This document shows positions 1-64,000 of a DNA stretch of 64,000 bases, piece by piece (the first letter of the stretch is position 1; each line of letters begins with the position of its first letter). The notes beneath the pieces are model-generated. The model was not told where the DNA came from and searched no databases. It was given only the letters and a program-made list of their open reading frames with translations. The position numbers and the translations under genes were made by a program. The DNA comes from Nitrosopumilus ureiphilus (GTDB taxonomy: Archaea > Thermoproteota > Nitrososphaeria > Nitrososphaerales > Nitrosopumilaceae), in the NCBI RefSeq assembly GCF_013407185.1, contig NZ_CP026995.1:124001-188000 (forward strand). The letters are read 5' to 3'.

Positions 1-1
1 T

Positions 2-850
2 GTGTGGCTGGGAAAAATTTTGGAAAAAATTGATTTAGAAAAAACATTAATTATTTTAACTGCCGATCATGGTGCTGATTCAGCTTCTTGGACACCAGAA
101 ATGGAGAAATTTGCTCAATACAATATAGAAAACCGAAAAGTAGAATCTGGAACCCTACATAAAATATCTATGAAAGTACCCAAATCTTTAATTCCTTTTA
201 GGAAAAAATTGTCTGATAAATATAGAGAAAAAAGAGATCAAACAATTCAAAAAAAAATTCAACCCGAAATAGAAAAAATTGTTGAACTTGATTTGACTCC
301 ATATGAAAAGCGTGTAATGCAAAATGCTATAGGATCCATTCCTAAAGTTTATGAAGAAATGTGTCATGTTCCATTAATCATTTCAGGTTTTAAAATTCCT
401 AACAAAATTATTGAACAATTAGTTAGCAGTATTGATATCTTTCCAACTATTGCTGAAATTGTAAATATGCCAAAAAATAATGGAAAAATTCATGGACAAA
501 GTCTTCTCCCACTTATTAATGACAAAACAATAGAAGAAAGACCAGTATATATTGAAAGTGATATTGATTCATCATCAAAAACTAATGTAATAGGAATACG
601 AACTTCCAAATACAAGTATTTCAGGAGTGGTGATTCTTCTACTGTTAATCAACATCTTTATGATCTTCAAACTGATGCATTAGAAGAAAATAACATTGCA
701 AATGAAAATCCCAAAACTGTTGAAGACATGGAAAGTATTTTGCAAAAATTAAAAAATAATTCTTACATGCAAAGTGATCAAAAACAAATAGATGAAGATA
801 AAAGGAAAAAAATTCAAGAAGAATTAAAGAAGCTTGGGTATATCTCTTGA
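2..850 (+). CDS. Sulfatase / alkaline-phosphatase superfamily hydrolase (C-terminal part, cut by window edge)
   Basis: The reading frame is already open at the left edge, so the N-terminal half, including any formylglycine Cys/Ser motif, lies outside the window. The visible part has the metal-binding ADHG motif (residues 21-24), then a Lys/Glu-rich insertion, then a typical sulfatase C-terminal section with VPLIISG, SIDIFPTIAEI and the GQSLLPL stretch. Known family members hydrolyse sulfate esters or phosphodiesters of glycans and lipids. Its place at the edge of a glycan island suggests glycan sulfate or phosphate editing. A phosphoglycerol- or phosphoethanolamine-transferase-like role cannot be excluded without the N-terminus. 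Confidence 0.75.
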   Translation: MWLGKILEKIDLEKTLIILTADHGADSASWTPEMEKFAQYNIENRKVESGTLHKISMKVPKSLIPFRKKLSDKYREKRDQTIQKKIQPEIEKIVELDLTPYEKRVMQNAIGSIPKVYEEMCHVPLIISGFKIPNKIIEQLVSSIDIFPTIAEIVNMPKNNGKIHGQSLLPLINDKTIEERPVYIESDIDSSSKTNVIGIRTSKYKYFRSGDSSTVNQHLYDLQTDALEENNIANENPKTVEDMESILQKLKNNSYMQSDQKQIDEDKRKKIQEELKKLGYIS

Positions 851-924
851 AATTTAAAAATTAAATTTACTATTCAATTTTTATTATAACTTAATATGTA
901 AAAATTCATATTTAATTAATTTCC

Positions 925-934
925 TTTATAAAAA
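925..934 (+). promoter_or_regulatory. TATA-like promoter element upstream of the nonulosonate operon
   Basis: TTTATAAAAA lies about 45 bases before the ATG at 977. With archaeal spacing of about 26 bases from TATA box to transcription start, this gives a short leader of roughly 20 bases. Assigned from sequence and position only. Confidence 0.4.
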
Positions 935-976
935 TATCTTAAAACATTCTTAACCATTAGTCTTGTTGTTGTTATT

Positions 977-1753
977 ATGATTGGATGTATTATTCAGGCA
1001 CGAATTGGCTCTAGTAGACTTCCCGGAAAAACTTTGATGAAACTAGACAAAAAAAATACAGTTTTGGATTTTGTAATAAATCAACTTTCATACAGTAAAT
1101 TAATAGAGACAATTGTTATTGCAACTACCGATCTCAAAGAAGATGACGTTATTGAAATTTTTGCCAAAAATTTGAACATAAATATTTTTAGAGGAAACTC
1201 AAACGATGTAGTTGATAGATATTTTCAGTGTGCAAAAAAATTTTCGATAGATACTATTGTAAGAATTACTGCAGATAATCCATTAATTGATCCAAATATT
1301 ATTGATTTAGTCATAGATGAATATTGTGATAAAAAATGTGATTTTGCAACAAATACATTACATAGAACATTTCCATATGGTACAGAAGTTGAAGTTTTTT
1401 CTTTTGAAGTTATTGAAAAAACATGGTTCAATGCCAAAAAGCCTTCAGAACGGGAACATGTTACACCATTTATTAGAGATCCACAAAACAAATTCTATTT
1501 AGTAAATGTAGAAAACTATGAGGATCTCTCAAAGATAAGATATACTGTTGATAGAAGAGAAGATCTTAAACTTATAAAAGAAATTATAAAAAATATTAAC
1601 ACAAAACCAATTTTACTGAAACATATAATTGAACTGTATCAAACTAAACCCAACATCTTTAAAATCAATGAAAATGTTAAACATGATGGTTATATCACAT
1701 CTTTAAAAAAAGATCAACAATATTTTAAATCTCATAATGAGGATAATTCTTAA
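977..1753 (+). CDS. SpsF/PseF-like cytidylyltransferase for an acidic nonulosonate sugar
   Basis: A 258-residue protein opening with an N-terminal nucleotidyltransferase signature (IIQARIGSSRLPGKTL, residues 5-20) and carrying the RITADNPLIDP segment near residue 96. Both are typical of the SpsF/acylneuraminate cytidylyltransferase family, which activates nonulosonates as CMP-sugars. Its stop overlaps the next start by one base (TAATG), so it is coupled to the aminotransferase. With the dehydratase, aminotransferase, GNAT and NeuB-family genes next to it, it fits the CMP-activation step of a pseudaminic-acid-like pathway. The exact sugar is inferred. Confidence 0.8.
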   Translation: MIGCIIQARIGSSRLPGKTLMKLDKKNTVLDFVINQLSYSKLIETIVIATTDLKEDDVIEIFAKNLNINIFRGNSNDVVDRYFQCAKKFSIDTIVRITADNPLIDPNIIDLVIDEYCDKKCDFATNTLHRTFPYGTEVEVFSFEVIEKTWFNAKKPSEREHVTPFIRDPQNKFYLVNVENYEDLSKIRYTVDRREDLKLIKEIIKNINTKPILLKHIIELYQTKPNIFKINENVKHDGYITSLKKDQQYFKSHNEDNS

Positions 1754-2835
1754 TGTCAAAAATAAAACTATTTGATCCTTTCTTGGATGGTTCTGAAAAA
1801 AATGCCATTAATCAGGTATTAGATAGTCATTTTTGGGCATCAGGTGCGGGTACTGGTTATGTAGGAAAATTTGAAGAAAAATTCTCAAAATATGTTGGCT
1901 CTAAAAATAGTATTGCAGTAAATAGCGGAACGGCTGCACTAAATCTTGCATTATCTATGTTTGATATAAAAAATAAAGAAGTCATTTTACCCTCATTATC
2001 ATTTGTATCTACAGCTCATGCTGTAATTCTAAATGGAGGAATTCCTATTTTTGCAGATATTGATTCACAAACTCTTTGCATAGATCCTATTCAAATAAAA
2101 AAACTAATTTCCAAAAAAACTAAGATAATTCTCCCAGTTCATTTTGCAGGATTACCCGCCAATTTATATGAAATAAAAAAAATTTGTAAAGAAAATAATC
2201 TTTATTTGATTGAAGATGCAGCACATGCTTCTGGTTCATCTTATCAAAATAAAAAAATTGGACGTCATGGAGATTTAGTTTGTTTTAGTTTTCACCCTGT
2301 AAAAAATTTAGCAATGCCGACTGGTGGCTTAATTTCTATTAATACAAAAAATTATAAAAAAATTAGTACCATTTTAAAAGAAAAACGTTGGTGTGGAATT
2401 AGTAATAGGAAAGGAATTACTTATGATGTAAAAAATGTAGGTTGGAACTATTATATGAATGAGTTTTCTGCAGCTATAGGAATCGAACAATTAAAAAAAT
2501 TAGATAATCTAAATAATGTTAGGAAAAAAATTGCAAAATTATATAACAAAAAAATTAATCTAGAACATAAAATGATGTATGATGAAAATTCCTCTTACCA
2601 CATTTTCTGGATACGAGTAAAAAAAAGAAATCAATTCAGGAAAAAAATGAGTAATGTTGGAATAGAAACAGGAATTCATTATAAGCCCATTCATACTTTT
2701 TCAATGTACGCAAAAAACAACACACTTCCAATAACAGAAAAAATTGCAAACGAAATAGTATCAATTCCTATTCATCCAAACTTGTCAGATGATGAAATTG
2801 AAAAAATTATTAACAGCGTAAATAAATTCTCATAA
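1753..2835 (+). CDS. DegT/DnrJ/EryC1 family sugar aminotransferase (PseC-like)
   Basis: A PLP-dependent nucleotide-sugar aminotransferase of 360 residues, close to the usual length. Visible motifs are the SGTAAL phosphate-binding segment (58-63), EDAAHA (154-159) with the cofactor-contacting Asp, and the Schiff-base lysine in SFHPVKN (K184). It overlaps the cytidylyltransferase by one base. In pseudaminic or legionaminic acid synthesis this family aminates C4 of the 4-keto sugar made by the PseB-type dehydratase, which is encoded at 4102-5103. It could equally serve another amino sugar of the island. Confidence 0.87.
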   Translation: MSKIKLFDPFLDGSEKNAINQVLDSHFWASGAGTGYVGKFEEKFSKYVGSKNSIAVNSGTAALNLALSMFDIKNKEVILPSLSFVSTAHAVILNGGIPIFADIDSQTLCIDPIQIKKLISKKTKIILPVHFAGLPANLYEIKKICKENNLYLIEDAAHASGSSYQNKKIGRHGDLVCFSFHPVKNLAMPTGGLISINTKNYKKISTILKEKRWCGISNRKGITYDVKNVGWNYYMNEFSAAIGIEQLKKLDNLNNVRKKIAKLYNKKINLEHKMMYDENSSYHIFWIRVKKRNQFRKKMSNVGIETGIHYKPIHTFSMYAKNNTLPITEKIANEIVSIPIHPNLSDDEIEKIINSVNKFS

Positions 2836-2837
2836 TT

Positions 2838-3584
2838 TTAGAAATTAGCTTTTTCTAAAATTCTAATATGTGATACTAATTCTGACAGTTGTTTTGTATC
2901 GATAGATGTTGAAGCGTCTGGACCTTTAGAATTTTCCAGTTTAACATGTTTTTCAATTAAAATATGCTTAGTTTGTCTTTGTTTTTTTAAGATTGTAAAA
3001 AGAATGGCTGCAGTATTTCCTAAAGTATGATCAGAAAATCCATCAAAAGAAACAGCTTTCTTCCAATCAATTTTATTAAATTTTAACGGATAATCGGATA
3101 TACAGTAACAAAAAGTTGTTTTATTTTTCGAAAAAATCTTCTTAATTTTTTTAATATTGCCTCCCATTCCCATACTAATGATAATTGATTTTTTACTTTT
3201 AGCTTTAGATTCTAGTGTTTCAAGTGAAGAAGGATCTTTAAAAAGGCAAGTTCTAGATGCAACTTTGTATCTTTTCACATTTAATGTTTCTAAAAATTTT
3301 ACTCCTTCTGGATAAAAAGCACTACACATAAACTCAATGTTTGCTTCATCAGCAATTTTTTTAATTTTTTCAGCTTTTTCAAATGTTAATTCAGATTTTT
3401 TAATTTCTTTCCAATCTGGATGATTTTCTGAATACAGATCTTTTGCATGCCACATTTGGAATTTTACTATATCTGCTCCAGCTTTTTTACATTCATGAAT
3501 AATTTTTCCAGCTTTTGATACACTTCCTTCCCAGTTTGATCCTATTTCAGCCACAATTATGGTTTTCAATAATTTATCATACAA
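2838..3584 (-). CDS. NeuB-family nonulosonate synthase, short form without SAF domain
   Basis: A 248-residue TIM-barrel protein with the NeuB signatures AEIGSN and VKFQMW near the N-terminus and SDYPLKF/SDHTLG in the second half. The family condenses phosphoenolpyruvate with a six-carbon amino sugar to give sialic-, legionaminic- or pseudaminic-acid skeletons. Bacterial NeuB/PseI are about 330-350 residues and end in a SAF (antifreeze-like) domain; that domain is absent here. The start is a TTG (a second TTG is at 3569). It converges with the aminotransferase two bases away and belongs functionally to the 977-5103 set. Confidence 0.78.
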   Translation of the reverse strand: MYDKLLKTIIVAEIGSNWEGSVSKAGKIIHECKKAGADIVKFQMWHAKDLYSENHPDWKEIKKSELTFEKAEKIKKIADEANIEFMCSAFYPEGVKFLETLNVKRYKVASRTCLFKDPSSLETLESKAKSKKSIIISMGMGGNIKKIKKIFSKNKTTFCYCISDYPLKFNKIDWKKAVSFDGFSDHTLGNTAAILFTILKKQRQTKHILIEKHVKLENSKGPDASTSIDTKQLSELVSHIRILEKANF

Positions 3585-3629
3585 AAAGAAAAATTTAACT
3601 GTTTTATTGTTTTGATTAAATTCATTCCA

Positions 3630-4049
3630 ATGAAAAATGATGAAATTTTTGTTAAATTAAGATCAGTCAAAAAATCAGATTGTATATTTCTTTATGATTT
3701 GTTAAAAGAAAGAGATCCAAGAGCTAATATTTCTCATAAAAAAATGCCTAGTTTTGCACAACATGTCAAATTTGTTATGTCTAAACCATATTCAAAATGG
3801 TATATTATTGAAACCTTCAAAAATGCTGTGGGTTCAATTTATCTTACAAAAGATAACGAAATTGGGATTTTTATTAAAAAAGATCTTCATGGTAAAGGAA
3901 TTGCTTCACTTGCAATTAACTTATTAATGAAAAAACATCCTCGCTTCAGATATTTAGCAAATGTAAATCCTAAAAATAAAAAATCAATTCAATTTTTTAA
4001 AAATCAAAAATTTCACTTAATACAACATACATATGAATTAGAAAAATAA
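3630..4049 (+). CDS. GNAT family N-acetyltransferase (PseH-like candidate)
   Basis: About 139 residues. The ATG at 3630 is preferred over an in-frame TTG at 3612 because the family begins shortly before the LRSVKKSD segment. The acetyl-CoA loop region GIFIKKDLHGKGIASLA, followed by NVNPKNKKSIQFFKNQKF, is the standard GNAT core. Set among nonulosonate genes it most likely acetylates the 4-amino group introduced by the DegT aminotransferase, the role of PseH. It is divergent from the NeuB-like gene with a gap of about 45 bases that must hold both promoters. Confidence 0.7.
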   Translation: MKNDEIFVKLRSVKKSDCIFLYDLLKERDPRANISHKKMPSFAQHVKFVMSKPYSKWYIIETFKNAVGSIYLTKDNEIGIFIKKDLHGKGIASLAINLLMKKHPRFRYLANVNPKNKKSIQFFKNQKFHLIQHTYELEK

Positions 4050-4101
4050 ACTAATTTTGAATAATTTAAAAATTCTTATACAAATAATTGTATTTATAAT
4101 C

Positions 4102-5103
4102 TTATTGAACTAATTTTTTAATCATTACTTTTAATTCTTCTTTTGATATTTTTTCTACTTTATCTGATGAATAATCTTTAACATTTTCTATTTTTCTTAT
4201 TCCTTGATATGCCTCTTTGATATTATCTATATGAAAGAGTGGATATAATGGATTTGTTATGAAATACATATTATCATATTCCCAACTATAACGAATTTCA
4301 TCTTCACTTATTAAAATTTCATGTAATTTTTCTCCAGGTCTAATTCCTATAATTTCTTCATTAACATTTTCAAACAAATCACTTAATGCATCTTTTAAAT
4401 CCATGATGTTATATGCACGCATTTTTGGCACAAAAATCTCTGAACCTTTGCCAGAGTTTGTCGCATTTAGAATGAAGTCTAACGCTTCATCCATTGTAAT
4501 ACTGAATCTAGTCATTTTAGGATCTGTAATTGTGATTTTTCTCCTTTTCTTAATTTGTTCAATAAATAATGGTATTACTGAACCACTACTTCCAAAAACA
4601 TTTCCATATCTAACAGAAATAAACCTAGTAACATGTTTTTCTGGATCTACATAATTATTTGCTGTTACAAATAATTTCTCTGTTAATAATTTTGTAGCTC
4701 CATATGTGTTTAATGGAGAAACAGCTTTATCTGTACTGATTACTACAGCCTTTTCTACATTTTCATGTAAACAAGCATTAATTACATTCTGTGAACCTAT
4801 GACATTAGTTTTTATAGCTTCAAAAGGATTGTATTCTATCTTTGGAACATGCTTTAGTGCTGCAGTATGAAAAACAATATCTACATCTTCCAATGCTCTT
4901 TTCAGACGCTCAAAATCATTAACATCTCCTAGAAAAAATCTAAGACGTTTATCGTTAAATTTATTCTCCATTTTAATTTGATTTTCTTCATTTCTGCTAA
5001 AAATCCTAATTGTATCCACCTTTTTTTCCAAAAGTCTATGTGTAAGTGCTATGCCTAATGAACCTGTACCTCCAGTTATTAGAATTTTTTTACCATCAAA
5101 CAC
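4102..5103 (-). CDS. PseB/FlaA1-like UDP-N-acetylglucosamine 4,6-dehydratase
   Basis: A 333-residue extended SDR with the Rossmann loop GGTGSLG (11-17) and the inverting-dehydratase catalytic set STDKA (D125, K126) and YGATK (Y134, K138). The DPKMTRF segment is typical of PseB/CapD. PseB makes the 4-keto-6-deoxy hexosamine that DegT (PseC) then aminates. GTG start. No PseG-type UDP-sugar hydrolase is seen nearby, so the pathway looks incomplete or uses another hydrolase. A CapD-type relative lies at 48184-49059. Confidence 0.85.
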   Translation of the reverse strand: MFDGKKILITGGTGSLGIALTHRLLEKKVDTIRIFSRNEENQIKMENKFNDKRLRFFLGDVNDFERLKRALEDVDIVFHTAALKHVPKIEYNPFEAIKTNVIGSQNVINACLHENVEKAVVISTDKAVSPLNTYGATKLLTEKLFVTANNYVDPEKHVTRFISVRYGNVFGSSGSVIPLFIEQIKKRRKITITDPKMTRFSITMDEALDFILNATNSGKGSEIFVPKMRAYNIMDLKDALSDLFENVNEEIIGIRPGEKLHEILISEDEIRYSWEYDNMYFITNPLYPLFHIDNIKEAYQGIRKIENVKDYSSDKVEKISKEELKVMIKKLVQ

Positions 5104-5151
5104 GATTAATTTGTAATTGACTTTTCTAAAAACCTTGCTTTAAACAAATAT

Positions 5152-7041
5152 TTAAAATGATTCTAGAATTGATGCAAATTCTTCAGAAGCATTACCTCTA
5201 TTCTTCATGAATTTTATTACAAAATCATCTGCATTTCGTATTAAATCATTTTGAAATTTTTTATCAAATAAAATTTTCTTTATATCGTTTTCTAAATTAC
5301 AATTATCTAAGACAGTAAATACTGCATCACTTTTGATGTGATTAAATTCAGGAACTTTTTCATCAAAATATACATTCATAGTGGGCTTGCCTAAAATCAT
5401 TGATTCTAGAAGCATTGTTGATGTTCCGTTAATTTCAGGTGATATTACCATTACAATATCTGCTTGATTAACAGTGTTGATCACCGATGTCCATAAGTAG
5501 ATAGGAATTGTACTGTCTAATTCTCTTATTAATAATTTGATTTCTTCATTATGTTTTAATTGAACTGGATGTAATTTAACAATAATTTTCACATTGTCAA
5601 ATTTTTCCATAATTGAAAAAATATTTCTAATAATTTTTCTAAATCTAAATTTAAGATCTGTACAAGATAAGCCATTGACATCACTTATAGGATTTGGTGC
5701 TAAAAGTAATGTAATTTCTTCATTATTTCTATTTTTTTGTCTAGATAAAAAATAATTATCATGTCTTGGACTTCCTGTAACAATTATTTTTTTTGCATCA
5801 ATACCATACTCATTTATCAAAAATTCTTTTTTCATTTCTCCCCACACTGCAATTTTATCTTTGAAATTGACATAATCTGATAATTCATCGTACCTCTTTG
5901 TTTTTTTAATTCTTTCAATAAAACCATGTTCCAGTAAAATTGTTGGAATCCTTTTTTTATTATATTCAAGAAAACTTTTTTCTGTTTCACCTACCTCATT
6001 CAACGATACAATACATTTGACATCACATTTTTCAAAAATTTTTTTAATACTAAAAATCATAGTAATATAGTAAGATAATCTTTCTGAGTATGTTTGTTGT
6101 AATACTTCTTTAACTACATCCCAAAAACTAATTTCTTCAATCATGAAAATATTATTAAAAATTTCAGAATTTTCAAATAATTTATTTATTTTTTCCAAAT
6201 ATTTTTCTGTTAATAAGGCAATTTTTTCTTTATCTTTTTTCTCTAAATATTTATCAATTTTAAGTATTTTACAATTAGTTTTCCTTATTGTATTAAGTGA
6301 ATCTCTACTCCATATTGCAGACCTTCTTTGATTAATCAAAATAACATTCCCGTCAAATTTCATCATATTTTCAAAGAGTTTTGAAAATAATTGTGGATTA
6401 AATTCTAAAAAAATAACGCTCTTTTTTTTGGAATCATTAAGATCAAACCAAAAACCATAAAACCACCCCATGGTTGATTCTAAAATTTTTTTAATTTTAA
6501 GATAAGTTCCTCTAGAAATGTTAAACGTAAAGGGAATTTTACCTATATTGTACTTGACAGTAATTCTATCCCAAAATAATTTTTTATTTGAATTATTTTG
6601 AAAAATTTCTATCTTAATATTACTATTTTCGATAATTGATTCAACTATTTTTGATAATACGTTTGTAGTGATGATTTTTTCTGGTTGTTCTTTTTCAATA
6701 ACTCGTTTAATTATTGTCAAATTAACTAAGTTGGGCATTAAAAATGATCCAAATTCATGTGAATCTAATATTTTAAGTAAATTAACACCTTCAATTTTAT
6801 AATCATCTGATTTGATTTTTGAATGCCAATTTCGAAATTCAATCATTTTATCTAAAATTTGTAATCTTTCCTCTTGATTTAGTATTTCATCTGCTTTTTC
6901 ATGTTCAATGTTTTTGTATTCTAAGGTTTCATGAATATCCAGATCAAACGAAAATTTTTTTACTTTTTTATCCTCAATAATTTTTGACGGTAAAACATCA
7001 AAATCTGAATTGTCACCAATCAAAATTATTTTAGAAGTCAA
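5152..7041 (-). CDS. Large capsule-type polysaccharide biosynthesis protein, GT-B-like fold
   Basis: A 629-residue soluble protein with a poorly recognisable N-terminal half. The C-terminal half resembles capsule/surface carbohydrate synthesis transferases and UDP-GlcNAc 2-epimerase-like folds: VTGSPRHD, then KLHPVQ (the 'KxHP' phosphate-binding motif) and GTSTMLLESMILGKPT, a Glu-containing nucleotide-sugar loop. It is read from a TTG start. The likely role is transfer of an activated sugar or sugar phosphate onto the surface glycan. Donor and acceptor cannot be told from sequence. It lies 48 bases upstream of the PseB-like gene on the same strand. Confidence 0.6.
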   Translation of the reverse strand: MTSKIILIGDNSDFDVLPSKIIEDKKVKKFSFDLDIHETLEYKNIEHEKADEILNQEERLQILDKMIEFRNWHSKIKSDDYKIEGVNLLKILDSHEFGSFLMPNLVNLTIIKRVIEKEQPEKIITTNVLSKIVESIIENSNIKIEIFQNNSNKKLFWDRITVKYNIGKIPFTFNISRGTYLKIKKILESTMGWFYGFWFDLNDSKKKSVIFLEFNPQLFSKLFENMMKFDGNVILINQRRSAIWSRDSLNTIRKTNCKILKIDKYLEKKDKEKIALLTEKYLEKINKLFENSEIFNNIFMIEEISFWDVVKEVLQQTYSERLSYYITMIFSIKKIFEKCDVKCIVSLNEVGETEKSFLEYNKKRIPTILLEHGFIERIKKTKRYDELSDYVNFKDKIAVWGEMKKEFLINEYGIDAKKIIVTGSPRHDNYFLSRQKNRNNEEITLLLAPNPISDVNGLSCTDLKFRFRKIIRNIFSIMEKFDNVKIIVKLHPVQLKHNEEIKLLIRELDSTIPIYLWTSVINTVNQADIVMVISPEINGTSTMLLESMILGKPTMNVYFDEKVPEFNHIKSDAVFTVLDNCNLENDIKKILFDKKFQNDLIRNADDFVIKFMKNRGNASEEFASILESF

Positions 7042-7128
7042 AATACCTTATCGTTTTGATTTGTGATAATTATTTAAATATATCTTATTTTTTTAAATTT
7101 CTGAATTTTTTAATTTAAAATTTTTATC

Positions 7129-8367
7129 CTAAACTAATCGAGGAAATGGAATGGGTACTAAAAATCTCCCTCCATTTTTTCTAAATTGATTTTCTTTTTC
7201 AAGAATTTCTTTTTCATAATTCCATGCTAAAAGAAATGCAACCTGCTGTGAACCTTTTTCTACTAAAATTTTAACTGGTTTTACTGGTATGTGCATTCCA
7301 GGAGTATACAATCCTTGTTTTAAGGGAGTAGTATCTACGATATGATCTAAAAATTTTGTACCTATATTACAATAATTTAATAAAACATTTCCCTTTGCAG
7401 GAGCACCATATCCAAAAATAATCTTTTTCTCTTTCTTTAGTTTTTTTAATTCTTTAATAAGTGATTTTTTTAATCTCGATACATCATCAGAAAATTTTTT
7501 GTATGTTTCCAATTTATTAATCCCAAATTTTTCTTCATAATCTATCAATTCTTCTACATATTTTCTTGGTTTGAAATTATTTTTTTTAGCAGCAAAAACT
7601 CTTATGGTTCCACCATGTACTTTTTGTTTTTTAACATTGAATATCTCAAACTCATTATCGGTCATTAATTTTTTTAATGATCCCAACGAAAAATATGATA
7701 AATGTTCATGATAAACGGTATCAAATTCTAATTTTTGAATTAAATCTAAAAGATATGGTACTTCAAATACAAAAATTCCTTCATCCTTTAATAGAAGTTT
7801 TACACATTTCATTAATTCCTGTAAATCATCAATATGTCCAAAAACATTGTTAGCAACAATTACTATTGCTTTATTATCTATAGAAATTTTTTTTGCGATC
7901 TTGTATGTCAAAAAAGCATTTTCAGTTGGAATTCCTAAATCATTTGCAATTTTTGCAATGTTTTTTGCTGGTTCTATACCCAAAACATTAGTTCCTAATT
8001 TTTTAAATTCTTGGAGCAATGAACCATCATTACTTCCAATTTCAATAACCAGTGGATTATCTTTTTTCATCAAAAATTCATGATATATATCACACGCATA
8101 TTTTTTAAAATGAGTTACTATGGGTTTGCTTGCACTAGTCAAATAAAGATATTGTTTAAACAAAAATTCTTTATCAACAATATCTAACAGCTGTAAAAGA
8201 AAACAATTTTTACATAAAAATAATCGTAGTGGAAATTTATTTTCAACTTTTTCTAAATCTTCTTTTTTTATAAACGCATTTGCTAAAGGTTGCTCGCCTA
8301 GATCTAATATTAATTCTAAATTTTGACTAGAACAAATTCTACACTTATTTTTTTTATAAAATTTCAT
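7129..8367 (-). CDS. Sugar C-methyltransferase with N-terminal zinc domain
   Basis: 412 residues in three parts: an N-terminal zinc-binding domain with two Cys pairs (CRIC, about 9-12, and CKNC, about 52-55), a SAM-binding Rossmann domain with VIEIGSNDGSLL and LGIEPA, and a C-terminal domain containing GYGAPAKGN. This order is that of NDP-sugar C-3/C-5 methyltransferases (TylC3/NovU type), which methylate keto-sugar nucleotides. A close paralogue sits at 36063-37292. It is followed, on the same strand, by the capsule-type transferase. The substrate is unknown; a 4-keto intermediate from the island is the natural guess. Confidence 0.83.
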   Translation of the reverse strand: MKFYKKNKCRICSSQNLELILDLGEQPLANAFIKKEDLEKVENKFPLRLFLCKNCFLLQLLDIVDKEFLFKQYLYLTSASKPIVTHFKKYACDIYHEFLMKKDNPLVIEIGSNDGSLLQEFKKLGTNVLGIEPAKNIAKIANDLGIPTENAFLTYKIAKKISIDNKAIVIVANNVFGHIDDLQELMKCVKLLLKDEGIFVFEVPYLLDLIQKLEFDTVYHEHLSYFSLGSLKKLMTDNEFEIFNVKKQKVHGGTIRVFAAKKNNFKPRKYVEELIDYEEKFGINKLETYKKFSDDVSRLKKSLIKELKKLKKEKKIIFGYGAPAKGNVLLNYCNIGTKFLDHIVDTTPLKQGLYTPGMHIPVKPVKILVEKGSQQVAFLLAWNYEKEILEKENQFRKNGGRFLVPIPFPRLV

Positions 8368-8408
8368 TATAACAGTGAACAGGTTTGTATGATTGAATAT
8401 ATTGATTA

Positions 8409-9473
8409 CTACATGTCTTTTGAAATTTTATAAAATCCTGCAATCTTGCATAGAATCTTTAATAATTTATTAAATTTTTCAATATTCTCAGTTTCAGAGA
8501 CTTCTAATGGCGTTTCAATTGTACAACAAAACGATTCAAAAATTTGTTCGTCCTGAACCTTTTTTATTTTTCTTATAGTTTTTCGTCTTTTTCTAATATG
8601 ATTACTTAGTCTAATTATTCCTAAATAACTTCTCAGTTTTTTTACAAGCATTTTTTTTTTGGTAAAAAATACAATTAATCCAATTTCAATAATCAATAAA
8701 GAGGGTAATAATTTTAATATTGTTTTTGTTTCGTAGTTAGATAAAAGTACAACCCATCTATTTCTTTCCAATAAATAAAACTTTTCACCACTCCATTTCC
8801 ATTGTGCACTTCCATAATGATATACAATGGATTCTGGAACATAATATGATCTATAATTTAATAATCTGGCACGCCATCCTAGATCTAAATCTTCATTATA
8901 TGCAAATAATTTTTCATCAAATAAACCAACTTTATCAAAAATTTCTTTTGGACAAAATAAACAAGTTCCAGCGGCAAATCCAATCTCTTCAATTATATTA
9001 TATTGTAAGAGGTCTTTTTTCCCCTTTTCTCTAGAGAAACCAAAGCCAAAAATATTTATCAAATTTCCCGCACTATCTATGATGCTTCTATCTTTCATTT
9101 TCAAAAATTTTGGTTGATATAGACCCTCCCCTTTATTCATATATGCTTCAAATAAATAATCTAACCATTTTGGAGCAACAATCAAATCATTATTTAATAA
9201 TACAATAAATTCTCCATTGGCATTTCTTATTCCAATGTTTAATCCCTCTGAAACTCCCACATTTTCCTTATTTAGTATGAAATTACATTCATGATATTTT
9301 TTCGAGAATTTTTCACCACTTTTATCTGGTGAATCATTATCTACTACTATGATCTCATAATCTTGCTTGGTTTCTTTAAAAATTGATTCTAAACAATTTT
9401 CTAAAAACTTTTCACCATTGTAGTTAAGAATAATGATTGAAACTAATCCTTTTTTTACATCGATTTTAGTCAT
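8409..9473 (-). CDS. GT2 family glycosyltransferase (rhamnosyltransferase-like)
   Basis: A 354-residue GT-A enzyme with VSIIILNYNG at the start, VVDNDSPD, the DXD-like metal site LNNDLIV, and YNEDLDLGWRARL, which supplies the catalytic base and acceptor-site residues. A hydrophobic stretch after residue 255 (LLPSLLIIEIGLIVFF) suggests C-terminal membrane attachment on the cytoplasmic side. It lies 15 bases downstream of rmlD and is in the same transcription unit, which makes dTDP-rhamnose a plausible donor. That donor assignment is inference from context. Confidence 0.82.
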   Translation of the reverse strand: MTKIDVKKGLVSIIILNYNGEKFLENCLESIFKETKQDYEIIVVDNDSPDKSGEKFSKKYHECNFILNKENVGVSEGLNIGIRNANGEFIVLLNNDLIVAPKWLDYLFEAYMNKGEGLYQPKFLKMKDRSIIDSAGNLINIFGFGFSREKGKKDLLQYNIIEEIGFAAGTCLFCPKEIFDKVGLFDEKLFAYNEDLDLGWRARLLNYRSYYVPESIVYHYGSAQWKWSGEKFYLLERNRWVVLLSNYETKTILKLLPSLLIIEIGLIVFFTKKKMLVKKLRSYLGIIRLSNHIRKRRKTIRKIKKVQDEQIFESFCCTIETPLEVSETENIEKFNKLLKILCKIAGFYKISKDM

Positions 9474-9488
9474 ATTATGTCAATTTTT

Positions 9489-10439
9489 CTATTTTTTTTC
9501 TGATGTTTCACCTATAAGTTCTGGTTCTTCTTTTTTTATCTGATTATGCATAATCTCTATTGCCTGTTCTATTTCCAAAAGCTTTATTCCCTTTTTCACT
9601 ATTTTTTCACAGTTTAAACATGATTGTAGTGGTCGTATGGCAATTTGCTTTAACTCTTTAGATGAACAAGGTACAATAAAATTATCTAAATATCCAAATG
9701 TTTTTGCTATTTTTTTAGAAAAATCTAATCTATTAATACAAGAAAGACCCGATGTATGAAAAACCCCCTGCATGTCTTTTTTTATCAGCTCTATGATATT
9801 TTCTGCTAAATTGTCTGCTAAAGTAGGTGTACTAAACTGATCATCTACAATTGACAATTTCTGCTTTTCATTTAATTTTTTTAAAATCCATAAAGCAAAA
9901 TTCCTTGTCTTTACTGAATTATCTCTTACTTGAAGATATTTTGAAGGCATCCAACCAAATAAAACACTGGGTCGTAATATCAAATAATTTGAAACTTCAG
10001 AAGCTATTTTTTCGCTTTCTAACTTTGTTTTTCCATAAATATTCACAGGATTGGGTTCATCATCTTCTACATACTGATTCTTCTCTCCTGAAAAAACTGC
10101 ATCAGTAGAAATATGAATAAATTTAGATCCTAATTGTTGTGCAATTTTTGCAAGATTTTTTGTACCTATTACATTAACCTCATATGCCTCTTCTCTGAAT
10201 TGCTCACAATAATCGACGTTTGTCATGGCAGCAGCATTTACAATAATATCTGGTTTTAATTCAAGAATTTTTTGACAATCTTTTTCATCTACAATGTTTA
10301 TTTTTATAATTTCTGTATTTTTAGAGACAATCAAATTTTTGTTATAAGTAGAATAAAGTTCAAAACAACTACCATTTTCTAATAATTTATAGCCTAATAA
10401 ACTACTTCCACCTACTACTAACATTCTTTTTTTATTCAT
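9489..10439 (-). CDS. rmlD: dTDP-4-dehydrorhamnose reductase
   Basis: A 316-residue SDR with GGSSLLGYKL at the N-terminus, HISTDAVFSG, and the catalytic YGKTK pair. The FSTPTLADNLA segment is characteristic of RmlD. It reduces dTDP-4-keto-rhamnose to dTDP-rhamnose, the last step of the pathway. rmlC, rmlB and rmlA follow divergently from 10584, so the four genes form a complete set around one 145-base promoter region. A paralogue (32818-33693) is also present, so this one is assigned rmlD by its position. Confidence 0.85.
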   Translation of the reverse strand: MNKKRMLVVGGSSLLGYKLLENGSCFELYSTYNKNLIVSKNTEIIKINIVDEKDCQKILELKPDIIVNAAAMTNVDYCEQFREEAYEVNVIGTKNLAKIAQQLGSKFIHISTDAVFSGEKNQYVEDDEPNPVNIYGKTKLESEKIASEVSNYLILRPSVLFGWMPSKYLQVRDNSVKTRNFALWILKKLNEKQKLSIVDDQFSTPTLADNLAENIIELIKKDMQGVFHTSGLSCINRLDFSKKIAKTFGYLDNFIVPCSSKELKQIAIRPLQSCLNCEKIVKKGIKLLEIEQAIEIMHNQIKKEEPELIGETSEKK

Positions 10440-10583
10440 TAATTACAAATCAAATTTGGATCTGATAAAAACTTTTTAAATTACATCTTGAGCTTTTTAG
10501 AAAATCGTTTCAATCAAATACACTTTAAAAAAATTCATTAACTAATACTAAACAATATTAACATATAATTTAGTTGATATTAT
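10440..10583. promoter_or_regulatory. Divergent promoter region of the rhamnose genes
   Basis: A 144-base AT-rich gap between rmlD on the minus strand and rmlC on the plus strand. It must contain both promoters. AT-rich TATA-like stretches are present just ahead of the ATG at 10584; no operator repeat was seen. Confidence 0.45.
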
Positions 10584-11090
10584 ATGGATTTACAAATAAA
10601 GAATTATGATCTCGGGGTACAAGTTTTATTTCCTAAAATAAATAATGATGAACGTGGTTTTGTTACTGAAATCTTTAGAAATGATTGGAATGGGTTTTTT
10701 GGACAAGACAAACCCAATCAAATTAACATCTCAAAAAGTAATCCTGGAATCATTCGAGCTTGGCATAGGCATAAAAGAAATCAAGTAGATTTTTTTACTG
10801 TTTTAAAAGGTTCTATGAAGATCTGTGTTTATGATAACAATAAAGAATCAAAAACTTTTGGAAAATTGGTAGAAATTATTGCAGGTGAAGATAACTTACA
10901 AATTATTAAAGTTCCAGGAAATTTTTGGCATGGAACGAAAACTATTGGAAATCAACCCTCTTACACGATTTATTTTATAAATAATTTATACGTTTATGAA
11001 AATCCTGATGAAGAAAGAATTCTTTGGAATGATCCATCTATTATTGATCCTAGAACAAAAAGACCATATGATTGGAATAATGTGAGTTAG
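10584..11090 (+). CDS. rmlC: dTDP-4-dehydrorhamnose 3,5-epimerase (RmlC-like cupin)
   Basis: A 168-residue single cupin domain. DERGFVTEIFRNDW near residue 24, then the GIIRAWHRHKRNQVDFFTVLKG block with the active-site His/Arg cluster, match the RmlC family; bacterial RmlC is about 180 residues. It epimerises C3 and C5 of dTDP-4-keto-6-deoxyglucose. It is separated from rmlB by two bases and shares its operon. A second, more typical RmlC homologue is at 35515-36066, so the exact stereochemistry of either enzyme is uncertain. Confidence 0.82.
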   Translation: MDLQIKNYDLGVQVLFPKINNDERGFVTEIFRNDWNGFFGQDKPNQINISKSNPGIIRAWHRHKRNQVDFFTVLKGSMKICVYDNNKESKTFGKLVEIIAGEDNLQIIKVPGNFWHGTKTIGNQPSYTIYFINNLYVYENPDEERILWNDPSIIDPRTKRPYDWNNVS

Positions 11091-11092
11091 TA

Positions 11093-12094
11093 ATGAAATT
11101 TCTTGTATGCGGTGGTTATGGTTTCATTGGAAGTACGTTTATCAAAAATCACCTGAAAAAATTTCCACAAGATACTATTGTCAATATAGATAATCTCACA
11201 ATAGGTTCAAACAAACTTAATTTATCTGAAATCCACAATCAAAATTATTCCTTCATTAAAGAGAATATGCAAAATGTTACAGAAATTGAAAAACTTTCCA
11301 AAGATGTTGATGTAATAATAAATTTTGCTGCTGAAACACATGTAGATAGAAGTATTGCAAACCCAAAACCGTTTATTGAAACAAATATTCTAGGTACATA
11401 TTCACTTCTAGAATCTTCAAGAAAATATAATAAATTATTTGTCCATATCTCCACTGATGAAATATATGGAGATTTGGAAAATAAAACGTCTTTTAACGAA
11501 GATGATATTCTAAAACCCAGTAATCCATATTCTGCAACTAAAGCTGCAGCTGATTTACTTGTAGGTGCATATAGAAGAACTTATGGAATAGATTGTATTA
11601 TTACAAGATGCACTAATAATTTTGGCCCAAATCAGTTCCCAGAAAAACTTATCCCAAAAACAATTATCCGTGCATTGAAAAATCTTAAAGTTCCCCTTTA
11701 TGGCGATGGAAATCAAATCAGAAGTTGGATTTATGTTTATGATCATGTTGATGCTGTTGACTCTTTAATTAGTAAAGGAAGAATTGGTGAAATTTACAAC
11801 ATTACTGCATGGAATGAAATTTCTAATAAAAATATTGTAGAAAAAACCCTTCAATTTATGGATAAATCTTCTGATTTGATTGAATTTGTACCAGATAGAC
11901 CTGGACATGACAAGCATTACTCTATTGATTCATCAAAAATTAAAAATGAAATTAATTGGAATCCAAAATATGACTTTGATGATGCTTTACATGAAACTGT
12001 AAATTGGTATATTAAAAACAAACTGTGGTGGGAACCGCTAGTTGATGAAAAAACACTTCATCCTCAACCTTGGACATTAAACTGGAATAATTAG
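11093..12094 (+). CDS. rmlB: dTDP-glucose 4,6-dehydratase
   Basis: A 333-residue extended SDR with the NAD loop GGYGFIGS (7-14), the RmlB-specific STDEIYGD motif carrying the catalytic Asp-Glu pair, and NPYSATKAAAD with the Tyr/Lys couple. THVDRSI and NNFGPNQFPEKLIP are also diagnostic for RmlB. It converts dTDP-glucose to the 4-keto-6-deoxy sugar used by RmlC and RmlD. It lies two bases after rmlC and 58 bases before rmlA on the same strand. Confidence 0.93.
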   Translation: MKFLVCGGYGFIGSTFIKNHLKKFPQDTIVNIDNLTIGSNKLNLSEIHNQNYSFIKENMQNVTEIEKLSKDVDVIINFAAETHVDRSIANPKPFIETNILGTYSLLESSRKYNKLFVHISTDEIYGDLENKTSFNEDDILKPSNPYSATKAAADLLVGAYRRTYGIDCIITRCTNNFGPNQFPEKLIPKTIIRALKNLKVPLYGDGNQIRSWIYVYDHVDAVDSLISKGRIGEIYNITAWNEISNKNIVEKTLQFMDKSSDLIEFVPDRPGHDKHYSIDSSKIKNEINWNPKYDFDDALHETVNWYIKNKLWWEPLVDEKTLHPQPWTLNWNN

Positions 12095-12152
12095 AGTTGA
12101 ATTACAAAACAACTAAGATGAATTTAATTATAGATAAAACCGATTTAATGAA

Positions 12153-13220
12153 ATGAAAGGAATTATTTTACATGGAGGACATGGAACTAGATTACGTCCT
12201 TTAACTCATACTGGCCCAAAACAACTTCTTCCTATTGCTAATAAACCAATGTCCGAATATTGTTTAGAATCTTTAAGAAATGCTGGAATTACTGATATTG
12301 CAGTAATAATTGGCGGAATTGGTTCAAACAAAGTACAAGAATATTATGGTGACGGTAAAGATTTTGGCGTAAAATTATCCTATATCACACAAGATTTTCC
12401 AAAAGGAATTGCTCATGCAGTAAGACTCTGTAAAGATTTTGTTGGAAAAGAAAAATTTGTTGTTTTTTTAGGTGATAATATTATTCAAAAAGATATTAAC
12501 GAATATGTGAACGATTTTGTAAATTCAAATGATGCAGCATCTATTCTATTATGTGAAGTTGATAATCCCTCTCAGTTTGGAATTGCAGAAATAAAAAATG
12601 AAAAAATTATCAAATTAATTGAAAAACCTAAAAATCCTAAAACTAACTTAGCTGTTACTGGAATTTATTTTTTAACTCCTATAATTTTTGATCTTATTGA
12701 TAATCTTGAACCTTCATGGAGAAATGAATTTGAAATTGTCGATGCACTTCAAATGTTGTTAGATATTAATAAAAAAATTCGTTATTATATGATAACTGAT
12801 TTTTGGAAAGATACTGGAACACCAGAAGATATCCTTCAAGCCAATAAAATAATTCTTGAAAATATGAAATCTTGTTCTTTTGGAACTAATGATGATACAG
12901 TTGTAATTGAAGGAAATGTTGTAATTGGAGAAGGTACAATAATTAAAAATGGTTCTAAAATAATTGGCCCAGTTATAATTGGAAAAAATTGTATTGTTTC
13001 TGATAATTCGTATATAGGTCCAAACACTAGTGTTGGTGATAACACACACTTATCATATTGCACTGTAAAAAATTCAATTATAATGTCTGACTGTATAATT
13101 GATTGTAATATAAAAATAAAAAACAGTATTATTTCATCCAATTCTAAAATCTCAAAAATTGAATCTAATAATGAAGAAAAAGTTTTCTTACTTGGTGAAG
13201 GCACAAAAATTAATTTATAG
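12153..13220 (+). CDS. rmlA: Glucose-1-phosphate thymidylyltransferase, long form
   Basis: 355 residues: an N-terminal nucleotidyltransferase domain with GGHGTRLRPLTHTGPKQLLP (8-27), and a C-terminal left-handed beta-helix of hexapeptide repeats from about residue 240. The long form with a beta-helix tail is common in archaea and actinobacteria, whereas enterobacterial RmlA is about 290 residues and lacks it. It makes dTDP-glucose for RmlB. It is the last gene of the rmlCBA run and ends 81 bases before a convergent epimerase gene. Confidence 0.87.
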   Translation: MKGIILHGGHGTRLRPLTHTGPKQLLPIANKPMSEYCLESLRNAGITDIAVIIGGIGSNKVQEYYGDGKDFGVKLSYITQDFPKGIAHAVRLCKDFVGKEKFVVFLGDNIIQKDINEYVNDFVNSNDAASILLCEVDNPSQFGIAEIKNEKIIKLIEKPKNPKTNLAVTGIYFLTPIIFDLIDNLEPSWRNEFEIVDALQMLLDINKKIRYYMITDFWKDTGTPEDILQANKIILENMKSCSFGTNDDTVVIEGNVVIGEGTIIKNGSKIIGPVIIGKNCIVSDNSYIGPNTSVGDNTHLSYCTVKNSIIMSDCIIDCNIKIKNSIISSNSKISKIESNNEEKVFLLGEGTKINL

Positions 13221-13301
13221 TAAAATTTTAAAAAATAAAAATAATAAAATTCAGTAATTTTTAGAAATTTTAAAATTTAAATTAAAAAATTAATATGTTT
13301 T

Positions 13302-14282
13302 TTAAATCCAATCTGGAACTATATTTTCATGATTTGCTAACCATTCAAAATATTCTTTTATTCCTTGATTCAATGAAATTTTAGGTTCCCAATTAAGATA
13401 TTTTTTCATTAATGTAACGTCTGCATATCCGCCTAATGGATCACCTTTGGGATGTGGTTTGTAGTGAATTGGAACTTCTTCAATATTTTCAAAAACATAC
13501 TTCACAATTTCATTAACCGTTGTTGGTTTTCCTGTTCCTGAATTAAAAAATTTACCATTTGTTGAATCTTTATCTATAGAACGAACTACTGATTCTGCAA
13601 TATCTGCAACATGTGTAAAATCACGAATTTGATTTCCATCTCCAAAAACTGTAATTGGTTTTCTTTTTTTTGCTAACATGGAAAATATGGCAATTGCCCA
13701 ACTATGACTTCCTAATTTGGGAGTTTGTGGAGATCCATAAACGCTAAAAAATCTAATTGAGGTTGTTGGCAAATCATAAAGTTCATTGTATAATCTAGTT
13801 TGTTGTTCTCCCCAATATTTTGAAAGTCCATAATTAGAAACTGGGAAACATGCATCACTCTCTTTAAAGATCTGTCCTTTGGGCTCACCATAAACTGAGG
13901 CCGATGATACAAAAATAAATTTTTGAATCTCTTCTTTTTTACAAATCTCTAGAATATTTTGTGTTGCTTTAACATTCGTTTGAAATTCATCATGTGGATT
14001 TCTAACACATGCACCTACATCTGCTAATGCTGCAGCATGTATAACAACATCATTATTTTTGATTAATTCTGAAATTAGTTCATTGTTGTTAATATCTCCT
14101 TTAACAAATCGCACACTTTCCATATTTCCTACACCATATTCATGCAAATAATCAAATGGATATGCTGAAAGATTATCAATAACAGTAATTTTTGCTTCAC
14201 GTTCATCTAATTTTTTAACTATGTTACTACCAACACATCCAGCACCACCTGTTACCAAAATTGATTTATTTTTAATATTCAT
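13302..14282 (-). CDS. NAD-dependent nucleotide-sugar epimerase (GalE-like)
   Basis: A 326-residue extended SDR with GGAGCVGSNI at the N-terminus, VSSASVYGEP and the catalytic YGLSK. HAAALADVG and the RDFTHVADIA segment are typical of UDP-glucose/UDP-N-acetylglucosamine 4-epimerases. Its start overlaps the end of the PIG-L gene by 11 bases, so the two are translationally coupled. Its substrate is therefore probably the same UDP-HexNAc or lipid-linked HexNAc pool that the deacetylase acts on. Specificity is not determinable from sequence. Confidence 0.82.
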   Translation of the reverse strand: MNIKNKSILVTGGAGCVGSNIVKKLDEREAKITVIDNLSAYPFDYLHEYGVGNMESVRFVKGDINNNELISELIKNNDVVIHAAALADVGACVRNPHDEFQTNVKATQNILEICKKEEIQKFIFVSSASVYGEPKGQIFKESDACFPVSNYGLSKYWGEQQTRLYNELYDLPTTSIRFFSVYGSPQTPKLGSHSWAIAIFSMLAKKRKPITVFGDGNQIRDFTHVADIAESVVRSIDKDSTNGKFFNSGTGKPTTVNEIVKYVFENIEEVPIHYKPHPKGDPLGGYADVTLMKKYLNWEPKISLNQGIKEYFEWLANHENIVPDWI

Positions 14283-14961
14283 GTATGATATTCCTTATTA
14301 TGACAAACGTTTCACATAATTTTTCACCTATTGAATTTCCTCTATATTTAGCAACTGTTTTCAAGGATTCTATGGATCTAGGATGATTTCCAGATCTAAC
14401 TTCATCTTTATAACAATTGTATGCATTAATTTTCAGTTTTAGATCTTGTTCTGTAATTACATTGAATTCTGTCGGATTGAAATTCTCATTTAATCTTCCT
14501 GACCAATTTGTAGATGATGGAACTTCATAACACAAAATTTTTTCTACCCCTTCCCAACTGTTTTTTGTTTTTATTCCTCTTATTTGATGTGGTCTGCAAG
14601 CAACCATTGTAGAATCAAAAACAAATCTATGATCTTGATGTGCATCTCCATAAAAATGAGTATAAACAATTGTAGGTTTAATTTTTACAATAATCTCTGC
14701 TAATTTAGAATTAACTTTTAACTTTGATTCTAAATCAAATTGACCTGATTTACAACCTAACCAAAATAAATTCTCTTTTTTAATATTAAAAACATTAAGC
14801 GCTCTATAAGCTTGTTCTTTTAATTTCGGTTGAATTGGTTTATGACCAACAGAAAATAAAACTATGAAAACATTGTCCCCATTTCTAATATGCTTTGCAA
14901 TAGTTCCACCTGCACCTAACACCTCATCATCTGGATGTGCTCCAATAACAAGAATATTCAT
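14272..14961 (-). CDS. PIG-L family sugar de-N-acetylase
   Basis: A 229-residue LmbE/PIG-L metalloenzyme with the N-terminal zinc motif AHPDDE (8-13) and a downstream HQDH (H108, H111) supplying further ligands. Family members remove the acetyl group from GlcNAc in glycolipids, mycothiol precursors or antibiotics. It overlaps the GalE-like gene by 11 bases. The next gene upstream on the same strand is an LpxD-like N-acyltransferase, so deacetylation followed by re-acylation of the free amine is a coherent pair of steps (inference). Confidence 0.87.
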   Translation of the reverse strand: MNILVIGAHPDDEVLGAGGTIAKHIRNGDNVFIVLFSVGHKPIQPKLKEQAYRALNVFNIKKENLFWLGCKSGQFDLESKLKVNSKLAEIIVKIKPTIVYTHFYGDAHQDHRFVFDSTMVACRPHQIRGIKTKNSWEGVEKILCYEVPSSTNWSGRLNENFNPTEFNVITEQDLKLKINAYNCYKDEVRSGNHPRSIESLKTVAKYRGNSIGEKLCETFVIIRNIIHEY

Positions 14962-15170
14962 TAAATTAATACCTATAATGGACTTTATTAATAGTATCTA
15001 CAAGGAAATTACTTGTTTTATTCTTTGTTATGTTGGAAGGTCAAAAATTTAATTCTTTTAATCTTCACATACAAATTTCATTAAAAAATTATATGTTTGT
15101 ATATCAATTCATTGATTGATTTTTTAATTTAATTAGATTAAATGAACTGAAATTAAAAAATATATTAAAT

Positions 15171-16121
15171 TTATTTATTATTTTTAATTTTTTCTGGACT
15201 ACCTGTACGATCATATTTTTTTCTAGATGAAATAACTTTTGCTGGTAATCCAAAGGATACTGAATTTTTTGGTATATCTTTAGTAACTACTGAACCTAAA
15301 CCAATTAAAGAATTTCTCCCAACTGTTTTTTGATTTCTTATTCTTGTCCCAATTGATAAAAAAACATTATCTTCAATTATACAACTACCTCCAACAACAG
15401 ACTCTGCAACTATGTAACAATTTTTTCCAATTTTGGCATTGTGTCCAATATGTACTAAATTATCAATTTTTGTTCCATTTCCAATTTTTGTTTCCTCCAT
15501 GATTGCTCTGTCAATACAAGTGTGTGATCCTATTCTGACATTATCTTCAATGACGACACTTCCTATATGTGGAAATTCTTCCCATATCCCTTTTTCATTT
15601 TCTTCAAATCCAAATCCATCATAACCAATAGTAGCAAATGGTTTTATTGTAACATTATTTCCAATACACGTTTTTCCAGAAATTGAAACATGTGAATGTA
15701 TAATAGTATTATTTCCAATAGATACCTCACTCCCAATATAACAATATGCTCCAATATGTACATCTTTTCCGATTAATTTTGTTCTTACATTCGCAGTCGT
15801 GTGTATTCCTTTTAATTCATTATTTAACTGAAAAAATTTTTTGATACAACGAATAAACCATATTCGGGGGTTTTCAACAAAAATTAAAGTAGATTTTTTT
15901 GTTTTAATGTTATTTTTTAAACTAGAATGACATAGAATGACGGAAGCATTTGATTTTTTTATTTCTTCTAATCCTTTTTTTCCTAAATATGTGCAAAATG
16001 AGAATTCATTTTTTTTTGCTGAAGATATAGGCGCATATCCTCTAATTTTAATCTCTTTTTGATTAATAATTGAATATTTTTTTTTAGAAATATAAGATAA
16101 AATTTCTGATAGTAAAATCAT
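15171..16121 (-). CDS. LpxD-like sugar N-acyltransferase (left-handed beta-helix)
   Basis: 316 residues from the ATG at 16121 (a TTG lies three codons earlier). The N-terminal 100 residues resemble the uridine-binding domain of LpxD (GYAPISSAKKNEFSF). Hexapeptide repeats follow, then the LpxD signature CIDRA...KIGNGTKIDNLVHIGHN with the catalytic-type His at about 227. Bacterial LpxD moves a hydroxyacyl chain from acyl carrier protein to the 2-amino group of UDP-glucosamine. Archaea make no lipid A, so a surface-sugar acceptor is likely. ACP and AcpS genes 5 kb away could supply the donor. Confidence 0.78.
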   Translation of the reverse strand: MILLSEILSYISKKKYSIINQKEIKIRGYAPISSAKKNEFSFCTYLGKKGLEEIKKSNASVILCHSSLKNNIKTKKSTLIFVENPRIWFIRCIKKFFQLNNELKGIHTTANVRTKLIGKDVHIGAYCYIGSEVSIGNNTIIHSHVSISGKTCIGNNVTIKPFATIGYDGFGFEENEKGIWEEFPHIGSVVIEDNVRIGSHTCIDRAIMEETKIGNGTKIDNLVHIGHNAKIGKNCYIVAESVVGGSCIIEDNVFLSIGTRIRNQKTVGRNSLIGLGSVVTKDIPKNSVSFGLPAKVISSRKKYDRTGSPEKIKNNK

Positions 16122-16195
16122 ACTTTCCAAAATTTTTCTTACAATTCATTACTTTCAAACTTATTTATTAATTTCCATTTTATTTTGTCAAAATA

Positions 16196-17167
16196 TCATA
16201 ATAATGCCTTCATAAGATCTAATAATGATTCGACAGCTTTTTTATTAGTAAATTTTTTTAATGTATATTCTCTTCCTGCGCCTGCAATTTTTTTCCATTT
16301 GTTATTTTGAGGATCTGATAAATATTTTTCAAATTTTTCAATATAGTTGTCCTTATCGATAGAAATAACCGTCTTCTCATCTTCATATCCTAAAAATTCT
16401 CCTCTATTTTTCTTTGTAATTTCCATAAAAGTAAGACATCCAGCAGCTGGAATTTCCCAATATTTTATTAGAGGATTATATGTACATGCGGCAATAGCAG
16501 AACAATATTTTTGTAATAACAATGGATATTTATCACCAACATATTCGTGTTGGAGTGTATGTGTGTAATCAACATATGGAAGTTTATTGCATAAGGTTCT
16601 AAGCTTATAACACCCTAAAGCATTCCATTTTGGATTTCGTATTTTGTTAATTATTCTTGAAGTAATTTTCATGTTTCCAACATTTCCTGAATTAAGAATT
16701 TTGTTTGATATTCTTTTGTCATAAGGTATTATATTTTCATATAGACTTGATTCAAGACCAAAAATTATTGTTTTATACTTAAAATTTGATGGGTATTGTT
16801 CATGAAAAAAATCTTTATGGTGAAAATGAAAATAATAATCAATCTTCCATTTTTTGTGAAATTTTATGGATTTTTTTGCTCCTGCCGGATCTGCCCCTTT
16901 AGCAATGACAGGCATGTCTAATTCTTGAATACCTTTAATCTCTGAAGGCATTCCATAATCGTTATTTTCCCAAAGGAGTATTATATCAAATTTATTTTTT
17001 AAAGCTGATGCATCAAAAATTTCTTTTGTTGGAAAATCTTTTATTTCAATCTCTTTATTTTGTCTAAGGGCTTTCATAAAAAAATTATAGTATGTATTAT
17101 CATAGTGTTTTCCAGAAAGATATACATTATTTTCATGATAAATGAATGCAACTCTAATCTTTTTCAT
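16196..17167 (-). CDS. Glycosyltransferase with GT-B (CgeB-like) C-terminal domain
   Basis: 323 residues. The N-terminal half has the Rossmann-like pattern of GT-B enzymes (IILLWENNDYGMP). The C-terminal half carries YNPLIKYWEIPAAGCLTFMEI, which matches the 'glycosyl transferases group 1, type 2' domain where a conserved Glu binds the nucleotide sugar. DKDNYIEKFEKYLSD and a Lys-rich helical end follow. It lies 65 bases upstream of the LpxD-like gene on the same strand and probably adds a sugar to the same glycan. Donor unknown. Confidence 0.72.
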   Translation of the reverse strand: MKKIRVAFIYHENNVYLSGKHYDNTYYNFFMKALRQNKEIEIKDFPTKEIFDASALKNKFDIILLWENNDYGMPSEIKGIQELDMPVIAKGADPAGAKKSIKFHKKWKIDYYFHFHHKDFFHEQYPSNFKYKTIIFGLESSLYENIIPYDKRISNKILNSGNVGNMKITSRIINKIRNPKWNALGCYKLRTLCNKLPYVDYTHTLQHEYVGDKYPLLLQKYCSAIAACTYNPLIKYWEIPAAGCLTFMEITKKNRGEFLGYEDEKTVISIDKDNYIEKFEKYLSDPQNNKWKKIAGAGREYTLKKFTNKKAVESLLDLMKALL

Positions 17168-17337
17168 TTTTATTTCTTAAATTAGTAAAAAATCTATTAA
17201 ATGTAAATCTGTCTACTAATCATACAAAATAATTAAAATTGATTTGTCATACTTGAATAATTATGAGTTGTTATACTCTATTTTTATGACTGTAAACTTG
17301 ATAAACAGATTAGTCAAATCATAATGTGTGATAAATT

Positions 17338-18203
17338 ATGAAATATCTGATAAATAATAAAATTATTCATAAGATGTTTCAAAAATTATATTATGAATTT
17401 TATCAAAGAAATATCTATGCACTAATTGGCCCAATCAGATCCTTGCCTGATTTTATAATAATTGGAACAGCTAGAAGTGGAACTACTTCCTTATACTATA
17501 ATATTTGTCAACATCCATGTGTTCTTCCTGCATCATATGATGAAATAGGATTTTTCGATAATAATTTTCATTTGGGTTTGAACTAGTATCGCTCAATGTT
17601 TCCTACACAATTTTCAAAATGGGTTATTAGAAATAAAAAAAATATGCAATCACAGGAGAAGATACACCTTTTTACATTTGGAATCCACTAGCAGCAAAAC
17701 GTATTTCAAAAATTCTCCCAAACGTGAAATTAATTACTCTTTTTAGAAATCCTGTAGATAGAGCTTATTCCAATTATTATCTAGGTATTAGAGCGGGTTC
17801 GGAAAATTTATCATTTGAAGATGCAATTCAAGTTGAATTGACTAGTTTGAAAAATCCTGAAATTGCTTCAGAAAATAATCTTGAAAAATATACTAATCCA
17901 AGATCATATATCGCTAAGGGATTTTATGCAGATCAGCTAAAAATTTGGTTAAAATTATTCCAACATGAACAACTATTCATTACTTCTACAGAAGATTTTG
18001 AATCTAAGCCTCAAAAAACATTAGATGACATCTATGATTTCTTACAAATTCCAAAAAATCTTGTAATAAATCTTGAAAAATATAAAGTATCTTCATATCC
18101 AAAGATGAAAAGTGAAACACGAGAATTTTTAGTTGATTTTTATAAAATACATAATGCTAAGTTATTTAATATGATTGGACGAAAATTTGATTGGGATAAA
18201 TAA
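17338..18203 (+). pseudogene. Broken sulfotransferase gene
   Basis: Two open segments together make one PAPS-dependent sulfotransferase of about 288 residues. The first (17338-17583) holds the 5'-phosphosulfate loop GTARSGTTS (residues 43-51). The second, in another frame, holds the 3'-phosphate motif LFRNPVDRAYSNYY. Between them are two lesions: an in-frame TAG at 17584-17586 where a Trp codon is likely, and a -1 frameshift in the A8 run at 17635-17642. Reading across it restores GEDTPFYIWNPLAAK, joining smoothly to the second segment. Two independent lesions argue for a dead gene rather than recoding. Confidence 0.85.
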
Positions 18204-18234
18204 TTTTTTTAAGAACTATCATAATTAAATAGAG

Positions 18235-18597
18235 TTGAACTTAGAGTTTGAAAAGCAAATTGAAGATAAACGGGGAAGAATATTATTTCTAAAATTTGGT
18301 AGAAAAAACATTAATCTAATTGAAATCAAGAAGAGTTTTGCAAGGGGTGGACATTTTCATCAAACTGAAACTAGTCATTTTTTGATTTCAGGAAAAATTG
18401 AATATTATACAGAAAATATCAAAACAGGATTAGAAAAAGTTTCAATAATCTCTTCACCTAATATAATTAATGTACAACCTAACATTGCTCATTTACTTAT
18501 TGCTAAAGAAGATTCATTATTTTTTGAAGTCTTTGAAAATTATGAAGATACAGTTTTTCATAAATACAGAAAAATAGTTGAAGATCTAATGAAATAA
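18235..18597 (+). CDS. Small cupin protein, possible sugar keto-isomerase
   Basis: A 120-residue one-domain cupin from a TTG start. ARGGHFHQTETSHFLISGKI (residues 35-54) is a cupin motif 1 and recalls the RGGHAH block of FdtA/WxcM-type sugar 3,4-ketoisomerases. Those enzymes act on dTDP-4-keto-6-deoxyglucose made by RmlB, which is encoded here. It lies 31 bases after the broken sulfotransferase and converges with a hexapeptide acyltransferase, the same neighbour seen in bacterial Fuc3NAc/Qui3NAc clusters. Function is inferred from family resemblance only. Confidence 0.6.
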   Translation: MNLEFEKQIEDKRGRILFLKFGRKNINLIEIKKSFARGGHFHQTETSHFLISGKIEYYTENIKTGLEKVSIISSPNIINVQPNIAHLLIAKEDSLFFEVFENYEDTVFHKYRKIVEDLMK

Positions 18598-18620
18598 TTC
18601 TCTTAAATTGTAACATATGT

Positions 18621-19151
18621 TCAGTGATCAATTTTCTTTATCACTCTTCCTGGATTTCCTACAACAACACAATAATCTGGTACATCTTTTGTTACTACAC
18701 TTCCAACAGAAATTATGCTATTTTCTCCAATAGTTACGCCAGCTGTAACTATTGAACCTGGAAATAACACTGCACCTGATTTTATTTTTACTTCTGCAAC
18801 TTTTCTAGGAAATTCACCATTTTTTAAAAATAAATTAGCAGCTGGATTGGTATGTGCAAAAACTATTACATTTGAACCAAAAGTAACATTATTTCCAATA
18901 CTCACTAAATGGGGATAAATCAAATCTAATTGGACATATGCAGAAAAATGACAATTTTTTCCAATTTTGACTCCTCTTAATCGTTGGATTTTTGCTGTGG
19001 TTTCTGAATGTGGACATGAATAAGCAATGGAATGCAATATCCACGAACGAAGAAATTTCATCTTCATTCTAAAATTGCCAAAAGTTCCACTATATCCATA
19101 ATATTCCATTAGTTCCTTTTCGTTAACTGAAGTAGGGTTCTCATCTTCCAT
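18621..19151 (-). CDS. Hexapeptide-repeat O-acyltransferase (WcaF/Maa-like)
   Basis: A 176-residue left-handed beta-helix protein with repeats such as IGKNCHFSAYVQL, IGNNVTFGSNVIV and IGENSIISVGSVVTKDVP. It ends in VVVGNPGRVIKKI, the standard tail of maltose/galactoside acetyltransferases and WcaF-type colanic acid acetyltransferases. It probably O-acetylates, or acylates, a sugar of the surface polymer using acyl-CoA. It is divergent from the FkbH operon with 89 bases between, so an acyl-ACP donor is possible but less usual for this subfamily. Confidence 0.77.
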   Translation of the reverse strand: MEDENPTSVNEKELMEYYGYSGTFGNFRMKMKFLRSWILHSIAYSCPHSETTAKIQRLRGVKIGKNCHFSAYVQLDLIYPHLVSIGNNVTFGSNVIVFAHTNPAANLFLKNGEFPRKVAEVKIKSGAVLFPGSIVTAGVTIGENSIISVGSVVTKDVPDYCVVVGNPGRVIKKIDH

Positions 19152-19240
19152 ATGCTTATTCTATTCAAGCTTAATTTTAAATCTAAACTTATCTGATTAT
19201 AATTACCGATAACTCAATCATAAACAACAAATACTAAAAA

Positions 19241-21007
19241 TTGAAATATCATTATATATTGGATGAAAAGAAATTATCGTACTATTTAACAAAAAGTAAA
19301 TCATTGGAAAATAATTTTGAAAAAAGTACTAGAATAGCAATTTTAAGTAGTTTTACTCTAAATGGAATAGAAGAAATTTTTAAAGTAAAATGTGCTGAGA
19401 AAAAAATTAATTGTGTAACTTATCTAGGTGGTTATAATCAATATAATCAAGAAATCTTAAATTCTGAAAGTAAACTTTATCAATTTAACCCTGATATTGC
19501 ATTTCTAATTTTAGATACTAGAAGTCTTTTAGGCGATTTGTGGTATTCTCCATATTCACTTGATGCAAAACAACGAAAAGAATTTATCGAAAAAAAATTT
19601 GAGGAAATAAAAAACTTAATTCAAACATTTATGAGTATATCAAAATCAAAACTTATTATTTCTAATTTCCCTATTCCAACAAAATCTAATTATGGAATTT
19701 TTGAGACAAAATCAAAATTTGGTTTTCAAAAAATGATTGCTACATTAAATGAATATTTACAAGATTTTATTTCAAATTTGGATCCTGTATACTTGTTTGA
19801 TATGAATGGTTTTGTAACTAGACATGGTGAAAATAATGTTTTTGATCCAAAACAGTTTCTTTTTGGAGATATCAAAATTTCTCTTGACTTTATTCCTCAT
19901 TTAACAAATGATTTGATTGGATATGTAATCGCAACTTTGGGTTTGGCTAAAAGATGTATTGTCTTAGATTTGGATAATACATTATGGGGTGGAATTGTTG
20001 GTGAAGATGGTTTTGATGAAATTAAATTAGGATCTGGACCTCCTGGAAATGCCTTTGTCGAATTTCAAAAATATCTATTGGGACTATATGATCGTGGAAT
20101 TCTACTTGCCATAAATAGTAAAAATAATCCAGATGATGCACTTGAAGTAATTGAAAAACATCCAGACATGATCCTTCGAAAAAAATATTTTGCATGTATG
20201 AAAATTAATTGGAATGATAAAGTATCAAATATGAAAGAAATTTCAGAAGAACTAAATTTTGGCCTTGAAAATTTTGTTTTTATTGATGATGATCCGATAA
20301 ATAGAGAATTTATGAAATCCAGCCTTCCACAAGTTTTAACTGTTGATCTCACCCCGGATCCTTCAAAACATGTAAAAATTTTAGAAGAAATGAATGATTT
20401 TAATGTCTTAAAAATAACTTATGAAGATTCTAAAAGAGGTTTGATGTATTCTCAACAAAAAGAAAGAAAAGATTTTGAAAAATTATCTTCCAATCTTCAA
20501 GATTTTCTTAAAAATATGGAATTAAAAGTAACTATAAAAAAAGCTGATAATTTCACTATTCCTAGAATTTCCCAATTGATTCTTAAAACTAATCAGTTTA
20601 ATCTAACTACAAAAAGATATTCATTAGAAGATATCCAAAAATTTTCTCAGGATGACAATATGTTGATTGGATGTGCTCAAGTTGAAGATAAATTTGGAGA
20701 TAATGGAATTGCTGGTGCATTTATTGTTCAAAAAAATGGGACAAAAGAATGGATATTAGACACTTTTCTTTTGAGTTGTAGAGTAATGGGACGTGAAATT
20801 GAAAAAAGTATCCTTGGATATATTGTTAAAACAGCAAAAGATTCTGGTGTAGAAAAAATCAAGGCAAATTTTATTCCAACACAAAAGAATAAACCTATTG
20901 AAAATTTCTTACCTGATTGTGGATTCAAAAAACAGGATAATTCCTGGATAATTTTATTAAATGAAACATTTCAAATACCTGATTTTATTACAGTTGAAGA
21001 AAAATAA
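19241..21007 (+). CDS. FkbH-like HAD-superfamily protein (acyl-ACP loading enzyme)
   Basis: 588 residues in three parts: an N-terminal SGNH-like domain (about 1-225), an FkbH-type HAD domain with VLDLDNTLWGGIVGEDG (DLDNT at 243-247) and FIDDDPINREFM, and a C-terminal GNAT-like domain (about 430-588, ISQLILKTNQFNLT). Characterised FkbH enzymes take 1,3-bisphosphoglycerate, remove the phosphate and load D-glyceryl onto an acyl carrier protein. The ACP is the next gene, overlapping by one base (TAATG). TTG start; a TATA-like GATTATAAT lies about 45 bases upstream. Such enzymes are familiar from bacteria; in an archaeon this one suggests transfer. Confidence 0.85.
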   Translation: MKYHYILDEKKLSYYLTKSKSLENNFEKSTRIAILSSFTLNGIEEIFKVKCAEKKINCVTYLGGYNQYNQEILNSESKLYQFNPDIAFLILDTRSLLGDLWYSPYSLDAKQRKEFIEKKFEEIKNLIQTFMSISKSKLIISNFPIPTKSNYGIFETKSKFGFQKMIATLNEYLQDFISNLDPVYLFDMNGFVTRHGENNVFDPKQFLFGDIKISLDFIPHLTNDLIGYVIATLGLAKRCIVLDLDNTLWGGIVGEDGFDEIKLGSGPPGNAFVEFQKYLLGLYDRGILLAINSKNNPDDALEVIEKHPDMILRKKYFACMKINWNDKVSNMKEISEELNFGLENFVFIDDDPINREFMKSSLPQVLTVDLTPDPSKHVKILEEMNDFNVLKITYEDSKRGLMYSQQKERKDFEKLSSNLQDFLKNMELKVTIKKADNFTIPRISQLILKTNQFNLTTKRYSLEDIQKFSQDDNMLIGCAQVEDKFGDNGIAGAFIVQKNGTKEWILDTFLLSCRVMGREIEKSILGYIVKTAKDSGVEKIKANFIPTQKNKPIENFLPDCGFKKQDNSWIILLNETFQIPDFITVEEK

Positions 21008-21246
21008 TGTCTGAAAAACTTTATGGAATTATTGCAAAAGTTATGGATATACCCATCAATGAAATTAATGACAATTCAAGTCCAGAAACAATTCCTAGTT
21101 GGGATTCTTTTAATTCTTATATTTTGTTGGATGAATTAGAGACTGAATTTAAAACTGAATTTACAATTGATGAAGTTACGGAAACAAAAAATGTTTCCGA
21201 TATCAAAAAACATCTAAAGAATCATGGGATTATTTTATATGACTGA
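21007..21246 (+). CDS. Acyl carrier protein
   Basis: A 79-residue four-helix ACP with the phosphopantetheine attachment site WDSFNSY (Ser34). The DSF variant is common in ACPs paired with FkbH. The protein is acidic (ELETEFKTEFTIDEVTE after the site). Its start overlaps the FkbH stop (TAATG) and its end overlaps the MaoC-like gene. Archaea generally lack fatty-acid-synthase ACPs, so this one is probably dedicated to a glycan acyl modification. The AcpS-type activating enzyme lies two genes downstream. Confidence 0.87.
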   Translation: MSEKLYGIIAKVMDIPINEINDNSSPETIPSWDSFNSYILLDELETEFKTEFTIDEVTETKNVSDIKKHLKNHGIILYD

Positions 21247-21667
21247 AATTCCATCTGAACATAATTTTGAAGATCTTTTTATAGGTCAAAAAATAACTTT
21301 TTCTCAAAAAATAAATGAATCAATATTAACTGACTTTGCAACAATCAGTGGAGATTTTAACCCTCTACATATGAATAAGGAATATGCTGCAAACACAAAT
21401 TTTGGAAAAAGAGTTTGTCATGGAATGCTTTTAGCCTCTTTTTTTTCACAACTTGTTGGAATGTATTTACCAGGAAAAAATTCATTATATTTTTCACAAT
21501 CATTGAATTTTAGAAATCCCTGTTATTTAGGAGATGAAATAGTTGTAGAAGGTGAGATTATTGAAAAAAAATCTGCCTTAAAATTAATTACTCTGAAAAC
21601 AACTATTCATAATAAAACTGGAAAATGCTTAATCGATGGAATAGCAAAAGTTATTGTGAGAGAATGA
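21239..21667 (+). CDS. MaoC-like (R)-specific hydratase/dehydratase
   Basis: 142 residues from the ATG at 21239 (another ATG at 21224 would add five residues and lengthen the overlap). It is a hot-dog-fold protein with the hydratase motif FATISGDFNPLHMN, where Asp and His are catalytic, followed by CHGML. MaoC enzymes hydrate enoyl-CoA/ACP or dehydrate the (R)-3-hydroxyacyl form. It overlaps the ACP gene by eight bases, so its substrate is probably the ACP-bound acyl group. Chain length and direction of reaction are unknown. Confidence 0.82.
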   Translation: MTEIPSEHNFEDLFIGQKITFSQKINESILTDFATISGDFNPLHMNKEYAANTNFGKRVCHGMLLASFFSQLVGMYLPGKNSLYFSQSLNFRNPCYLGDEIVVEGEIIEKKSALKLITLKTTIHNKTGKCLIDGIAKVIVRE

Positions 21668-21691
21668 TTTTCAAATTTTGATCAAAATAAT

Positions 21692-22048
21692 ATGATTGAA
21701 AATTTTGGTGTAGGAATTGATATAATAGATATAACACGATTTGAAAAAACATCTTTTTCAAAAAAACCAAATTTTTACAAGAAACTATTCCTTCCATCTG
21801 AAATCCAATACTGTTTAAAATTCAAAAAACCTGCAGAACATTTTGCTGGAAAATTTGCTATTAAAGAATCTCTAAAAAAATCAATTCTTGAGCCTATATC
21901 TTTTCTTGATATTGAAACTTACCATTCAAATACAAAACTAAAGATAAAACTTCTAAATGATTTAAATAAGAAATATACAGTTTTAGGTTCCATTAGCCAT
22001 GAAAAGAACTTTGCAATTGGTATTGTAATTTCTGAAAAACTAAATTAG
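21692..22048 (+). CDS. acpS: Holo-[acyl-carrier-protein] synthase
   Basis: 118 residues, the usual AcpS length. VGIDIIDITRFEK carries the metal-binding Asp (D10), FAGKFAIKESLKK the conserved Glu (E59), and SISHEKNFAIGIVI the C-terminal substrate loop. It transfers 4'-phosphopantetheine from CoA to the serine of the ACP encoded 450 bases upstream. A dedicated copy inside the operon suggests that the whole ACP module moved as a unit. It starts 24 bases after the MaoC-like gene and ends the operon 20 bases from a convergent gene. Confidence 0.88.
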   Translation: MIENFGVGIDIIDITRFEKTSFSKKPNFYKKLFLPSEIQYCLKFKKPAEHFAGKFAIKESLKKSILEPISFLDIETYHSNTKLKIKLLNDLNKKYTVLGSISHEKNFAIGIVISEKLN

Positions 22049-22068
22049 TTAACAAGACGTTTTAAAAT

Positions 22069-23640
22069 TTAATTTTTAATTTGAAATTTTGCAAATTTTT
22101 CATAATCAATTTTATACGCTTTTACGTGATATTGAAAGCCTTTTTCTGTAGAATCGTATTCTTTAATCAGATAAGGAAATTCTACTTCATTGTAAAAAAC
22201 ATCATTAAGAAACTCTAATTTGTTTTGTTTTCCATCAGTTACTATATGTGTTAATCCTTCGTCTTTGGAATTTTCTATATATTCAACTAATGTTGAAAAA
22301 CTGTTTGGGGAAATTTTCTTTATTTCAAATGATTGGTTATAACTAGTTTCTTTTGGTAATGGTATTTCAGGCCAATTATTTTCTAAATCTGCAACATGAA
22401 TGTATTTACTCTCTGGAACATAATGATTTATCCCACCTGCAATACTAACAATGTCTTTTGCAATCAAATATGATTCTTTTTCATGTTCATAATCTATTTT
22501 TTTGTAATCCAGAAAGATCAATGATGATAATAAGATGCCCGAAATTATTATAATGATGAATAAATTTTCTTTTTTAATTTTCTCACAAACTTTTTTAATT
22601 GTTAATGAAGACATTAAACAAAAGATTGGAAATATTATGTATAGATATCTTGTTTCTTCTATTCCCCTCCCATACAAATAAAATGCTGGAATCAACATTG
22701 TTAAACCAAATACAATAATTGTGACCATTTTATAATCTCTATTTTGAAACAACAAAAAAAACCCAATTGGAGCAAATAATACAAATGTTGGAATCAATAC
22801 CCACCCCAAAAATTTTACTAAGTTAATTATTCCTAAACTAACAAACAATACAAATCTGTTTTGTTCTAAATTTTCTCCATAAATTGGATCATCAGTATCT
22901 GGAATACCTTCAATAATGTGAGCTGAAACATAATTAATTCCTCCACTAAATATGGGACTAATGATTCCATCATCTCCTGTAGCTTCATACATTGCATATG
23001 TCATTGGAAAAATTGTTAGGAAAAATACTCCACTTAACAAAAACATTTTTTGAATAATTTTACCATCTTTTCTATATCTAGCAAAGAATATTGCCAAAAA
23101 TGGAATTAAAATCAAAAATCCTTCATAACGAATTATAGCAAATAAAGCCAATGTAATAAATGATAATAAAATTATTGTGAAGCGTTTACTTAAAAATAAA
23201 AACAATGAAAGTGTTCCAAGTAAAATATAGCTTGGTTCAACAATTCCTAATAATGAATTTGTAATTATTCTAGGATCAAATGCAAAAAATGCAGCACCTA
23301 TAATCGCAAATTTTTTATCAACAAATCTATTACATAAAAGATAAACAGGAATGATTGTTAAAACAGAAATTGTAATTGTTAAAAAACGTTGTAAATATGT
23401 AAATTCCAAGAAATTTTGTGAGTTGAATACTGAAAAGAATAATGAGAGAAAAACCGGCCATCCATTGTTTGTCAAGTCCCAGCCAATAGGTAATTGACCT
23501 TGTTGACTCACAACTACAGCATATGAAAAATAATCTATACTATCATAAATAATTGGTAAATCAAACGGAAAATAATACAGCCTAATTACTAATCCAATTA
23601 ATCCGATTACAGATAAGGAAAAAATTGGCTTGTTTATCAT
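22069..23640 (-). CDS. Integral membrane glycosyltransferase, GT-C/GT39-type
   Basis: 523 residues from the ATG at 23640 (a TTG lies seven codons earlier). About ten to twelve hydrophobic segments precede a C-terminal soluble domain (last 150 residues, outside-facing in this family). The first loop holds DSIDYFSYA, with acidic residues in the catalytic position of ArnT/PMT-like GT-C enzymes. They transfer a sugar from a polyprenyl phosphate outside the membrane. In a glycan island this could decorate the S-layer protein or the polymer. It stands alone on this strand. Confidence 0.75.
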   Translation of the reverse strand: MINKPIFSLSVIGLIGLVIRLYYFPFDLPIIYDSIDYFSYAVVVSQQGQLPIGWDLTNNGWPVFLSLFFSVFNSQNFLEFTYLQRFLTITISVLTIIPVYLLCNRFVDKKFAIIGAAFFAFDPRIITNSLLGIVEPSYILLGTLSLFLFLSKRFTIILLSFITLALFAIIRYEGFLILIPFLAIFFARYRKDGKIIQKMFLLSGVFFLTIFPMTYAMYEATGDDGIISPIFSGGINYVSAHIIEGIPDTDDPIYGENLEQNRFVLFVSLGIINLVKFLGWVLIPTFVLFAPIGFFLLFQNRDYKMVTIIVFGLTMLIPAFYLYGRGIEETRYLYIIFPIFCLMSSLTIKKVCEKIKKENLFIIIIISGILLSSLIFLDYKKIDYEHEKESYLIAKDIVSIAGGINHYVPESKYIHVADLENNWPEIPLPKETSYNQSFEIKKISPNSFSTLVEYIENSKDEGLTHIVTDGKQNKLEFLNDVFYNEVEFPYLIKEYDSTEKGFQYHVKAYKIDYEKFAKFQIKN

Positions 23641-23712
23641 TAATTTCAAAAAATAGTTCAATTTTGCTTTGTGATTCCTCTTGATTTTTTAAATGTGTCT
23701 CGACAATTTGAG

Positions 23713-24080
23713 TAGACCTCTGTTTTTAGTACCACTTTTTGCATAATTTTACGTAAAGTTACTTTCATTTATGTTTCATCCACCTCTATGATTCGCTTGA
23801 GAGAGCTTTCTTTTTGAAGGGATTTGTGACCATCATCTTTTGATATTTCATTAAGTGATGCTTTACCTGCTTCGATGAATTTTTTCACCCATTGATAAAA
23901 TGTTGCGGAAGATTCTGTGTTTTCTGCACAATTCAACAATACTGGTGTTTGTACTAATAATTCCATTACTATTTTTATCTTCTCTGAAAGGGTGAATTTA
24001 CTTATTCTCATAAGTGTAAACCCCCACAATATCATCTGAAAAGTGTATAATTACAAGTGGTCCTATTTTAGAGGGGTCTA
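23713..24080. mobile_element. Remnant of an insertion sequence with imperfect terminal inverted repeats
   Basis: The segment is bounded by imperfect inverted repeats: TAGACCTCTG...GTACCACTT at 23713-23737 and its relative, read in reverse complement, at 24055-24080 (roughly 16 of 25 positions alike with one base gapped). Between them lies only a short orfA-like gene; no catalytic DDE orf is present. A perfect palindrome GGTCTAGACC lies at the right edge. This looks like a deletion derivative of a transposon. Confidence 0.5.
23769..24011 (-). CDS. Helix-turn-helix transposase subunit (orfA-like) of an IS remnant
   Basis: About 80 residues from the ATG at 24011; an ATG at 24035 would add eight. 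FTLSEKIKIVMELL followed by ATFYQWVKKFIEAGKASL is the pattern of the HTH orfA of IS3-type elements, which binds the ends of the element. The partner carrying the DDE catalytic domain is missing on either side, so the gene is probably inactive for transposition. It sits between the GT-C gene and the flippase gene inside imperfect inverted repeats. Confidence 0.6.
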   Translation of the reverse strand: MRISKFTLSEKIKIVMELLVQTPVLLNCAENTESSATFYQWVKKFIEAGKASLNEISKDDGHKSLQKESSLKRIIEVDET

Positions 24081-24155
24081 GACCACAATATCTAATCCAA
24101 CCATCCTGAAATGAGTCTTCTATGATTTAATTATATCAAAGAAAATTAAAATTTA

Positions 24156-25316
24156 ATGAATAAAAAATTCTCAATTACAAATTTATATTCAAATTTTAAA
24201 GGTTTGTTTTCTATTGCTTTTGCAGATATTGTTACTGCATCTGTTTCTGCATTATTTTGGTTATATGTATCAACATTGATAAGTGTGGAATCTTATGGTG
24301 AACTTTTCTATCTACTTGCCATTGCAAATATGACATCATCTATTTCTTTAATAGGATCAAAACATACTTTGTTAGTTTGTATACCTAAAAATATAAAGTT
24401 AGATTCAGCATTATTTTTACTAGTATTTGTTATTAGTGCTATTTCATCATTGGTATTATTACTATTAACTTCAAATATTGAATTGAGTATCTATATTTTG
24501 GGATCTGCTGTCTTTGGATTGGGATTAACTCATCTTCTTGGAAAAAAATCTTATACAGATTATGTAAAGTATTTATTTACTCAAAAAATTTCTATGGTTT
24601 TACTATCACTAATATTAAATGATTTGATGGGAATAAATGGAATAATTTTAGGAATATCTGTTTCATTTTTTATATACATTCCATTAATAATTAAAACATT
24701 CAAAATAAATAAAATTGATTTTTCTTTATTGCGATCTAATTTTCAATTTTTAATGTATTCTTATTTTATTGAGCTGATTTCAGTATCAGGCAAACATATT
24801 GATAAATTTGTTATTGTTCCACTATTAGGACTTACTATAATGGGAAACTATCAACTGGGAATTCAATTCATTGGCCTATTCCAACTATTCCCTTTAATTC
24901 TTCTAAAATACACTATTCCTATTGATGCAATTAAAAACTCTAATAAAAATTTGAAGATTGCTATGATCTTATTCTCATCTTGTTTAACTATCTTAATTAT
25001 TTTTTTAACTCCTGTATTGATTCCATTGTTTTTTCAAAAATTTATTTACGTGGTAAATATAATTCAAATATTAAGTTTTTCACTTGTTCCTTTTACAATA
25101 TCAACAATTTATGTATCAAAGTTTTATGCAAATAAAAATTCAAAAATAGTTTCAATTAGTAATCTGATATTTGTTTTAAGTTTTGTTTTATTTGTAATTA
25201 TTTTTTATACTATTTTAGATGTGATTGGAATGTCTATCATCTATGTCGTATCCAGTATTTTTGCTGTATTATTTTATTTCATAGTAGATTTAAGAAATAA
25301 AATTTTAAAATCTTAA
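24156..25316 (+). CDS. Polysaccharide flippase-like membrane protein (Wzx/MATE fold)
   Basis: 386 residues with about ten to twelve hydrophobic helices and few charged loops. The N-terminal pattern FSIAFADIVTASVSALFWLYVS and the YGELFYLLAIA segment are those of polysaccharide export 'Wzx' proteins. Bacterial Wzx has about 420-480 residues and 12 helices, so this one is slightly short. It would flip a polyprenyl-linked repeat unit across the membrane. It is the only flippase recognised in the window, which makes it a likely exporter for the whole island. Confidence 0.75.
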   Translation: MNKKFSITNLYSNFKGLFSIAFADIVTASVSALFWLYVSTLISVESYGELFYLLAIANMTSSISLIGSKHTLLVCIPKNIKLDSALFLLVFVISAISSLVLLLLTSNIELSIYILGSAVFGLGLTHLLGKKSYTDYVKYLFTQKISMVLLSLILNDLMGINGIILGISVSFFIYIPLIIKTFKINKIDFSLLRSNFQFLMYSYFIELISVSGKHIDKFVIVPLLGLTIMGNYQLGIQFIGLFQLFPLILLKYTIPIDAIKNSNKNLKIAMILFSSCLTILIIFLTPVLIPLFFQKFIYVVNIIQILSFSLVPFTISTIYVSKFYANKNSKIVSISNLIFVLSFVLFVIIFYTILDVIGMSIIYVVSSIFAVLFYFIVDLRNKILKS

Positions 25317-25342
25317 CAATATTATATATTAAAATTAAATAT

Positions 25343-26284
25343 TTAGTATTTATTTCCTAAATCTTCTTCAAAATAAATTTTTTTACGATCTTTCTTGAAA
25401 AGGAACTTTATTGTATCTAACAAAAGTATCTGTGGACCACTTGAACCAAGTTTGATAAAATAACCAATATTTTGCAAAAAAACTTTTTTCCCTAAATTTT
25501 GTATACACCATTTTTGAAATGGTATTCTATTTATCAATATTTCATGAAATTTTACTTTTTTGTTAATTAGAAGTTCGATACTATTAGTATTTGATACTCC
25601 ACCTTGACCTCGATAAAGTAGTGTTTCATCAAAAACATGTAAATTTCCATATTTCAAAATTTTTAAAATTGATATGGCATCCCAAGGATGTATTGTATGA
25701 TTAATGGATTTTTTTAATATATTAGTGCGAAATAATGAATAAATACATGCAGGATATCTTGATGATTTCAAACAATTTTTTATTCTATCCTCATATTTTG
25801 AACCATTTGTACTATAGCATTCCAAAGAGAGAAAATGCCGCCTTATTTTTTTGTATGTTTTTCTAATAAATTTCTCGTTTTTATTAACTACCCAAAAATC
25901 TCCAATAAAATTGGTTTGACCAATACTTCCCACAACATCTTTTTTTGAATCAAGAATTCCGATATTTTTCTCTAAAAATTTTTTATCCCAAAAATCATCA
26001 TGCGCAATCCAAACAAAATATTTTGAATTAGTAATATCCAGAAGAAAACGGAAATTCTTTAAAGGGCCCAAATTATTCTTTTGTCTAATATATCTAATTC
26101 TTTTATCTTTCTTTTCATATTCTTCACAAATAATCTGTGTTGAATCAGTTGAAGCATTATCTGAAATTATTACAATAAACTCTTTAAAAGTTTGGGAAAG
26201 AATTGATTCGATAGCGCGACCTATTGTTTTCTCTCCATTAAATACGGGTAGGCCAATACTTACTTTTAGAACATCTTTAGTCAA
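25343..26284 (-). CDS. GT2 family glycosyltransferase
   Basis: 313 residues, TTG start. VSIGLPVFNGEKTIGRAIES, IISDNASTD and WIAHDDFWD (the metal-binding DXD equivalent) define a GT-A family 2 enzyme. No membrane helix is evident. It begins two bases after the E1-beta-like gene on the same strand, so it is the last member of a run that goes SDR, E1 alpha, E1 beta, GT2. It may transfer the unusual sugar made by that run, which is inference from gene order. Confidence 0.83.
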   Translation of the reverse strand: MTKDVLKVSIGLPVFNGEKTIGRAIESILSQTFKEFIVIISDNASTDSTQIICEEYEKKDKRIRYIRQKNNLGPLKNFRFLLDITNSKYFVWIAHDDFWDKKFLEKNIGILDSKKDVVGSIGQTNFIGDFWVVNKNEKFIRKTYKKIRRHFLSLECYSTNGSKYEDRIKNCLKSSRYPACIYSLFRTNILKKSINHTIHPWDAISILKILKYGNLHVFDETLLYRGQGGVSNTNSIELLINKKVKFHEILINRIPFQKWCIQNLGKKVFLQNIGYFIKLGSSGPQILLLDTIKFLFKKDRKKIYFEEDLGNKY

Positions 26285-26286
26285 AT

Positions 26287-27240
26287 CTAATATTTTTGTT
26301 TATTCTTCCATTCCATTACAATTTCCTTATAATTTATTTTCATTATGTCTTCATTTGGATAAAGCCATTCATCATTGATCTCTTTTTTCAAAATTCTTTT
26401 TGACTCTAAATTGCCATCCAAAACTAAATCAACAATTAATGAATTTGCTGCTATGTTGAAACTATTACTATCATCTAGAATAATTATATTTTTAGTATTT
26501 TTAACATCTTCGTAAATTTTCTTCCAATTTGTCTTAATAGGTGAATTTATGTTGAACAAGCTAGCATTAATTCCGTTATTCTTAAACTCTAAAAATAATT
26601 TATTTGCTTGAGGAAATGAAAAATTAAACGAAACAATTGTTATATCGTTCCCCTTTTCATATTGAAAAACTGTTTTCTCATCATTAATGAATAAAATTTG
26701 TTTAGGTTCAATTATATCTTCTTTGAATAATCTTTGACTTATTGTTATAATTCTAAATCCTGGTTCTATCAACTTTGATTTTAAAATTTCATCAGCATCT
26801 ATTTTATTAGTAATACAATAACCCGGTATACGTGCTATGGAACAAAATTCTGCAAAATTATTAAGACTAGATTGAGGACCTTGATATCCATTATCTACAG
26901 TAATTGGAAAAATTGTAAAAGATGCATCTTTTCCTAATTTCAAACTACGTATGATATTAAAAGTATTTACTAGATGATCTATGCCTAACAATAAAAAATC
27001 TAATTGTTTCATAAAGAATATTGAGGAAATATCATTAATCATCATTCCAAATCCAAATCCACATAAGGAATTTTCAGAATTTGTTGAATTAATAATTCGT
27101 CCACTTTTTGGTATTGATAAACCTCGAGTCATGCCACCAATACACGATCCTGCTGAAACATTTTGCCCAAATATTACTAATTGTTCATGTTTTGACACTT
27201 CTTCTCGAAGTAGATTATTTATTAATTCAATATACTTCAT
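26287..27240 (-). CDS. E1-beta-like subunit of a thiamine-diphosphate enzyme
   Basis: 317 residues, matching the transketolase-pyrimidine plus C-terminal domains of 2-oxoacid dehydrogenase E1 beta subunits. NSENSLCGFGFGMMI carries the Glu (E56) that activates the thiamine ring; MKQLDFLLLGIDHLVN and NGYQGPQSSLNN match the family's conserved middle. It overlaps the alpha gene by four bases (ATGA). No lipoyl E2 or E3 gene is nearby, which argues against an ordinary dehydrogenase complex and suggests a stand-alone C-C bond-forming or decarboxylating enzyme in sugar synthesis. Confidence 0.77.
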   Translation of the reverse strand: MKYIELINNLLREEVSKHEQLVIFGQNVSAGSCIGGMTRGLSIPKSGRIINSTNSENSLCGFGFGMMINDISSIFFMKQLDFLLLGIDHLVNTFNIIRSLKLGKDASFTIFPITVDNGYQGPQSSLNNFAEFCSIARIPGYCITNKIDADEILKSKLIEPGFRIITISQRLFKEDIIEPKQILFINDEKTVFQYEKGNDITIVSFNFSFPQANKLFLEFKNNGINASLFNINSPIKTNWKKIYEDVKNTKNIIILDDSNSFNIAANSLIVDLVLDGNLESKRILKKEINDEWLYPNEDIMKINYKEIVMEWKNKQKY

Positions 27241-28172
27241 TTCGTTTCCTCTTCCAATTCATTTCTAATTATATCAGATAATTTATTGAGTTCATCAATT
27301 CCAAGTAAATCAATTAATACAAAAATTGGATCAGAGTTATTTTCTTTGATTAATGCCGGACATGTTGTAACATCAATTGTGGGTGCAGGACCTGCATGAT
27401 AATTAATGAACTTCCCATCAGGGTTTTGATCATTAGTCATTATCCAATCCCCTAGTGTGTTTACCATAACTTCAATACAAATTAATTCGTTATTTTTTTT
27501 AGATTGCTCTTTTAATCTTGTTAATTCCTCAATATAATTAAGTGGATTATTTCCTGAAAGTTTGACATATTTTACATCATAAGATTTAGAAAATGTTTCT
27601 AAATCAATATGTATTCTTCTTTCAGATATTTTAGTAGCCATAGACCATTCATTGTTTTCAATAATTAACAAACCACTTAGATTCAAACTTTTAAACATAA
27701 GAATACTTTCATGAAAACTTCCCTCTTCAAGAGAGCCATCTCCACCTAAAACAATTGCTATTCCATCTTTATGTTTAATTTCTAAAGACATTGCAATACC
27801 CACTGCAACAGAAAAATTGTTTCCTAGAATACTGGATGTGTAAATTATTCCCTTGGCAGGATTAATCAAATTCATGGATCCAGATTTCCCACAATCTAAT
27901 CCTGATGTTTTAAGATAATATTCATCTAAAATAGGGTTTAGTTTTCCAAGACGTGCTAAATTATATGCAATATTTCTATGAGTTAGAATCAATTTATCTT
28001 CATTATTCATTATTTCATCGATAGCTACTGCAATAGTCTCATGTCCAAAAGCTAAATGAATGGGGATTTTGAATTCTCCAGTCTTGTATTTTTCATTAAC
28101 TATCATTTGTGCAATTCGAATTCGAAGAATTTTTTTTGAAATAGAACTTAGATCATTCATGACATTACACAT
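27237..28172 (-). CDS. E1-alpha-like subunit of a thiamine-diphosphate enzyme
   Basis: 311 residues. The thiamine-diphosphate motif begins GGDGSLEEGSFHES (144-157) and ends in the ENNEWSMAT segment (172-180), as in pyruvate/branched-chain E1 alpha subunits; THRNIAYNLARLG is also family-typical. An ATG at 28160 would drop four residues. It overlaps the beta gene by four bases and the upstream SDR gene by a few, so SDR, alpha and beta are coupled. ThDP enzymes in bacterial sugar clusters can add two-carbon branches to keto sugars (yersiniose type); a similar job is inferred. Confidence 0.8.
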   Translation of the reverse strand: MCNVMNDLSSISKKILRIRIAQMIVNEKYKTGEFKIPIHLAFGHETIAVAIDEIMNNEDKLILTHRNIAYNLARLGKLNPILDEYYLKTSGLDCGKSGSMNLINPAKGIIYTSSILGNNFSVAVGIAMSLEIKHKDGIAIVLGGDGSLEEGSFHESILMFKSLNLSGLLIIENNEWSMATKISERRIHIDLETFSKSYDVKYVKLSGNNPLNYIEELTRLKEQSKKNNELICIEVMVNTLGDWIMTNDQNPDGKFINYHAGPAPTIDVTTCPALIKENNSDPIFVLIDLLGIDELNKLSDIIRNELEEETK

Positions 28173-29046
28173 ATGGTAATAAAGATTTCAAACCTGATTT
28201 TAAATCAATTTTTGGCTCCCAATTAATAATTTTTTTAGCTTTTAAATTTGAAGGGTTTCTGATACTTATTTGGTCAGGGTTACGTTCAAAGACGGTTATT
28301 TTTTTATCAAGTACTTTCTGAGATGTATCTATAATATCTTTTAATGTATCAATTTTGTTTCCAGTTAAATTAATTATGTTAAAACCTTCTAATCCAAATG
28401 AATGTGTAATTCCTCTAACAATATCTGAAACATGTACAAATCTTCTACCTGTTTTCAATGATCCAACTGAAACTTTATCCTGATTTTTAACCTGATTTAA
28501 TATTGATTCAACAGCAGACCAATTTGATTTTCTTGGACCATAAATAATGCCAAATCTGAGGATTGTCACATTACAGAATCCATTGTTATGTTGTTGGCGA
28601 AGATTTGATTCAGAAACTAATTTAGAAAGGGCATATTCAGAATCATGATTTGCTATATTAATTTCAGAATCTTCATTTTTTTCTTCAGAGTCAATAAATT
28701 TATCGTAAACCCACTCACTTGATGCAAAAATCAATTGCTTTACTTTGGTTTTTTTAATGTATTCTACTAGATTTAATGTACCCATAACATTCGTGTTAAA
28801 GCAATCATATGCTTTTCCTTTACAATCTAAATCTCTAGAAAGTGCAGCTAAATGAATTACAACATCAACATTATTGAAAATCTCTAATGGAATATTTTGA
28901 GAACAAATATTAATTTGTAAAAAATCGTAGTTAGGGTTTTTTACATCAATAGAATCACAACCAATTATTGAAATATTTTTTTCATTACATTGACTAATTA
29001 GCTCTTTTCCTACAAAACTCTCTGAACCAGTGATTAAGACTTTCAT
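28165..29046 (-). CDS. NAD-dependent nucleotide-sugar epimerase/dehydratase (SDR)
   Basis: About 293 residues from the ATG at 29046; an in-frame TTG at 29076 would add ten residues before the nucleotide loop and is less likely. KVLITGSESFVGKEL, FASSEWVYD and the YALSK couple are standard extended-SDR features. GRRFVHVSDIVRGI marks the sugar-nucleotide site. It is coupled to the E1 alpha gene, so it may make or reduce the keto sugar that the thiamine enzyme uses. Specificity unknown. Confidence 0.78.
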   Translation of the reverse strand: MKVLITGSESFVGKELISQCNEKNISIIGCDSIDVKNPNYDFLQINICSQNIPLEIFNNVDVVIHLAALSRDLDCKGKAYDCFNTNVMGTLNLVEYIKKTKVKQLIFASSEWVYDKFIDSEEKNEDSEINIANHDSEYALSKLVSESNLRQQHNNGFCNVTILRFGIIYGPRKSNWSAVESILNQVKNQDKVSVGSLKTGRRFVHVSDIVRGITHSFGLEGFNIINLTGNKIDTLKDIIDTSQKVLDKKITVFERNPDQISIRNPSNLKAKKIINWEPKIDLKSGLKSLLPYV

Positions 29047-29124
29047 ATTAATAATGAAATTTTTACCATATTTCAATTAAGCTTTTTTGCCTATGGATAT
29101 TTTATTCTTAAGACTATTAATACG

Positions 29125-30526
29125 TCAGATATGATTAGAATGATATTTTTTGATCTTATTCATTAAATTTTTTGACAATAGAAATTTTGGATTTGCTTTC
29201 AAAGAAAGAGAATTGAATTTTTTTGCTTTATTATAATTTTTTAAGTCAAAATTTATTTTAGCTAATAAAAAATATGTTGAATAAACTACTCTCCAATCTA
29301 AATTAAGAATTTTTATCAAATTAAAACAAACTTTTTCTGCTTCATCAAATTTTTTTAAATGATAACATGTTTTTGAATATTCATAGCAAATTTTTTCATA
29401 AGGTGCATGTTTAATTGTTAGAATTAAATTATAATATTTCTTATTTCCAATCATTTTCTTTAGCTTTTGGACCGCATTTTCTCCTTTTTTGGTTTTGAAA
29501 AATAACTCACTTTCATAAATTAAATTAGAAATTTTTCCTAATTTTCTATTTGATTTATGATTAACTTTTTTATACAAATCATTTATTATTTCAAATGGAA
29601 TAAATATATCAAAAATATTTTCTTCTGATTGCTCAATGGCTTTTTGGAATTTTAATCCTTTTTCTCCATTATTTTTTAAATCTACAACTATTGCAGAATG
29701 GTATTCACGATATGATTTTTTATTAAATACCTTATTTTTAAATTGTTTTTCTGAAAGAAAAACTTGTACTTTTTCAAAACCCACATGTTTCATCATAAGA
29801 ACTAATGCTTGAGTTGTTGGAATACCAACAATGCCCGGATAAATTGTTGCTCCATCATATACATCGCTTTCTAACTTAAATCCAACAATACCAAATTGAT
29901 TTACGAATTGTTTATCTTGATATACTATATCTTCTAATTCTAATTGTTTTGCAATTTCCTCAGAGTTTAATTCATCAGTAAGAACCATTGTTTCAATAAT
30001 ACACAATTCATTTGTAATTTCATAAATTTTTTTTAAAGCTTTTAGATGATCATCTAAATGATGCATGACTCCAGGTACAACTACAATATCAGAATTAGGG
30101 ATCTTTGCTTTTCCTAAAATATCCATTTGTTTTAATTGATATTTATTTTTAGGTAAATTGAAATATTTTGCAATAAATCTTGCCTTTTTAAGATTTGTTT
30201 GTCTAGGTTCAATTCCTAACACTTTTTTCATTTTTAATGTGTTAAATAACTCATAGAGAAAAATCCTGTATTACATCCAATATCACAGTGTTTTTTGCCT
30301 TAATTCATTTTTTGTATAGTTATTTTTCAAAATATTTAAAAATACATCTCTTATAGCAAACAATCTTCTTTTTTGAAGCTCATCTTTATCTTCAATAATC
30401 ACCCCATTCCCAAATTAAAATATCCATGAACCCATGGACCAAGAACATTTATTTCTTGAATTAATTTCTCATTTTTTTGTCAATCTCGTTTTTTGAAAAC
30501 ACAGATTGTTTCGTTAATTTACTCAT
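29125..30526 (-). pseudogene. Methyltransferase-TPR gene broken by four frameshifts
   Basis: An open frame from 30231 to 29125 (368 residues) starts in the middle of a SAM-binding domain (VLGIEPR) and ends in TPR-like helices. Its missing N-terminus lies upstream in other frames: an ATG at 30526, then segments containing NVLGPWVHGYFNLG, RRLFAIRDVFLNILKNN and the SAM motif DIGCNTGFFS. They join at about 30475, 30406, 30288 and 30234. Three of the four junctions are explained by loss of one base, two of them in A-rich runs. The intact gene would be a class I methyltransferase of about 465 residues. Confidence 0.8.
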
Positions 30527-30666
30527 TTAAATTCATATAGAAAATATTTTTAGATTTTTTAAATAAATGAGAGTTTTTCATGTTAATTCTATTTATAAAA
30601 ATTTACTTTACTTTGATTGTTTTGTATTATTAAAGCATAAATCTATGCAAAAAAAGTAAATTGTAA

Positions 30667-31680
30667 ATGCATATAGGAATTAGTCCTGTACGAATTAGTT
30701 TCGCAGGGGGTGGAACAGACATGCCTGAATATTATGAAAAATATGGAGGAAATGTTGTTTCAACTGCAATTTCTTTATTTACATATTTAATGATAAAACC
30801 TAGAAAAGATGATTCGTTTCAAGCATTTTCTACTGATTTTGAAATACATCAAAGTAAAATCACCTATAAAAAATTAAAGGCTAAAGCAGGAACTGAAATT
30901 GCAGTTTCTGTAATTAAATATCTTAATTTCAAACACGGTGCAGATTTTGTAATTGGCAGTGATGTTCAACCTGGTTCAGGATTAGGTGCTTCTAGCAGTT
31001 TGACTGTAAATTTTATTAATACTATTAGTAAATTACAAAAAAAAAAATTTTCAAATAAACAAATTGCAGAAAAAGCCTTCTTTGTAGAACGTAATTTATT
31101 ACTTCATCCTATTGGAAAACAAGATGATTATGTCGCTTCCTATGGAGGATTAAACTATATCAAATTCAATAAAAATAAAACTACGGTAACCCCAATTAAA
31201 CTAAGTAAGTCTAAATCCCAAGAACTTCAAAATAATTTATTATTGTTTTTTATAGGAACAACGAGAAAAAGCTCTACTGTTCTTACAACACAATTAAAGA
31301 AAACAAAAAACCTAGAACCTACTACATTAAACTCATTACACAAAGTTAACGATTTAGGAAAAGAACTATTTTATTCTCTTAAAAAATCCGATTTAAATAG
31401 AGTTGGAGAAATTTTAGATCAAGGCTGGAAAGAAAAGAAAAATTTTACTAAACAAGTTTCAAATCCTAAAATTGACAAGATATATGAAAATGCAATTCAA
31501 AAGGGTGCAATCGGTGGAAAATTGACTGGTGCCGGAGCTGGTGGTCATATGTTATTTTATTGTGAACCTAAAAAACAAACATTAGTTAAAAATGAAATGA
31601 AACATTTGGGATTGAAACATATTGATTTTAAGTTATATCAAAATGGACCCAAAATTCTAAACTTATATGACTTTATCTAG
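30667..31680 (+). CDS. hddA: D-glycero-D-manno-heptose 7-phosphate kinase (GHMP family)
   Basis: 337 residues with the three GHMP motifs: PVRISFAGGGTDMPEYYEKY near the N-terminus, the ATP loop GSGLGASSSL and the C-terminal GKLTGAGAGGHML. This arrangement and length match HddA, which phosphorylates heptose 7-phosphate at O1 on the GDP-heptose route. gmhA and gmhB follow with short overlaps, completing isomerase, kinase and phosphatase steps. No hddC-type guanylyltransferase is seen in the window. Confidence 0.87.
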   Translation: MHIGISPVRISFAGGGTDMPEYYEKYGGNVVSTAISLFTYLMIKPRKDDSFQAFSTDFEIHQSKITYKKLKAKAGTEIAVSVIKYLNFKHGADFVIGSDVQPGSGLGASSSLTVNFINTISKLQKKKFSNKQIAEKAFFVERNLLLHPIGKQDDYVASYGGLNYIKFNKNKTTVTPIKLSKSKSQELQNNLLLFFIGTTRKSSTVLTTQLKKTKNLEPTTLNSLHKVNDLGKELFYSLKKSDLNRVGEILDQGWKEKKNFTKQVSNPKIDKIYENAIQKGAIGGKLTGAGAGGHMLFYCEPKKQTLVKNEMKHLGLKHIDFKLYQNGPKILNLYDFI

Positions 31681-32284
31681 TAATGAAATCATGAACATTG
31701 AAATTTCTATTAAAGAAAATCTCAAACTAAATTCTATATGCTTAGAAAATCTGGATAAAAAATCTGATCAAATCAAAGAAATTGTTGAGCATTTAATTAC
31801 TGCACAAAATAAAGGTAAAACCATTTTTACTATGGGAAATGGCGGTTCTGGCTCTACGTCTTCTCATTTTGTTTCAGATTTATTAAAAACTGCTATTACA
31901 AATAATTCAAAAAGATTCAAAGCTATTTCACTAGTTGATAACATTCCTGTAAATTTGGCGTGGTCAAATGATGTTTCTTATGATTGTATTTTTTTAGAAC
32001 AATTAAAAAATTTTTTAACAGATGGTGATATTATTATTGGTTTTAGTGGAAGCGGAAATTCAAAAAATGTTGTTAATGCATTTGAATATGCAAAAACAAA
32101 AGGAGCTATTACTATTGCAATATCTGGAATGTCTGGAGGGGAGATATCAAAAATTGCTGATCTCGCTCTAATTGTACCAAGTAACGATATGTTGATTATA
32201 GAATCAATGCATATTTTGATTTGTCACTGTATGATTAATGTAATTCGAGAACAAGGAATTCCAAAATTCAATTATGATTCCTAA
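31667..32284 (+). CDS. gmhA: Sedoheptulose 7-phosphate isomerase
   Basis: 205 residues, single SIS domain. TMGNGGSGSTSSHFVSDLL, FSGSGNSKNV and MLIIESMHILICH match GmhA. It converts sedoheptulose 7-phosphate to heptose 7-phosphate, the substrate of HddA. The ATG at 31667 overlaps hddA by 14 bases; a second ATG at 31691 is possible and would leave the genes separate. A second, more canonical gmhA is at 45881-46453 in another cassette. Confidence 0.85.
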   Translation: MTLSSNEIMNIEISIKENLKLNSICLENLDKKSDQIKEIVEHLITAQNKGKTIFTMGNGGSGSTSSHFVSDLLKTAITNNSKRFKAISLVDNIPVNLAWSNDVSYDCIFLEQLKNFLTDGDIIIGFSGSGNSKNVVNAFEYAKTKGAITIAISGMSGGEISKIADLALIVPSNDMLIIESMHILICHCMINVIREQGIPKFNYDS

Positions 32285-32768
32285 AAATCAAGCAATATTT
32301 CTTGATCGAGATGGTGTTTTAAACAAAAATCAAATTGATTATGTTAAAAATATTGATGAATTGGAAATTTTTCCAAATATTGGTGAGTGTATTAAGCAAA
32401 TTAATGAACAGGGATACTTAGTGATTGTAGTTACTAATCAATCAGCAATAGGACGTAAACTAACAACAAAAAAAAATGTTGAAGACATTCACAAACATAT
32501 TCAACAATTTTTAAAAAAAAACAATGCAAAAATTGATGCATTTTATTACTGCCCTCACCTTCCAACTGATAATTGTGATTGCAGAAAACCAAAATCTGGT
32601 CTTTTAGTAAGGGCAGCTCATGATTTTTCTATTGATCTCAAAAATAGCTGGATGATTGGAGATCATGATAGTGACATAGAAGCTGGATCAAATATAGGTT
32701 GTAAATCAATCAAAATCTCTCATGAAGGTAATTTACTGGATATTGTTAATGATATTCTAAAATCTTGA
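32274..32768 (+). CDS. gmhB: D-glycero-D-manno-heptose 1,7-bisphosphate 7-phosphatase
   Basis: 164 residues of the HAD family. FLDRDGVLNKNQ carries the nucleophile Asp; CPHLPTDNCDCRKPK holds the Cys-His-Cys-Cys zinc site diagnostic of GmhB; IGDHDSDIEAG is the final acidic motif. It removes the 7-phosphate after HddA. It overlaps gmhA by 11 bases, so the three heptose genes are one operon. Confidence 0.9.
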   Translation: MIPKNQAIFLDRDGVLNKNQIDYVKNIDELEIFPNIGECIKQINEQGYLVIVVTNQSAIGRKLTTKKNVEDIHKHIQQFLKKNNAKIDAFYYCPHLPTDNCDCRKPKSGLLVRAAHDFSIDLKNSWMIGDHDSDIEAGSNIGCKSIKISHEGNLLDIVNDILKS

Positions 32769-32817
32769 TATGTTTTTCACACATAACATTCATTACAAAT
32801 AATTGTTAAAATTTATC

Positions 32818-33693
32818 ATGAAAAAAATTCTAATTATTGGTGGTAGCGGCTTTGTTAGTACAAATTTAATTAAATATATCCCTGAAAATTGGGAAATTTT
32901 TGCCACGTATAATTGTAATAGTATAAAAAATCAAAAAATAAAATCTTTCAAAATTAATCTTATAGAAAATCCTAAAGAAATAATTTCTATTATTCAAAAA
33001 ATTAAACCTGATTACATTGTGGATACCGTAGCTTTTCCCAGTGTAGATTTATGTGAAGAAAATCACTTACTTGCGGATAAATTACATATTGATGTAACAA
33101 AAATTATTTCAAAAATATCTAGTAAAATAAACTCGAAATTACTTTTTCTATCAACTGATGCAGTATTTGAAGGACAATTAAATAAAAAATATCTTGAGAC
33201 AGACATAGCAAAACCTGTAAATTATTATGGTTATACAAAATTAAAAGCTGAAGAAATAATTTTATTGGCATCAAAAAATAATGTTGTTCTTAGAACAGCT
33301 GTAATTTATGGTGCCAATGATAAATCAAGATTTACAAATTGGATATTATCCTATTTGAGAGAACAAAAAACTGTTGATCCATTTATTGATCAACATAATT
33401 CTCCAACATTAGTTGATGATTTATCTCAAGCAATCATCAAAATTCTTCAAAATGATATTTCGGGACTTTTTCATGCAACAGGACCTACATGTGTAAATAG
33501 ATATGATTTTGCTTTAATACTTGCAAAAGAATTTGGTTTAGATTCTAATTTAATCAAACCTGTTACTTCATTGGAAAAAAAACAAGTTGCACCTAGACCA
33601 ATTTCAACATGTTTAGATTCATCAAAATTGGAACACAGTATTGATTTTAATTTTAAAGATTTAGAAACAGGAATATCATTTATTGCATCCTGA
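32818..33693 (+). CDS. RmlD-like NAD(P)-dependent sugar reductase
   Basis: About 291 residues from the ATG at 32818 (a TTG five codons earlier is unlikely). KILIIGGSGFVSTNLI, FLSTDAVFEGQ and YGYTKLKAE are RmlD-family motifs, as are HNSPTLVDDLSQAI and FHATGPTCVNRYDFA. The real RmlD of the rhamnose set is at 9489-10439, so this paralogue probably reduces a different keto sugar, perhaps the modified heptose made by the genes around it. It lies 49 bases after gmhB. Confidence 0.8.
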   Translation: MKKILIIGGSGFVSTNLIKYIPENWEIFATYNCNSIKNQKIKSFKINLIENPKEIISIIQKIKPDYIVDTVAFPSVDLCEENHLLADKLHIDVTKIISKISSKINSKLLFLSTDAVFEGQLNKKYLETDIAKPVNYYGYTKLKAEEIILLASKNNVVLRTAVIYGANDKSRFTNWILSYLREQKTVDPFIDQHNSPTLVDDLSQAIIKILQNDISGLFHATGPTCVNRYDFALILAKEFGLDSNLIKPVTSLEKKQVAPRPISTCLDSSKLEHSIDFNFKDLETGISFIAS

Positions 33694-33736
33694 TTTTTGG
33701 TATTTAATATAAGATATATTTGACTTTATATTTAGA

Positions 33737-34765
33737 ATGTTGATGAGTAACAAAACAATTTTAGTTACTGGGGGAGCAGGATATGTTGGTTCAGTATTAG
33801 TTCCAGCATTACTAGAAAGTAATTATCATGTTAAATGTCTTGATCGATTCTTTTTTGGAGATGATTATTTATTATCTCTAAAAAATGACAATTTACAATT
33901 AATTTATGATGATATTAGATGGTTTGATGGAAAATTACTTGATGATGTAGATGTAGTTTTAGATTTAGCAGCTCTTTCAAATGATCCAGTGGGTGAATTA
34001 AATCCTGAAAAGACCTTTGAGATAAATCATCAAGGTAGATCACGTGTTGCAAGATTATCTAAGGAACACAGTGTTCCCAGATATATTTTAGCTTCAAGTG
34101 CTAGTGTCTATGGTCAACAAAGTTCTATCGCTGATGAATCTGCAACAATAAATCCATTAACAGCATATTCAAAAGCAAACAGGATGGCAGAAATTGATAC
34201 TCTGAGCCTTAATGATGAAAGTTTTTCTACAACTGTTTTACGTTTTTCAAGCATATATGGAATTTCGCCACGAATGAGATTTGATCTAGCTGTAAATAGT
34301 ATTATATTGGATTTATTCAATTCTGGAAAAATAATTATTTATGGCAAAGAGAATCGTCGTCCATTTTTACATATTAAAGATGCAATTGAAGCATATCTCT
34401 TAACTATTCAAAGTCACTCATCAAAAATATCTGGAGAAATATTCAATGTTGGTTCTGACGACCAAAATTATTGTATATATGATTTGGCAAAATTGGTAGG
34501 TGATTCAATTTCTGAAAATTATGATTTTGAAGCTAAGGATACCTCAGATAACCGTTCATATTTTGCATCATTTCAAAAAATTTTAAAGGTCTTAGGATTT
34601 AAACCTCAATTTTCTGTTGAAGATGCATCAAAAGAAATCTATGATGCATTAAAAACTAAAAAAATAGTATTTACAAAAAAAATGATTACTGTAAAATGGT
34701 ATAATCATATTCTAAATAACCCTGATTTGTTACAAAAATTAAGTATCAATAATAAAATTTTATAG
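33737..34765 (+). CDS. NAD-dependent nucleotide-sugar epimerase/dehydratase (SDR)
   Basis: 342 residues (a second ATG at 33743 drops two). ILVTGGAGYVGSVLV is the NAD loop, ASSASVYGQQSS and YSKANRMAE the catalytic part. It is an extended SDR without clear assignment. The absence of the RmlB-type TDE motif, and a gene order with hddA/gmhA/gmhB before it and an RfbF-like gene after, suggest a CDP- or GDP-heptose modifying enzyme. It is not a recognisable RfbG, so the CDP-sugar 4,6-dehydratase step is not covered. Confidence 0.75.
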   Translation: MLMSNKTILVTGGAGYVGSVLVPALLESNYHVKCLDRFFFGDDYLLSLKNDNLQLIYDDIRWFDGKLLDDVDVVLDLAALSNDPVGELNPEKTFEINHQGRSRVARLSKEHSVPRYILASSASVYGQQSSIADESATINPLTAYSKANRMAEIDTLSLNDESFSTTVLRFSSIYGISPRMRFDLAVNSIILDLFNSGKIIIYGKENRRPFLHIKDAIEAYLLTIQSHSSKISGEIFNVGSDDQNYCIYDLAKLVGDSISENYDFEAKDTSDNRSYFASFQKILKVLGFKPQFSVEDASKEIYDALKTKKIVFTKKMITVKWYNHILNNPDLLQKLSINNKIL

Positions 34766-35503
34766 TTATGTAATACATTTTAAAAAACCATCTGGTGCCA
34801 CAGTAATTAATAATTTATTTTCCAGTTCTTTATCAATTATAAATCTCTTATTTTTCTTAAGAAATTCATGTACTGCAGTCTTAGGATTATCTGTTTTACT
34901 CCAATTACCCTTCAATAATTTTTTAGAATATTTATTTGGAATATCTTGAATAACTGTATCAAAAACAATCATATAACTTCCTTTTTTAACTAATTTTGAG
35001 TATGCTTTCAATTCTGCTAACACATGATCATGAGAATGATTAGAATCTAAAATAACTAAAATTCTATTCTTGTTCTTAGCAATTTTATTTACTTTATTTA
35101 TCACATTTTCATCAATTGAAGAACCTTCTATCATTTTAATTCTTTTGTAAAGTGGATGTTTCAAAATTCTCTCTTTATTTTCTTTCCTTATCTCAATATC
35201 GATCCCTAATACATTTCCTTTCCCAATTAGTTGTAACATTGAAGCTGAAAAAATTAATGAACCTCCTCTTGCAATTCCTGTTTCAATAATTAGATCAGGT
35301 TTTATTTTCCAAATGATTTCTTGTAATCCTACTATATCTTGAGGGAATTGTATGATAGGAAGTCCTAGCCATCTGAAATGATATGAATATTCATCTAAAG
35401 AACTTTCCATCATCCATTTTTTTGATAATTTTTTTAATGGTTTATTCTTACCCATTTTTTTAATAAATTTCTTATTTCGTGTCTCAAATTCTTTTTCAAT
35501 CAT
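34766..35503 (-). CDS. CmcI/cephalosporin-hydroxylase-type methyltransferase
   Basis: 245 residues of the CmcI/rhamnosyl O-methyltransferase family. LIIETGIARGGSLIFSASML is the SAM loop, LVILDSNHSHDHVLAEL the metal-binding acidic/His block, and VFDTVIQDIP a further family motif. Relatives methylate sugar hydroxyls using Mg2+. It is next to the RmlC-like gene with 11 bases between and is probably the last gene of the run RfbF, C-methyltransferase, RmlC, O-methyltransferase. It ends one base from the convergent SDR. Confidence 0.78.
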   Translation of the reverse strand: MIEKEFETRNKKFIKKMGKNKPLKKLSKKWMMESSLDEYSYHFRWLGLPIIQFPQDIVGLQEIIWKIKPDLIIETGIARGGSLIFSASMLQLIGKGNVLGIDIEIRKENKERILKHPLYKRIKMIEGSSIDENVINKVNKIAKNKNRILVILDSNHSHDHVLAELKAYSKLVKKGSYMIVFDTVIQDIPNKYSKKLLKGNWSKTDNPKTAVHEFLKKNKRFIIDKELENKLLITVAPDGFLKCIT

Positions 35504-35514
35504 TTACCTCATCT

Positions 35515-36066
35515 CTAATTTCCTAATTCTTTTAATGCTTGGTCTAAATTTGGTAGGGATAAATCTTTTTCAGAAATTATAGACGTTTTGATTGGCCATT
35601 GTATTCCTAATTCTTTATCGTTCCAAACAATCCCTGTTGACAATTCTGGTTTATACCATTGAGACATTTGATAAAATAATTCAGAATCATCTTCCAAAGT
35701 TTGAAATCCTAAAGCAAATCCTTCAGGTATATACAGACATGTTAATTTTTCTGAATCTAATTCTATTTCACCCCATTTGAGAAAAGTCTTAGAATTTTTT
35801 CTTAGATCCACAAATACTTCATAAACTCTACCTTTAGTACATCTGACATATTTTGCTTCTTCATGTGGTTTTTTTTGAAAATGTAATCCTCGTATTGTAC
35901 CTTTAGTTTTATTAAATGAAATATTACATTGAATCAAATTTGAATTAAGTCCATTTTCTTGGAATTCTTTCTTATCCCATGATCTTGAAAAAAATCCACG
36001 ATTATCCTCAATTTTCTCTAATTCTACTTTAAAGACTCCTTCAAATTTTAATTCTTTAAAAATCAT
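35515..36066 (-). CDS. dTDP-4-dehydrorhamnose 3,5-epimerase-like (RmlC/RfbC family)
   Basis: 183 residues from the ATG at 36066, which overlaps the methyltransferase stop as ATGA; an upstream ATG at 36114 would overlap that gene heavily and is rejected. SRSWDKKEFQENGL, IRGLHFQKKPHEEAKYVRC (with catalytic His and Arg) and VYEVFVDLRKNSKTFLKW are textbook RmlC features, more so than the protein at 10584. Coupling to a C-methyltransferase suggests that it epimerises a methylated keto-sugar nucleotide, as in nucleotide-activated branched sugars. Confidence 0.87.
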   Translation of the reverse strand: MIFKELKFEGVFKVELEKIEDNRGFFSRSWDKKEFQENGLNSNLIQCNISFNKTKGTIRGLHFQKKPHEEAKYVRCTKGRVYEVFVDLRKNSKTFLKWGEIELDSEKLTCLYIPEGFALGFQTLEDDSELFYQMSQWYKPELSTGIVWNDKELGIQWPIKTSIISEKDLSLPNLDQALKELGN

Positions 36067-37292
36067 TTTAAAATTTTTACCTTGGGTATTAAAACAACAA
36101 ATTTTCCGCCCCACTCTTTGATAAAACTTGTTTGTTCAATAATTTCATCTTTCAAATTCCATGCAAGAATTACAATATAGTCGGGTCTTGTTTCTTTAAT
36201 TTTCTCTGGAAAATAAATTGGTATGTGAGTTCCAGGTAAAAATTTTCCTTGTTTATGAGGACTAATATCTACGATATAATCTATATCATTCTTGGTGATT
36301 TCACAAAAATTTAAAACTGTGTTTCCTTTTGCTGCTGCACCATAACAAACAATTTTTTTCTCTGCTTCTTTTGCTTTAATAAAAAATTCTTGTATTGATT
36401 TTTTTGATTTTTCAACGTTCTTTTGAAATTGTAAATATGTTGATATTTTTCTCAAACCAAAATTCTCTTCTTTCTTTAATAGATTTTTTACACTATCTTC
36501 AATCTTAATTTCATTATTCTGTGTTGATTTTAAAAATAATCTCAAAGAACCACCATGTACAGGAATTTCTTTTACATCAAAAATTTCTAAATTGTTTGAT
36601 TCAAAAATTTTTTTTAATGTAAATAATGAAAAATAAGAAAAATGTTCATGATATACCATATCAAATTCACATTTTTGAATTACGTCTAATAAATAAGCAG
36701 AAAATTGAATAACTATTACTCCATTTTCATGAATAATTTTTTTCATTCCTAAAACAAAATCATTTAGATTTGGAACATGTGGTAATACATTAAATGCTAA
36801 TAATAGATGTGCTTTCTTTCCAGCATCTACAATTTCTTGAGCTGTTTCAAAACTAAAGAATTTTACAACTGTGGGAATTCCATTATTTTCGGCAATTTTT
36901 GCGACGTTTGATGCTGGTTCTATTCCTAAGATAGGAATATGTTTATTCTTAAAATTCTTTAAAAGGTATCCATCATTACTTGCAATTTCTATTATCTGAT
37001 CTTTATCAGATAGATTGAATCTGTCAATCATTTCATCTGCAAATAATTTAACATGATCCAACCACGAAGTTGAATATGATGAAAAATATGCATAATCATT
37101 AAAAATGTTTTTTGCCTTTTCAAATTCTTCTACTTGTACCAAAAAACATTTTTCACATACAAATGCTTGTAAGGGAATTTTTTTTTCTACCTCATTCATC
37201 GTTTCTTTAGTTAAATATGAATTAGCTAGTGGTGTTTCTCCTAAATTAACAAATACATATTTTAGTGAGTTTTTACAAAATCTGCAATTCAT
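36063..37292 (-). CDS. Sugar C-methyltransferase with N-terminal zinc domain (second copy)
   Basis: About 409 residues from the ATG at 37292, which overlaps the RfbF-like stop as ATGA (an ATG at 37307 is also in frame). Same plan as the 7129-8367 protein: zinc domain (CRFC and CEKC), SAM domain with IIEIASNDGYLLKNF and LGIEPA, and C-terminal domain with CYGAAAKGN. Family enzymes methylate C3 or C5 of keto-sugar nucleotides. Position directly after RfbF suggests a CDP-sugar substrate and differs from the rhamnose-side paralogue. Confidence 0.83.
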   Translation of the reverse strand: MNCRFCKNSLKYVFVNLGETPLANSYLTKETMNEVEKKIPLQAFVCEKCFLVQVEEFEKAKNIFNDYAYFSSYSTSWLDHVKLFADEMIDRFNLSDKDQIIEIASNDGYLLKNFKNKHIPILGIEPASNVAKIAENNGIPTVVKFFSFETAQEIVDAGKKAHLLLAFNVLPHVPNLNDFVLGMKKIIHENGVIVIQFSAYLLDVIQKCEFDMVYHEHFSYFSLFTLKKIFESNNLEIFDVKEIPVHGGSLRLFLKSTQNNEIKIEDSVKNLLKKEENFGLRKISTYLQFQKNVEKSKKSIQEFFIKAKEAEKKIVCYGAAAKGNTVLNFCEITKNDIDYIVDISPHKQGKFLPGTHIPIYFPEKIKETRPDYIVILAWNLKDEIIEQTSFIKEWGGKFVVLIPKVKILK

Positions 37293-37993
37293 TTCCAATT
37301 TTTCCATTCCGCATTATCATTATTCCATAATTTTTCCAAAAAATTCCTATCACTGATTGTATCCATAGACTTGTAAAACCCCTTATGTTTAAATGCTGAA
37401 AATTGATTTTTAGATATTAATTGTTTCATGGGTTCTTTCTCCCAAACTGTAGAATCATCTTTTATCAATTCAAAAATTTGAGGTTCTAAAACAAAATATC
37501 CTGCATTGACCCATTCATTATTTTTTTCAGGTTTTTCTTCAAAACTGACCACCATATCGCGCTCTATTTTTAAAATCCCATATTTTTCTGGAGGGTGACA
37601 TGCAGTAACCGTTGCAAGTTTTCCCTTATCTTTATGAAATTTTATAATATTTGAAATATTTGCATTGTTTAAACTATCACCATAAGTAAAACAGAAAGTT
37701 TCATTTTTAATATATTTTTTGACTCTTTTTAATCTACCTCCTGTCATGGTATTCTTTCCTGTATCCAACACATTGACCTCCCAATCCTCATGTTTTTTTT
37801 TAAAATAATCTTTAATCACATTGCCCATATATCCTGAACAAATCACAAATTCATTAATTCCGTAAGCAGAATACCTTTTCATAATGTGCCAAAGTATTGG
37901 TTTTCCTCCAATTTCGATCATTGGTTTTGGTTTCAGGTGAGTTTCTTCGCTGATTCTAGTACCAAAACCACCCGCCAAAATAACTGCCTTCAT
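37289..37993 (-). CDS. Glucose-1-phosphate cytidylyltransferase-like (RfbF)
   Basis: 234 residues, near but slightly under the usual 255-260. AVILAGGFGTRISEETHLKP, KPMIEIGGKPILWHIMK and TYGDSL are RfbF signatures; MTGGRLKRVK lies in the CTP/sugar part. RfbF makes CDP-glucose, and no CDP-glucose dehydratase (RfbG) is recognised here. With hddA/gmhA/gmhB nearby and no HddC, it may instead activate heptose 1-phosphate. That alternative is an inference. Confidence 0.8.
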   Translation of the reverse strand: MKAVILAGGFGTRISEETHLKPKPMIEIGGKPILWHIMKRYSAYGINEFVICSGYMGNVIKDYFKKKHEDWEVNVLDTGKNTMTGGRLKRVKKYIKNETFCFTYGDSLNNANISNIIKFHKDKGKLATVTACHPPEKYGILKIERDMVVSFEEKPEKNNEWVNAGYFVLEPQIFELIKDDSTVWEKEPMKQLISKNQFSAFKHKGFYKSMDTISDRNFLEKLWNNDNAEWKNWK

Positions 37994-38081
37994 GAATTTC
38001 TTTTGTTTACATTAATTCTTAAAATGCTTTTCTTTTTGATTGACTTATACTTCATATGTAACTCATTAACATAGTTAAGAA

Positions 38082-39575
38082 ATGACTGATAAAATATTAT
38101 TTTGGATTAGTGGCGATTTGACTTCTTTTTGCACTGCTTACTATCTACAAAATAAAATTGACTCTGATTTTTTTGCAATAGTGGATTCTTATGAGAAACC
38201 AAAATCTTTTTTCAAAAATCAACAATTAGTGAAATTTCAAAAAACTTGGTTTTATCACGAATATTTTCAAAATATGAATAAATCTGATTTAAAATATCTT
38301 TCTGATTTTGAAAAAAAATATGAGATCAATTTGTGGAAATTGGCAATTAATGAAAGAATTTTTTATCGATTTAATCGAATCTATAAATTTTCTAGCAAAG
38401 AAATTCTTTTAATTCTTGAACGTGAATGTAAACTATTTAGTGAAATAATCAATACAGTAAAACCTGATTTTCTAATAATGAATGAACCTACTTTACATCA
38501 ACATGAATTACTTTATAGAATGTGTAAAAAAATTGGTACAAAAATTCTCCTTTTAAACCAAACCAACACTTCAAGATCTATGTTGTCTGAAAATTCTAGA
38601 AAAATCGATGATACTATTGAACTAAATAAACTTCCATCATGTAATAGAAGTTTTAATGAATTACGATCTTATAGAAAATCATTTAGTGCTTATAATTCTG
38701 TTAAAACTTATAGAGACAAATTCAAAATATCTAAATTTGAACTCTTAAAATCCACTATGTCCTTTCTTACTTCTAAAAACCTACATTTAAAAACTCATTT
38801 TACTCATCGTGGAAGAACAAAATTTCAAGTTATTAAAGACGAAATTACACTCAAAATCAAAAGAAAATATCGAAATTTCTTTATTAATCATAATTTAGAA
38901 ACAAATATAGAGTTTAATGAAAATTTTGTTTATTTTCCTTTAGCAGTTGATGAAGAAAGAAATCTCTTAATTGCTGCTCCTTTTTACACGAATCAAGTAG
39001 AAGTAATAAGACATATTGTAAAATCATTACCTATAGGATATACATTATATGTAAAAGAAAATCCTGCACAAAGCGTTAGATATTGGAGAAAGATTTCTGA
39101 GTACAAAGAAATAATGTCTATTCCAAATGTTCGTTTATTTCATCCAAATTTATCTGCTGAAGTGTTTTACAAAAATTGTTCACTTGTAATTACTATAGGT
39201 GGTTCATCGGGGTTGGATGCTGCTTTTTACGAAAAACCATCAATAGTTTTTACCAATCTAGGTTATTCTGTACTGCCTTCTGTATCCAAACTGAACTCTT
39301 TAGAAAATTTACATGAAATAATTTTGGAATCTTTACAAAAAACTGTTAACAGTGAAGATCTTGATAAATACATCACTTTACTTCATAATAATTCATTTGA
39401 TTTTGATCCTCTGGAATTTCAAAATAAATTTAATGAATATTTTTATCATGATGGTCATTATTTATCCGTAGAAATATCAGAATCAAAAATGAAGACCTTT
39501 TTAGATGAAAATCAAACCATTCTTGATAAATTATCATCTGAATATGTAAAAAAAATTAATTTGTTAAAAAATTAG
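38082..39575 (+). CDS. Capsule polysaccharide biosynthesis-type protein
   Basis: A 497-residue soluble protein. The second half has YVKENPAQSVRYWRKISEY and NCSLVITIGGSSGLDAAFYEKPSIVF, the pattern of capsule-synthesis glycosyltransferases with a GT-B-like fold and a nucleotide-binding Gly/Ser loop. The first half (QQLVKFQKTWFYHEY and Arg/Lys-rich stretches) is not recognised. Probably transfers a sugar from a nucleotide donor during polymer assembly. It stands alone between divergent genes and a decayed stretch. Not related in detail to the 5152-7041 protein except in the last domain. Confidence 0.6.
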   Translation: MTDKILFWISGDLTSFCTAYYLQNKIDSDFFAIVDSYEKPKSFFKNQQLVKFQKTWFYHEYFQNMNKSDLKYLSDFEKKYEINLWKLAINERIFYRFNRIYKFSSKEILLILERECKLFSEIINTVKPDFLIMNEPTLHQHELLYRMCKKIGTKILLLNQTNTSRSMLSENSRKIDDTIELNKLPSCNRSFNELRSYRKSFSAYNSVKTYRDKFKISKFELLKSTMSFLTSKNLHLKTHFTHRGRTKFQVIKDEITLKIKRKYRNFFINHNLETNIEFNENFVYFPLAVDEERNLLIAAPFYTNQVEVIRHIVKSLPIGYTLYVKENPAQSVRYWRKISEYKEIMSIPNVRLFHPNLSAEVFYKNCSLVITIGGSSGLDAAFYEKPSIVFTNLGYSVLPSVSKLNSLENLHEIILESLQKTVNSEDLDKYITLLHNNSFDFDPLEFQNKFNEYFYHDGHYLSVEISESKMKTFLDENQTILDKLSSEYVKKINLLKN

Positions 39576-39599
39576 ATTGTAATTAGGTTCTAAAAATCA

Positions 39600-39890
39600 T
39601 CAAAATTTAACAAACTTATAGATCATACAATGTCTACAGATCAAAATCTCAGAATACCTTGTGGTATACATGAAAAACAAATATCAGCGCATGATGCTGT
39701 GCTTTACACCGTATTATCATGCGCTAGATTCTCAAAAATATGCGTATTACATTTTATTTGTATACAAAATCAAAACGTAAATAATTCCATTAATGGTTGT
39801 ACGATCTTCTGCTTTTGGTCCTATCAGTACTGGTAGATCTTGAAAGGTGCTTCTGTATTGTTTCCCTCTGCTTATCTGATAATTCTTGAA
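39600..39890 (-). pseudogene. Decayed IS5-like transposase fragment
   Basis: Read on the minus strand, 39890-39770 gives a stretch containing FQDLPVLIGPKAEDRT and then TINGIIYVLI, the N-terminal domain typical of IS5-type transposases. Beyond that the frame is broken by stops and frameshifts. No inverted terminal repeats were identified. It sits in the 775-base gap 39576-40350, which also holds a hairpin and a cytidylyltransferase fragment. Confidence 0.55.
39686..39725. repeat. Perfect 10-bp inverted repeat (hairpin)
   Basis: AGCGCATGAT (39686-39695) and its exact reverse complement ATCATGCGCT (39716-39725) flank a 20-base loop. GC-rich arms stand out against the AT-rich context. It lies within the decayed transposase, so it may be a relic of the element or a terminator-like structure. 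Confidence 0.6.
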
Positions 39891-39932
39891 ATTATATAGA
39901 ATTGTTTTGTAAATAATTGTACTTGGATCAAG

Positions 39933-40166
39933 ATGATCGTAATTATTTTACAAAATAATCCGTTTTGGGTATGTGCAATCTACTTATTCAATTCAACTGA
40001 TAATGATCATAAAAATGAATTTAAGATGTTGTATTTGCCTCACTTAGAAAATTTTTCTTCATATCGTTTTACTATAGAGAGAATAGAAGACTATGAATTA
40101 GTCAAAATACTATCTAAAAAATCAATAAATCTCCAATATTACTTTCCAATATTGTTAAATTATTAG
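39933..40166 (+). pseudogene. C-terminal fragment of an SpsF-like cytidylyltransferase
   Basis: An open stretch of 77 codons contains LYLPHLENFSSYRFTIERIE and then DYELVKIL. This aligns by eye with the C-terminal part of the cytidylyltransferase at 977-1753 (FYLVNVENYEDLSKIRYTVD then RREDLKLI). The catalytic N-terminal half is absent, replaced by decayed IS-like sequence. Probably the truncated remains of a second nonulosonate gene. Confidence 0.5.
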
Positions 40167-40350
40167 AACAATCCACACAATTAAAAAATTTAATGAGAAT
40201 GTTCATTTCAATGAAAGTTAACTAAGATCAATAAAAAATACAAAAATTAAAGGATAATTACTATCTCCAATATTTACTGAAATTAATTATTATGTATGTG
40301 ATTTTTTTTAAAAATAATATTTTAGTCAATTTGTAATTAAATAAAATTTG

Positions 40351-41127
40351 TTAATAGTTTTCTGATATTTCCTTCTTGTAGTTTTCTGCCCATTTTTTAT
40401 CTATATTTTTTATAATTTTTAATAGTTCACCATTTTTATCTAGTAATTCTAAAATATCTAAATATGTATAATTTTTATCTAGTTTTCTAAACAACTGTTT
40501 TGCAAATTCCAAATCTTCAGGATAATCAATAGTTAATCTTAAATTTTTTGGAATTTTCAATTTGGTTATGTCTAAATTGAAAATCTTTTTCTTAATTGTG
40601 GAATTGCTTTCAAAAAATTCTTTGTAACCTGTTTCAAATTTTTCTGATTTTACTAACGAAGCAATTTTTTTAATACATGAAACACGAATTCCTGTGGGAA
40701 TGATTCCATGAATAAAATGATCATTCGCATCAAAAGTAGATGAACTACTGCCTATGATAAAATCATATTCATTTGATTTCATCTCTAAAATTATTTTATT
40801 TACCAAATCTGGTTCAGTAAATAATTTATCTCCTTCAACATCTATAATAATATCTGTATCAAATTCCCTTGCAGCATCTACAAATCTTTTTAAAATGTTT
40901 TTTTCATCTCCTCTAAAATATGTGATTTTTTTCATTTCTAAAAAATCTACTAATTCGTCATCAGATTTGTTATTAGTTGTACATACAATTATTTTGCGAA
41001 AATTCTTTACGTTTTTTAATCTATTTACAAGATGTTCGATAATTGATATCTCCCCAATTTTTTCAAGATGTTTTTTACGTAATCTTGTACTGTTTAGCCT
41101 AACTGGAATAAATATATCTACATTCAT
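40351..41127 (-). CDS. Cytidylyltransferase for a keto-deoxy sugar
   Basis: 258 residues with IFIPVRLNSTRLRKKHLEKI at the N-terminus and IDVEGDKLFTEPDLVNKII, the nucleotidyltransferase pattern of KdsB/CMP-sialate synthetases; NLRLTIDYPEDLEFAK closes the fold. It makes a CMP-activated keto-deoxy sugar. It shares the region with a KdsC-like phosphatase and NeuB-like synthase (43781-45134), suggesting it completes that pathway. It is followed on the same strand, across 39 bases, by an oxidoreductase gene. Confidence 0.78.
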   Translation of the reverse strand: MNVDIFIPVRLNSTRLRKKHLEKIGEISIIEHLVNRLKNVKNFRKIIVCTTNNKSDDELVDFLEMKKITYFRGDEKNILKRFVDAAREFDTDIIIDVEGDKLFTEPDLVNKIILEMKSNEYDFIIGSSSSTFDANDHFIHGIIPTGIRVSCIKKIASLVKSEKFETGYKEFFESNSTIKKKIFNLDITKLKIPKNLRLTIDYPEDLEFAKQLFRKLDKNYTYLDILELLDKNGELLKIIKNIDKKWAENYKKEISENY

Positions 41128-41166
41128 TAAAATCCCTCATTTTTCATATATATTTTAAAAACTAAT

Positions 41167-42171
41167 TCATTGAATTTCATTAATTTCTACATACCTTTTT
41201 TCTTGATGTGATATTCTTGCTGCCTCCATTACTCTAGCTTGATTAAGTAAATCCTTTTCAAAACTAAATGAGGAAGTATCTGGAACTCTTAATTCTCTTA
41301 CAAAAGAATCTATCATAAGCTCAAAATGATCAACCGGTTCAATAGACAGTTTTTTCTCAAAATCATTAGTTTTAATATTTAAACTGACTGGCATGTCAGG
41401 TGGGACATTATATGCTCTTGATAAATTTAGAAAACCCTTATTTCCCCATAGTGAATATACTGACTGATAAAAAAGATCGTATCCAAGAACACTTTGAGAA
41501 CTTCGTTCTTGAGTAAAATTCATCATAATTGATGCTTTTGTGTCAACTTGAAATTCTTTATCAAGTGAAAGTCTGCAAAAAATTCCTATAGGTTCTGACT
41601 CAAATAATATTCTTGAAGCACAAATTGGATAACACCCTGCATCATTTAGTATTCCTCCTCCAAGTGATTTATCATATCTGATATTATCTTTTTCAATTGG
41701 TGGAAATCCATACATTCCATAAAATGTAAACAATTTTCCCAAATCCCCTTTTTTGATGATCTCTCTAACTTTTTTATGTGATGGATGAAATCTGAACATA
41801 AAACCTTCCATTATCCTAACATTATTTTTGGTACATACATCAATCATTTTTTTTGCTGATGAATAAGATGTTGTAGATGATTTCTCACATAAAATATGTT
41901 TTCTAGCATTTGCTGCTTTTAGAACCCACTCTTCATGTGTTCCAATAGGAGTTGATATGTAAACAACATCAATACTTGGATCATTTAAAACATCTTCATA
42001 TGAGCCAAATTTTTTAACACCGAACTCTAAAGAATATTCTTTTGCCTTTCTTTCAGAAGTACTACCAATAAATTCTAAATTAGCATTTGTTGATTTTAAT
42101 ATGGCAGGAATTGTAGATGCTTTTGCTATGGTAGAGCAACCAATAATTCCTATCTTTATTTTATTATTCAT
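41167..42171 (-). CDS. Gfo/Idh/MocA family sugar oxidoreductase
   Basis: 334 residues: an N-terminal NAD(P)-binding domain starting KIGIIGCSTIAKASTIPAIL, followed by the middle motif ILCEKSSTT. In most relatives this is EKP, so the Pro is changed to Ser while the catalytic Lys remains. GGGILNDAGCYPICASRIL supplies the substrate site. Family members oxidise or reduce sugar hydroxyls at C3 or similar positions. It lies 18 bases from the SDR gene at 42190, in one run with the TIM-barrel isomerase. Specific sugar unknown. Confidence 0.82.
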   Translation of the reverse strand: MNNKIKIGIIGCSTIAKASTIPAILKSTNANLEFIGSTSERKAKEYSLEFGVKKFGSYEDVLNDPSIDVVYISTPIGTHEEWVLKAANARKHILCEKSSTTSYSSAKKMIDVCTKNNVRIMEGFMFRFHPSHKKVREIIKKGDLGKLFTFYGMYGFPPIEKDNIRYDKSLGGGILNDAGCYPICASRILFESEPIGIFCRLSLDKEFQVDTKASIMMNFTQERSSQSVLGYDLFYQSVYSLWGNKGFLNLSRAYNVPPDMPVSLNIKTNDFEKKLSIEPVDHFELMIDSFVRELRVPDTSSFSFEKDLLNQARVMEAARISHQEKRYVEINEIQ

Positions 42172-42189
42172 AAACGATTATGACATATG

Positions 42190-42870
42190 TTACCATGATG
42201 TCCATCCTCCATCAATGATAATTGTTGAGCCTGTCATATAAGATGAACCTGAATTACATAAGAATTCCACAAGTTCATTGAGTTCATTTTTTTTCATCAT
42301 ACGTTTCATAGGTGTCAAAGCTGAATATTTGCTCACAAAAATTTGATCCTGATCAAATTCTACTCCTCCTGGAGCTATTGCATTGACTCTGATGTTTGGT
42401 GCTAAATGTGTTGCAAGAAATTTGGTGAGATTTATCACTCCTGCTTTTGAAATACTATATGCAGGATGTTTGTGACCTCCATTATACAAATCTGGTCTTG
42501 CAGAAACAATTCCTGTAGTTGCAGAAAAATTAATGATTGAACCTTTTTTATTATTTCTAGCAAATTCTCTACATACAGAAAAAAGTGTAGTTAAATTAAC
42601 TTGTAGAAATCTATTGAACGATTCTAAAGTGACATCATAAAAAGTGCCTCTCTCTTTTCTTTCTTCAACATGATCATTTAATGCAAAACAATTTACCAAA
42701 CAATCTGCCTTGTTATCCATAAACCATTTTCTTACAAAACTCTCATTGTTTAGATCGTGGCCTAAAATCAAATCCAATTTTAGAATCTGATTTTTTTGTT
42801 CAAGATATCGAGAAATCTCAGTCCCTAATAATCCTTCAGAACCAGTTACAATAATTTTCAAGTTTTTCAT
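42190..42870 (-). CDS. Short-chain dehydrogenase/reductase
   Basis: 226 residues. IIVTGSEGLLGTEISRYL is the dinucleotide loop, NCFALNDH the middle motif, and NFSATTGIV...YSISKAGVINLTKFL carries Ser, Tyr and Lys of the catalytic set; TGSTIIIDGGW is the usual C-terminal end. It reduces or oxidises a sugar hydroxyl or ketone. It forms a three-gene run with the Gfo/Idh/MocA enzyme and the sugar isomerase, so it probably acts on the same precursor. Confidence 0.82.
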   Translation of the reverse strand: MKNLKIIVTGSEGLLGTEISRYLEQKNQILKLDLILGHDLNNESFVRKWFMDNKADCLVNCFALNDHVEERKERGTFYDVTLESFNRFLQVNLTTLFSVCREFARNNKKGSIINFSATTGIVSARPDLYNGGHKHPAYSISKAGVINLTKFLATHLAPNIRVNAIAPGGVEFDQDQIFVSKYSALTPMKRMMKKNELNELVEFLCNSGSSYMTGSTIIIDGGWTSW

Positions 42871-42884
42871 CCATCCCCATTTAA

Positions 42885-43727
42885 TTATTTGTAGTACTTA
42901 TTTAGATATCCTTTAACAAATTTTTGATATTCAATACATGTTTTTTCTGGTGAAAATATCTCCTCATCCTTTCTTGCTCCTTGAATAATCAGATCTCCAG
43001 AATATTGTATTTTTTCTAACGATTTAAAGAAAAGATCAAAATCAGTATCCCCTTTACCCAAAGGAACAGTATTTCCATGGATTTTTCGATCCTTTACATG
43101 AACATTTTTAATCCATTTTTTTAATATGGTTAATTCTTCTTCTGAATTATATCCTAACGAAGTACTATTACCTGAATCGTAATTTGCTAAAATTTTTGGA
43201 TGATTAATTTCTTGTAATAAATCTCGAAAATTATGAGGGGATAAATCTGTTTCTAAAACTATGTTGACACTTGTTTCATCTAATAAATAGATAATTTTTT
43301 CAATATTTTTCTTTAACTCAAATTTGTCATTATTATTCTTTAATGACGAAGAATCAACTAGAGGAATTTCAATTATTGAAATTCCTAATTTTTCAGATTG
43401 AATAATTATTTTTTTGAGAATTTCTATATTTTTAGAGATATTATTTTCCGATTCATAAAATAGCTTTCTTTTCATAAAATAGTCTGCACATATTGAATTA
43501 ATTTGAATATTTGATATTTTACATAATGATTTAATTTCTAAAACCCTGTCTGGATTGAGAATAGGATTTCCAAAATCATCAAAAATCCATTCAATTACCT
43601 CAAAACCACATTTCCATGCTTTTTTAAATTCTTGTTTCCATGTATTAAAAGGAAATGCTTGAATTTTTCCTTTGTCTGATTTTGATAATCTGCCTTGCAT
43701 AATACCAATTTTTGGTTTTTTAGTCAA
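42885..43727 (-). CDS. Sugar phosphate isomerase/epimerase (TIM barrel)
   Basis: 280 residues of the xylose-isomerase-like TIM-barrel family: KIGIMQGRLSKS, NSICADYF, IIEIPLVDSS, LETDLSP and NVHVKDRKIHGNTVPLGKGD. The metal-binding Glu, His and Asp residues of the family can be placed in these segments. TTG start. It probably isomerises a phosphorylated sugar or aldo/keto precursor for the NeuB-like synthase encoded divergently at 44304. No close functional match can be named. Confidence 0.72.
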   Translation of the reverse strand: MTKKPKIGIMQGRLSKSDKGKIQAFPFNTWKQEFKKAWKCGFEVIEWIFDDFGNPILNPDRVLEIKSLCKISNIQINSICADYFMKRKLFYESENNISKNIEILKKIIIQSEKLGISIIEIPLVDSSSLKNNNDKFELKKNIEKIIYLLDETSVNIVLETDLSPHNFRDLLQEINHPKILANYDSGNSTSLGYNSEEELTILKKWIKNVHVKDRKIHGNTVPLGKGDTDFDLFFKSLEKIQYSGDLIIQGARKDEEIFSPEKTCIEYQKFVKGYLNKYYK

Positions 43728-43780
43728 TGTTATGAATATTAAATAAATAATAATATTAATTTTGAACCTTTTTTGTATAA

Positions 43781-44299
43781 TTGAATCATTTAATAATTAA
43801 AAAAATCAAGAAAATTCGAATACTTTTGACTGATGTTGATTGTGTTTTAACTGATTGTGGAATGTATTACGATAAAACAGGAGATGTTATGAAAAAATTT
43901 CATACACGAGATGGAATGGGAGTTACTTTGCTTAGAAAGAATATGATCCCCACCATCATTGTAACTAAAGAAAAAACAGTAATGGTTAGAAAATGGGCAA
44001 AAAACATGAAAATTTTTCGAATATTTGATGGAATACAAGACAAAGAACAAATTTTAATAAAAATATGTAATACTTTGAATGTAAAACCTGAACAAATAGC
44101 ATACATTGGAGATGATATCAATGATATTGGATTATTAAATAAAGTTGGTTTTTCAACAGTACCAAAAAATGCTATTGACGAAGCAAAAAAAATTGCAAAC
44201 TATGTCTGTAAAACTGAAGGTGGTCATGGAGTATTACGAGAAGTTGCTGATTTAATTCTAACAACACAAGGATTAAATGTAAATTTCACAAAAAAATAA
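43781..44299 (+). CDS. KdsC-like HAD phosphatase for a keto-deoxy sugar phosphate
   Basis: 172 residues, the KdsC size. ILLTDVDCVLTDCGMYYDKT contains the Asp nucleophile and acid (DVD), KKFHTRDGMGVTLLRK is a KdsC hallmark, and YIGDDINDIGLLNKVGF is the last acidic motif. KdsC relatives dephosphorylate KDO-8-P, Kdn-9-P or sialate-9-P. It starts at a TTG and precedes the NeuB-like gene by four bases, so the synthase product here is probably phosphorylated and is cleaved by this enzyme. Confidence 0.85.
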   Translation: MNHLIIKKIKKIRILLTDVDCVLTDCGMYYDKTGDVMKKFHTRDGMGVTLLRKNMIPTIIVTKEKTVMVRKWAKNMKIFRIFDGIQDKEQILIKICNTLNVKPEQIAYIGDDINDIGLLNKVGFSTVPKNAIDEAKKIANYVCKTEGGHGVLREVADLILTTQGLNVNFTKK

Positions 44300-44303
44300 T
44301 TAC

Positions 44304-45134
44304 ATGGTTTTCATTACTGCTGAAATAGGAATTAATCACAATGGAAATCTGAGTATAGCAAAACAACTAATTGATATAGCAAAGCAATGTGGATGTGATG
44401 CTGTAAAATTTCAAAAAAGAACCGTAGAAAAAGTATATTCAAAAGAAACTTTAGATGCTCCAAGAGAAAGTCCTTGGGGTACAACTACACGAGAACAAAA
44501 ATATGGATTGGAATTTGGAAAAGATGAATATGATGAAATTGATAAATATTGTTTTCTAAATGATATTGAATGGTACGCATCTTCATGGGATGTAGATAGT
44601 CAAAAATTTTTACGACAATATGATCTTAAACATAATAAAGTTGCATCCGCTATGTTGACTAATCATGAACTATTACATGTAATAGCTGAAGAAAAAAAAG
44701 ATACATTCATTTCTACTGGTATGAGTACTATTGATGAAATAGAATCAGCTGTAAAAATTTTTCAAAAATATGATTGTCCATTTGAATTACAACATAGCAA
44801 TAGTTCATATCCAATGAAAATAGAAGAAGCAAATCTCAAGTGTATTGAAACATTAAAACAAAAATTTAATTGTAATGTAGGGTATAGTGGACATGAAGAT
44901 AGTGCATATCTTGTTTGTCTTGTTGCAACCACGTTAGGGGCCACTTCTATTGAAAGACATATCACATTATCTCGATCAATGTATGGAAGCGATCAATCTG
45001 CGTCATTAGAACTAGCAGGTTTGAAGAGAATGGTTAGAGATGTGAGATCAGTAGATAAAATTTTAGGTGATGGGGTTAAAAAAGTATGGGACTCGGAAGT
45101 TTCTGCAATGAAAAAATTACGAGTATATTCATAA
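44304..45134 (+). CDS. NeuB-family keto-deoxy sugar acid synthase, without SAF domain
   Basis: 276 residues. FITAEIGINHNGNLSIAK, DAVKFQKRTVEKVYSK, QHSNSSYP, VGYSGHEDS and SIERHITLSRS are NeuB hallmarks for PEP binding and metal coordination. Most NeuB enzymes carry a C-terminal SAF domain; this one ends shortly after the barrel. It follows the KdsC-like phosphatase by four bases. With the cytidylyltransferase at 40351 it gives synthase, phosphatase and activation steps, as in Kdn or 9-phosphate sialic acid routes. The acceptor sugar is unknown. Confidence 0.83.
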   Translation: MVFITAEIGINHNGNLSIAKQLIDIAKQCGCDAVKFQKRTVEKVYSKETLDAPRESPWGTTTREQKYGLEFGKDEYDEIDKYCFLNDIEWYASSWDVDSQKFLRQYDLKHNKVASAMLTNHELLHVIAEEKKDTFISTGMSTIDEIESAVKIFQKYDCPFELQHSNSSYPMKIEEANLKCIETLKQKFNCNVGYSGHEDSAYLVCLVATTLGATSIERHITLSRSMYGSDQSASLELAGLKRMVRDVRSVDKILGDGVKKVWDSEVSAMKKLRVYS

Positions 45135-45156
45135 TCAAAAATTTTTAACCTAAAAA

Positions 45157-45888
45157 TTATTCTATTTTCATTCGATTTAACCTAATTTCATTTATAACCA
45201 AATTTTCATCAAATAAAAGAACAAAAACAACTGTTTCTGCAACCTCTATTGGATCTAAAAATGTTTCAAAATTTTGTTCAATGGAAATTTTACCCATTTC
45301 AGTTTTTGTTGAAGCAGGTGAAATACAATAACAACGTACATTTTTACTCTTTAATTCTTCATGTAATGAGCGTGATAAACCAAGAACTGCATGTTTTGTT
45401 GTACAATAAATTGAACCATTCTTAAAACCAGAATATGATGATGAAGAACCAATGTTTACAATACGACCCCAATTTTGTGCTATCATGTCTTCAGAAAATA
45501 TCTTTGAGAGATAAAATGGTGCACGCACGTTTATGTTGAATGCTTTTTCAAATTTTTCAATTGAACTATCTATTAAGGAATCTACATAAAATATACCTGC
45601 AGAATTTATTACTATGTCTACAGAATCAAAACTCTCTTTAATTTTGGATACTACATTTTCAAGATTTTCATAATTTGATAAATCTGTTGCAAACGTGAAA
45701 ATTTTAATATTATTCAAATTTTTAATTTTTGATTCGAGTTGAAATAATTTTTTATTATCTGTAGATATTAAAAAAAGATTACAGCCTTTTCTTGCTAATA
45801 TTTGTGCTATCTCCTTACCTATTCCCCCAGTAGCACCAGTAATTACGCAATTTTTGTTTTTTAATTCTATTTGAACCATTTCAATCAT
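45157..45888 (-). CDS. Short-chain dehydrogenase/reductase
   Basis: About 243 residues from an ATG at 45888 (another ATG at 45879 and a TTG at 45897 are in frame). CVITGATGGIGKEIAQIL, VINSAGIFY, NIGSSSSYSGF and YCTTKHAVLGLS give the classical SDR cofactor loop, Asn, Ser, Tyr and Lys. It overlaps the gmhA-like gene by a few bases, so the pair is coupled. Likely reduces a keto sugar in the keto-deoxy-sugar cassette. Converges with the NeuB-like gene 22 bases away. Confidence 0.8.
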   Translation of the reverse strand: MIEMVQIELKNKNCVITGATGGIGKEIAQILARKGCNLFLISTDNKKLFQLESKIKNLNNIKIFTFATDLSNYENLENVVSKIKESFDSVDIVINSAGIFYVDSLIDSSIEKFEKAFNINVRAPFYLSKIFSEDMIAQNWGRIVNIGSSSSYSGFKNGSIYCTTKHAVLGLSRSLHEELKSKNVRCYCISPASTKTEMGKISIEQNFETFLDPIEVAETVVFVLLFDENLVINEIRLNRMKIE

Positions 45889-46453
45889 TTTTCTCAAAAT
45901 ATTTTTCTACATGCTCACAAATTATGTGGTATATTACTCTGTGAACCTCTTGAATTTGTGAAGTATTTTCTGAATCTACAGTGATATCTAAATCTACAAC
46001 ATTTTTTATTATTCCTCCATTATTTCCTAAAAGAGCAATTGTTTTTGCACCTCTTTTTTTAGAAGCTGAAATGCCTCTTTCGACATTTTTGGAATTTCCA
46101 CTTGTAGAAATCCCAATTACAACATCGTCTTTCAAAACTAATCCCTCGCATTGTCTTTCAAAAATCATGTCAAAAGAATAGTCATTTGATAGTGATGTTA
46201 GAATAGATGAATCTGTCGTTAGGGATATTGCCGGTAAAGATCTTCTTTCAATTTTAAATCTACCAATTAATTCTGCTGCAATATGTTGTGCATCTGCTGC
46301 ACTACCTCCATTTCCAAATAATACAATTTTATGTCCTTGTTCTATTGTAGAGATAATTATTTCTATTGCTGATTGAATTTTTGTAGCTAATTTTGTGGCA
46401 TTTCTAATTATCTCAGAACTTGATTTTATTGATTCCTCTATATCCACTTGCAT
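45881..46453 (-). CDS. Sedoheptulose 7-phosphate isomerase (second gmhA-like gene)
   Basis: About 190 residues from the ATG at 46453 (a TTG lies three codons earlier). LFGNGGSAADAQHIAAELIGRF and GISTSGNSKNVERGI are the classic GmhA motifs; EVHRVIYHIICEHVE at the end includes the active-site His. More canonical than the hddA-linked copy. It would feed a heptose phosphate, or an analogous aldose phosphate, into the neighbouring keto-deoxy cassette, which suggests the synthase there uses a larger sugar phosphate. Confidence 0.85.
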   Translation of the reverse strand: MQVDIEESIKSSSEIIRNATKLATKIQSAIEIIISTIEQGHKIVLFGNGGSAADAQHIAAELIGRFKIERRSLPAISLTTDSSILTSLSNDYSFDMIFERQCEGLVLKDDVVIGISTSGNSKNVERGISASKKRGAKTIALLGNNGGIIKNVVDLDITVDSENTSQIQEVHRVIYHIICEHVEKYFEKND

Positions 46454-46513
46454 CCAATTCAAAATTTATACATGTGGATAATATGTATTGCTAAAAATCA
46501 TTATTTTGTATAT

Positions 46514-47584
46514 CTATGAATTTGTTTTAATATTTAGAAGTTCAGATGAATCAAAATTACCACACATACCATTCACACATTTCTTACACCATGAGTTTTC
46601 AGACCAAATTCCATTTTTGTGTAATTGTCGCAAATATTTCATTTCTTGCCCATTCCATAACTCATAAATCGTTTTATTTTTTATATTTCCAAGAGATAAT
46701 TCCGTACTAAAAAAAGCACAACACGGACATACCTCTCCAGTACTTCTAATGAGTATTCTTTGCCAAGGTTGTTGACAACGAAAATCATTCATTAATTTTT
46801 CTCTATAATCTGATTCTGTTGGTAAAAAATCACTATAATCATGATCTACATCCGGTGTTTGAAATTCTTGAATTACAATAAAATCCACTCTATCTATCCA
46901 TGTCTCAATGAATTTCTTTTCTTCATGTTCGTTGGTTTTTTGTTTTACAAAATTTACTCCAACAACTGGAAGTTCACATCGTTCTTCTTTTTTAATTTTT
47001 AGAAAATTTTCAATATTTTTCATAGTGATATCATATTTTGCTCCCAATCTTACTTTTTCATAAGTTTCTTTTGTAGCAGCATCGAGACTAAAACGAAATC
47101 GAGTAATTCCCGATTTCAACATACTACGTGCTCGTGATTCTGAAAGTAACGTTGCATTTGTATTCAACATAATATCTATAAATCCGTGTTTTGATGCAAA
47201 TTTAATTTGTTTTTCTAGATTATTGTCTAATAATGGTTCATTGGTTCCTTGTGGTTCTACTGATGGACATTCATATTTTTCACCTTCTAGAATAATTCTT
47301 TCAAATATTTCTGAGGGCATTTTTTCAGTTGTAATATATTTTTTATGAGCCTCAGGTGTTCCTATTGGACATGATGGGCATTGAAGATTACAAATTTGAT
47401 TTGTTTCAATTTGTAAAAATAATGGAAAATTAGTTTCTAATTCAAATCTATTCACTGCATTCCATTTTTCACGATATTTTTCAAATTTTTCTCCCAAAAT
47501 AGAGATAAGTTTTTCATTAACATCATTTTCATTAGAAAACCATTTGACTTTTCCATCTGTAGTGTAAAGTTTTGATGATTGCAT
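46514..47584 (-). CDS. Radical SAM protein with SPASM-type C-terminus
   Basis: About 356 residues from the ATG at 47584. NQICNLQCPSCPIG holds the CX3CX2C [4Fe-4S] site (C65, C69, C72). The C-terminus has further Cys clusters (CPCC, and CKKCVNGMC near the end) typical of SPASM domains holding auxiliary clusters. The GTNEPLLD segment resembles radical SAM enzymes that act on sugars or peptides. In a glycan island a sugar dehydration or epimerisation is possible; a peptide-modifying role cannot be excluded. No small precursor peptide gene was seen next to it. Confidence 0.77.
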   Translation of the reverse strand: MQSSKLYTTDGKVKWFSNENDVNEKLISILGEKFEKYREKWNAVNRFELETNFPLFLQIETNQICNLQCPSCPIGTPEAHKKYITTEKMPSEIFERIILEGEKYECPSVEPQGTNEPLLDNNLEKQIKFASKHGFIDIMLNTNATLLSESRARSMLKSGITRFRFSLDAATKETYEKVRLGAKYDITMKNIENFLKIKKEERCELPVVGVNFVKQKTNEHEEKKFIETWIDRVDFIVIQEFQTPDVDHDYSDFLPTESDYREKLMNDFRCQQPWQRILIRSTGEVCPCCAFFSTELSLGNIKNKTIYELWNGQEMKYLRQLHKNGIWSENSWCKKCVNGMCGNFDSSELLNIKTNS

Positions 47585-47686
47585 GATGATCAAGTATTAT
47601 TTGTTACTATAAATATCATTTTCGAATACTTAATAAATCAATTTTTTTGTTACATGTCTTCATAATCTTAATTTTTTTTATATTAA

Positions 47687-48060
47687 TTATGCTGAATTAA
47701 TTTGAATGGCTGACATTTTGATGAATTTCCTTCGTAGTTTAGCACGTTTTGTGTAATAGTATGATACTTGTGTATGAACAAATCCTATTGCATCAATTCC
47801 TGCAAACATCTTTTTGATTCTGGCATGAATCATAAATGATTTCAAGATTCTTTGCAGCATACCTTCACAAACATTCCAATCACGTGTATACAGTATGGTA
47901 GTACTCTTGCTCTTTTGATTATCTGAATGGCTTCATAGTGTGAATTTGGAGTGTTGTCAGCTTTAGATCTATCCGTAGAATTTGATCTGCAAGTTTGTTA
48001 AATTTTGATGATTTCTACAGAGCCAATTTGAACATTTTCATTTAATATGGTATAACTTTT
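47687..48060 (-). pseudogene. Decayed transposase C-terminal region
   Basis: On the minus strand, frames containing NSHYEAIQIIKRARVLPY and then YTRDWNVCEGMLQRIL, AGIDAIGFVHTQVSYYYTKR and AKLRRKFIKMS can be read with one frameshift between the first two, ending at a stop at 47687. This looks like the C-terminal domain of a DDE transposase; the N-terminal part is missing. It fills the gap 47594-48183, in which no intact gene is visible. Confidence 0.55.
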
Positions 48061-48183
48061 TAGGCATCATGTGTGTGTTTAAAAAATGAAAATTTTAAAA
48101 GAATAGTTTGAAAAGAAGACTTATTTAGAACTTGGGTAAACGAGTTGTGCAAATATTTTGAAATATAAAAGTGGGTTTAAAAA

Positions 48184-49059
48184 TTGAAAAAACACAACAA
48201 AAATAATACACTTAAATTAAAAAAATTATTCAAAAATAAAATAATTCTGATTACTGGTGGTGCAGGAAGTATTGGTTCTTCATTGACAAAGACTTTATTG
48301 GATTATCCTATTAAATCAATTCGAGTTTTTGATATCAACGAACATGCTTTATTCAAACTTAGTCATTCTTTAGATGATTCACGAATAGAACCACTCTTTG
48401 GTGATATTCTAAACAAAGATCGAATTGAGTTGGCAGTGTTAGGATCTGATATTATTATTCATACTGCAGCATTAAAAAATATTGAAATTACTGAATACAA
48501 TCCAATTGAAACAATTGATGTAAATGTCAATGGTACTATAAATCTAATAAAATCTATCATCAAAAATAAACCAAAAATTTTTATCAATATCAGTACCGAT
48601 AAAGTGGCTGAATCTTCTACTCTATATGGAGCAACAAAACAACTGGGTGAAAGATTAACAAATTGGGCAGGACCTCATATTCATTCAACTAAATTTGCAA
48701 CAATAAGACTAGGAAATATCATTGAAACTAGAGGAAATGTTTTTGAAGTTTGGAATGAACAAATTGAAAATAAACAACCATTAACAATTACAGATCCTAA
48801 AATGAAAAGATATTTCTTCCACATGGATGAAGCCGTAAGTTTTATTTTACAATGTATGCTACAGGTAAATAAGGGGGAAATTTTTGTTCCAAAAATGGAA
48901 TTATATACAATTACAGATTTAGCATCAAAAATTTCTAAAAATCATAAAATTATTGGTCCTAGACAAGGTGAAAAACTACAAGAAATTCTAATCACCGAAG
49001 AAGAAAAAAAAATTTCTAAAGAGAAAGAAAATATGTGGATAATCCAAAATTATTCTTAG
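48184..49059 (+). CDS. CapD/PseB-like nucleotide-sugar 4,6-dehydratase
   Basis: 291 residues, TTG start. IILITGGAGSIGSSLTKTL, TAALKNIEITEYNPIETI, ISTDKVAESSTLYGATKQL and TDPKMKRYFF are CapD/FlaA1/PseB motifs with catalytic Asp, Lys and Tyr in place. Shorter by about 40 residues than the 4102-5103 paralogue and missing much of the C-terminal end. It would form a 4-keto-6-deoxy UDP-HexNAc. It lies upstream of another sugar SDR, which could be the next step. Confidence 0.8.
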   Translation: MKKHNKNNTLKLKKLFKNKIILITGGAGSIGSSLTKTLLDYPIKSIRVFDINEHALFKLSHSLDDSRIEPLFGDILNKDRIELAVLGSDIIIHTAALKNIEITEYNPIETIDVNVNGTINLIKSIIKNKPKIFINISTDKVAESSTLYGATKQLGERLTNWAGPHIHSTKFATIRLGNIIETRGNVFEVWNEQIENKQPLTITDPKMKRYFFHMDEAVSFILQCMLQVNKGEIFVPKMELYTITDLASKISKNHKIIGPRQGEKLQEILITEEEKKISKEKENMWIIQNYS

Positions 49060-49139
49060 GTAAAACCTTGCAATAAATCCGTATCAAAACATGTAGTCAG
49101 ATCTATTCTTAATAATGACATAATTTGGAATCAATTTAG

Positions 49140-50012
49140 ATGACAAATATTTTACTTTTGGGAGGAACTGGATTCATTGGAAAATCCTTACTGCAACAAC
49201 TAGAAAAAAAAAATTCTGTGAAAATAATGATTCATAATTCCAATTTACAAACTAATGCTGAAAAATTCAAGGGAAATATTTTGAAAAAAGATTCTTTTTT
49301 CAATGAAATACGTGAAAATGAAACAATAATTAATCTATCTGGACAACTGACTGCAAATGAATCTGATTATATCAACACAAATATACTTGGAGGATTAAAT
49401 TTACTAGATTCTTGTATTGGAAAAAAAACAAGCCAAATAATTTTAATTTCCACTATTAATGTATATGGAGAAAATTTGCAACAACCATCAAAAGAAAATG
49501 ATCCATTAAAACCAAAAACGACATATGGTGTTATAAAAATGATCACTGAACAAATGTATGAATATTTTTCAAAAATGTATGGAGTTAATATTACAATTTT
49601 ACGTCTTGCAGACATTTATGGTCCAAGTAAAAACAATGGATTTCTATCTAAGATCATTAAATCGATAAAAGAAAAAACCATAGTTCCTGTTTGCTATAAT
49701 CAAGGAAAACAACAACGTGATATGCTTTATATCGATGATGCGATTGATTGTATCCTAAAAACAATTAATTACAAACGTGATGGATTTAATATTTTTAATG
49801 TTTCTTCTGGAAAACGATATTCAATAAATGAATTGATTTCATTTATTGAAAAAATTTCTAAAACAAAAATTACTGCAAAATATAGTTTAGAAATACCTGA
49901 TGAAAATTGTATTTGGGCTGATAACAGAAAAGCAAAAAAACTCTTAAAATTCGAACCCAAAATTGACATTGAGACTGGATTAAAATCCACAATTAATCAA
50001 TTTTTTAATTAA
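49140..50012 (+). CDS. NAD-dependent nucleotide-sugar epimerase/reductase (SDR)
   Basis: 290 residues. NILLLGGTGFIGKSLLQQL, LISTINVYGEN, TYGVIKMITEQMYE (the usual Tyr, but YGVIK instead of YGxTK) and RDMLYIDDAIDCIL are extended-SDR features. It probably reduces or epimerises the keto sugar made by the CapD-like enzyme 80 bases upstream on the same strand. It ends 20 bases from the convergent PGI/PMI gene, the first gene of the more conventional part of the window. Confidence 0.78.
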   Translation: MTNILLLGGTGFIGKSLLQQLEKKNSVKIMIHNSNLQTNAEKFKGNILKKDSFFNEIRENETIINLSGQLTANESDYINTNILGGLNLLDSCIGKKTSQIILISTINVYGENLQQPSKENDPLKPKTTYGVIKMITEQMYEYFSKMYGVNITILRLADIYGPSKNNGFLSKIIKSIKEKTIVPVCYNQGKQQRDMLYIDDAIDCILKTINYKRDGFNIFNVSSGKRYSINELISFIEKISKTKITAKYSLEIPDENCIWADNRKAKKLLKFEPKIDIETGLKSTINQFFN

Positions 50013-50032
50013 ATTTACAATAAATAACATAT

Positions 50033-51118
50033 CTATATTTTTTCAATCTTTAAGTTTTTTTTAATAAAATCAATTGATTTTACAGGAGTTGGATCTGTAT
50101 TCAATTTTATTGCAAGGTAAATTGTTGTGTAGTCCAACAAGTAAATGAGATTTACCAATTTTGATAAAATCCCCCCTTTTATTGAAATAATTTCCTTGTA
50201 CTCAATATCATTTTGCTGCAATAATTTTTTTAGAATTTGCCATCTCTCTTTGGTTTTAATATGATCATCTTGACCCTCAATCAAAATAGGTTGAAAGTTT
50301 GATTTTTTCTCCCAAGACACAACTCCATTATGACATGCCTCAATTACGTCTTCTGCAGATGCATGTATTTTGGCATTTTCATTAAGTGAGTTCTTAAACC
50401 TGATACCAGTTGATTGCAATCCAAAAGGATAGTAAATCATGGGAATGCCTGTAATCCACTTTGCTAAATTAAGTGACATGTTACTATCTGTTAGATTTGA
50501 TGAATTAATTCTTGTACCGATTTTTTCTAACTCTTCTATTGATTCTAAAATATCCTCCTGTTTAATTCCAAGAGTGACATGTAGCACTTTTAATATGCTA
50601 TACAAATAACTAACAAATGAAGCACGAGGAGAGTGAATTTGAGGAACAACTCTGTGCTGGATTTTATTTTTTGTACAAAAATCTAATATTCTACCACCTG
50701 AAGAAAAAGCAATAGTTTTACAATTTATTTTTTGAGCAGACTCCAAAACAGACAAAGTCTCAGCAGTATTCCCTGAGACGCTAATTGATACCACCAAAGT
50801 GTTTGAATCAGCTGTTTTAGGTAAAACATATCCCTTAACAACATTCACATGAATCTTTGATCTTGACAGAATAGATGAAAAGATATCGCCAATTGTACCA
50901 GAACCGCCCATTCCTGCAAATACTATGTGATTGATATGATCAAAATTAACCATGTTTTGTTCAGACTCAAAGGACTCTCGTGCAATTTCGGACCATCTAT
51001 CATAAACTGCATACATTTTCTGAGTGTCATATTTTTCAAGCGTGGGAAGATTAAACAATCTATTAACTAGATAAAATGTTGACAATAAAATCTCTATCTT
51101 GAATGGGTCTAAAACCAA
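50033..51118 (-). CDS. Bifunctional phosphoglucose/phosphomannose isomerase
   Basis: 361 residues of the archaeal PGI/PMI (double SIS) family. VFAGMGGSGTIGDIFSSIL and VSISVSGNTAETLSVL bind the phosphate, and ACHNGVVSWE contains the active-site Glu/His region. It interconverts glucose-, fructose- and mannose-6-phosphates and so feeds the island's sugar precursors. The 5' end is uncertain: the longest frame opens at a TTG, and the conserved part begins at about residue 27. It converges with an island SDR and diverges from mtnA. Confidence 0.83.
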   Translation of the reverse strand: MVLDPFKIEILLSTFYLVNRLFNLPTLEKYDTQKMYAVYDRWSEIARESFESEQNMVNFDHINHIVFAGMGGSGTIGDIFSSILSRSKIHVNVVKGYVLPKTADSNTLVVSISVSGNTAETLSVLESAQKINCKTIAFSSGGRILDFCTKNKIQHRVVPQIHSPRASFVSYLYSILKVLHVTLGIKQEDILESIEELEKIGTRINSSNLTDSNMSLNLAKWITGIPMIYYPFGLQSTGIRFKNSLNENAKIHASAEDVIEACHNGVVSWEKKSNFQPILIEGQDDHIKTKERWQILKKLLQQNDIEYKEIISIKGGILSKLVNLIYLLDYTTIYLAIKLNTDPTPVKSIDFIKKNLKIEKI

Positions 51119-51594
51119 ACAAAACCATCAATACGCCAAACATTCTATCATTATTTTATATAGGCACAATTTTAAATAATATTTTTTTAGTTAAAAACCA
51201 CCACAAAACCAAACTAAAGCTAAAATCAAAAATCACTTATAACTAATTCATACTCAATTTACGCCCAAATCAACCAATTAATGATTAATCTGCATCATAC
51301 CAACAAAAACCAACCATGAATCAAAACCTGTCATACATTCCTAAATTCACTGATTCCACACATAAACAGCCATACATTTCAACTGAGTCATTCCAAAATG
51401 ACCAAAATCACATAAATGGATTTGATTTTGGAGAAATCTAGTTTATACATATTTTCTAAATTCCTAGAGGTATTATAATATTGCAAAGTTTGCACATGAA
51501 AAATATTCTATCTTCAATGAACTTTGAAATTAATGTGGACTAGTAAAATCAGGTTGTGTCTTTGCAATTGATTTTTAAAAAGCTTGATTTTGAG
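51119..51594. other. Intergenic region with strong plus-strand A/C bias
   Basis: A gene-free stretch between divergent PGI/PMI and mtnA genes. On the plus strand from about 51180 to 51420 C greatly outnumbers G (about five G in the first 120 bases). TTTATACATA and TATTATAATA near 51450-51480 are possible TATA boxes for mtnA. No tRNA, repeat array or intact coding frame was found; a small RNA is possible but not shown. Confidence 0.4.
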
Positions 51595-52656
51595 ATGATC
51601 ATGAATGACACTATAATTGATTCATCTCTTAGAACAGTAGAGTGGAAAAATAATAAGGTTGTAATGGTTGATCAAACTAAATTACCTACTGAACTCGTTT
51701 TTGTAGAATATGATGATTTTAATCAAGTTGCTAATGCCATCAAAACTTTGGTAGTTAGAGGAGCTCCAGCAATTGGTGTTTCTGGTGCTTTTGGTTTAGC
51801 ACTAGCAGTATTGCAAAGTCATGCTACTATTAAAGACGAATTATTATCCGATTTGGAAAATGCAAGAAAAATTCTTTTTGCAACTAGACCTACTGCGATA
51901 AACTTAGGCTGGGGATTAGAAAAAATTATGAATGTTGCAAAGTCTGGAGATACAGTTGAACAAATTAAAGAACTAGTGATTTCAGAAGCTAAAAAAATGG
52001 CAGAAGAAGACATTGAAATTAACAAAGCTATGGGAAAAAACGGCTCAGTTCTATTTGATGATAATGATACTATTATGACCCATTGTAATGCTGGTGCTCT
52101 AGCTACTGTTGCCTATGGTACAGCTTTAGGTGTAATTAGAGCAACTAGAGAAAGTGGAAAAAATGTCAAAGTAATAGCAACTGAGACTAGACCTATTCAA
52201 CAAGGTTCAAGATTAACAGTATTTGAATTAAAACATGATGGATTTGATGTTAGTTTAATTCCAGATACTGCAGTAGGATATTCTATGGCAAATGGATTGG
52301 TGAACAAAGTTGTTGTAGGTGCAGACCGAATTGTAAAGACAGGTCATGTCTTTAATAAAATTGGAACGTATCAGGTAGCAACAATGGCCAAACAACACGG
52401 AATTCCTTTCTATGTTGCAGCACCGTTATCTACCATAGATTTAGAAACAAAAGCAGAGGATGTAATTATTGAAATGCGAAAAGGAAGTGAAGTTACAGGA
52501 ATTGGTGATAAAAAGACGGCACCTGATGATACCAACGTCATTAATCCAGCATTTGATATGACTCCACCTGAATTAGTATCAGGAATTATTACAGAAAAAG
52601 GTGTGGCTAAGGCCCCTTATGGGGAGTCTATTCCAAAATTATTTCAAGCTAATTAA
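51595..52656 (+). CDS. mtnA: S-methyl-5-thioribose-1-phosphate isomerase
   Basis: 353 residues from the ATG at 51595 (ATG at 51601 and a GTG at 51556 are alternatives). VVRGAPAIG, THCNAGALATVAYGTALG with the catalytic Cys, ETRPIQQGSRLT and VGADRIVKTGHVFNKIGT with the catalytic Asp are diagnostic of MtnA within the aIF2B-like family. It isomerises methylthioribose 1-phosphate to the ribulose form in methionine salvage. Related ribose-1,5-bisphosphate isomerases are shorter and lack several of these motifs. Confidence 0.9.
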   Translation: MIMNDTIIDSSLRTVEWKNNKVVMVDQTKLPTELVFVEYDDFNQVANAIKTLVVRGAPAIGVSGAFGLALAVLQSHATIKDELLSDLENARKILFATRPTAINLGWGLEKIMNVAKSGDTVEQIKELVISEAKKMAEEDIEINKAMGKNGSVLFDDNDTIMTHCNAGALATVAYGTALGVIRATRESGKNVKVIATETRPIQQGSRLTVFELKHDGFDVSLIPDTAVGYSMANGLVNKVVVGADRIVKTGHVFNKIGTYQVATMAKQHGIPFYVAAPLSTIDLETKAEDVIIEMRKGSEVTGIGDKKTAPDDTNVINPAFDMTPPELVSGIITEKGVAKAPYGESIPKLFQAN

Positions 52657-52695
52657 TAGAAAGTTTTTATTGTTTTTCAAAGTCCATTCTACAAT

Positions 52696-53334
52696 ATGAG
52701 TACTGTTTCTGCCCAGGCAATTGAAGAATCTTTAAAGCAATGCATGGATCCAGAAGTCCCTCTTAACATTGTAGAGATGGGGTTAATCTATGGAATTGAT
52801 GTTGCAGAAAATAATGATGTTAATATCAAAATGACAATGACTACACAAGGCTGCCCACTACATGAAACTCTAGTTCAAGATGCAACTAGATATGCCAAAA
52901 AAGTCCCAGGAGTAAATAATGTCAAAATAGACATTGTATGGGAGCCTGCATGGTCAATGGATAAAATGACTGATGAAGGAAAAATGAAATTAAAAAATAT
53001 GGGTGCTGCTATGAATACCCCAGCTCCAATTAACTATGAAACTGCATTACCACAAGGTGTAGGGAAGCTAGTACAACAAGAAGATGGCTCAATGGTATTG
53101 GCAAACGAACATGAACAAGGATTTATGGTAAATCAAGCAATCGTTGATTTTTGGAAATCTTGTAATGGCCAACGTAAAGTAACAGAACTAGTTGAAGTGT
53201 TTGCACAACAAACAGGACTACAAAGAAATCAAGTAGAAAAAGAAGTCATGCAATTGCTACAACAATTACGCGAAGGCGGATTAATCACAATTGCTGGTCA
53301 GCCTGAAACACCAAATGTTGAATTTAAAAAATAA
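52696..53334 (+). CDS. MIP18/PaaD-family Fe-S assembly protein fused to a PqqD-like domain
   Basis: 212 residues. The N-terminal 95 residues are a MIP18/DUF59 domain: CMDPEVPLNIVEMGLIYGI, MTMTTQGCPLHET with the conserved Cys, and VDIVWEPAW-like IDIVWEPAWS. This domain helps deliver Fe-S clusters in SufT-type proteins. From about residue 120 a PqqD-like winged domain follows (FWKSCNGQRKVTELVEVFAQ...VMQLLQQLREGGLI). PqqD domains present peptides to radical SAM enzymes, so the fusion is unusual. It lies 39 bases after mtnA and may be cotranscribed. Confidence 0.82.
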   Translation: MSTVSAQAIEESLKQCMDPEVPLNIVEMGLIYGIDVAENNDVNIKMTMTTQGCPLHETLVQDATRYAKKVPGVNNVKIDIVWEPAWSMDKMTDEGKMKLKNMGAAMNTPAPINYETALPQGVGKLVQQEDGSMVLANEHEQGFMVNQAIVDFWKSCNGQRKVTELVEVFAQQTGLQRNQVEKEVMQLLQQLREGGLITIAGQPETPNVEFKK

Positions 53335-53336
53335 TC

Positions 53337-53984
53337 CTAAAAAATATAGTTTGAATTTGCTCCATCAAAGTTTATCGTAACACCTGAAAGATACTTTACT
53401 TTATTTTCAATTATACCCTTGACAAAGTTTCCAATCTCTTCAGGATGTCCTAATCTCTTCATAGGTAAAGATTTTTCAAATTCTTCAACATTTTCTATCA
53501 ATTCCTTTGTTCTATCTGTATTTATTGGACCTGGTGCAATGTTTATACAACTAATGTTTCTTTGAGCATATTCTTTGCTTAAAATTTTCAAAACCTCGCT
53601 AAATGCAGCACGGTATGCAGAAGAAATTATTAGTTTTGCATTAGGTTCTTTAATTACGCTTGAACTAATCAAAAAAATATATCCTCCATCATTGATTTTG
53701 ATATTTTGTAAAATAGAACAAAACCCTAAAAACAATTGATTGTGATATAATTTCCAATCTTCTTCAGTTATTTCGAAAAATTGTTTTGGGGCAGGACCGC
53801 CCGTATTTAGAACTAGAATGTCTGTTTGATTATGATTTTCTAGAAATCTTTTCACATTTTTCAAATCTGAAGTATCAATATCCTTTTTAGAAGCTGCAAA
53901 AACATCAATTTTTATGGATTTTAATGATTCAGCAATTGCTTTTCCTATCCCTCTTGAACCTCCAATAATAATGGCACTAGTCAT
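53337..53984 (-). CDS. Short-chain dehydrogenase/reductase lacking the catalytic Lys
   Basis: 215 residues. AIIIGGSRGIGKAIAESL, LNTGGPAP and NIAPGPINTDR are standard, but the YxxxK position reads YRAAF, so the Lys is replaced. A related SDR subgroup has a variant with RAA at this site, so it may still bind NAD(P) and be active through another residue, or have lost catalysis. It converges with the MIP18 fusion gene at two bases. Substrate unknown. Confidence 0.7.
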   Translation of the reverse strand: MTSAIIIGGSRGIGKAIAESLKSIKIDVFAASKKDIDTSDLKNVKRFLENHNQTDILVLNTGGPAPKQFFEITEEDWKLYHNQLFLGFCSILQNIKINDGGYIFLISSSVIKEPNAKLIISSAYRAAFSEVLKILSKEYAQRNISCINIAPGPINTDRTKELIENVEEFEKSLPMKRLGHPEEIGNFVKGIIENKVKYLSGVTINFDGANSNYIF

Positions 53985-54129
53985 ATTATTTTCAAAATGA
54001 TTCCAGATAATTAAATTTCTTTATCGAGTTAAATCAAAATTCTGAAGATCTTTTCTTATAACCATTACTTTACTTTACTACTGATCTTTTCTGCCTGTTA
54101 GTTATATGTAATTTTGAGATTTTTAATTC

Positions 54130-55269
54130 ATGCAAAAACTCTCAGGACTATTCTTGTTTGCAGTATTAATCTCAGGAACATTCTCATCGGGGTTGGCTTT
54201 TGCTCAAGTAGGACCAATAGCAGAAGATGACTTCTATTCTGTTAATGAGGATACTATACTAACTGTTAATTCACTAGGAGTTTTAACTAATGATACCAAT
54301 ACTGATAGTGCAACATTTTTAGCAATTATTAAAACCACTACTGATTTTGGAACTTTAAATCTTAATTCTAATGGAACATTTACCTATCAACCAAACTCAA
54401 ACTTTGCATCCGTTGATTCTTTTACTTATGTTGCAAACAATGGAACTCATAACAGTAACAATGCAACTGTAACAATTTCAGTCATCCCCGTAAATGATGC
54501 ACCAATAGCTCAAGATGATATAGCACAAACCCAACAAAACGTCCAAACTAGTATTGATGTCCTTGAAAATGATTCTGATGTAGAAGATGATTCACTGAGC
54601 ATCATTCTAGTAGTTGATCCCACAGTTACAAAAGGTACAGTTGAACTAGCTGATTCAAAGATTCTATTTACTCCACAAAATGACTTTGTAGGTGAGACAA
54701 GCTTCTCATATATGGCCTCAGATGGTGATAAAACAAGTAATTCAGCTAATGTAACAGTTACTGTTGTTGCAGCACCAGATGATGATACTATTATTGAACA
54801 ACTCTTAGCACAAATTCAATCATTATTAGATAAAATTCTAAACTTGGAAAATGAAATTACAACGCTACAAGAAGAGAACAGTGCACTTGCATTGAGAAAT
54901 GCCGAACTTGAAGATATTATTGCTAATGGAACTTCAACTGATGATGATAAAGATGATAACAATAATGATAAAGTAATTGTATGCCACAAAGGTAAGAACA
55001 CTCTTTCAGTCTCTGAAAATGCAGTATCTGCACATCTCAAACATGGAGATGAGCTTGGAAAATGTGATGGTGATACTGAAATCTCTCCAAAAAAAGTGAT
55101 CAAAAATGAGATTAAAGAATTAAAATTTGAGTATAAAATTGCAAAAAAAGAATTAAAGAATGACTTTAAAGAACAAGAAAAAGATCTTAAAAAACAATAC
55201 AAAGAACTAAAGAAAGAAAAGAAATCCAAAAATAAACATGATGAAAACGATGATGAATACGATGACTAG
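54130..55269 (+). CDS. Secreted Ig-like (VCBS/cadherin-type) repeat protein
   Basis: 379 residues. A signal peptide (about 1-25) ends GLAFAQ, then two 'NDxP-IAxDD' Ig-like beta domains (about 27-120 and 122-215). A coiled coil (218-265, many Leu/Glu) follows, then an Asp/Asn linker, a CHKGKNTLSVSENAVSAHLK domain ending HGDELGKC, and a Lys/Glu-rich end. No C-terminal membrane anchor. Likely secreted or surface-bound and perhaps glycosylated by the island. Calcium binding is typical of similar repeats but not shown. Confidence 0.77.
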   Translation: MQKLSGLFLFAVLISGTFSSGLAFAQVGPIAEDDFYSVNEDTILTVNSLGVLTNDTNTDSATFLAIIKTTTDFGTLNLNSNGTFTYQPNSNFASVDSFTYVANNGTHNSNNATVTISVIPVNDAPIAQDDIAQTQQNVQTSIDVLENDSDVEDDSLSIILVVDPTVTKGTVELADSKILFTPQNDFVGETSFSYMASDGDKTSNSANVTVTVVAAPDDDTIIEQLLAQIQSLLDKILNLENEITTLQEENSALALRNAELEDIIANGTSTDDDKDDNNNDKVIVCHKGKNTLSVSENAVSAHLKHGDELGKCDGDTEISPKKVIKNEIKELKFEYKIAKKELKNDFKEQEKDLKKQYKELKKEKKSKNKHDENDDEYDD

Positions 55270-55319
55270 TATCTCTGTTTTCTGCTGAAATTTTGATTTA
55301 ATTAGAATATTTTTACTAC

Positions 55320-55580
55320 TTAGATTTCTTTAATTTCTGTAATTGTTGCTAAAACTGAATCCATTTGAATGATTGCTTTTTCCCCATCCCATCCTAATGC
55401 AACGTACCAATCTCCAGTATCATCATGATATTTTGTCTCTAATGTTTGAATATTTTCTGGTTTTACATCATATTTTTTTGCAATTCCTGATGTTGCCAAA
55501 GCAATTGCATCTTTTTCTTTCTCAAGTCTTCTCTTCATTAACCCAATTCCAGGACTCATACAAATTGTTAATTCTTTCAT
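55320..55580 (-). CDS. Conserved hypothetical small protein
   Basis: 86 residues, no signal peptide or membrane helix. A short basic N-terminal helix (MKRRLEKEKDAIALATSG) is followed by a beta-rich half (ETKYHDDTGDWYVALGWDGEKA). The reading frame starts at an ATG and the region has codon-like composition. I do not recognise the family. It lies between the secreted Ig-like protein and a membrane protein on opposite strands, each with its own small gap. Confidence 0.55.
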   Translation of the reverse strand: MKELTICMSPGIGLMKRRLEKEKDAIALATSGIAKKYDVKPENIQTLETKYHDDTGDWYVALGWDGEKAIIQMDSVLATITEIKEI

Positions 55581-55678
55581 CTAATATAGTTAATTCACAA
55601 AATTACCCATAATGTTGAATTTTTCTAATTAACAGTATTACAATATTACAAATAACCCAAATTCATTGAAGGAATAAA

Positions 55679-56272
55679 ATGAAATTAATTCAAAGATTAT
55701 CCAATTCGTCGCTTACAAAATCTAGTACTATTATTTCATTTGTTTCAATTCTTGCAGTAATTGGTCCTGTTGTGGTAGTTTCTGCAGGATTTTGGGATGC
55801 TGTATCTCATCTTCAAAAAGAACCTGAATTTTTCTGGAGTCCATCTCATATTGTGGTATACACAGGTGTCTCTATGACTACATGCGCTGCAATTATGGGC
55901 TGTGTCTTAATTCTTAGAAAATCAGTACATGGCTCTCTTAAAACTGGAATTAAACTTGTTATTGCTGGTTCAATTCTTCAGATTATTTCTGGCTTTGGTG
56001 ATTCTTTATCTCATGATGTGTTTGGAATTGACGGGTTGATTTCTTGGTCTCATCAACCATTAGAACTAGGATTAGTCCTTGCATCATTAGGGGGAGTTTT
56101 GATATTAAAAAACAGAGAACACACAAAACTCAAAGCATTCCTTCCATTCGCAATTATTGCATTCTTGTTTTTTACAACTTGGCTAATCTTTAACATAGTG
56201 CTAATTTTTGGACACACCATTCAATGTATTCAAATCTATGAGATATTTTCTTCAGGCTGTTCTATTTTATAA
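55679..56272 (+). CDS. Multi-pass membrane protein with conserved His residues
   Basis: 197 residues with about five hydrophobic helices. Several His lie at helix ends: AVSHLQ, PSHIVVYTG, SLSHDVFG, SHQPLELG and FGHTIQC. This spacing suggests metal or haem ligands in the membrane, but no named family is recognised. The 3' end overlaps the convergent gene by 37 bases. It may be a small redox or transport component; this is a guess. Confidence 0.6.
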   Translation: MKLIQRLSNSSLTKSSTIISFVSILAVIGPVVVVSAGFWDAVSHLQKEPEFFWSPSHIVVYTGVSMTTCAAIMGCVLILRKSVHGSLKTGIKLVIAGSILQIISGFGDSLSHDVFGIDGLISWSHQPLELGLVLASLGGVLILKNREHTKLKAFLPFAIIAFLFFTTWLIFNIVLIFGHTIQCIQIYEIFSSGCSIL

Positions 56273-56727
56273 TTTTTAATTTTCATATATGATGTTATCA
56301 TTAATCCTAAAGATCCAACAAGTATCATAATTCCTGGCAGTAACATTTTTTGAGAATTTGTATTGCCAAATTCTATTTGCAAATCAATTGGATTTTTTGA
56401 GATATTTGTAACTTTTACCGTATGTATGCCATTTTCACTAAAATCAAAATACTCTACTGACATTTTTGTATGAACTTTCTTTTCTTGTATTACATTATCA
56501 TTAGTATCTAATACTTGAACAAATACCTCTTCTCCTAAAAATTCAGGCATGTATAACTTGTAATATCCAATACCTTTATCTGAAAATTCTAATTTTACTT
56601 CAATTGAATTTAATTGTTTTAGTAGAATTGAATCATGTGTTTTTTCAGTTTCATTAAAAATTATAGACACCCAAATCATCCCAAGAATTACCATTACCAA
56701 TCCTATCTTGAATAATGACACTTTCAT
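56236..56727 (-). CDS. Membrane-anchored extracytoplasmic protein
   Basis: 163 residues with an N-terminal hydrophobic helix (FKIGLVMVILGMIWVSIIF) and a second one near the C-terminus (LPGIMILVGSLGLMITSYM). In between is a beta-rich domain of about 110 residues with FSENGIHTVKVTNISKNPID, resembling Ig-like or emp24-like secretory folds. Probably faces outside with both ends anchored. It overlaps the His-rich membrane protein by 37 bases. Function unknown. Confidence 0.6.
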   Translation of the reverse strand: MKVSLFKIGLVMVILGMIWVSIIFNETEKTHDSILLKQLNSIEVKLEFSDKGIGYYKLYMPEFLGEEVFVQVLDTNDNVIQEKKVHTKMSVEYFDFSENGIHTVKVTNISKNPIDLQIEFGNTNSQKMLLPGIMILVGSLGLMITSYMKIKNYKIEQPEENIS

Positions 56728-56854
56728 ACAATATATTAAAAAATTCTTTAATTAATAACAATTATGAATGTGTTTTTTCATCAAATAATATCTATACTGA
56801 TTATTCAATTTATTTTTAATTAAAATCAAGAAAAATTATTTTTTTGAAGACCAT

Positions 56855-57679
56855 TTAAATTACTAATACGTCTTTTACTGTACCAAATTTGAAATCTTGT
56901 AATAGTTTCTCAAATTTTTTAAATGCTGATTTCAAATTGTAATAATAATACCAATTGTATTCCTTAATTCTGGGCATTTCAGGATCAAGATCTTTTGGAT
57001 GTATGTATATCATAGCTGGGTTTCCTTGTTTATTCATTTTTTTAATTCCTAATTTCATGTACCAATATGGAAAAAATCTTAGATAAAATCCTCCTGCAAT
57101 TGGAATGTTTCCTATAACTGGAATTCGATGTGTTGCCATTGGAATTTCAATAAATTCCCCCTTTACATCTTCATTAACTATATTTTTCAATGAGGGTTTG
57201 TAAACAAATCTAGGTGCGTTAGGAATCCCATACAACTGAGTTCTAACAGGAAAAATACTGGAATCATAAGAAATTTTTTTGCTTAAAATCTCAAAAACCC
57301 AATAATTACTTTTATTGATAGAAAAAAATGGTGCCCTAAAACCTTCAACTTTTTTTCCAGTGATTTTCTCTAAAATATTAATTGATTTTAAAAAGTCCTC
57401 TTCAAATTGTTCTTTACTAACTTTTCGTAAATCTATGTGGGCATAACTATGACTTGCTATCTCATGTCCTAATTCTGAAATTTTTTTTACCAAATCAGGA
57501 AACTTTTCAGCAATATATCCCAACACAAAAAAAGTAGCTTTTACATCATATTTTTCAAATAAATCTAAAATCATTTCTGTATTTCTCATTATTCTACTTT
57601 CATATTTTGGCCATTCTGAGAACGGCAAATCACAATAATAGTCTTCTAAATCCACTGACATGATGTTTTTCATAGCCAT
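56855..57679 (-). CDS. Polysaccharide deacetylase (NodB fold)
   Basis: 274 residues. MSVDLEDYYCDLPFSEW is the variant NodB motif 1 of the XrtA-associated/DUF3473 subfamily, HSYAHIDLR the His-containing motif 2 and FRAPFFSIN the substrate-groove motif. The C-terminal YIHPKDLDPEMPR closes the DUF3473 region. It removes N-acetyl groups from a polysaccharide. It is divergent from the DPM1-like transferase and may belong to a separate glycan pathway, or tailor the island's polymer. Confidence 0.85.
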   Translation of the reverse strand: MAMKNIMSVDLEDYYCDLPFSEWPKYESRIMRNTEMILDLFEKYDVKATFFVLGYIAEKFPDLVKKISELGHEIASHSYAHIDLRKVSKEQFEEDFLKSINILEKITGKKVEGFRAPFFSINKSNYWVFEILSKKISYDSSIFPVRTQLYGIPNAPRFVYKPSLKNIVNEDVKGEFIEIPMATHRIPVIGNIPIAGGFYLRFFPYWYMKLGIKKMNKQGNPAMIYIHPKDLDPEMPRIKEYNWYYYYNLKSAFKKFEKLLQDFKFGTVKDVLVI

Positions 57680-57765
57680 GTTTTTTCATTATTTTTTTGT
57701 ATATAATAACTCATTATTCTATTAAAAAAATGTAGATATACTCTGATGAATATTTTATTTTTAAT

Positions 57766-58641
57766 ATGTTGAAGTTAGCATGCATACCTGCGTTTAATGA
57801 AGAAAAACCTATTGTTGATGTAATTAAAAAATCTCTAAATTATGTTGATAAAGTTATAGTTTACGATGATGGTTCCTCTGATTTAACTTCTGAAAGTGCC
57901 AAGAATGCAGGTGCCATAGTAATCAAACATGACAAAAACATGGGAAAAGGATACGCCATGAAATCTCTTTTCAAATATGCAAGAGATGCTAACGCTGATG
58001 TTGTAGTTACTATAGATGGAGATGGTCAATTTTTACCAGAACAAATTGAAAGTTTAATCAAACCCATTTTAGAAAATAACTATGACATTGTTATTGGAAA
58101 TAGATTCTCAGATGATAAAGAAATGCCTTCATATCGAAAAGCTGGAAATAAAATGCTAGATAAAATAACAAAGTTAGCAGCTGATCTTCCTTTTTCTGAC
58201 ACCCAAAGTGGTTTTCGCTCTTATTCAAAAAAAGCAATTCAATCTATTAGTTTTTCAACAAATGGGTTTGGTGTTGATTCAGAAATTTTAATTGATGCAG
58301 TTGACAAAGGATTAAAAATTACAGAAAGAAATGTCACTGTTATTTATAATACTGGAGAAAAAACTTCTACCAAAGATCCTGTTTCTCATTCTATGAGTGT
58401 TGTTGCTTCTCTACTTGAATCCATTGCAATTCACCATCCTTTAAAATATCTTGGAATCCCTGGAATGATTTTATTAATAATTGGATTAGGATTTGCAACA
58501 TATGCCATATCAAATTTTAATGAAACAGGAAATTTCTCCCTTCCTTCCATATTGACTGCAATGGGTTCTTTGATCATTGGCTTGATTTTATTATTAATGT
58601 CAGTAGTTTTGTATAGCATTGCTACTACCAGAAAACTTTAG
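57766..58641 (+). CDS. GT2 transferase, polyprenyl-phosphate sugar synthase-like (DPM1-type)
   Basis: 291 residues: a GT-A domain with ACIPAFNEEKPI, VYDDGSSD and TIDGDGQFLPEQIESL (the DXD metal site), then two C-terminal membrane helices (about 225-285: YLGIPGMILLIIGLGFATYA and IIGLILLLMSVVLYSIA). Such enzymes transfer glucose or mannose from a nucleotide sugar to polyprenyl phosphate. The product would feed GT-C enzymes like the one at 22069-23640. It lies near the tRNA gene and is transcribed towards it. Confidence 0.83.
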   Translation: MLKLACIPAFNEEKPIVDVIKKSLNYVDKVIVYDDGSSDLTSESAKNAGAIVIKHDKNMGKGYAMKSLFKYARDANADVVVTIDGDGQFLPEQIESLIKPILENNYDIVIGNRFSDDKEMPSYRKAGNKMLDKITKLAADLPFSDTQSGFRSYSKKAIQSISFSTNGFGVDSEILIDAVDKGLKITERNVTVIYNTGEKTSTKDPVSHSMSVVASLLESIAIHHPLKYLGIPGMILLIIGLGFATYAISNFNETGNFSLPSILTAMGSLIIGLILLLMSVVLYSIATTRKL

Positions 58642-58668
58642 TTCTTTCCTTTAAATAATTAATTTAAA

Positions 58669-58742
58669 GGGCTCGGAGGGCTTCGATCCCTCGACCTAGC
58701 GGTTCGAAGCCGCTCGCACTATCCAGACTGTGCAACGAGTCC
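58669..58742 (-). tRNA. tRNA-Arg (anticodon TCG)
   Basis: 74 nt on the minus strand fold as a complete cloverleaf: acceptor GGACTCG/CGAGCCC, D-arm stem GCAC/GTGC, anticodon stem AGCGG/CCGCT with loop CTTCGAA (anticodon TCG), five-base variable loop, T-arm GAGGG/CCCTC with loop ATCGAAG. CCA is not encoded. Oddities: A3 opposes C70 in the acceptor stem, T-loop position 54 is A, and the base after the acceptor is T, unusual for a discriminator. No intron. Confidence 0.85.
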
Positions 58743-58948
58743 AAAATTGTGAGATTGTTATTATTCTATAAATCCTACACCTAAGTTGAATCATAGGTTT
58801 GAACTTTATTGATGTGAGAAGACATATTGCCACAAAGACTGCGGGCATGTACGCCTGCAGAGATTGTAAACTCAGTTGTTAAAGCAGGAAGCACCTAATA
58901 TCTCTAGATATATAGATAGTTCACCAAGCCTAAATATCTGATATATTT
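58743..58948. other. Gap between tRNA-Arg and the aminotransferase
   Basis: 206 bases without a recognised gene. It includes a 24-codon frame at 58827-58898 (TTG start, MPQRLRACTPAEIVNSVVKA...) and a CCTGC/GCAGG inverted pair around 58852-58888. An AT-rich TATA-like stretch (ATATATAGATAG) near 58908 is a possible promoter for the aminotransferase. Nothing stronger can be supported. Confidence 0.35.
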
Positions 58949-60124
58949 ATGAAAGTATCAAAAAAAGTTGTAGGTGTAGAGTATGCAATTAGAGATATTG
59001 TAGTTGCTGCACGCAAAGTACAACAAAAAGGAATGCAAGTTGATTATCTGAACATTGGTGATCCTGTACAGTTTGGCTTTCAACCGCCTGATAATGTAAA
59101 ACAAGCTTTGATTGATGCAATTAACAGAGGCGAAAATTTCTATTCATCATCTGAAGGACTCTTTGAATTAAGAGAAGAAATTGCAAAAAAAGAAAATGCC
59201 AAAGGACTCTCAATTGGCGCTGATGAGATTCTAGTTACAAATGGTGTCTCAGAAGGACTAGACATGGTGATCTCCTCAATTGTAGAAGAAGGCGATGAAG
59301 TACTATTGCCTGGACCGTACTATCCACCATATGCCTCCTATGTAAGACTCCATGGTGGAATTCCTGTAGAATTTGCAGTAGACTTGGAAAACTCAACTCC
59401 TGATATTGATGATATAAAATCCAAAATTACATCAAAGACTGTAGCCATTTGTTTGATCAGCCCCAATAATCCTACTGGAGTTGTATTCAATGAAAAATCT
59501 CTAAGAGAACTAGTAAATATTGCAAATCAAAACAATCTCTACATAATTTGTGATGAAATTTATGATCAAATAATTTTTGATGATAAATTCGTTGGAATTG
59601 GCAAAGTTGCAGGAGACTCTCCTGTAATCATTCTTAACGGATTCTCCAAAGTCCATCTAATGTCTGGATGGAGAATTGGATACATTGCATTTAATCAATC
59701 ACCTCAACTAGAATCATTACGAGAGCATCTTCCAAAATTAGCTAGAGTGAGAATTGCAACTAGTCTCCCAGTACAACATGCAGCTTTGGAATCACTTCGC
59801 GGTCCTCAAAATTACATTAATGACTTTGTCTCTGAAATCAAAAAACGCAGAGACTTGGTTGTAAAACGTCTCAATGAGATGCCTGGTCTTTCTTGTCCTA
59901 ATCCAAAGGGTGCATTTTATGCATTCCCAAAGATTGAAGACAATAGATTTGGAACAGACAAAGAATTTGTAACAAAACTCTTGGAGACTAAAGGCGTTCT
60001 TACCGTTCACGGTTCAGGATTTGGAGAAAAATATGGCAGCGGACATTTTAGACTAGTATACCTTCCTAGTCTTGAAGTTCTAGATTCTGCAATGAACAAA
60101 ATCCAAGACTTTGTTAGTCAGTAA
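58949..60124 (+). CDS. Class I/II aminotransferase (aspartate/alanine type)
   Basis: 391 residues, a usual length for PLP fold type I. LISPNNPTGVVF, IICDEIYDQIIFD and LNGFSKVHLMSGWRIGYI with the Schiff-base Lys (about 233) are family motifs, and the C-terminal ends with the Arg-containing GHFRLVYLP block that binds the substrate carboxylate. Possible substrates are alanine, aspartate or aromatic amino acids; not resolved. It overlaps the convergent flavin oxidoreductase by seven bases. Confidence 0.87.
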   Translation: MKVSKKVVGVEYAIRDIVVAARKVQQKGMQVDYLNIGDPVQFGFQPPDNVKQALIDAINRGENFYSSSEGLFELREEIAKKENAKGLSIGADEILVTNGVSEGLDMVISSIVEEGDEVLLPGPYYPPYASYVRLHGGIPVEFAVDLENSTPDIDDIKSKITSKTVAICLISPNNPTGVVFNEKSLRELVNIANQNNLYIICDEIYDQIIFDDKFVGIGKVAGDSPVIILNGFSKVHLMSGWRIGYIAFNQSPQLESLREHLPKLARVRIATSLPVQHAALESLRGPQNYINDFVSEIKKRRDLVVKRLNEMPGLSCPNPKGAFYAFPKIEDNRFGTDKEFVTKLLETKGVLTVHGSGFGEKYGSGHFRLVYLPSLEVLDSAMNKIQDFVSQ

Positions 60125-60519
60125 CTCCAAACTGAAAACTTTTTTGGGATTATCTCTATAATGCAGTCAGTATCATCTAGTAATTCTTTTGCAGATTTGT
60201 TCTCCAGTGTATCAAAGTATCGTAAAAGAATTTTTTTTGCAATTGCTTTTACTTTGTTTTCCTCTAAAATCAAATTGGCATCCCCTTGCCCCATTACTCC
60301 ATAAATATCAGGTGACTTTACTCCTACATCTACACAAAAAGCAACATGTTTGTTTCTTTTTGCATTTTTTGCCTTTAGAGTTTTAGTGTTTGTTCCAATG
60401 TAGAGTTTTTTTCCACCATATCTGTACCAAACAGGAACAATGTGTGGTATTTTGTTTTTACCAATAGTTGATAATCGTAAAATTTTCTGAGATCTTAGAA
60501 ATTCATCTCTTTTGCCCAT
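60118..60519 (-). CDS. Pyridoxamine 5'-phosphate oxidase-like flavin/F420 protein
   Basis: 133 residues, split-barrel fold. LRLSTIGKNKIPHIVPVWYRY is the standard opening, YIGTNTKTLKAKNAKRN the FMN/F420-binding strand-turn, and HVAFCVDVGVKSPDI the next strand. Family members bind FMN or deazaflavin F420; the presence of NpdG nearby makes F420 attractive. It overlaps the convergent aminotransferase gene by seven bases and the small membrane protein gene by 17. Exact reaction unknown. Confidence 0.75.
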   Translation of the reverse strand: MGKRDEFLRSQKILRLSTIGKNKIPHIVPVWYRYGGKKLYIGTNTKTLKAKNAKRNKHVAFCVDVGVKSPDIYGVMGQGDANLILEENKVKAIAKKILLRYFDTLENKSAKELLDDTDCIIEIIPKKFSVWSY

Positions 60520-60736
60520 TCTTTCTAAATCCCAACACTATCATAAAAATCCCAAAGCCTATCATTGCAGCAGAAACTTTCTCATTGGTAAATTCTGCAT
60601 TTACCAAAAATTCCTCCACAAATTCTGGTCCCCAAATCAATAACTGCTGAATTAGAACAATTCCGCCCATCACACAAAACAAAACTCCAATTGCAGTAAA
60701 CCAATTTCTACCACGTCTATAGTATTCGTGACTCAT
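60503..60736 (-). CDS. Small two-helix membrane protein
   Basis: 77 residues with two hydrophobic segments (FTAIGVLFCVMGGIVLIQQLL and MIGFGIFMIVLGF) joined by an acidic loop. ATG start. Its end overlaps the start of the oxidoreductase gene by 17 bases, so the two are probably coupled. No recognised family; it may be an orphan component or anchor of a redox pair. Confidence 0.55.
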   Translation of the reverse strand: MSHEYYRRGRNWFTAIGVLFCVMGGIVLIQQLLIWGPEFVEEFLVNAEFTNEKVSAAMIGFGIFMIVLGFRKNGQKR

Positions 60737-60753
60737 GATTAATGAAAATAACC

Positions 60754-61425
60754 TTAGATGATTTTGATGCCTGGATTCTTTATCTTGTTTCTAATCATTG
60801 CATTAAGTAGCAATGGTGTAGACATTTCTGCAAGATATGACAATTCAATTGGACCCAAGTAAATTGATCTTAGACCTTTGATCTCATCAATCAAAGTATT
60901 AACAACTTGGACTGAATCATCATCATCTCCACAAACAAATATGTCATAATCAAGTTCCAGAGTAGGATTTACTAATTTTTTCTCAGAAATCACATGGAAT
61001 GCTGACACCAATTTTGATTTATTTTTCATATGATTCAAAACAAGTTTGTATGAAAACGGTTTATTCTCTTTAATTGAAACGCACTCAAATCCAACATCAG
61101 TCTTTGTCATTGGAACAATTGGAGATACTACAACACAACTGTCTTTGACTTTTGATAAAATTTCAGAACATACAGAATCAATATTCTCATAAGGAATTGA
61201 TAAAATCAGAACGTCGCTCTCTTTTGCAACTGAAACATTATCGTTTCCAGAAATTGATCCTTTAATTTCACCAAATGCTTCTTTTGCAAGATTCGTATAT
61301 TCAACTGCAGATTCTGCAGCTCTTGCAGCGTCTCTGGAGCCAACTATTACATCATGATTTTGTGACCATCTTAGAGCAAAACCTTTGCCCATGCCACCAG
61401 TTCCACCAATAATTCCTACCTTCAT
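60754..61425 (-). CDS. npdG: F420-dependent NADP oxidoreductase
   Basis: 223 residues. KVGIIGGTGGMGKGFALRW is the NADP loop of Fno/NpdG, VIVGSRDAARA follows, and ILSIPYENIDSV is a further family segment. It passes hydride between F420H2 and NADP+, which in thaumarchaea supplies NADPH or reduced F420. Short of the two-domain F420-dependent dehydrogenases, so function matches the single-domain Fno. It lies 17 bases from the small membrane protein gene on the same strand. Confidence 0.85.
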   Translation of the reverse strand: MKVGIIGGTGGMGKGFALRWSQNHDVIVGSRDAARAAESAVEYTNLAKEAFGEIKGSISGNDNVSVAKESDVLILSIPYENIDSVCSEILSKVKDSCVVVSPIVPMTKTDVGFECVSIKENKPFSYKLVLNHMKNKSKLVSAFHVISEKKLVNPTLELDYDIFVCGDDDDSVQVVNTLIDEIKGLRSIYLGPIELSYLAEMSTPLLLNAMIRNKIKNPGIKII

Positions 61426-61476
61426 GATTATTCATCTGATAATCTTATTATTATCTTTATTTGAATTCCGATCAAG

Positions 61477-62097
61477 TTGGGGCATATTATTTTCCTAAGA
61501 CACGGTCAGGCAAAAAACAACACTGAGAGAATTTTAGCAGGCAGAATAGAAGGCGTTCCACTAACTGATGTTGGAATAAAGCAAGCAGAACATACTGCCC
61601 AACTACTTGAACACATGAATGTCTCTGCAATTTATTCCAGTCCAATTCAAAGAGCAAAACATACTGCAGAAATTGTTGGAAAACATAACTCCCTTGATGT
61701 AACCATCGATGATCGTCTAATTGAGCTTGATATGGGAAAATTTACTGGCGTTCCATATGATGAAATTTTTACCAATCATGGAAATGTCTTTATGAAATTT
61801 TACAACGGTGAATTGGAAATAGCTCACAATGGAGTGGAAACTTTCTCTGAGGTAAAAAAACGTGTTTTGGGAATAGTTGATCATGTCATTGAAAAACATC
61901 CAGATGAAAATGTAGTTCTTGTAACCCACATGGATCCCATCAAAGCAATGCTGTCTACCATAGTTGATCTGTCTCCTACCAATCTATTTGAGTTAATTAT
62001 AGAAAATGCGTCTCTGAATCTCTTTAGAGAAAAAGATCGAAAGTTTTCTTTATCAGGACTTAATGTAATGCATCCATCTCGTTTCGATCTGCGTTGA
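61477..62097 (+). CDS. Histidine phosphatase (phosphoglycerate mutase-like)
   Basis: 206 residues, TTG start. FLRHGQAKNN holds the nucleophile His, SSPIQRAKHTAE the second-site Arg, ELDMGKFTG the acid Glu region and VTHMDPIKAML the second catalytic His. The branch contains phosphoglycerate mutase, cobalamin CobC-like and broad-specificity phosphatases; the family cannot be narrowed here. It lies 60 bases before the cytochrome oxidase operon on the same strand. Confidence 0.83.
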   Translation: MGHIIFLRHGQAKNNTERILAGRIEGVPLTDVGIKQAEHTAQLLEHMNVSAIYSSPIQRAKHTAEIVGKHNSLDVTIDDRLIELDMGKFTGVPYDEIFTNHGNVFMKFYNGELEIAHNGVETFSEVKKRVLGIVDHVIEKHPDENVVLVTHMDPIKAMLSTIVDLSPTNLFELIIENASLNLFREKDRKFSLSGLNVMHPSRFDLR

Positions 62098-62119
62098 TAT
62101 CTAGTAATCTTGAAAACCC

Positions 62120-62127
62120 TTAAATAG
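62120..62127 (+). promoter_or_regulatory. TATA-like element of the cytochrome oxidase operon
   Basis: TTAAATAG preceded by a purine-rich GAAAACC lies about 34 bases before the ATG at 62157. This is the expected distance for an archaeal TATA box serving a nearly leaderless transcript of about eight bases. Assigned from position and composition. Confidence 0.45.
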
Positions 62128-62156
62128 AAATTATTGGCCACGTCATTCAATCGCTA

Positions 62157-62417
62157 ATGAAGAAATTGGTCGGATTATTCTTGGTATTGGCAGTTATAGT
62201 GGTAATTCCAGCTGTACAGTCAGCATTTGCTGCAGGTGATGAACCTGGAGAATACCTCGATCGTAGAGTGATTATCTGGAACTTGTTTTTTAAAATGATG
62301 ACTATAGCATTTGTAGTCGGAGCTGTAGTATCTGGCACTATTATTTGGCAATGTTGGAGATTTAGAGAATCTCATCCAAATGCAAAACCAACTCCATATG
62401 AGGGGACGGACTGGTAA
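62157..62417 (+). CDS. Small membrane subunit of the haem-copper oxidase (split CoxB N-terminal part)
   Basis: 86 residues. A signal-like helix (1-25, ending SAFAAG) is followed by a second hydrophobic helix (about 42-66, MMTIAFVVGAVVSGTIIW) and CWRFRESHPNAKP at the end, as in CoxII after its first helices. It lacks the CuA domain. The following gene supplies the second helix and CuA domain, so CoxII appears to be split into two polypeptides. The gap to it is two bases. Confidence 0.72.
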   Translation: MKKLVGLFLVLAVIVVIPAVQSAFAAGDEPGEYLDRRVIIWNLFFKMMTIAFVVGAVVSGTIIWQCWRFRESHPNAKPTPYEGTDW

Positions 62418-62419
62418 AA

Positions 62420-62851
62420 TTGAGTGGACATTCTAACTGGCCTGAATGGATCTACGTTGGTGTTGTAATTGCGTTAATGGTTTGGGTAGGTGCAGAAGCT
62501 TGGGAGGCAGAAAGACTTGTTGACCATGTTCCTGCAGATGCCGAAGTTATCAAAGTAATGGGACAGCAATGGTTCTGGACTTTTGAGCATGAAGATGGTA
62601 CCAAAGAAATAGGTGAATTACATGTTGAAAAAGGCAAGGCATACAAGTTTGAGATAGAATCCAAAGATGTCAATCATTCTTTTAACATTCATGATTATGT
62701 TGTTTTGATGGATGCAATTCCTGGCAGAGTTAATACTGTATGGTTTGCACCAACTGATGTTGGAGAACATGATATTCAATGCAGAGAATACTGTGGATTA
62801 ATTCACTATAACATGCGAGGCAAATTATATGTGGAGGAACCATCATCTTGA
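62420..62851 (+). CDS. coxB: Cytochrome c oxidase subunit II, CuA domain
   Basis: 143 residues. A membrane helix (about 10-25) leads into a cupredoxin domain with all CuA ligands: His86 (VNHSF), Cys121, Glu123, Cys125, His129 and Met132 (CREYCGLIHYNM). It accepts electrons from a soluble copper protein, as is usual in ammonia-oxidising archaea which rely on copper proteins. TTG start, two bases after the small membrane subunit gene. The N-terminal helix pair of usual CoxII is shared with that neighbour. Confidence 0.88.
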   Translation: MSGHSNWPEWIYVGVVIALMVWVGAEAWEAERLVDHVPADAEVIKVMGQQWFWTFEHEDGTKEIGELHVEKGKAYKFEIESKDVNHSFNIHDYVVLMDAIPGRVNTVWFAPTDVGEHDIQCREYCGLIHYNMRGKLYVEEPSS

Positions 62852-62872
62852 TAACGCTTTTATCACAACTAT

Positions 62873-62880
62873 CTGGAGGA
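62873..62880 (+). promoter_or_regulatory. Shine-Dalgarno sequence for coxA
   Basis: CTGGAGGA ends eight bases before the ATG at 62889. It is the clearest ribosome-binding site in the window and fixes the coxA start. Most genes in the window have no such motif. Confidence 0.65.
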
Positions 62881-62888
62881 ATTAACTA

Positions 62889-64000
62889 ATGGTTCTGGAA
62901 CTACAAAAGCCACGTCCAATTTGGCAAATAATGTTTTCAACCCATCACACTGATGTGGGTTTACTTTACCTAATTACATCATTAGGATTTTTGTTCTTAG
63001 GTGGCGCATTAGCTCTTGCAATTAGAGCAGAGTTATTCTTACCCGGTGCACAGATTATTGGGGATGCAATGACCTTTAACAGAATCTTTACTGTTCACGG
63101 TACCACATTGATCTTTTTGTTTATCTTGCCATTTGCATCTTCAGTTGGTAATTACTTTGTTCCACTTATGGTTAGATACAAAGACATGGCATATCCGAAA
63201 CTCAACGCAATTGCATTCTGGATGATTCCACCAGCTGGTGCACTCATCTGGTTGGGCTTTGCAGACTTTACATGGTATGCAACACCACCATATTCAATCA
63301 TCAGTGCTCCAGGTCCAGCCGCTGACATGTGGATATTTGGATTAAAGATCTTGGGTATCTCATCAGTGCTTGGTGCCATCAACTTTATCGTCACAATTCT
63401 CAAATGTAAACATCCAGACATGTCAATTGGACAAGTTCCACTTTTGGCATGGTCATTTTTGTCATCCTCTTTGATTATTCTCGTTGCAATTCCAACATTT
63501 GCTGCGGCACTCTTAATGTTACTTACTGACAGACTTGGCGTTAGTGGATTCTTCAATCCTGCAATGGGAGGAGATCCAATTGCATATGCTCACTTGTTCT
63601 GGTTTACGTTCCATCCAGAGGTATACGTACTAGTCATTCCTGCAATTGGAATGATGTATGAAATCATCCCAAGATTTTCAAGAAAACCAATTCACAGCTA
63701 CAACTCTGGAATCTTTGCATTTGTACTATTGTCTATTGTAGGATTTTCATCATGGGCACACCACATGTACGCAACTGGCATGTCATTTACTGAAAAAACG
63801 GTCTTTATGGTAGGAACCCTTGCAGCAGTTCCAGCATCTGCTTTACATGTCTTTAACTTTTTAGCAACAATGTGGAATGGTAGAATCAAATTTGCAACAC
63901 CAATGATGTGGGCAGTTGGAGGAATTGCATTGTTCTTCTCTGCAGGTGCAGGCGGTGTGGCAAATGCTGCCATGCCATTGGATTTCCAAACACATGACTC
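62889..64000 (+). CDS. coxA: Cytochrome c oxidase subunit I (partial, cut by right edge)
   Basis: 370 residues visible, multi-helix. RIFTVHGTTLIF contains the low-spin haem His70, FTFHPEVYVLVIP the CuB His242 and cross-linked Tyr246, and WAHHMYATG the CuB pair His291/His292. The segment before HPEVY reads FWFTF where many A-type oxidases have FFGHPEVY. The start is fixed by CTGGAGGA. It receives electrons from CoxB and reduces oxygen at the haem-copper centre. The last third, including the remaining haem ligands, is outside the window. Confidence 0.93.
   Translation, partial: MVLELQKPRPIWQIMFSTHHTDVGLLYLITSLGFLFLGGALALAIRAELFLPGAQIIGDAMTFNRIFTVHGTTLIFLFILPFASSVGNYFVPLMVRYKDMAYPKLNAIAFWMIPPAGALIWLGFADFTWYATPPYSIISAPGPAADMWIFGLKILGISSVLGAINFIVTILKCKHPDMSIGQVPLLAWSFLSSSLIILVAIPTFAAALLMLLTDRLGVSGFFNPAMGGDPIAYAHLFWFTFHPEVYVLVIPAIGMMYEIIPRFSRKPIHSYNSGIFAFVLLSIVGFSSWAHHMYATGMSFTEKTVFMVGTLAAVPASALHVFNFLATMWNGRIKFATPMMWAVGGIALFFSAGAGGVANAAMPLDFQTHD

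Follow-up and report, generated by a model that had tools for sequence, protein, structure and literature searches.

We identified a five-gene cassette in a surface-glycan island of Nitrosopumilus ureiphilus, an archaeon that carries archaeal amoA, within the 64,000-nucleotide stretch of DNA analysed here (the window). Judged from the sequences of its genes, the cassette is probably a self-contained carrier-protein module that would make a three-carbon acyl group and transfer it to a surface-glycan sugar. Four of the genes lie on the plus strand: FkbH (19241..21007), ACP (21007..21246), a MaoC hydratase/dehydratase (21239..21667) and an AcpS-type phosphopantetheinyl transferase (21692..22048). 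A preliminary description of this DNA had presented them as four genes forming a complete module, and we recovered all four as intact ORFs at these positions, with family matches and with their catalytic residues kept. The compact arrangement it reported was also found: FkbH and ACP overlap by 1 base (TAATG), 24 bases separate MaoC from AcpS, and ACP and MaoC overlap by 8 bases if MaoC, the ORF of which opens at 21224, starts at its second ATG (21239), as in relatives. The start codon of FkbH is uncertain, being either the TTG at 19241 or a TTG ~18 bases downstream. The four genes do not, however, make up the whole module: a divergent gene on the minus strand (18621..19151), encoding a left-handed-beta-helix (LbH) acyltransferase, is a fifth member that had been overlooked. 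From the ORF layout, the 89 bp between LbH and FkbH (19152..19240) are presumed to be the promoter region of both genes; a scan of this interval for bacterial-type promoters gave a signal no higher than that of shuffled sequences, and the accompanying terminator scan yielded nothing informative. FkbH, ACP and AcpS occur together in 16/16 other family loci, in agreement with the co-occurrence in thaumarchaea that had been suggested as a check, and the cassette genes are under selection (dN/dS 0.04-0.27). Since the same genes are found together in all of these loci and have such low dN/dS values, we conclude that the gene set is not a chance association.

The usual description of archaea is that they lack ACP, and one study of a thaumarchaeon says so outright (PMC6138646). 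The ACP of the cassette (79 aa) matches PF00550 at 23.5 bits (cut-off 20.8), a match that is weak alone but is backed by orthologues, and its closest solved chain is 2lml, a putative acyl carrier protein. The phosphopantetheine serine described earlier, Ser34 in a DSF motif, was found again and is kept in 36/36 close homologues. Against the fatty-acid-synthesis ACP family, TIGR00517, the protein scores 16.9 bits, below the cut-off of 70.45. A whole-genome scan with PF00550 alone at E 0.001 missed this ACP, which an orthologue/family profile recovered; with the family profile, a single ACP was found in the complete 2.17-Mb genome. AcpS (118 aa) is also a single match in its own genome. It scores 42.4 bits against PF01648 (cut-off 25) and 56.2 against TIGR00556 (cut-off 45.35) and, at 56.5 bits, falls just under the cut-off of 59.8 for the equivalog TIGR00516, and is treated as AcpS-like. 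The metal ligands attributed to it, D10 and E59, are conserved in 31/31 sequences, and K63 is invariant too. A whole-genome search gave no match to a ketosynthase or to a malonyl transferase/acyltransferase (AT) domain. Since the sole ACP and sole AcpS both lie in the cassette and neither a ketosynthase nor a malonyl transferase was matched, we rejected a role in fatty-acid synthesis; a role in polyketide synthesis was rejected on the missing ketosynthase and AT matches. In the mechanism that we propose, AcpS would first convert the cell's only ACP to holo-ACP. AcpS is adjacent in 27/32 archaeal or CPR FkbH loci versus 1/65 bacterial loci (the latter from the best 80 matches to a thaumarchaeal profile), suggesting that it is carried where a housekeeping AcpS is absent.

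FkbH scores 311.5 bits against TIGR01686 (cut-off 146.65; 6e-93) and also matches PF21211 (4.7e-20). It consists of an N-terminal FkbH_N domain, a HAD-IIIC phosphatase domain and a C-terminal GNAT-like domain, and its predicted model (pLDDT 82) matches 3slr and GNAT folds. Residues D243, D245, K327, D349, D350 and C513 are invariant in 98/98 relatives; with the score above the curated cut-off, these HAD residues bear out the earlier identification of an FkbH-like enzyme with a HAD motif. FkbH enzymes elsewhere transfer glyceryl from 1,3-bisphosphoglycerate onto carrier domains (PMC8949500, PMC7489565), and ACP adjoins FkbH in 31/32 archaeal or CPR loci and in 58/65 bacterial loci, again among the best 80 profile matches. 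We propose that FkbH is the loader of ACP: it would take D-glyceryl from 1,3-bisphosphoglycerate, dephosphorylate it in the HAD domain and pass it on to give glyceryl-S-ACP, with the handover probably going through the invariant Cys513 of the GNAT-like domain. The sequences themselves show the genes with their motifs, their linkage, the selection on them and the lack of a ketosynthase match; this loading and the activation by AcpS are inferred from protein families, and the two later steps from the comparative anatomy of cassettes.

The third step falls to MaoC, which scores 68.6 bits against PF01575 (cut-off 27; 4.9e-19) and matches PhaJ (1iq6) at 8.9e-34. Its D39 and H44, present in 37/40 and 39/40 homologues, respectively, fall on the D...H motif in the alignment with PhaJ, and the assignment as a MaoC hydratase stands. 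The preliminary description left it open whether the loaded unit is dehydrated or hydrated; we read the step as dehydration because bacterial FkbH-MaoC sets usually include a ketoreductase, often fused. We propose that MaoC, an enzyme of the (R)-hydratase type, dehydrates glyceryl-ACP, and removal of the 3-OH would give 2-hydroxyacryloyl-ACP, the enol of pyruvoyl-ACP. A ketoreductase, as found in many bacteria and two archaeal relatives, would carry this on to lactyl-ACP. Among bacterial FkbH loci from the best 80 matches, a ketoreductase (SDR) is present in 17/23 with MaoC versus 2/42 without it (p 7e-9, a Fisher value that overstates independence, as loci are related by descent and transfer). 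MaoC-SDR fusions are frequent, and bacterial loci such as those of Rhodoferax (L053), SAR116 (L060) and Omnitrophota (L051) have the same MaoC type; these loci have a ketoreductase and no AcpS, whereas most archaeal loci have AcpS and no ketoreductase. The two archaea with an added ketoreductase are G008 and G131. The window cassette has no SDR, and hence not the lactyl-forming combination of FkbH, dehydratase and ketoreductase. A cassette-type ketoreductase acting in trans was sought in the same genome and rejected, as only generic SDRs were found, the best ~23% identical; a lactyl product is therefore not assured in N. ureiphilus. A reductase in trans would be needed, or the product would stay pyruvyl, against which it counts that pyruvyl amides or esters are unusual.

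MaoC is present in 14/16 other family loci and missing from several archaeal relatives, and is thus not essential to the core. In two archaea (G199 and G283), a methylmalonyl-CoA-epimerase-like VOC protein occupies the MaoC slot of otherwise identical cassettes, and MaoC and VOC are near-exclusive across loci (1/43 versus 17/55; p 2e-4, which likewise overstates independence), as alternative tailoring steps would give. The shared slot, and the lack of a reductase in the window cassette, also suit an alternative in which the unit stays glyceryl and MaoC, like the VOC protein, inverts C2, by dehydration and rehydration, to give L-glyceryl. Glyceric acid derivatives do occur on bacterial flagellin glycans, as dimethylglyceric acid on pseudaminic acid (PMC7099621). 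We nevertheless regard inversion as unlikely, since the typical pairing or fusion of MaoC with a ketoreductase in FkbH loci suits the reduction of a keto product. Moreover, we know of no established epimerisation by a MaoC enzyme.

Dehydration of glyceryl-ACP must also be weighed against the idea that MaoC acts on another thioester, for example converting crotonyl from the autotrophic 3HP/4HB cycle to (R)-3-hydroxybutyryl, so that ACP bears a 3-hydroxyacyl group and FkbH serves a separate step. Thaumarchaea make crotonyl-CoA, MaoC most resembles the (R)-enoyl-CoA hydratases of the PhaJ type, and AntD, an LbH enzyme crystallised with 3-hydroxybutyryl-CoA, appears in the fold search with LbH. 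We consider this quite improbable, however, because MaoC belongs, at nearly every locus of the family, to a single operon in which it overlaps with FkbH and ACP, lies beside FkbH also in bacteria with other carbon pathways, and would act in a genome where no ketosynthase or other CoA-to-ACP loader was found.

LbH (176 aa) is a hexapeptide protein of the maltose/galactoside O-acetyltransferase-like type that scores 40.7 bits against PF00132 (cut-off 27). Its closest solved structures are maltose O-acetyltransferases, with QdtC and AntD-type dTDP-sugar N-acyltransferases also matched; it has in common with these enzymes and PglD the beta-helix fold and the conserved catalytic His (H100, invariant in 28/28), at ~25% identity. 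Its dN/dS is 0.04 against the related genome G056. LbH adjoins the cassette in 15/16 other family loci, and the remaining one has a PglD-type sugar acyltransferase. Two genomes (G001 and G094) have the order AcpS-ACP-ANL ligase-LbH without FkbH, indicating that LbH tracks ACP rather than FkbH. LbH is the probable transferase of the ACP-bound unit. Since it always lies beside a carrier-protein locus here, we propose that its donor is acyl-ACP instead of acetyl-CoA, although its best matches are acetyl-CoA enzymes. As the fourth step, LbH would acylate a nucleotide sugar or a glycan intermediate of the dTDP-sugar island, on either an amino or a hydroxyl group; its homology does not tell O- from N-acylation.

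The probable sugar context is a group of dTDP-sugar genes at 9489..13220, neighbours outside the cassette: RmlD-like (9489-10439, minus strand; just under the TIGR01214 cut-off) and, on the plus strand, RmlC-like (10584-11090; well under that of TIGR01221), RmlB (11093-12094) and RmlA (12153-13220), the last two over their cut-offs (TIGR01181 and TIGR01208 for the pair). Among 20 loci examined, the window included, the RmlB family occurs in 17 and RmlA in 16; deacetylase and glycosyltransferase genes are conserved neighbours too. Three nearby genes were rejected as members: LpxD-like (15171-16130) and PIG-L (14272-14961) have no counterpart in the island of G056, which is syntenic otherwise, and a cupin-like gene (18235-18597) is present in G056 but outside the recurrent set. 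The earlier proposal of an ACP-bound three-carbon or hydroxyacyl unit for a surface sugar keeps its small-acyl module and glycan setting, and is refined by LbH as probable transferase. That the module instead supplies the synthesis of a small metabolite for secretion, resembling a tetronate or methoxymalonyl product, has in its favour that the best characterised FkbH-ACP pairs work in polyketide/peptide pathways (PMC7489565, PMC8949500); it is very improbable given the sugar-nucleotide and glycosyltransferase genes in the flanks, the sugar-acyltransferase type of LbH, and the lack of any ketosynthase or AT match in the genome, the cassette itself having no gene for a ketosynthase, an AT or a FabH-like protein.

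Parts of the cassette resemble known systems. The FkbH-ACP pairs that load glyceryl in tetronate/methoxymalonyl pathways (FK520 type, Mad7/Mad8, Mad14/Mad12; PMC7489565) likewise combine a HAD protein of the FkbH type with a free-standing ACP; unlike them, the cassette lacks ketosynthase, FabH-like and acyl-CoA dehydrogenase genes, has MaoC, AcpS and LbH, and lies in a glycan island of an archaeal host. A bacterial precedent for FkbH in a surface-glycan locus already exists in Campylobacter jejuni, where the flagellar glycan locus includes an FkbH-domain gene, cj1302, and the flagellin of the strain bears dimethylglyceric acid; that report ties this acid to cj1295, not cj1302, and concerns a bacterium with sialic-acid-like flagellin sugars, its available text reporting no dedicated AcpS (PMC7099621). 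The Dlt system (DltA ligase, DltC carrier, DltB MBOAT, DltD) is also a carrier-protein-based surface acylation, but in the window the carrier is accompanied by FkbH and LbH, with no ANL loader, MBOAT or DltD beside it; an MBOAT gene lies ~885 kb away, without a carrier beside it. A literature search found nothing pairing FkbH with O-antigen, polysaccharide or bryostatin, and we give the parallel of the bryostatin loading module no weight as evidence.

The cassette is an accessory unit that occurs across the family, and other archaea have it too. The chemistry had been called unexpected in ammonia-oxidising archaea, and an ACP-based small-acyl module does lie in the glycan island of an amoA-bearing host, but this is no isolated case. 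Related genomes have an adenylating (ANL) ligase in place of FkbH beside ACP and AcpS, two of them keeping the same LbH, and related archaea also have ligase-ACP-MBOAT variants. Patchy spread (within the genus, 8/95 species have it intact), the decay of the copies in G035 and G452 and an AT-rich island might suggest recently acquired, non-functional bacterial baggage, but intact frames, low dN/dS, fully kept catalytic residues and a 21-member thaumarchaeal clade make this scarcely credible.

Tentatively, archaea including ammonia oxidisers may possess a modular, fatty-acid-independent carrier-protein system of glycan decoration, with interchangeable loader (FkbH or adenylating ligase), tailoring step (MaoC, MaoC with ketoreductase, or VOC) and acyltransferase (LbH, PglD-type or MBOAT), such that surface glyceryl, lactyl, pyruvyl or other acids would vary by strain. 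The single ACP and single AcpS detected in this complete archaeal genome both belong to a surface-glycan cassette rather than to lipid synthesis, which suggests that archaea can adopt carrier-protein chemistry if the enzyme that activates the carrier comes with it. The cassette seems to occur in cultured species as well, such as Nitrosotenuis chungbukensis. The module predicts a definite surface group that would differ between strains of abundant nitrifiers, in which surface glycans may matter for phages and grazers as well as for access to ammonium.

Profile searches matched each of the four families named in the preliminary description of this region: FkbH (19241-21007), ACP (21007-21246), MaoC (21239-21667) and AcpS (21692-22048). 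An ORF check bore out all four positions, and the described spacing also held: FkbH and ACP overlap by one base (TAATG), MaoC and AcpS are separated by 24 bases, and, with a MaoC start at 21239 as in relatives, ACP shares 8 bases with MaoC. ACP alone scored weakly (23.5 bits against a cut-off of 20.8) and was unambiguous once searched with an orthologue-based profile. We assessed residue conservation in two sets of alignments, one covering eight cassettes of the genus and the other as many as 98 relatives from further afield. The HAD residues of FkbH are kept across both sets, and Cys513-Arg514 in its C-terminal part are invariant. ACP Ser34 and the AcpS motifs (Asp10 and Glu59), on whose presence the preliminary description had made its reading depend, are conserved, as are MaoC Asp39 and His44, both of which align with PhaJ structure 1iq6. 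The predicted FkbH model is of fair quality (pLDDT 82); its first two domains match 3slr, and separate matches are to GNAT folds the size of its C-terminal domain, a modelled architecture that would suit a phosphatase-plus-acyltransfer enzyme. Between close pairs, dN/dS is 0.04-0.27 for all five cassette genes, the fifth being a left-handed-beta-helix acyltransferase (LbH; 18621-19151, minus strand) transcribed divergently from the others.

The host has a complete 2.17-Mb genome that encodes an archaeal AmoA. Since we found a single ACP and a single AcpS in this genome, and a genome search gave no match to a ketosynthase or malonyl transferase, the cassette does not belong to a fatty acid synthase. 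Intact FkbH occurs in 8 of 95 species of the genus. In one more (G032) the gene is apparently cut by a contig end, and in another (G035, L027:8834-13721) the cassette has decayed, with FkbH in three pieces, truncated ACP, MaoC and AcpS, and an MBOAT gene after them; hence, the cassette can be lost. AcpS was found in the nine FkbH genomes and in four others, each of which has an ACP adjoining it. Across the phylum, 17 of 398 sampled genomes exceed the FkbH cut-off.

The core of the cassette is FkbH-ACP, to which archaea add AcpS. FkbH has AcpS nearby in 27 of 32 archaeal or CPR loci, versus 1 of 65 bacterial loci (Fisher p = 7e-18, the loci not being independent), and at least three of the five archaeal or CPR loci without it are cut by contig ends. 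The tailoring slot holds MaoC in 14 of the 16 other loci from the host's family. In G199 and G283, its exact place is taken by a methylmalonyl-CoA-epimerase-like (VOC) protein that matches TIGR03081 below the equivalog cut-off, and MaoC and VOC are near-exclusive over all loci. A ketoreductase (SDR) is added in G008 (ACP-MaoC-SDR-FkbH) and G131 (FkbH-ACP-MaoC-SDR-AcpS), and is also present in the decayed G035 copy. Among bacterial loci drawn from the best 80 matches to the thaumarchaeal profile, SDR accompanies 17 of 23 with MaoC versus 2 of 42 without; the two are often one fused protein.

We built a maximum-likelihood tree of 63 FkbH proteins by a quick method and rooted it at the midpoint; some of its branches are long. 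Thaumarchaeal sequences from the host's family and Nitrososphaerales form a clade of 21 rows (SH-aLRT 99) that excludes the divergent G008 and in which genera are interleaved, and Asgard FkbH groups with sequences of another family of the phylum. These groupings suggest that the cassette has been exchanged.

LbH adjoins the cassette here and in 15 of the 16 other family loci; in the remaining one (G092), a PglD-type sugar acyltransferase takes its place. Its closest solved structures are maltose and galactoside O-acetyltransferases, and dTDP-sugar N-acyltransferases QdtC and AntD are also among the matches; its predicted model (pLDDT 80, built from six sequences) is of fair quality. Four loci (L151-L154, in G001, G094, G086 and G062, respectively) lack FkbH and have AcpS adjoining a more distantly related ACP. 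Those of G001, G094 and G062 continue with an adenylating ligase (PF00501); the G086 contig ends at ACP. In both G001 and G094, the ligase is followed by the same LbH, indicating that LbH travels with the carrier protein rather than with FkbH.

Several carrier-protein loci hold further genes. The G001 ACP-ligase locus also has an SGNH-like protein and an MBOAT, and that of G062 (L154:9875-12245) continues into LuxE- and LuxC-type genes (acyl-protein synthetase, acyl-CoA reductase), suggesting that a carrier-bound acid is reduced to an aldehyde in that archaeal genus. On a different contig from its FkbH cassette, G015 has a Dlt-like set (L146:7510-11232) of a second same-family ACP, a DltD-like protein, a cassette-type SDR and an MBOAT. 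The host genome, at ~1.03 Mb (L155:4811-8351) and ~885 kb from the cassette, has an MBOAT and a 678-aa pentapeptide-repeat protein whose N-terminal part resembles the G015 DltD-like protein. Congeners in which no ACP was detected have MBOAT genes as well.

The commonest other neighbours across 20 loci, including this one, are the RmlB family (17), RmlA (16), polysaccharide deacetylase (16) and GT2 glycosyltransferase (15). The neighbourhood here also has sugar genes of the heptose and sialic-acid types, RmlC- and RmlD-like genes, glycosyltransferases and a flippase-like membrane protein that matches no Pfam family. The island is AT-rich, with a GC content of 0.27 compared with 0.32-0.36 for two stretches elsewhere in the genome. 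An LpxD-like N-acyltransferase (15171-16130, minus strand; LpxD N-terminal domain, PRK00892 over cut-off) adjoins a PIG-L deacetylase (14272-14961, minus strand). Because LpxD enzymes normally take acyl-ACP, this protein may also draw on the ACP of the cassette. Within the glycan island, an E1-type thiamine-diphosphate enzyme with split alpha and beta subunits (26287-28172, minus strand) adjoins a sugar epimerase and could possibly extend a sugar carbon chain. A sulfotransferase-like ORF (17338-18203, plus strand) is apparently interrupted, giving ORFs of 82 and 159 aa; its G056 counterpart is a single 288-aa ORF (L021:12083-12949).

FkbH domains take up D-1,3-bisphosphoglycerate and remove its phosphate, leaving glyceryl on the carrier (PMC8949500, PMC7489565), and an FkbH-domain gene lies in a Campylobacter flagellar glycan locus, in strains carrying dimethylglyceric acid (PMC7099621). 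For the cassette, we infer steps of loading, tailoring and transfer. FkbH would form glyceryl-ACP; since this is a 3-hydroxyacyl thioester, dehydration by MaoC would yield the enol of pyruvoyl-ACP, which SDR, where present, would reduce to lactyl. The main evidence for dehydration and reduction is the habitual pairing of MaoC with SDR in FkbH loci. This cassette has no SDR and its genome none of cassette type, so the product here would be pyruvyl, lactyl via an unrelated reductase, or glyceryl. LbH would then move the acyl unit onto a sugar. In the openly accessible literature searched, we found nothing on an archaeal FkbH or an ACP module in ammonia oxidisers. FkbH-ACP pairs are already known from polyketide and peptide pathways; what is new here is a self-sufficient archaeal version that brings its own AcpS and LbH and is built of exchangeable parts.
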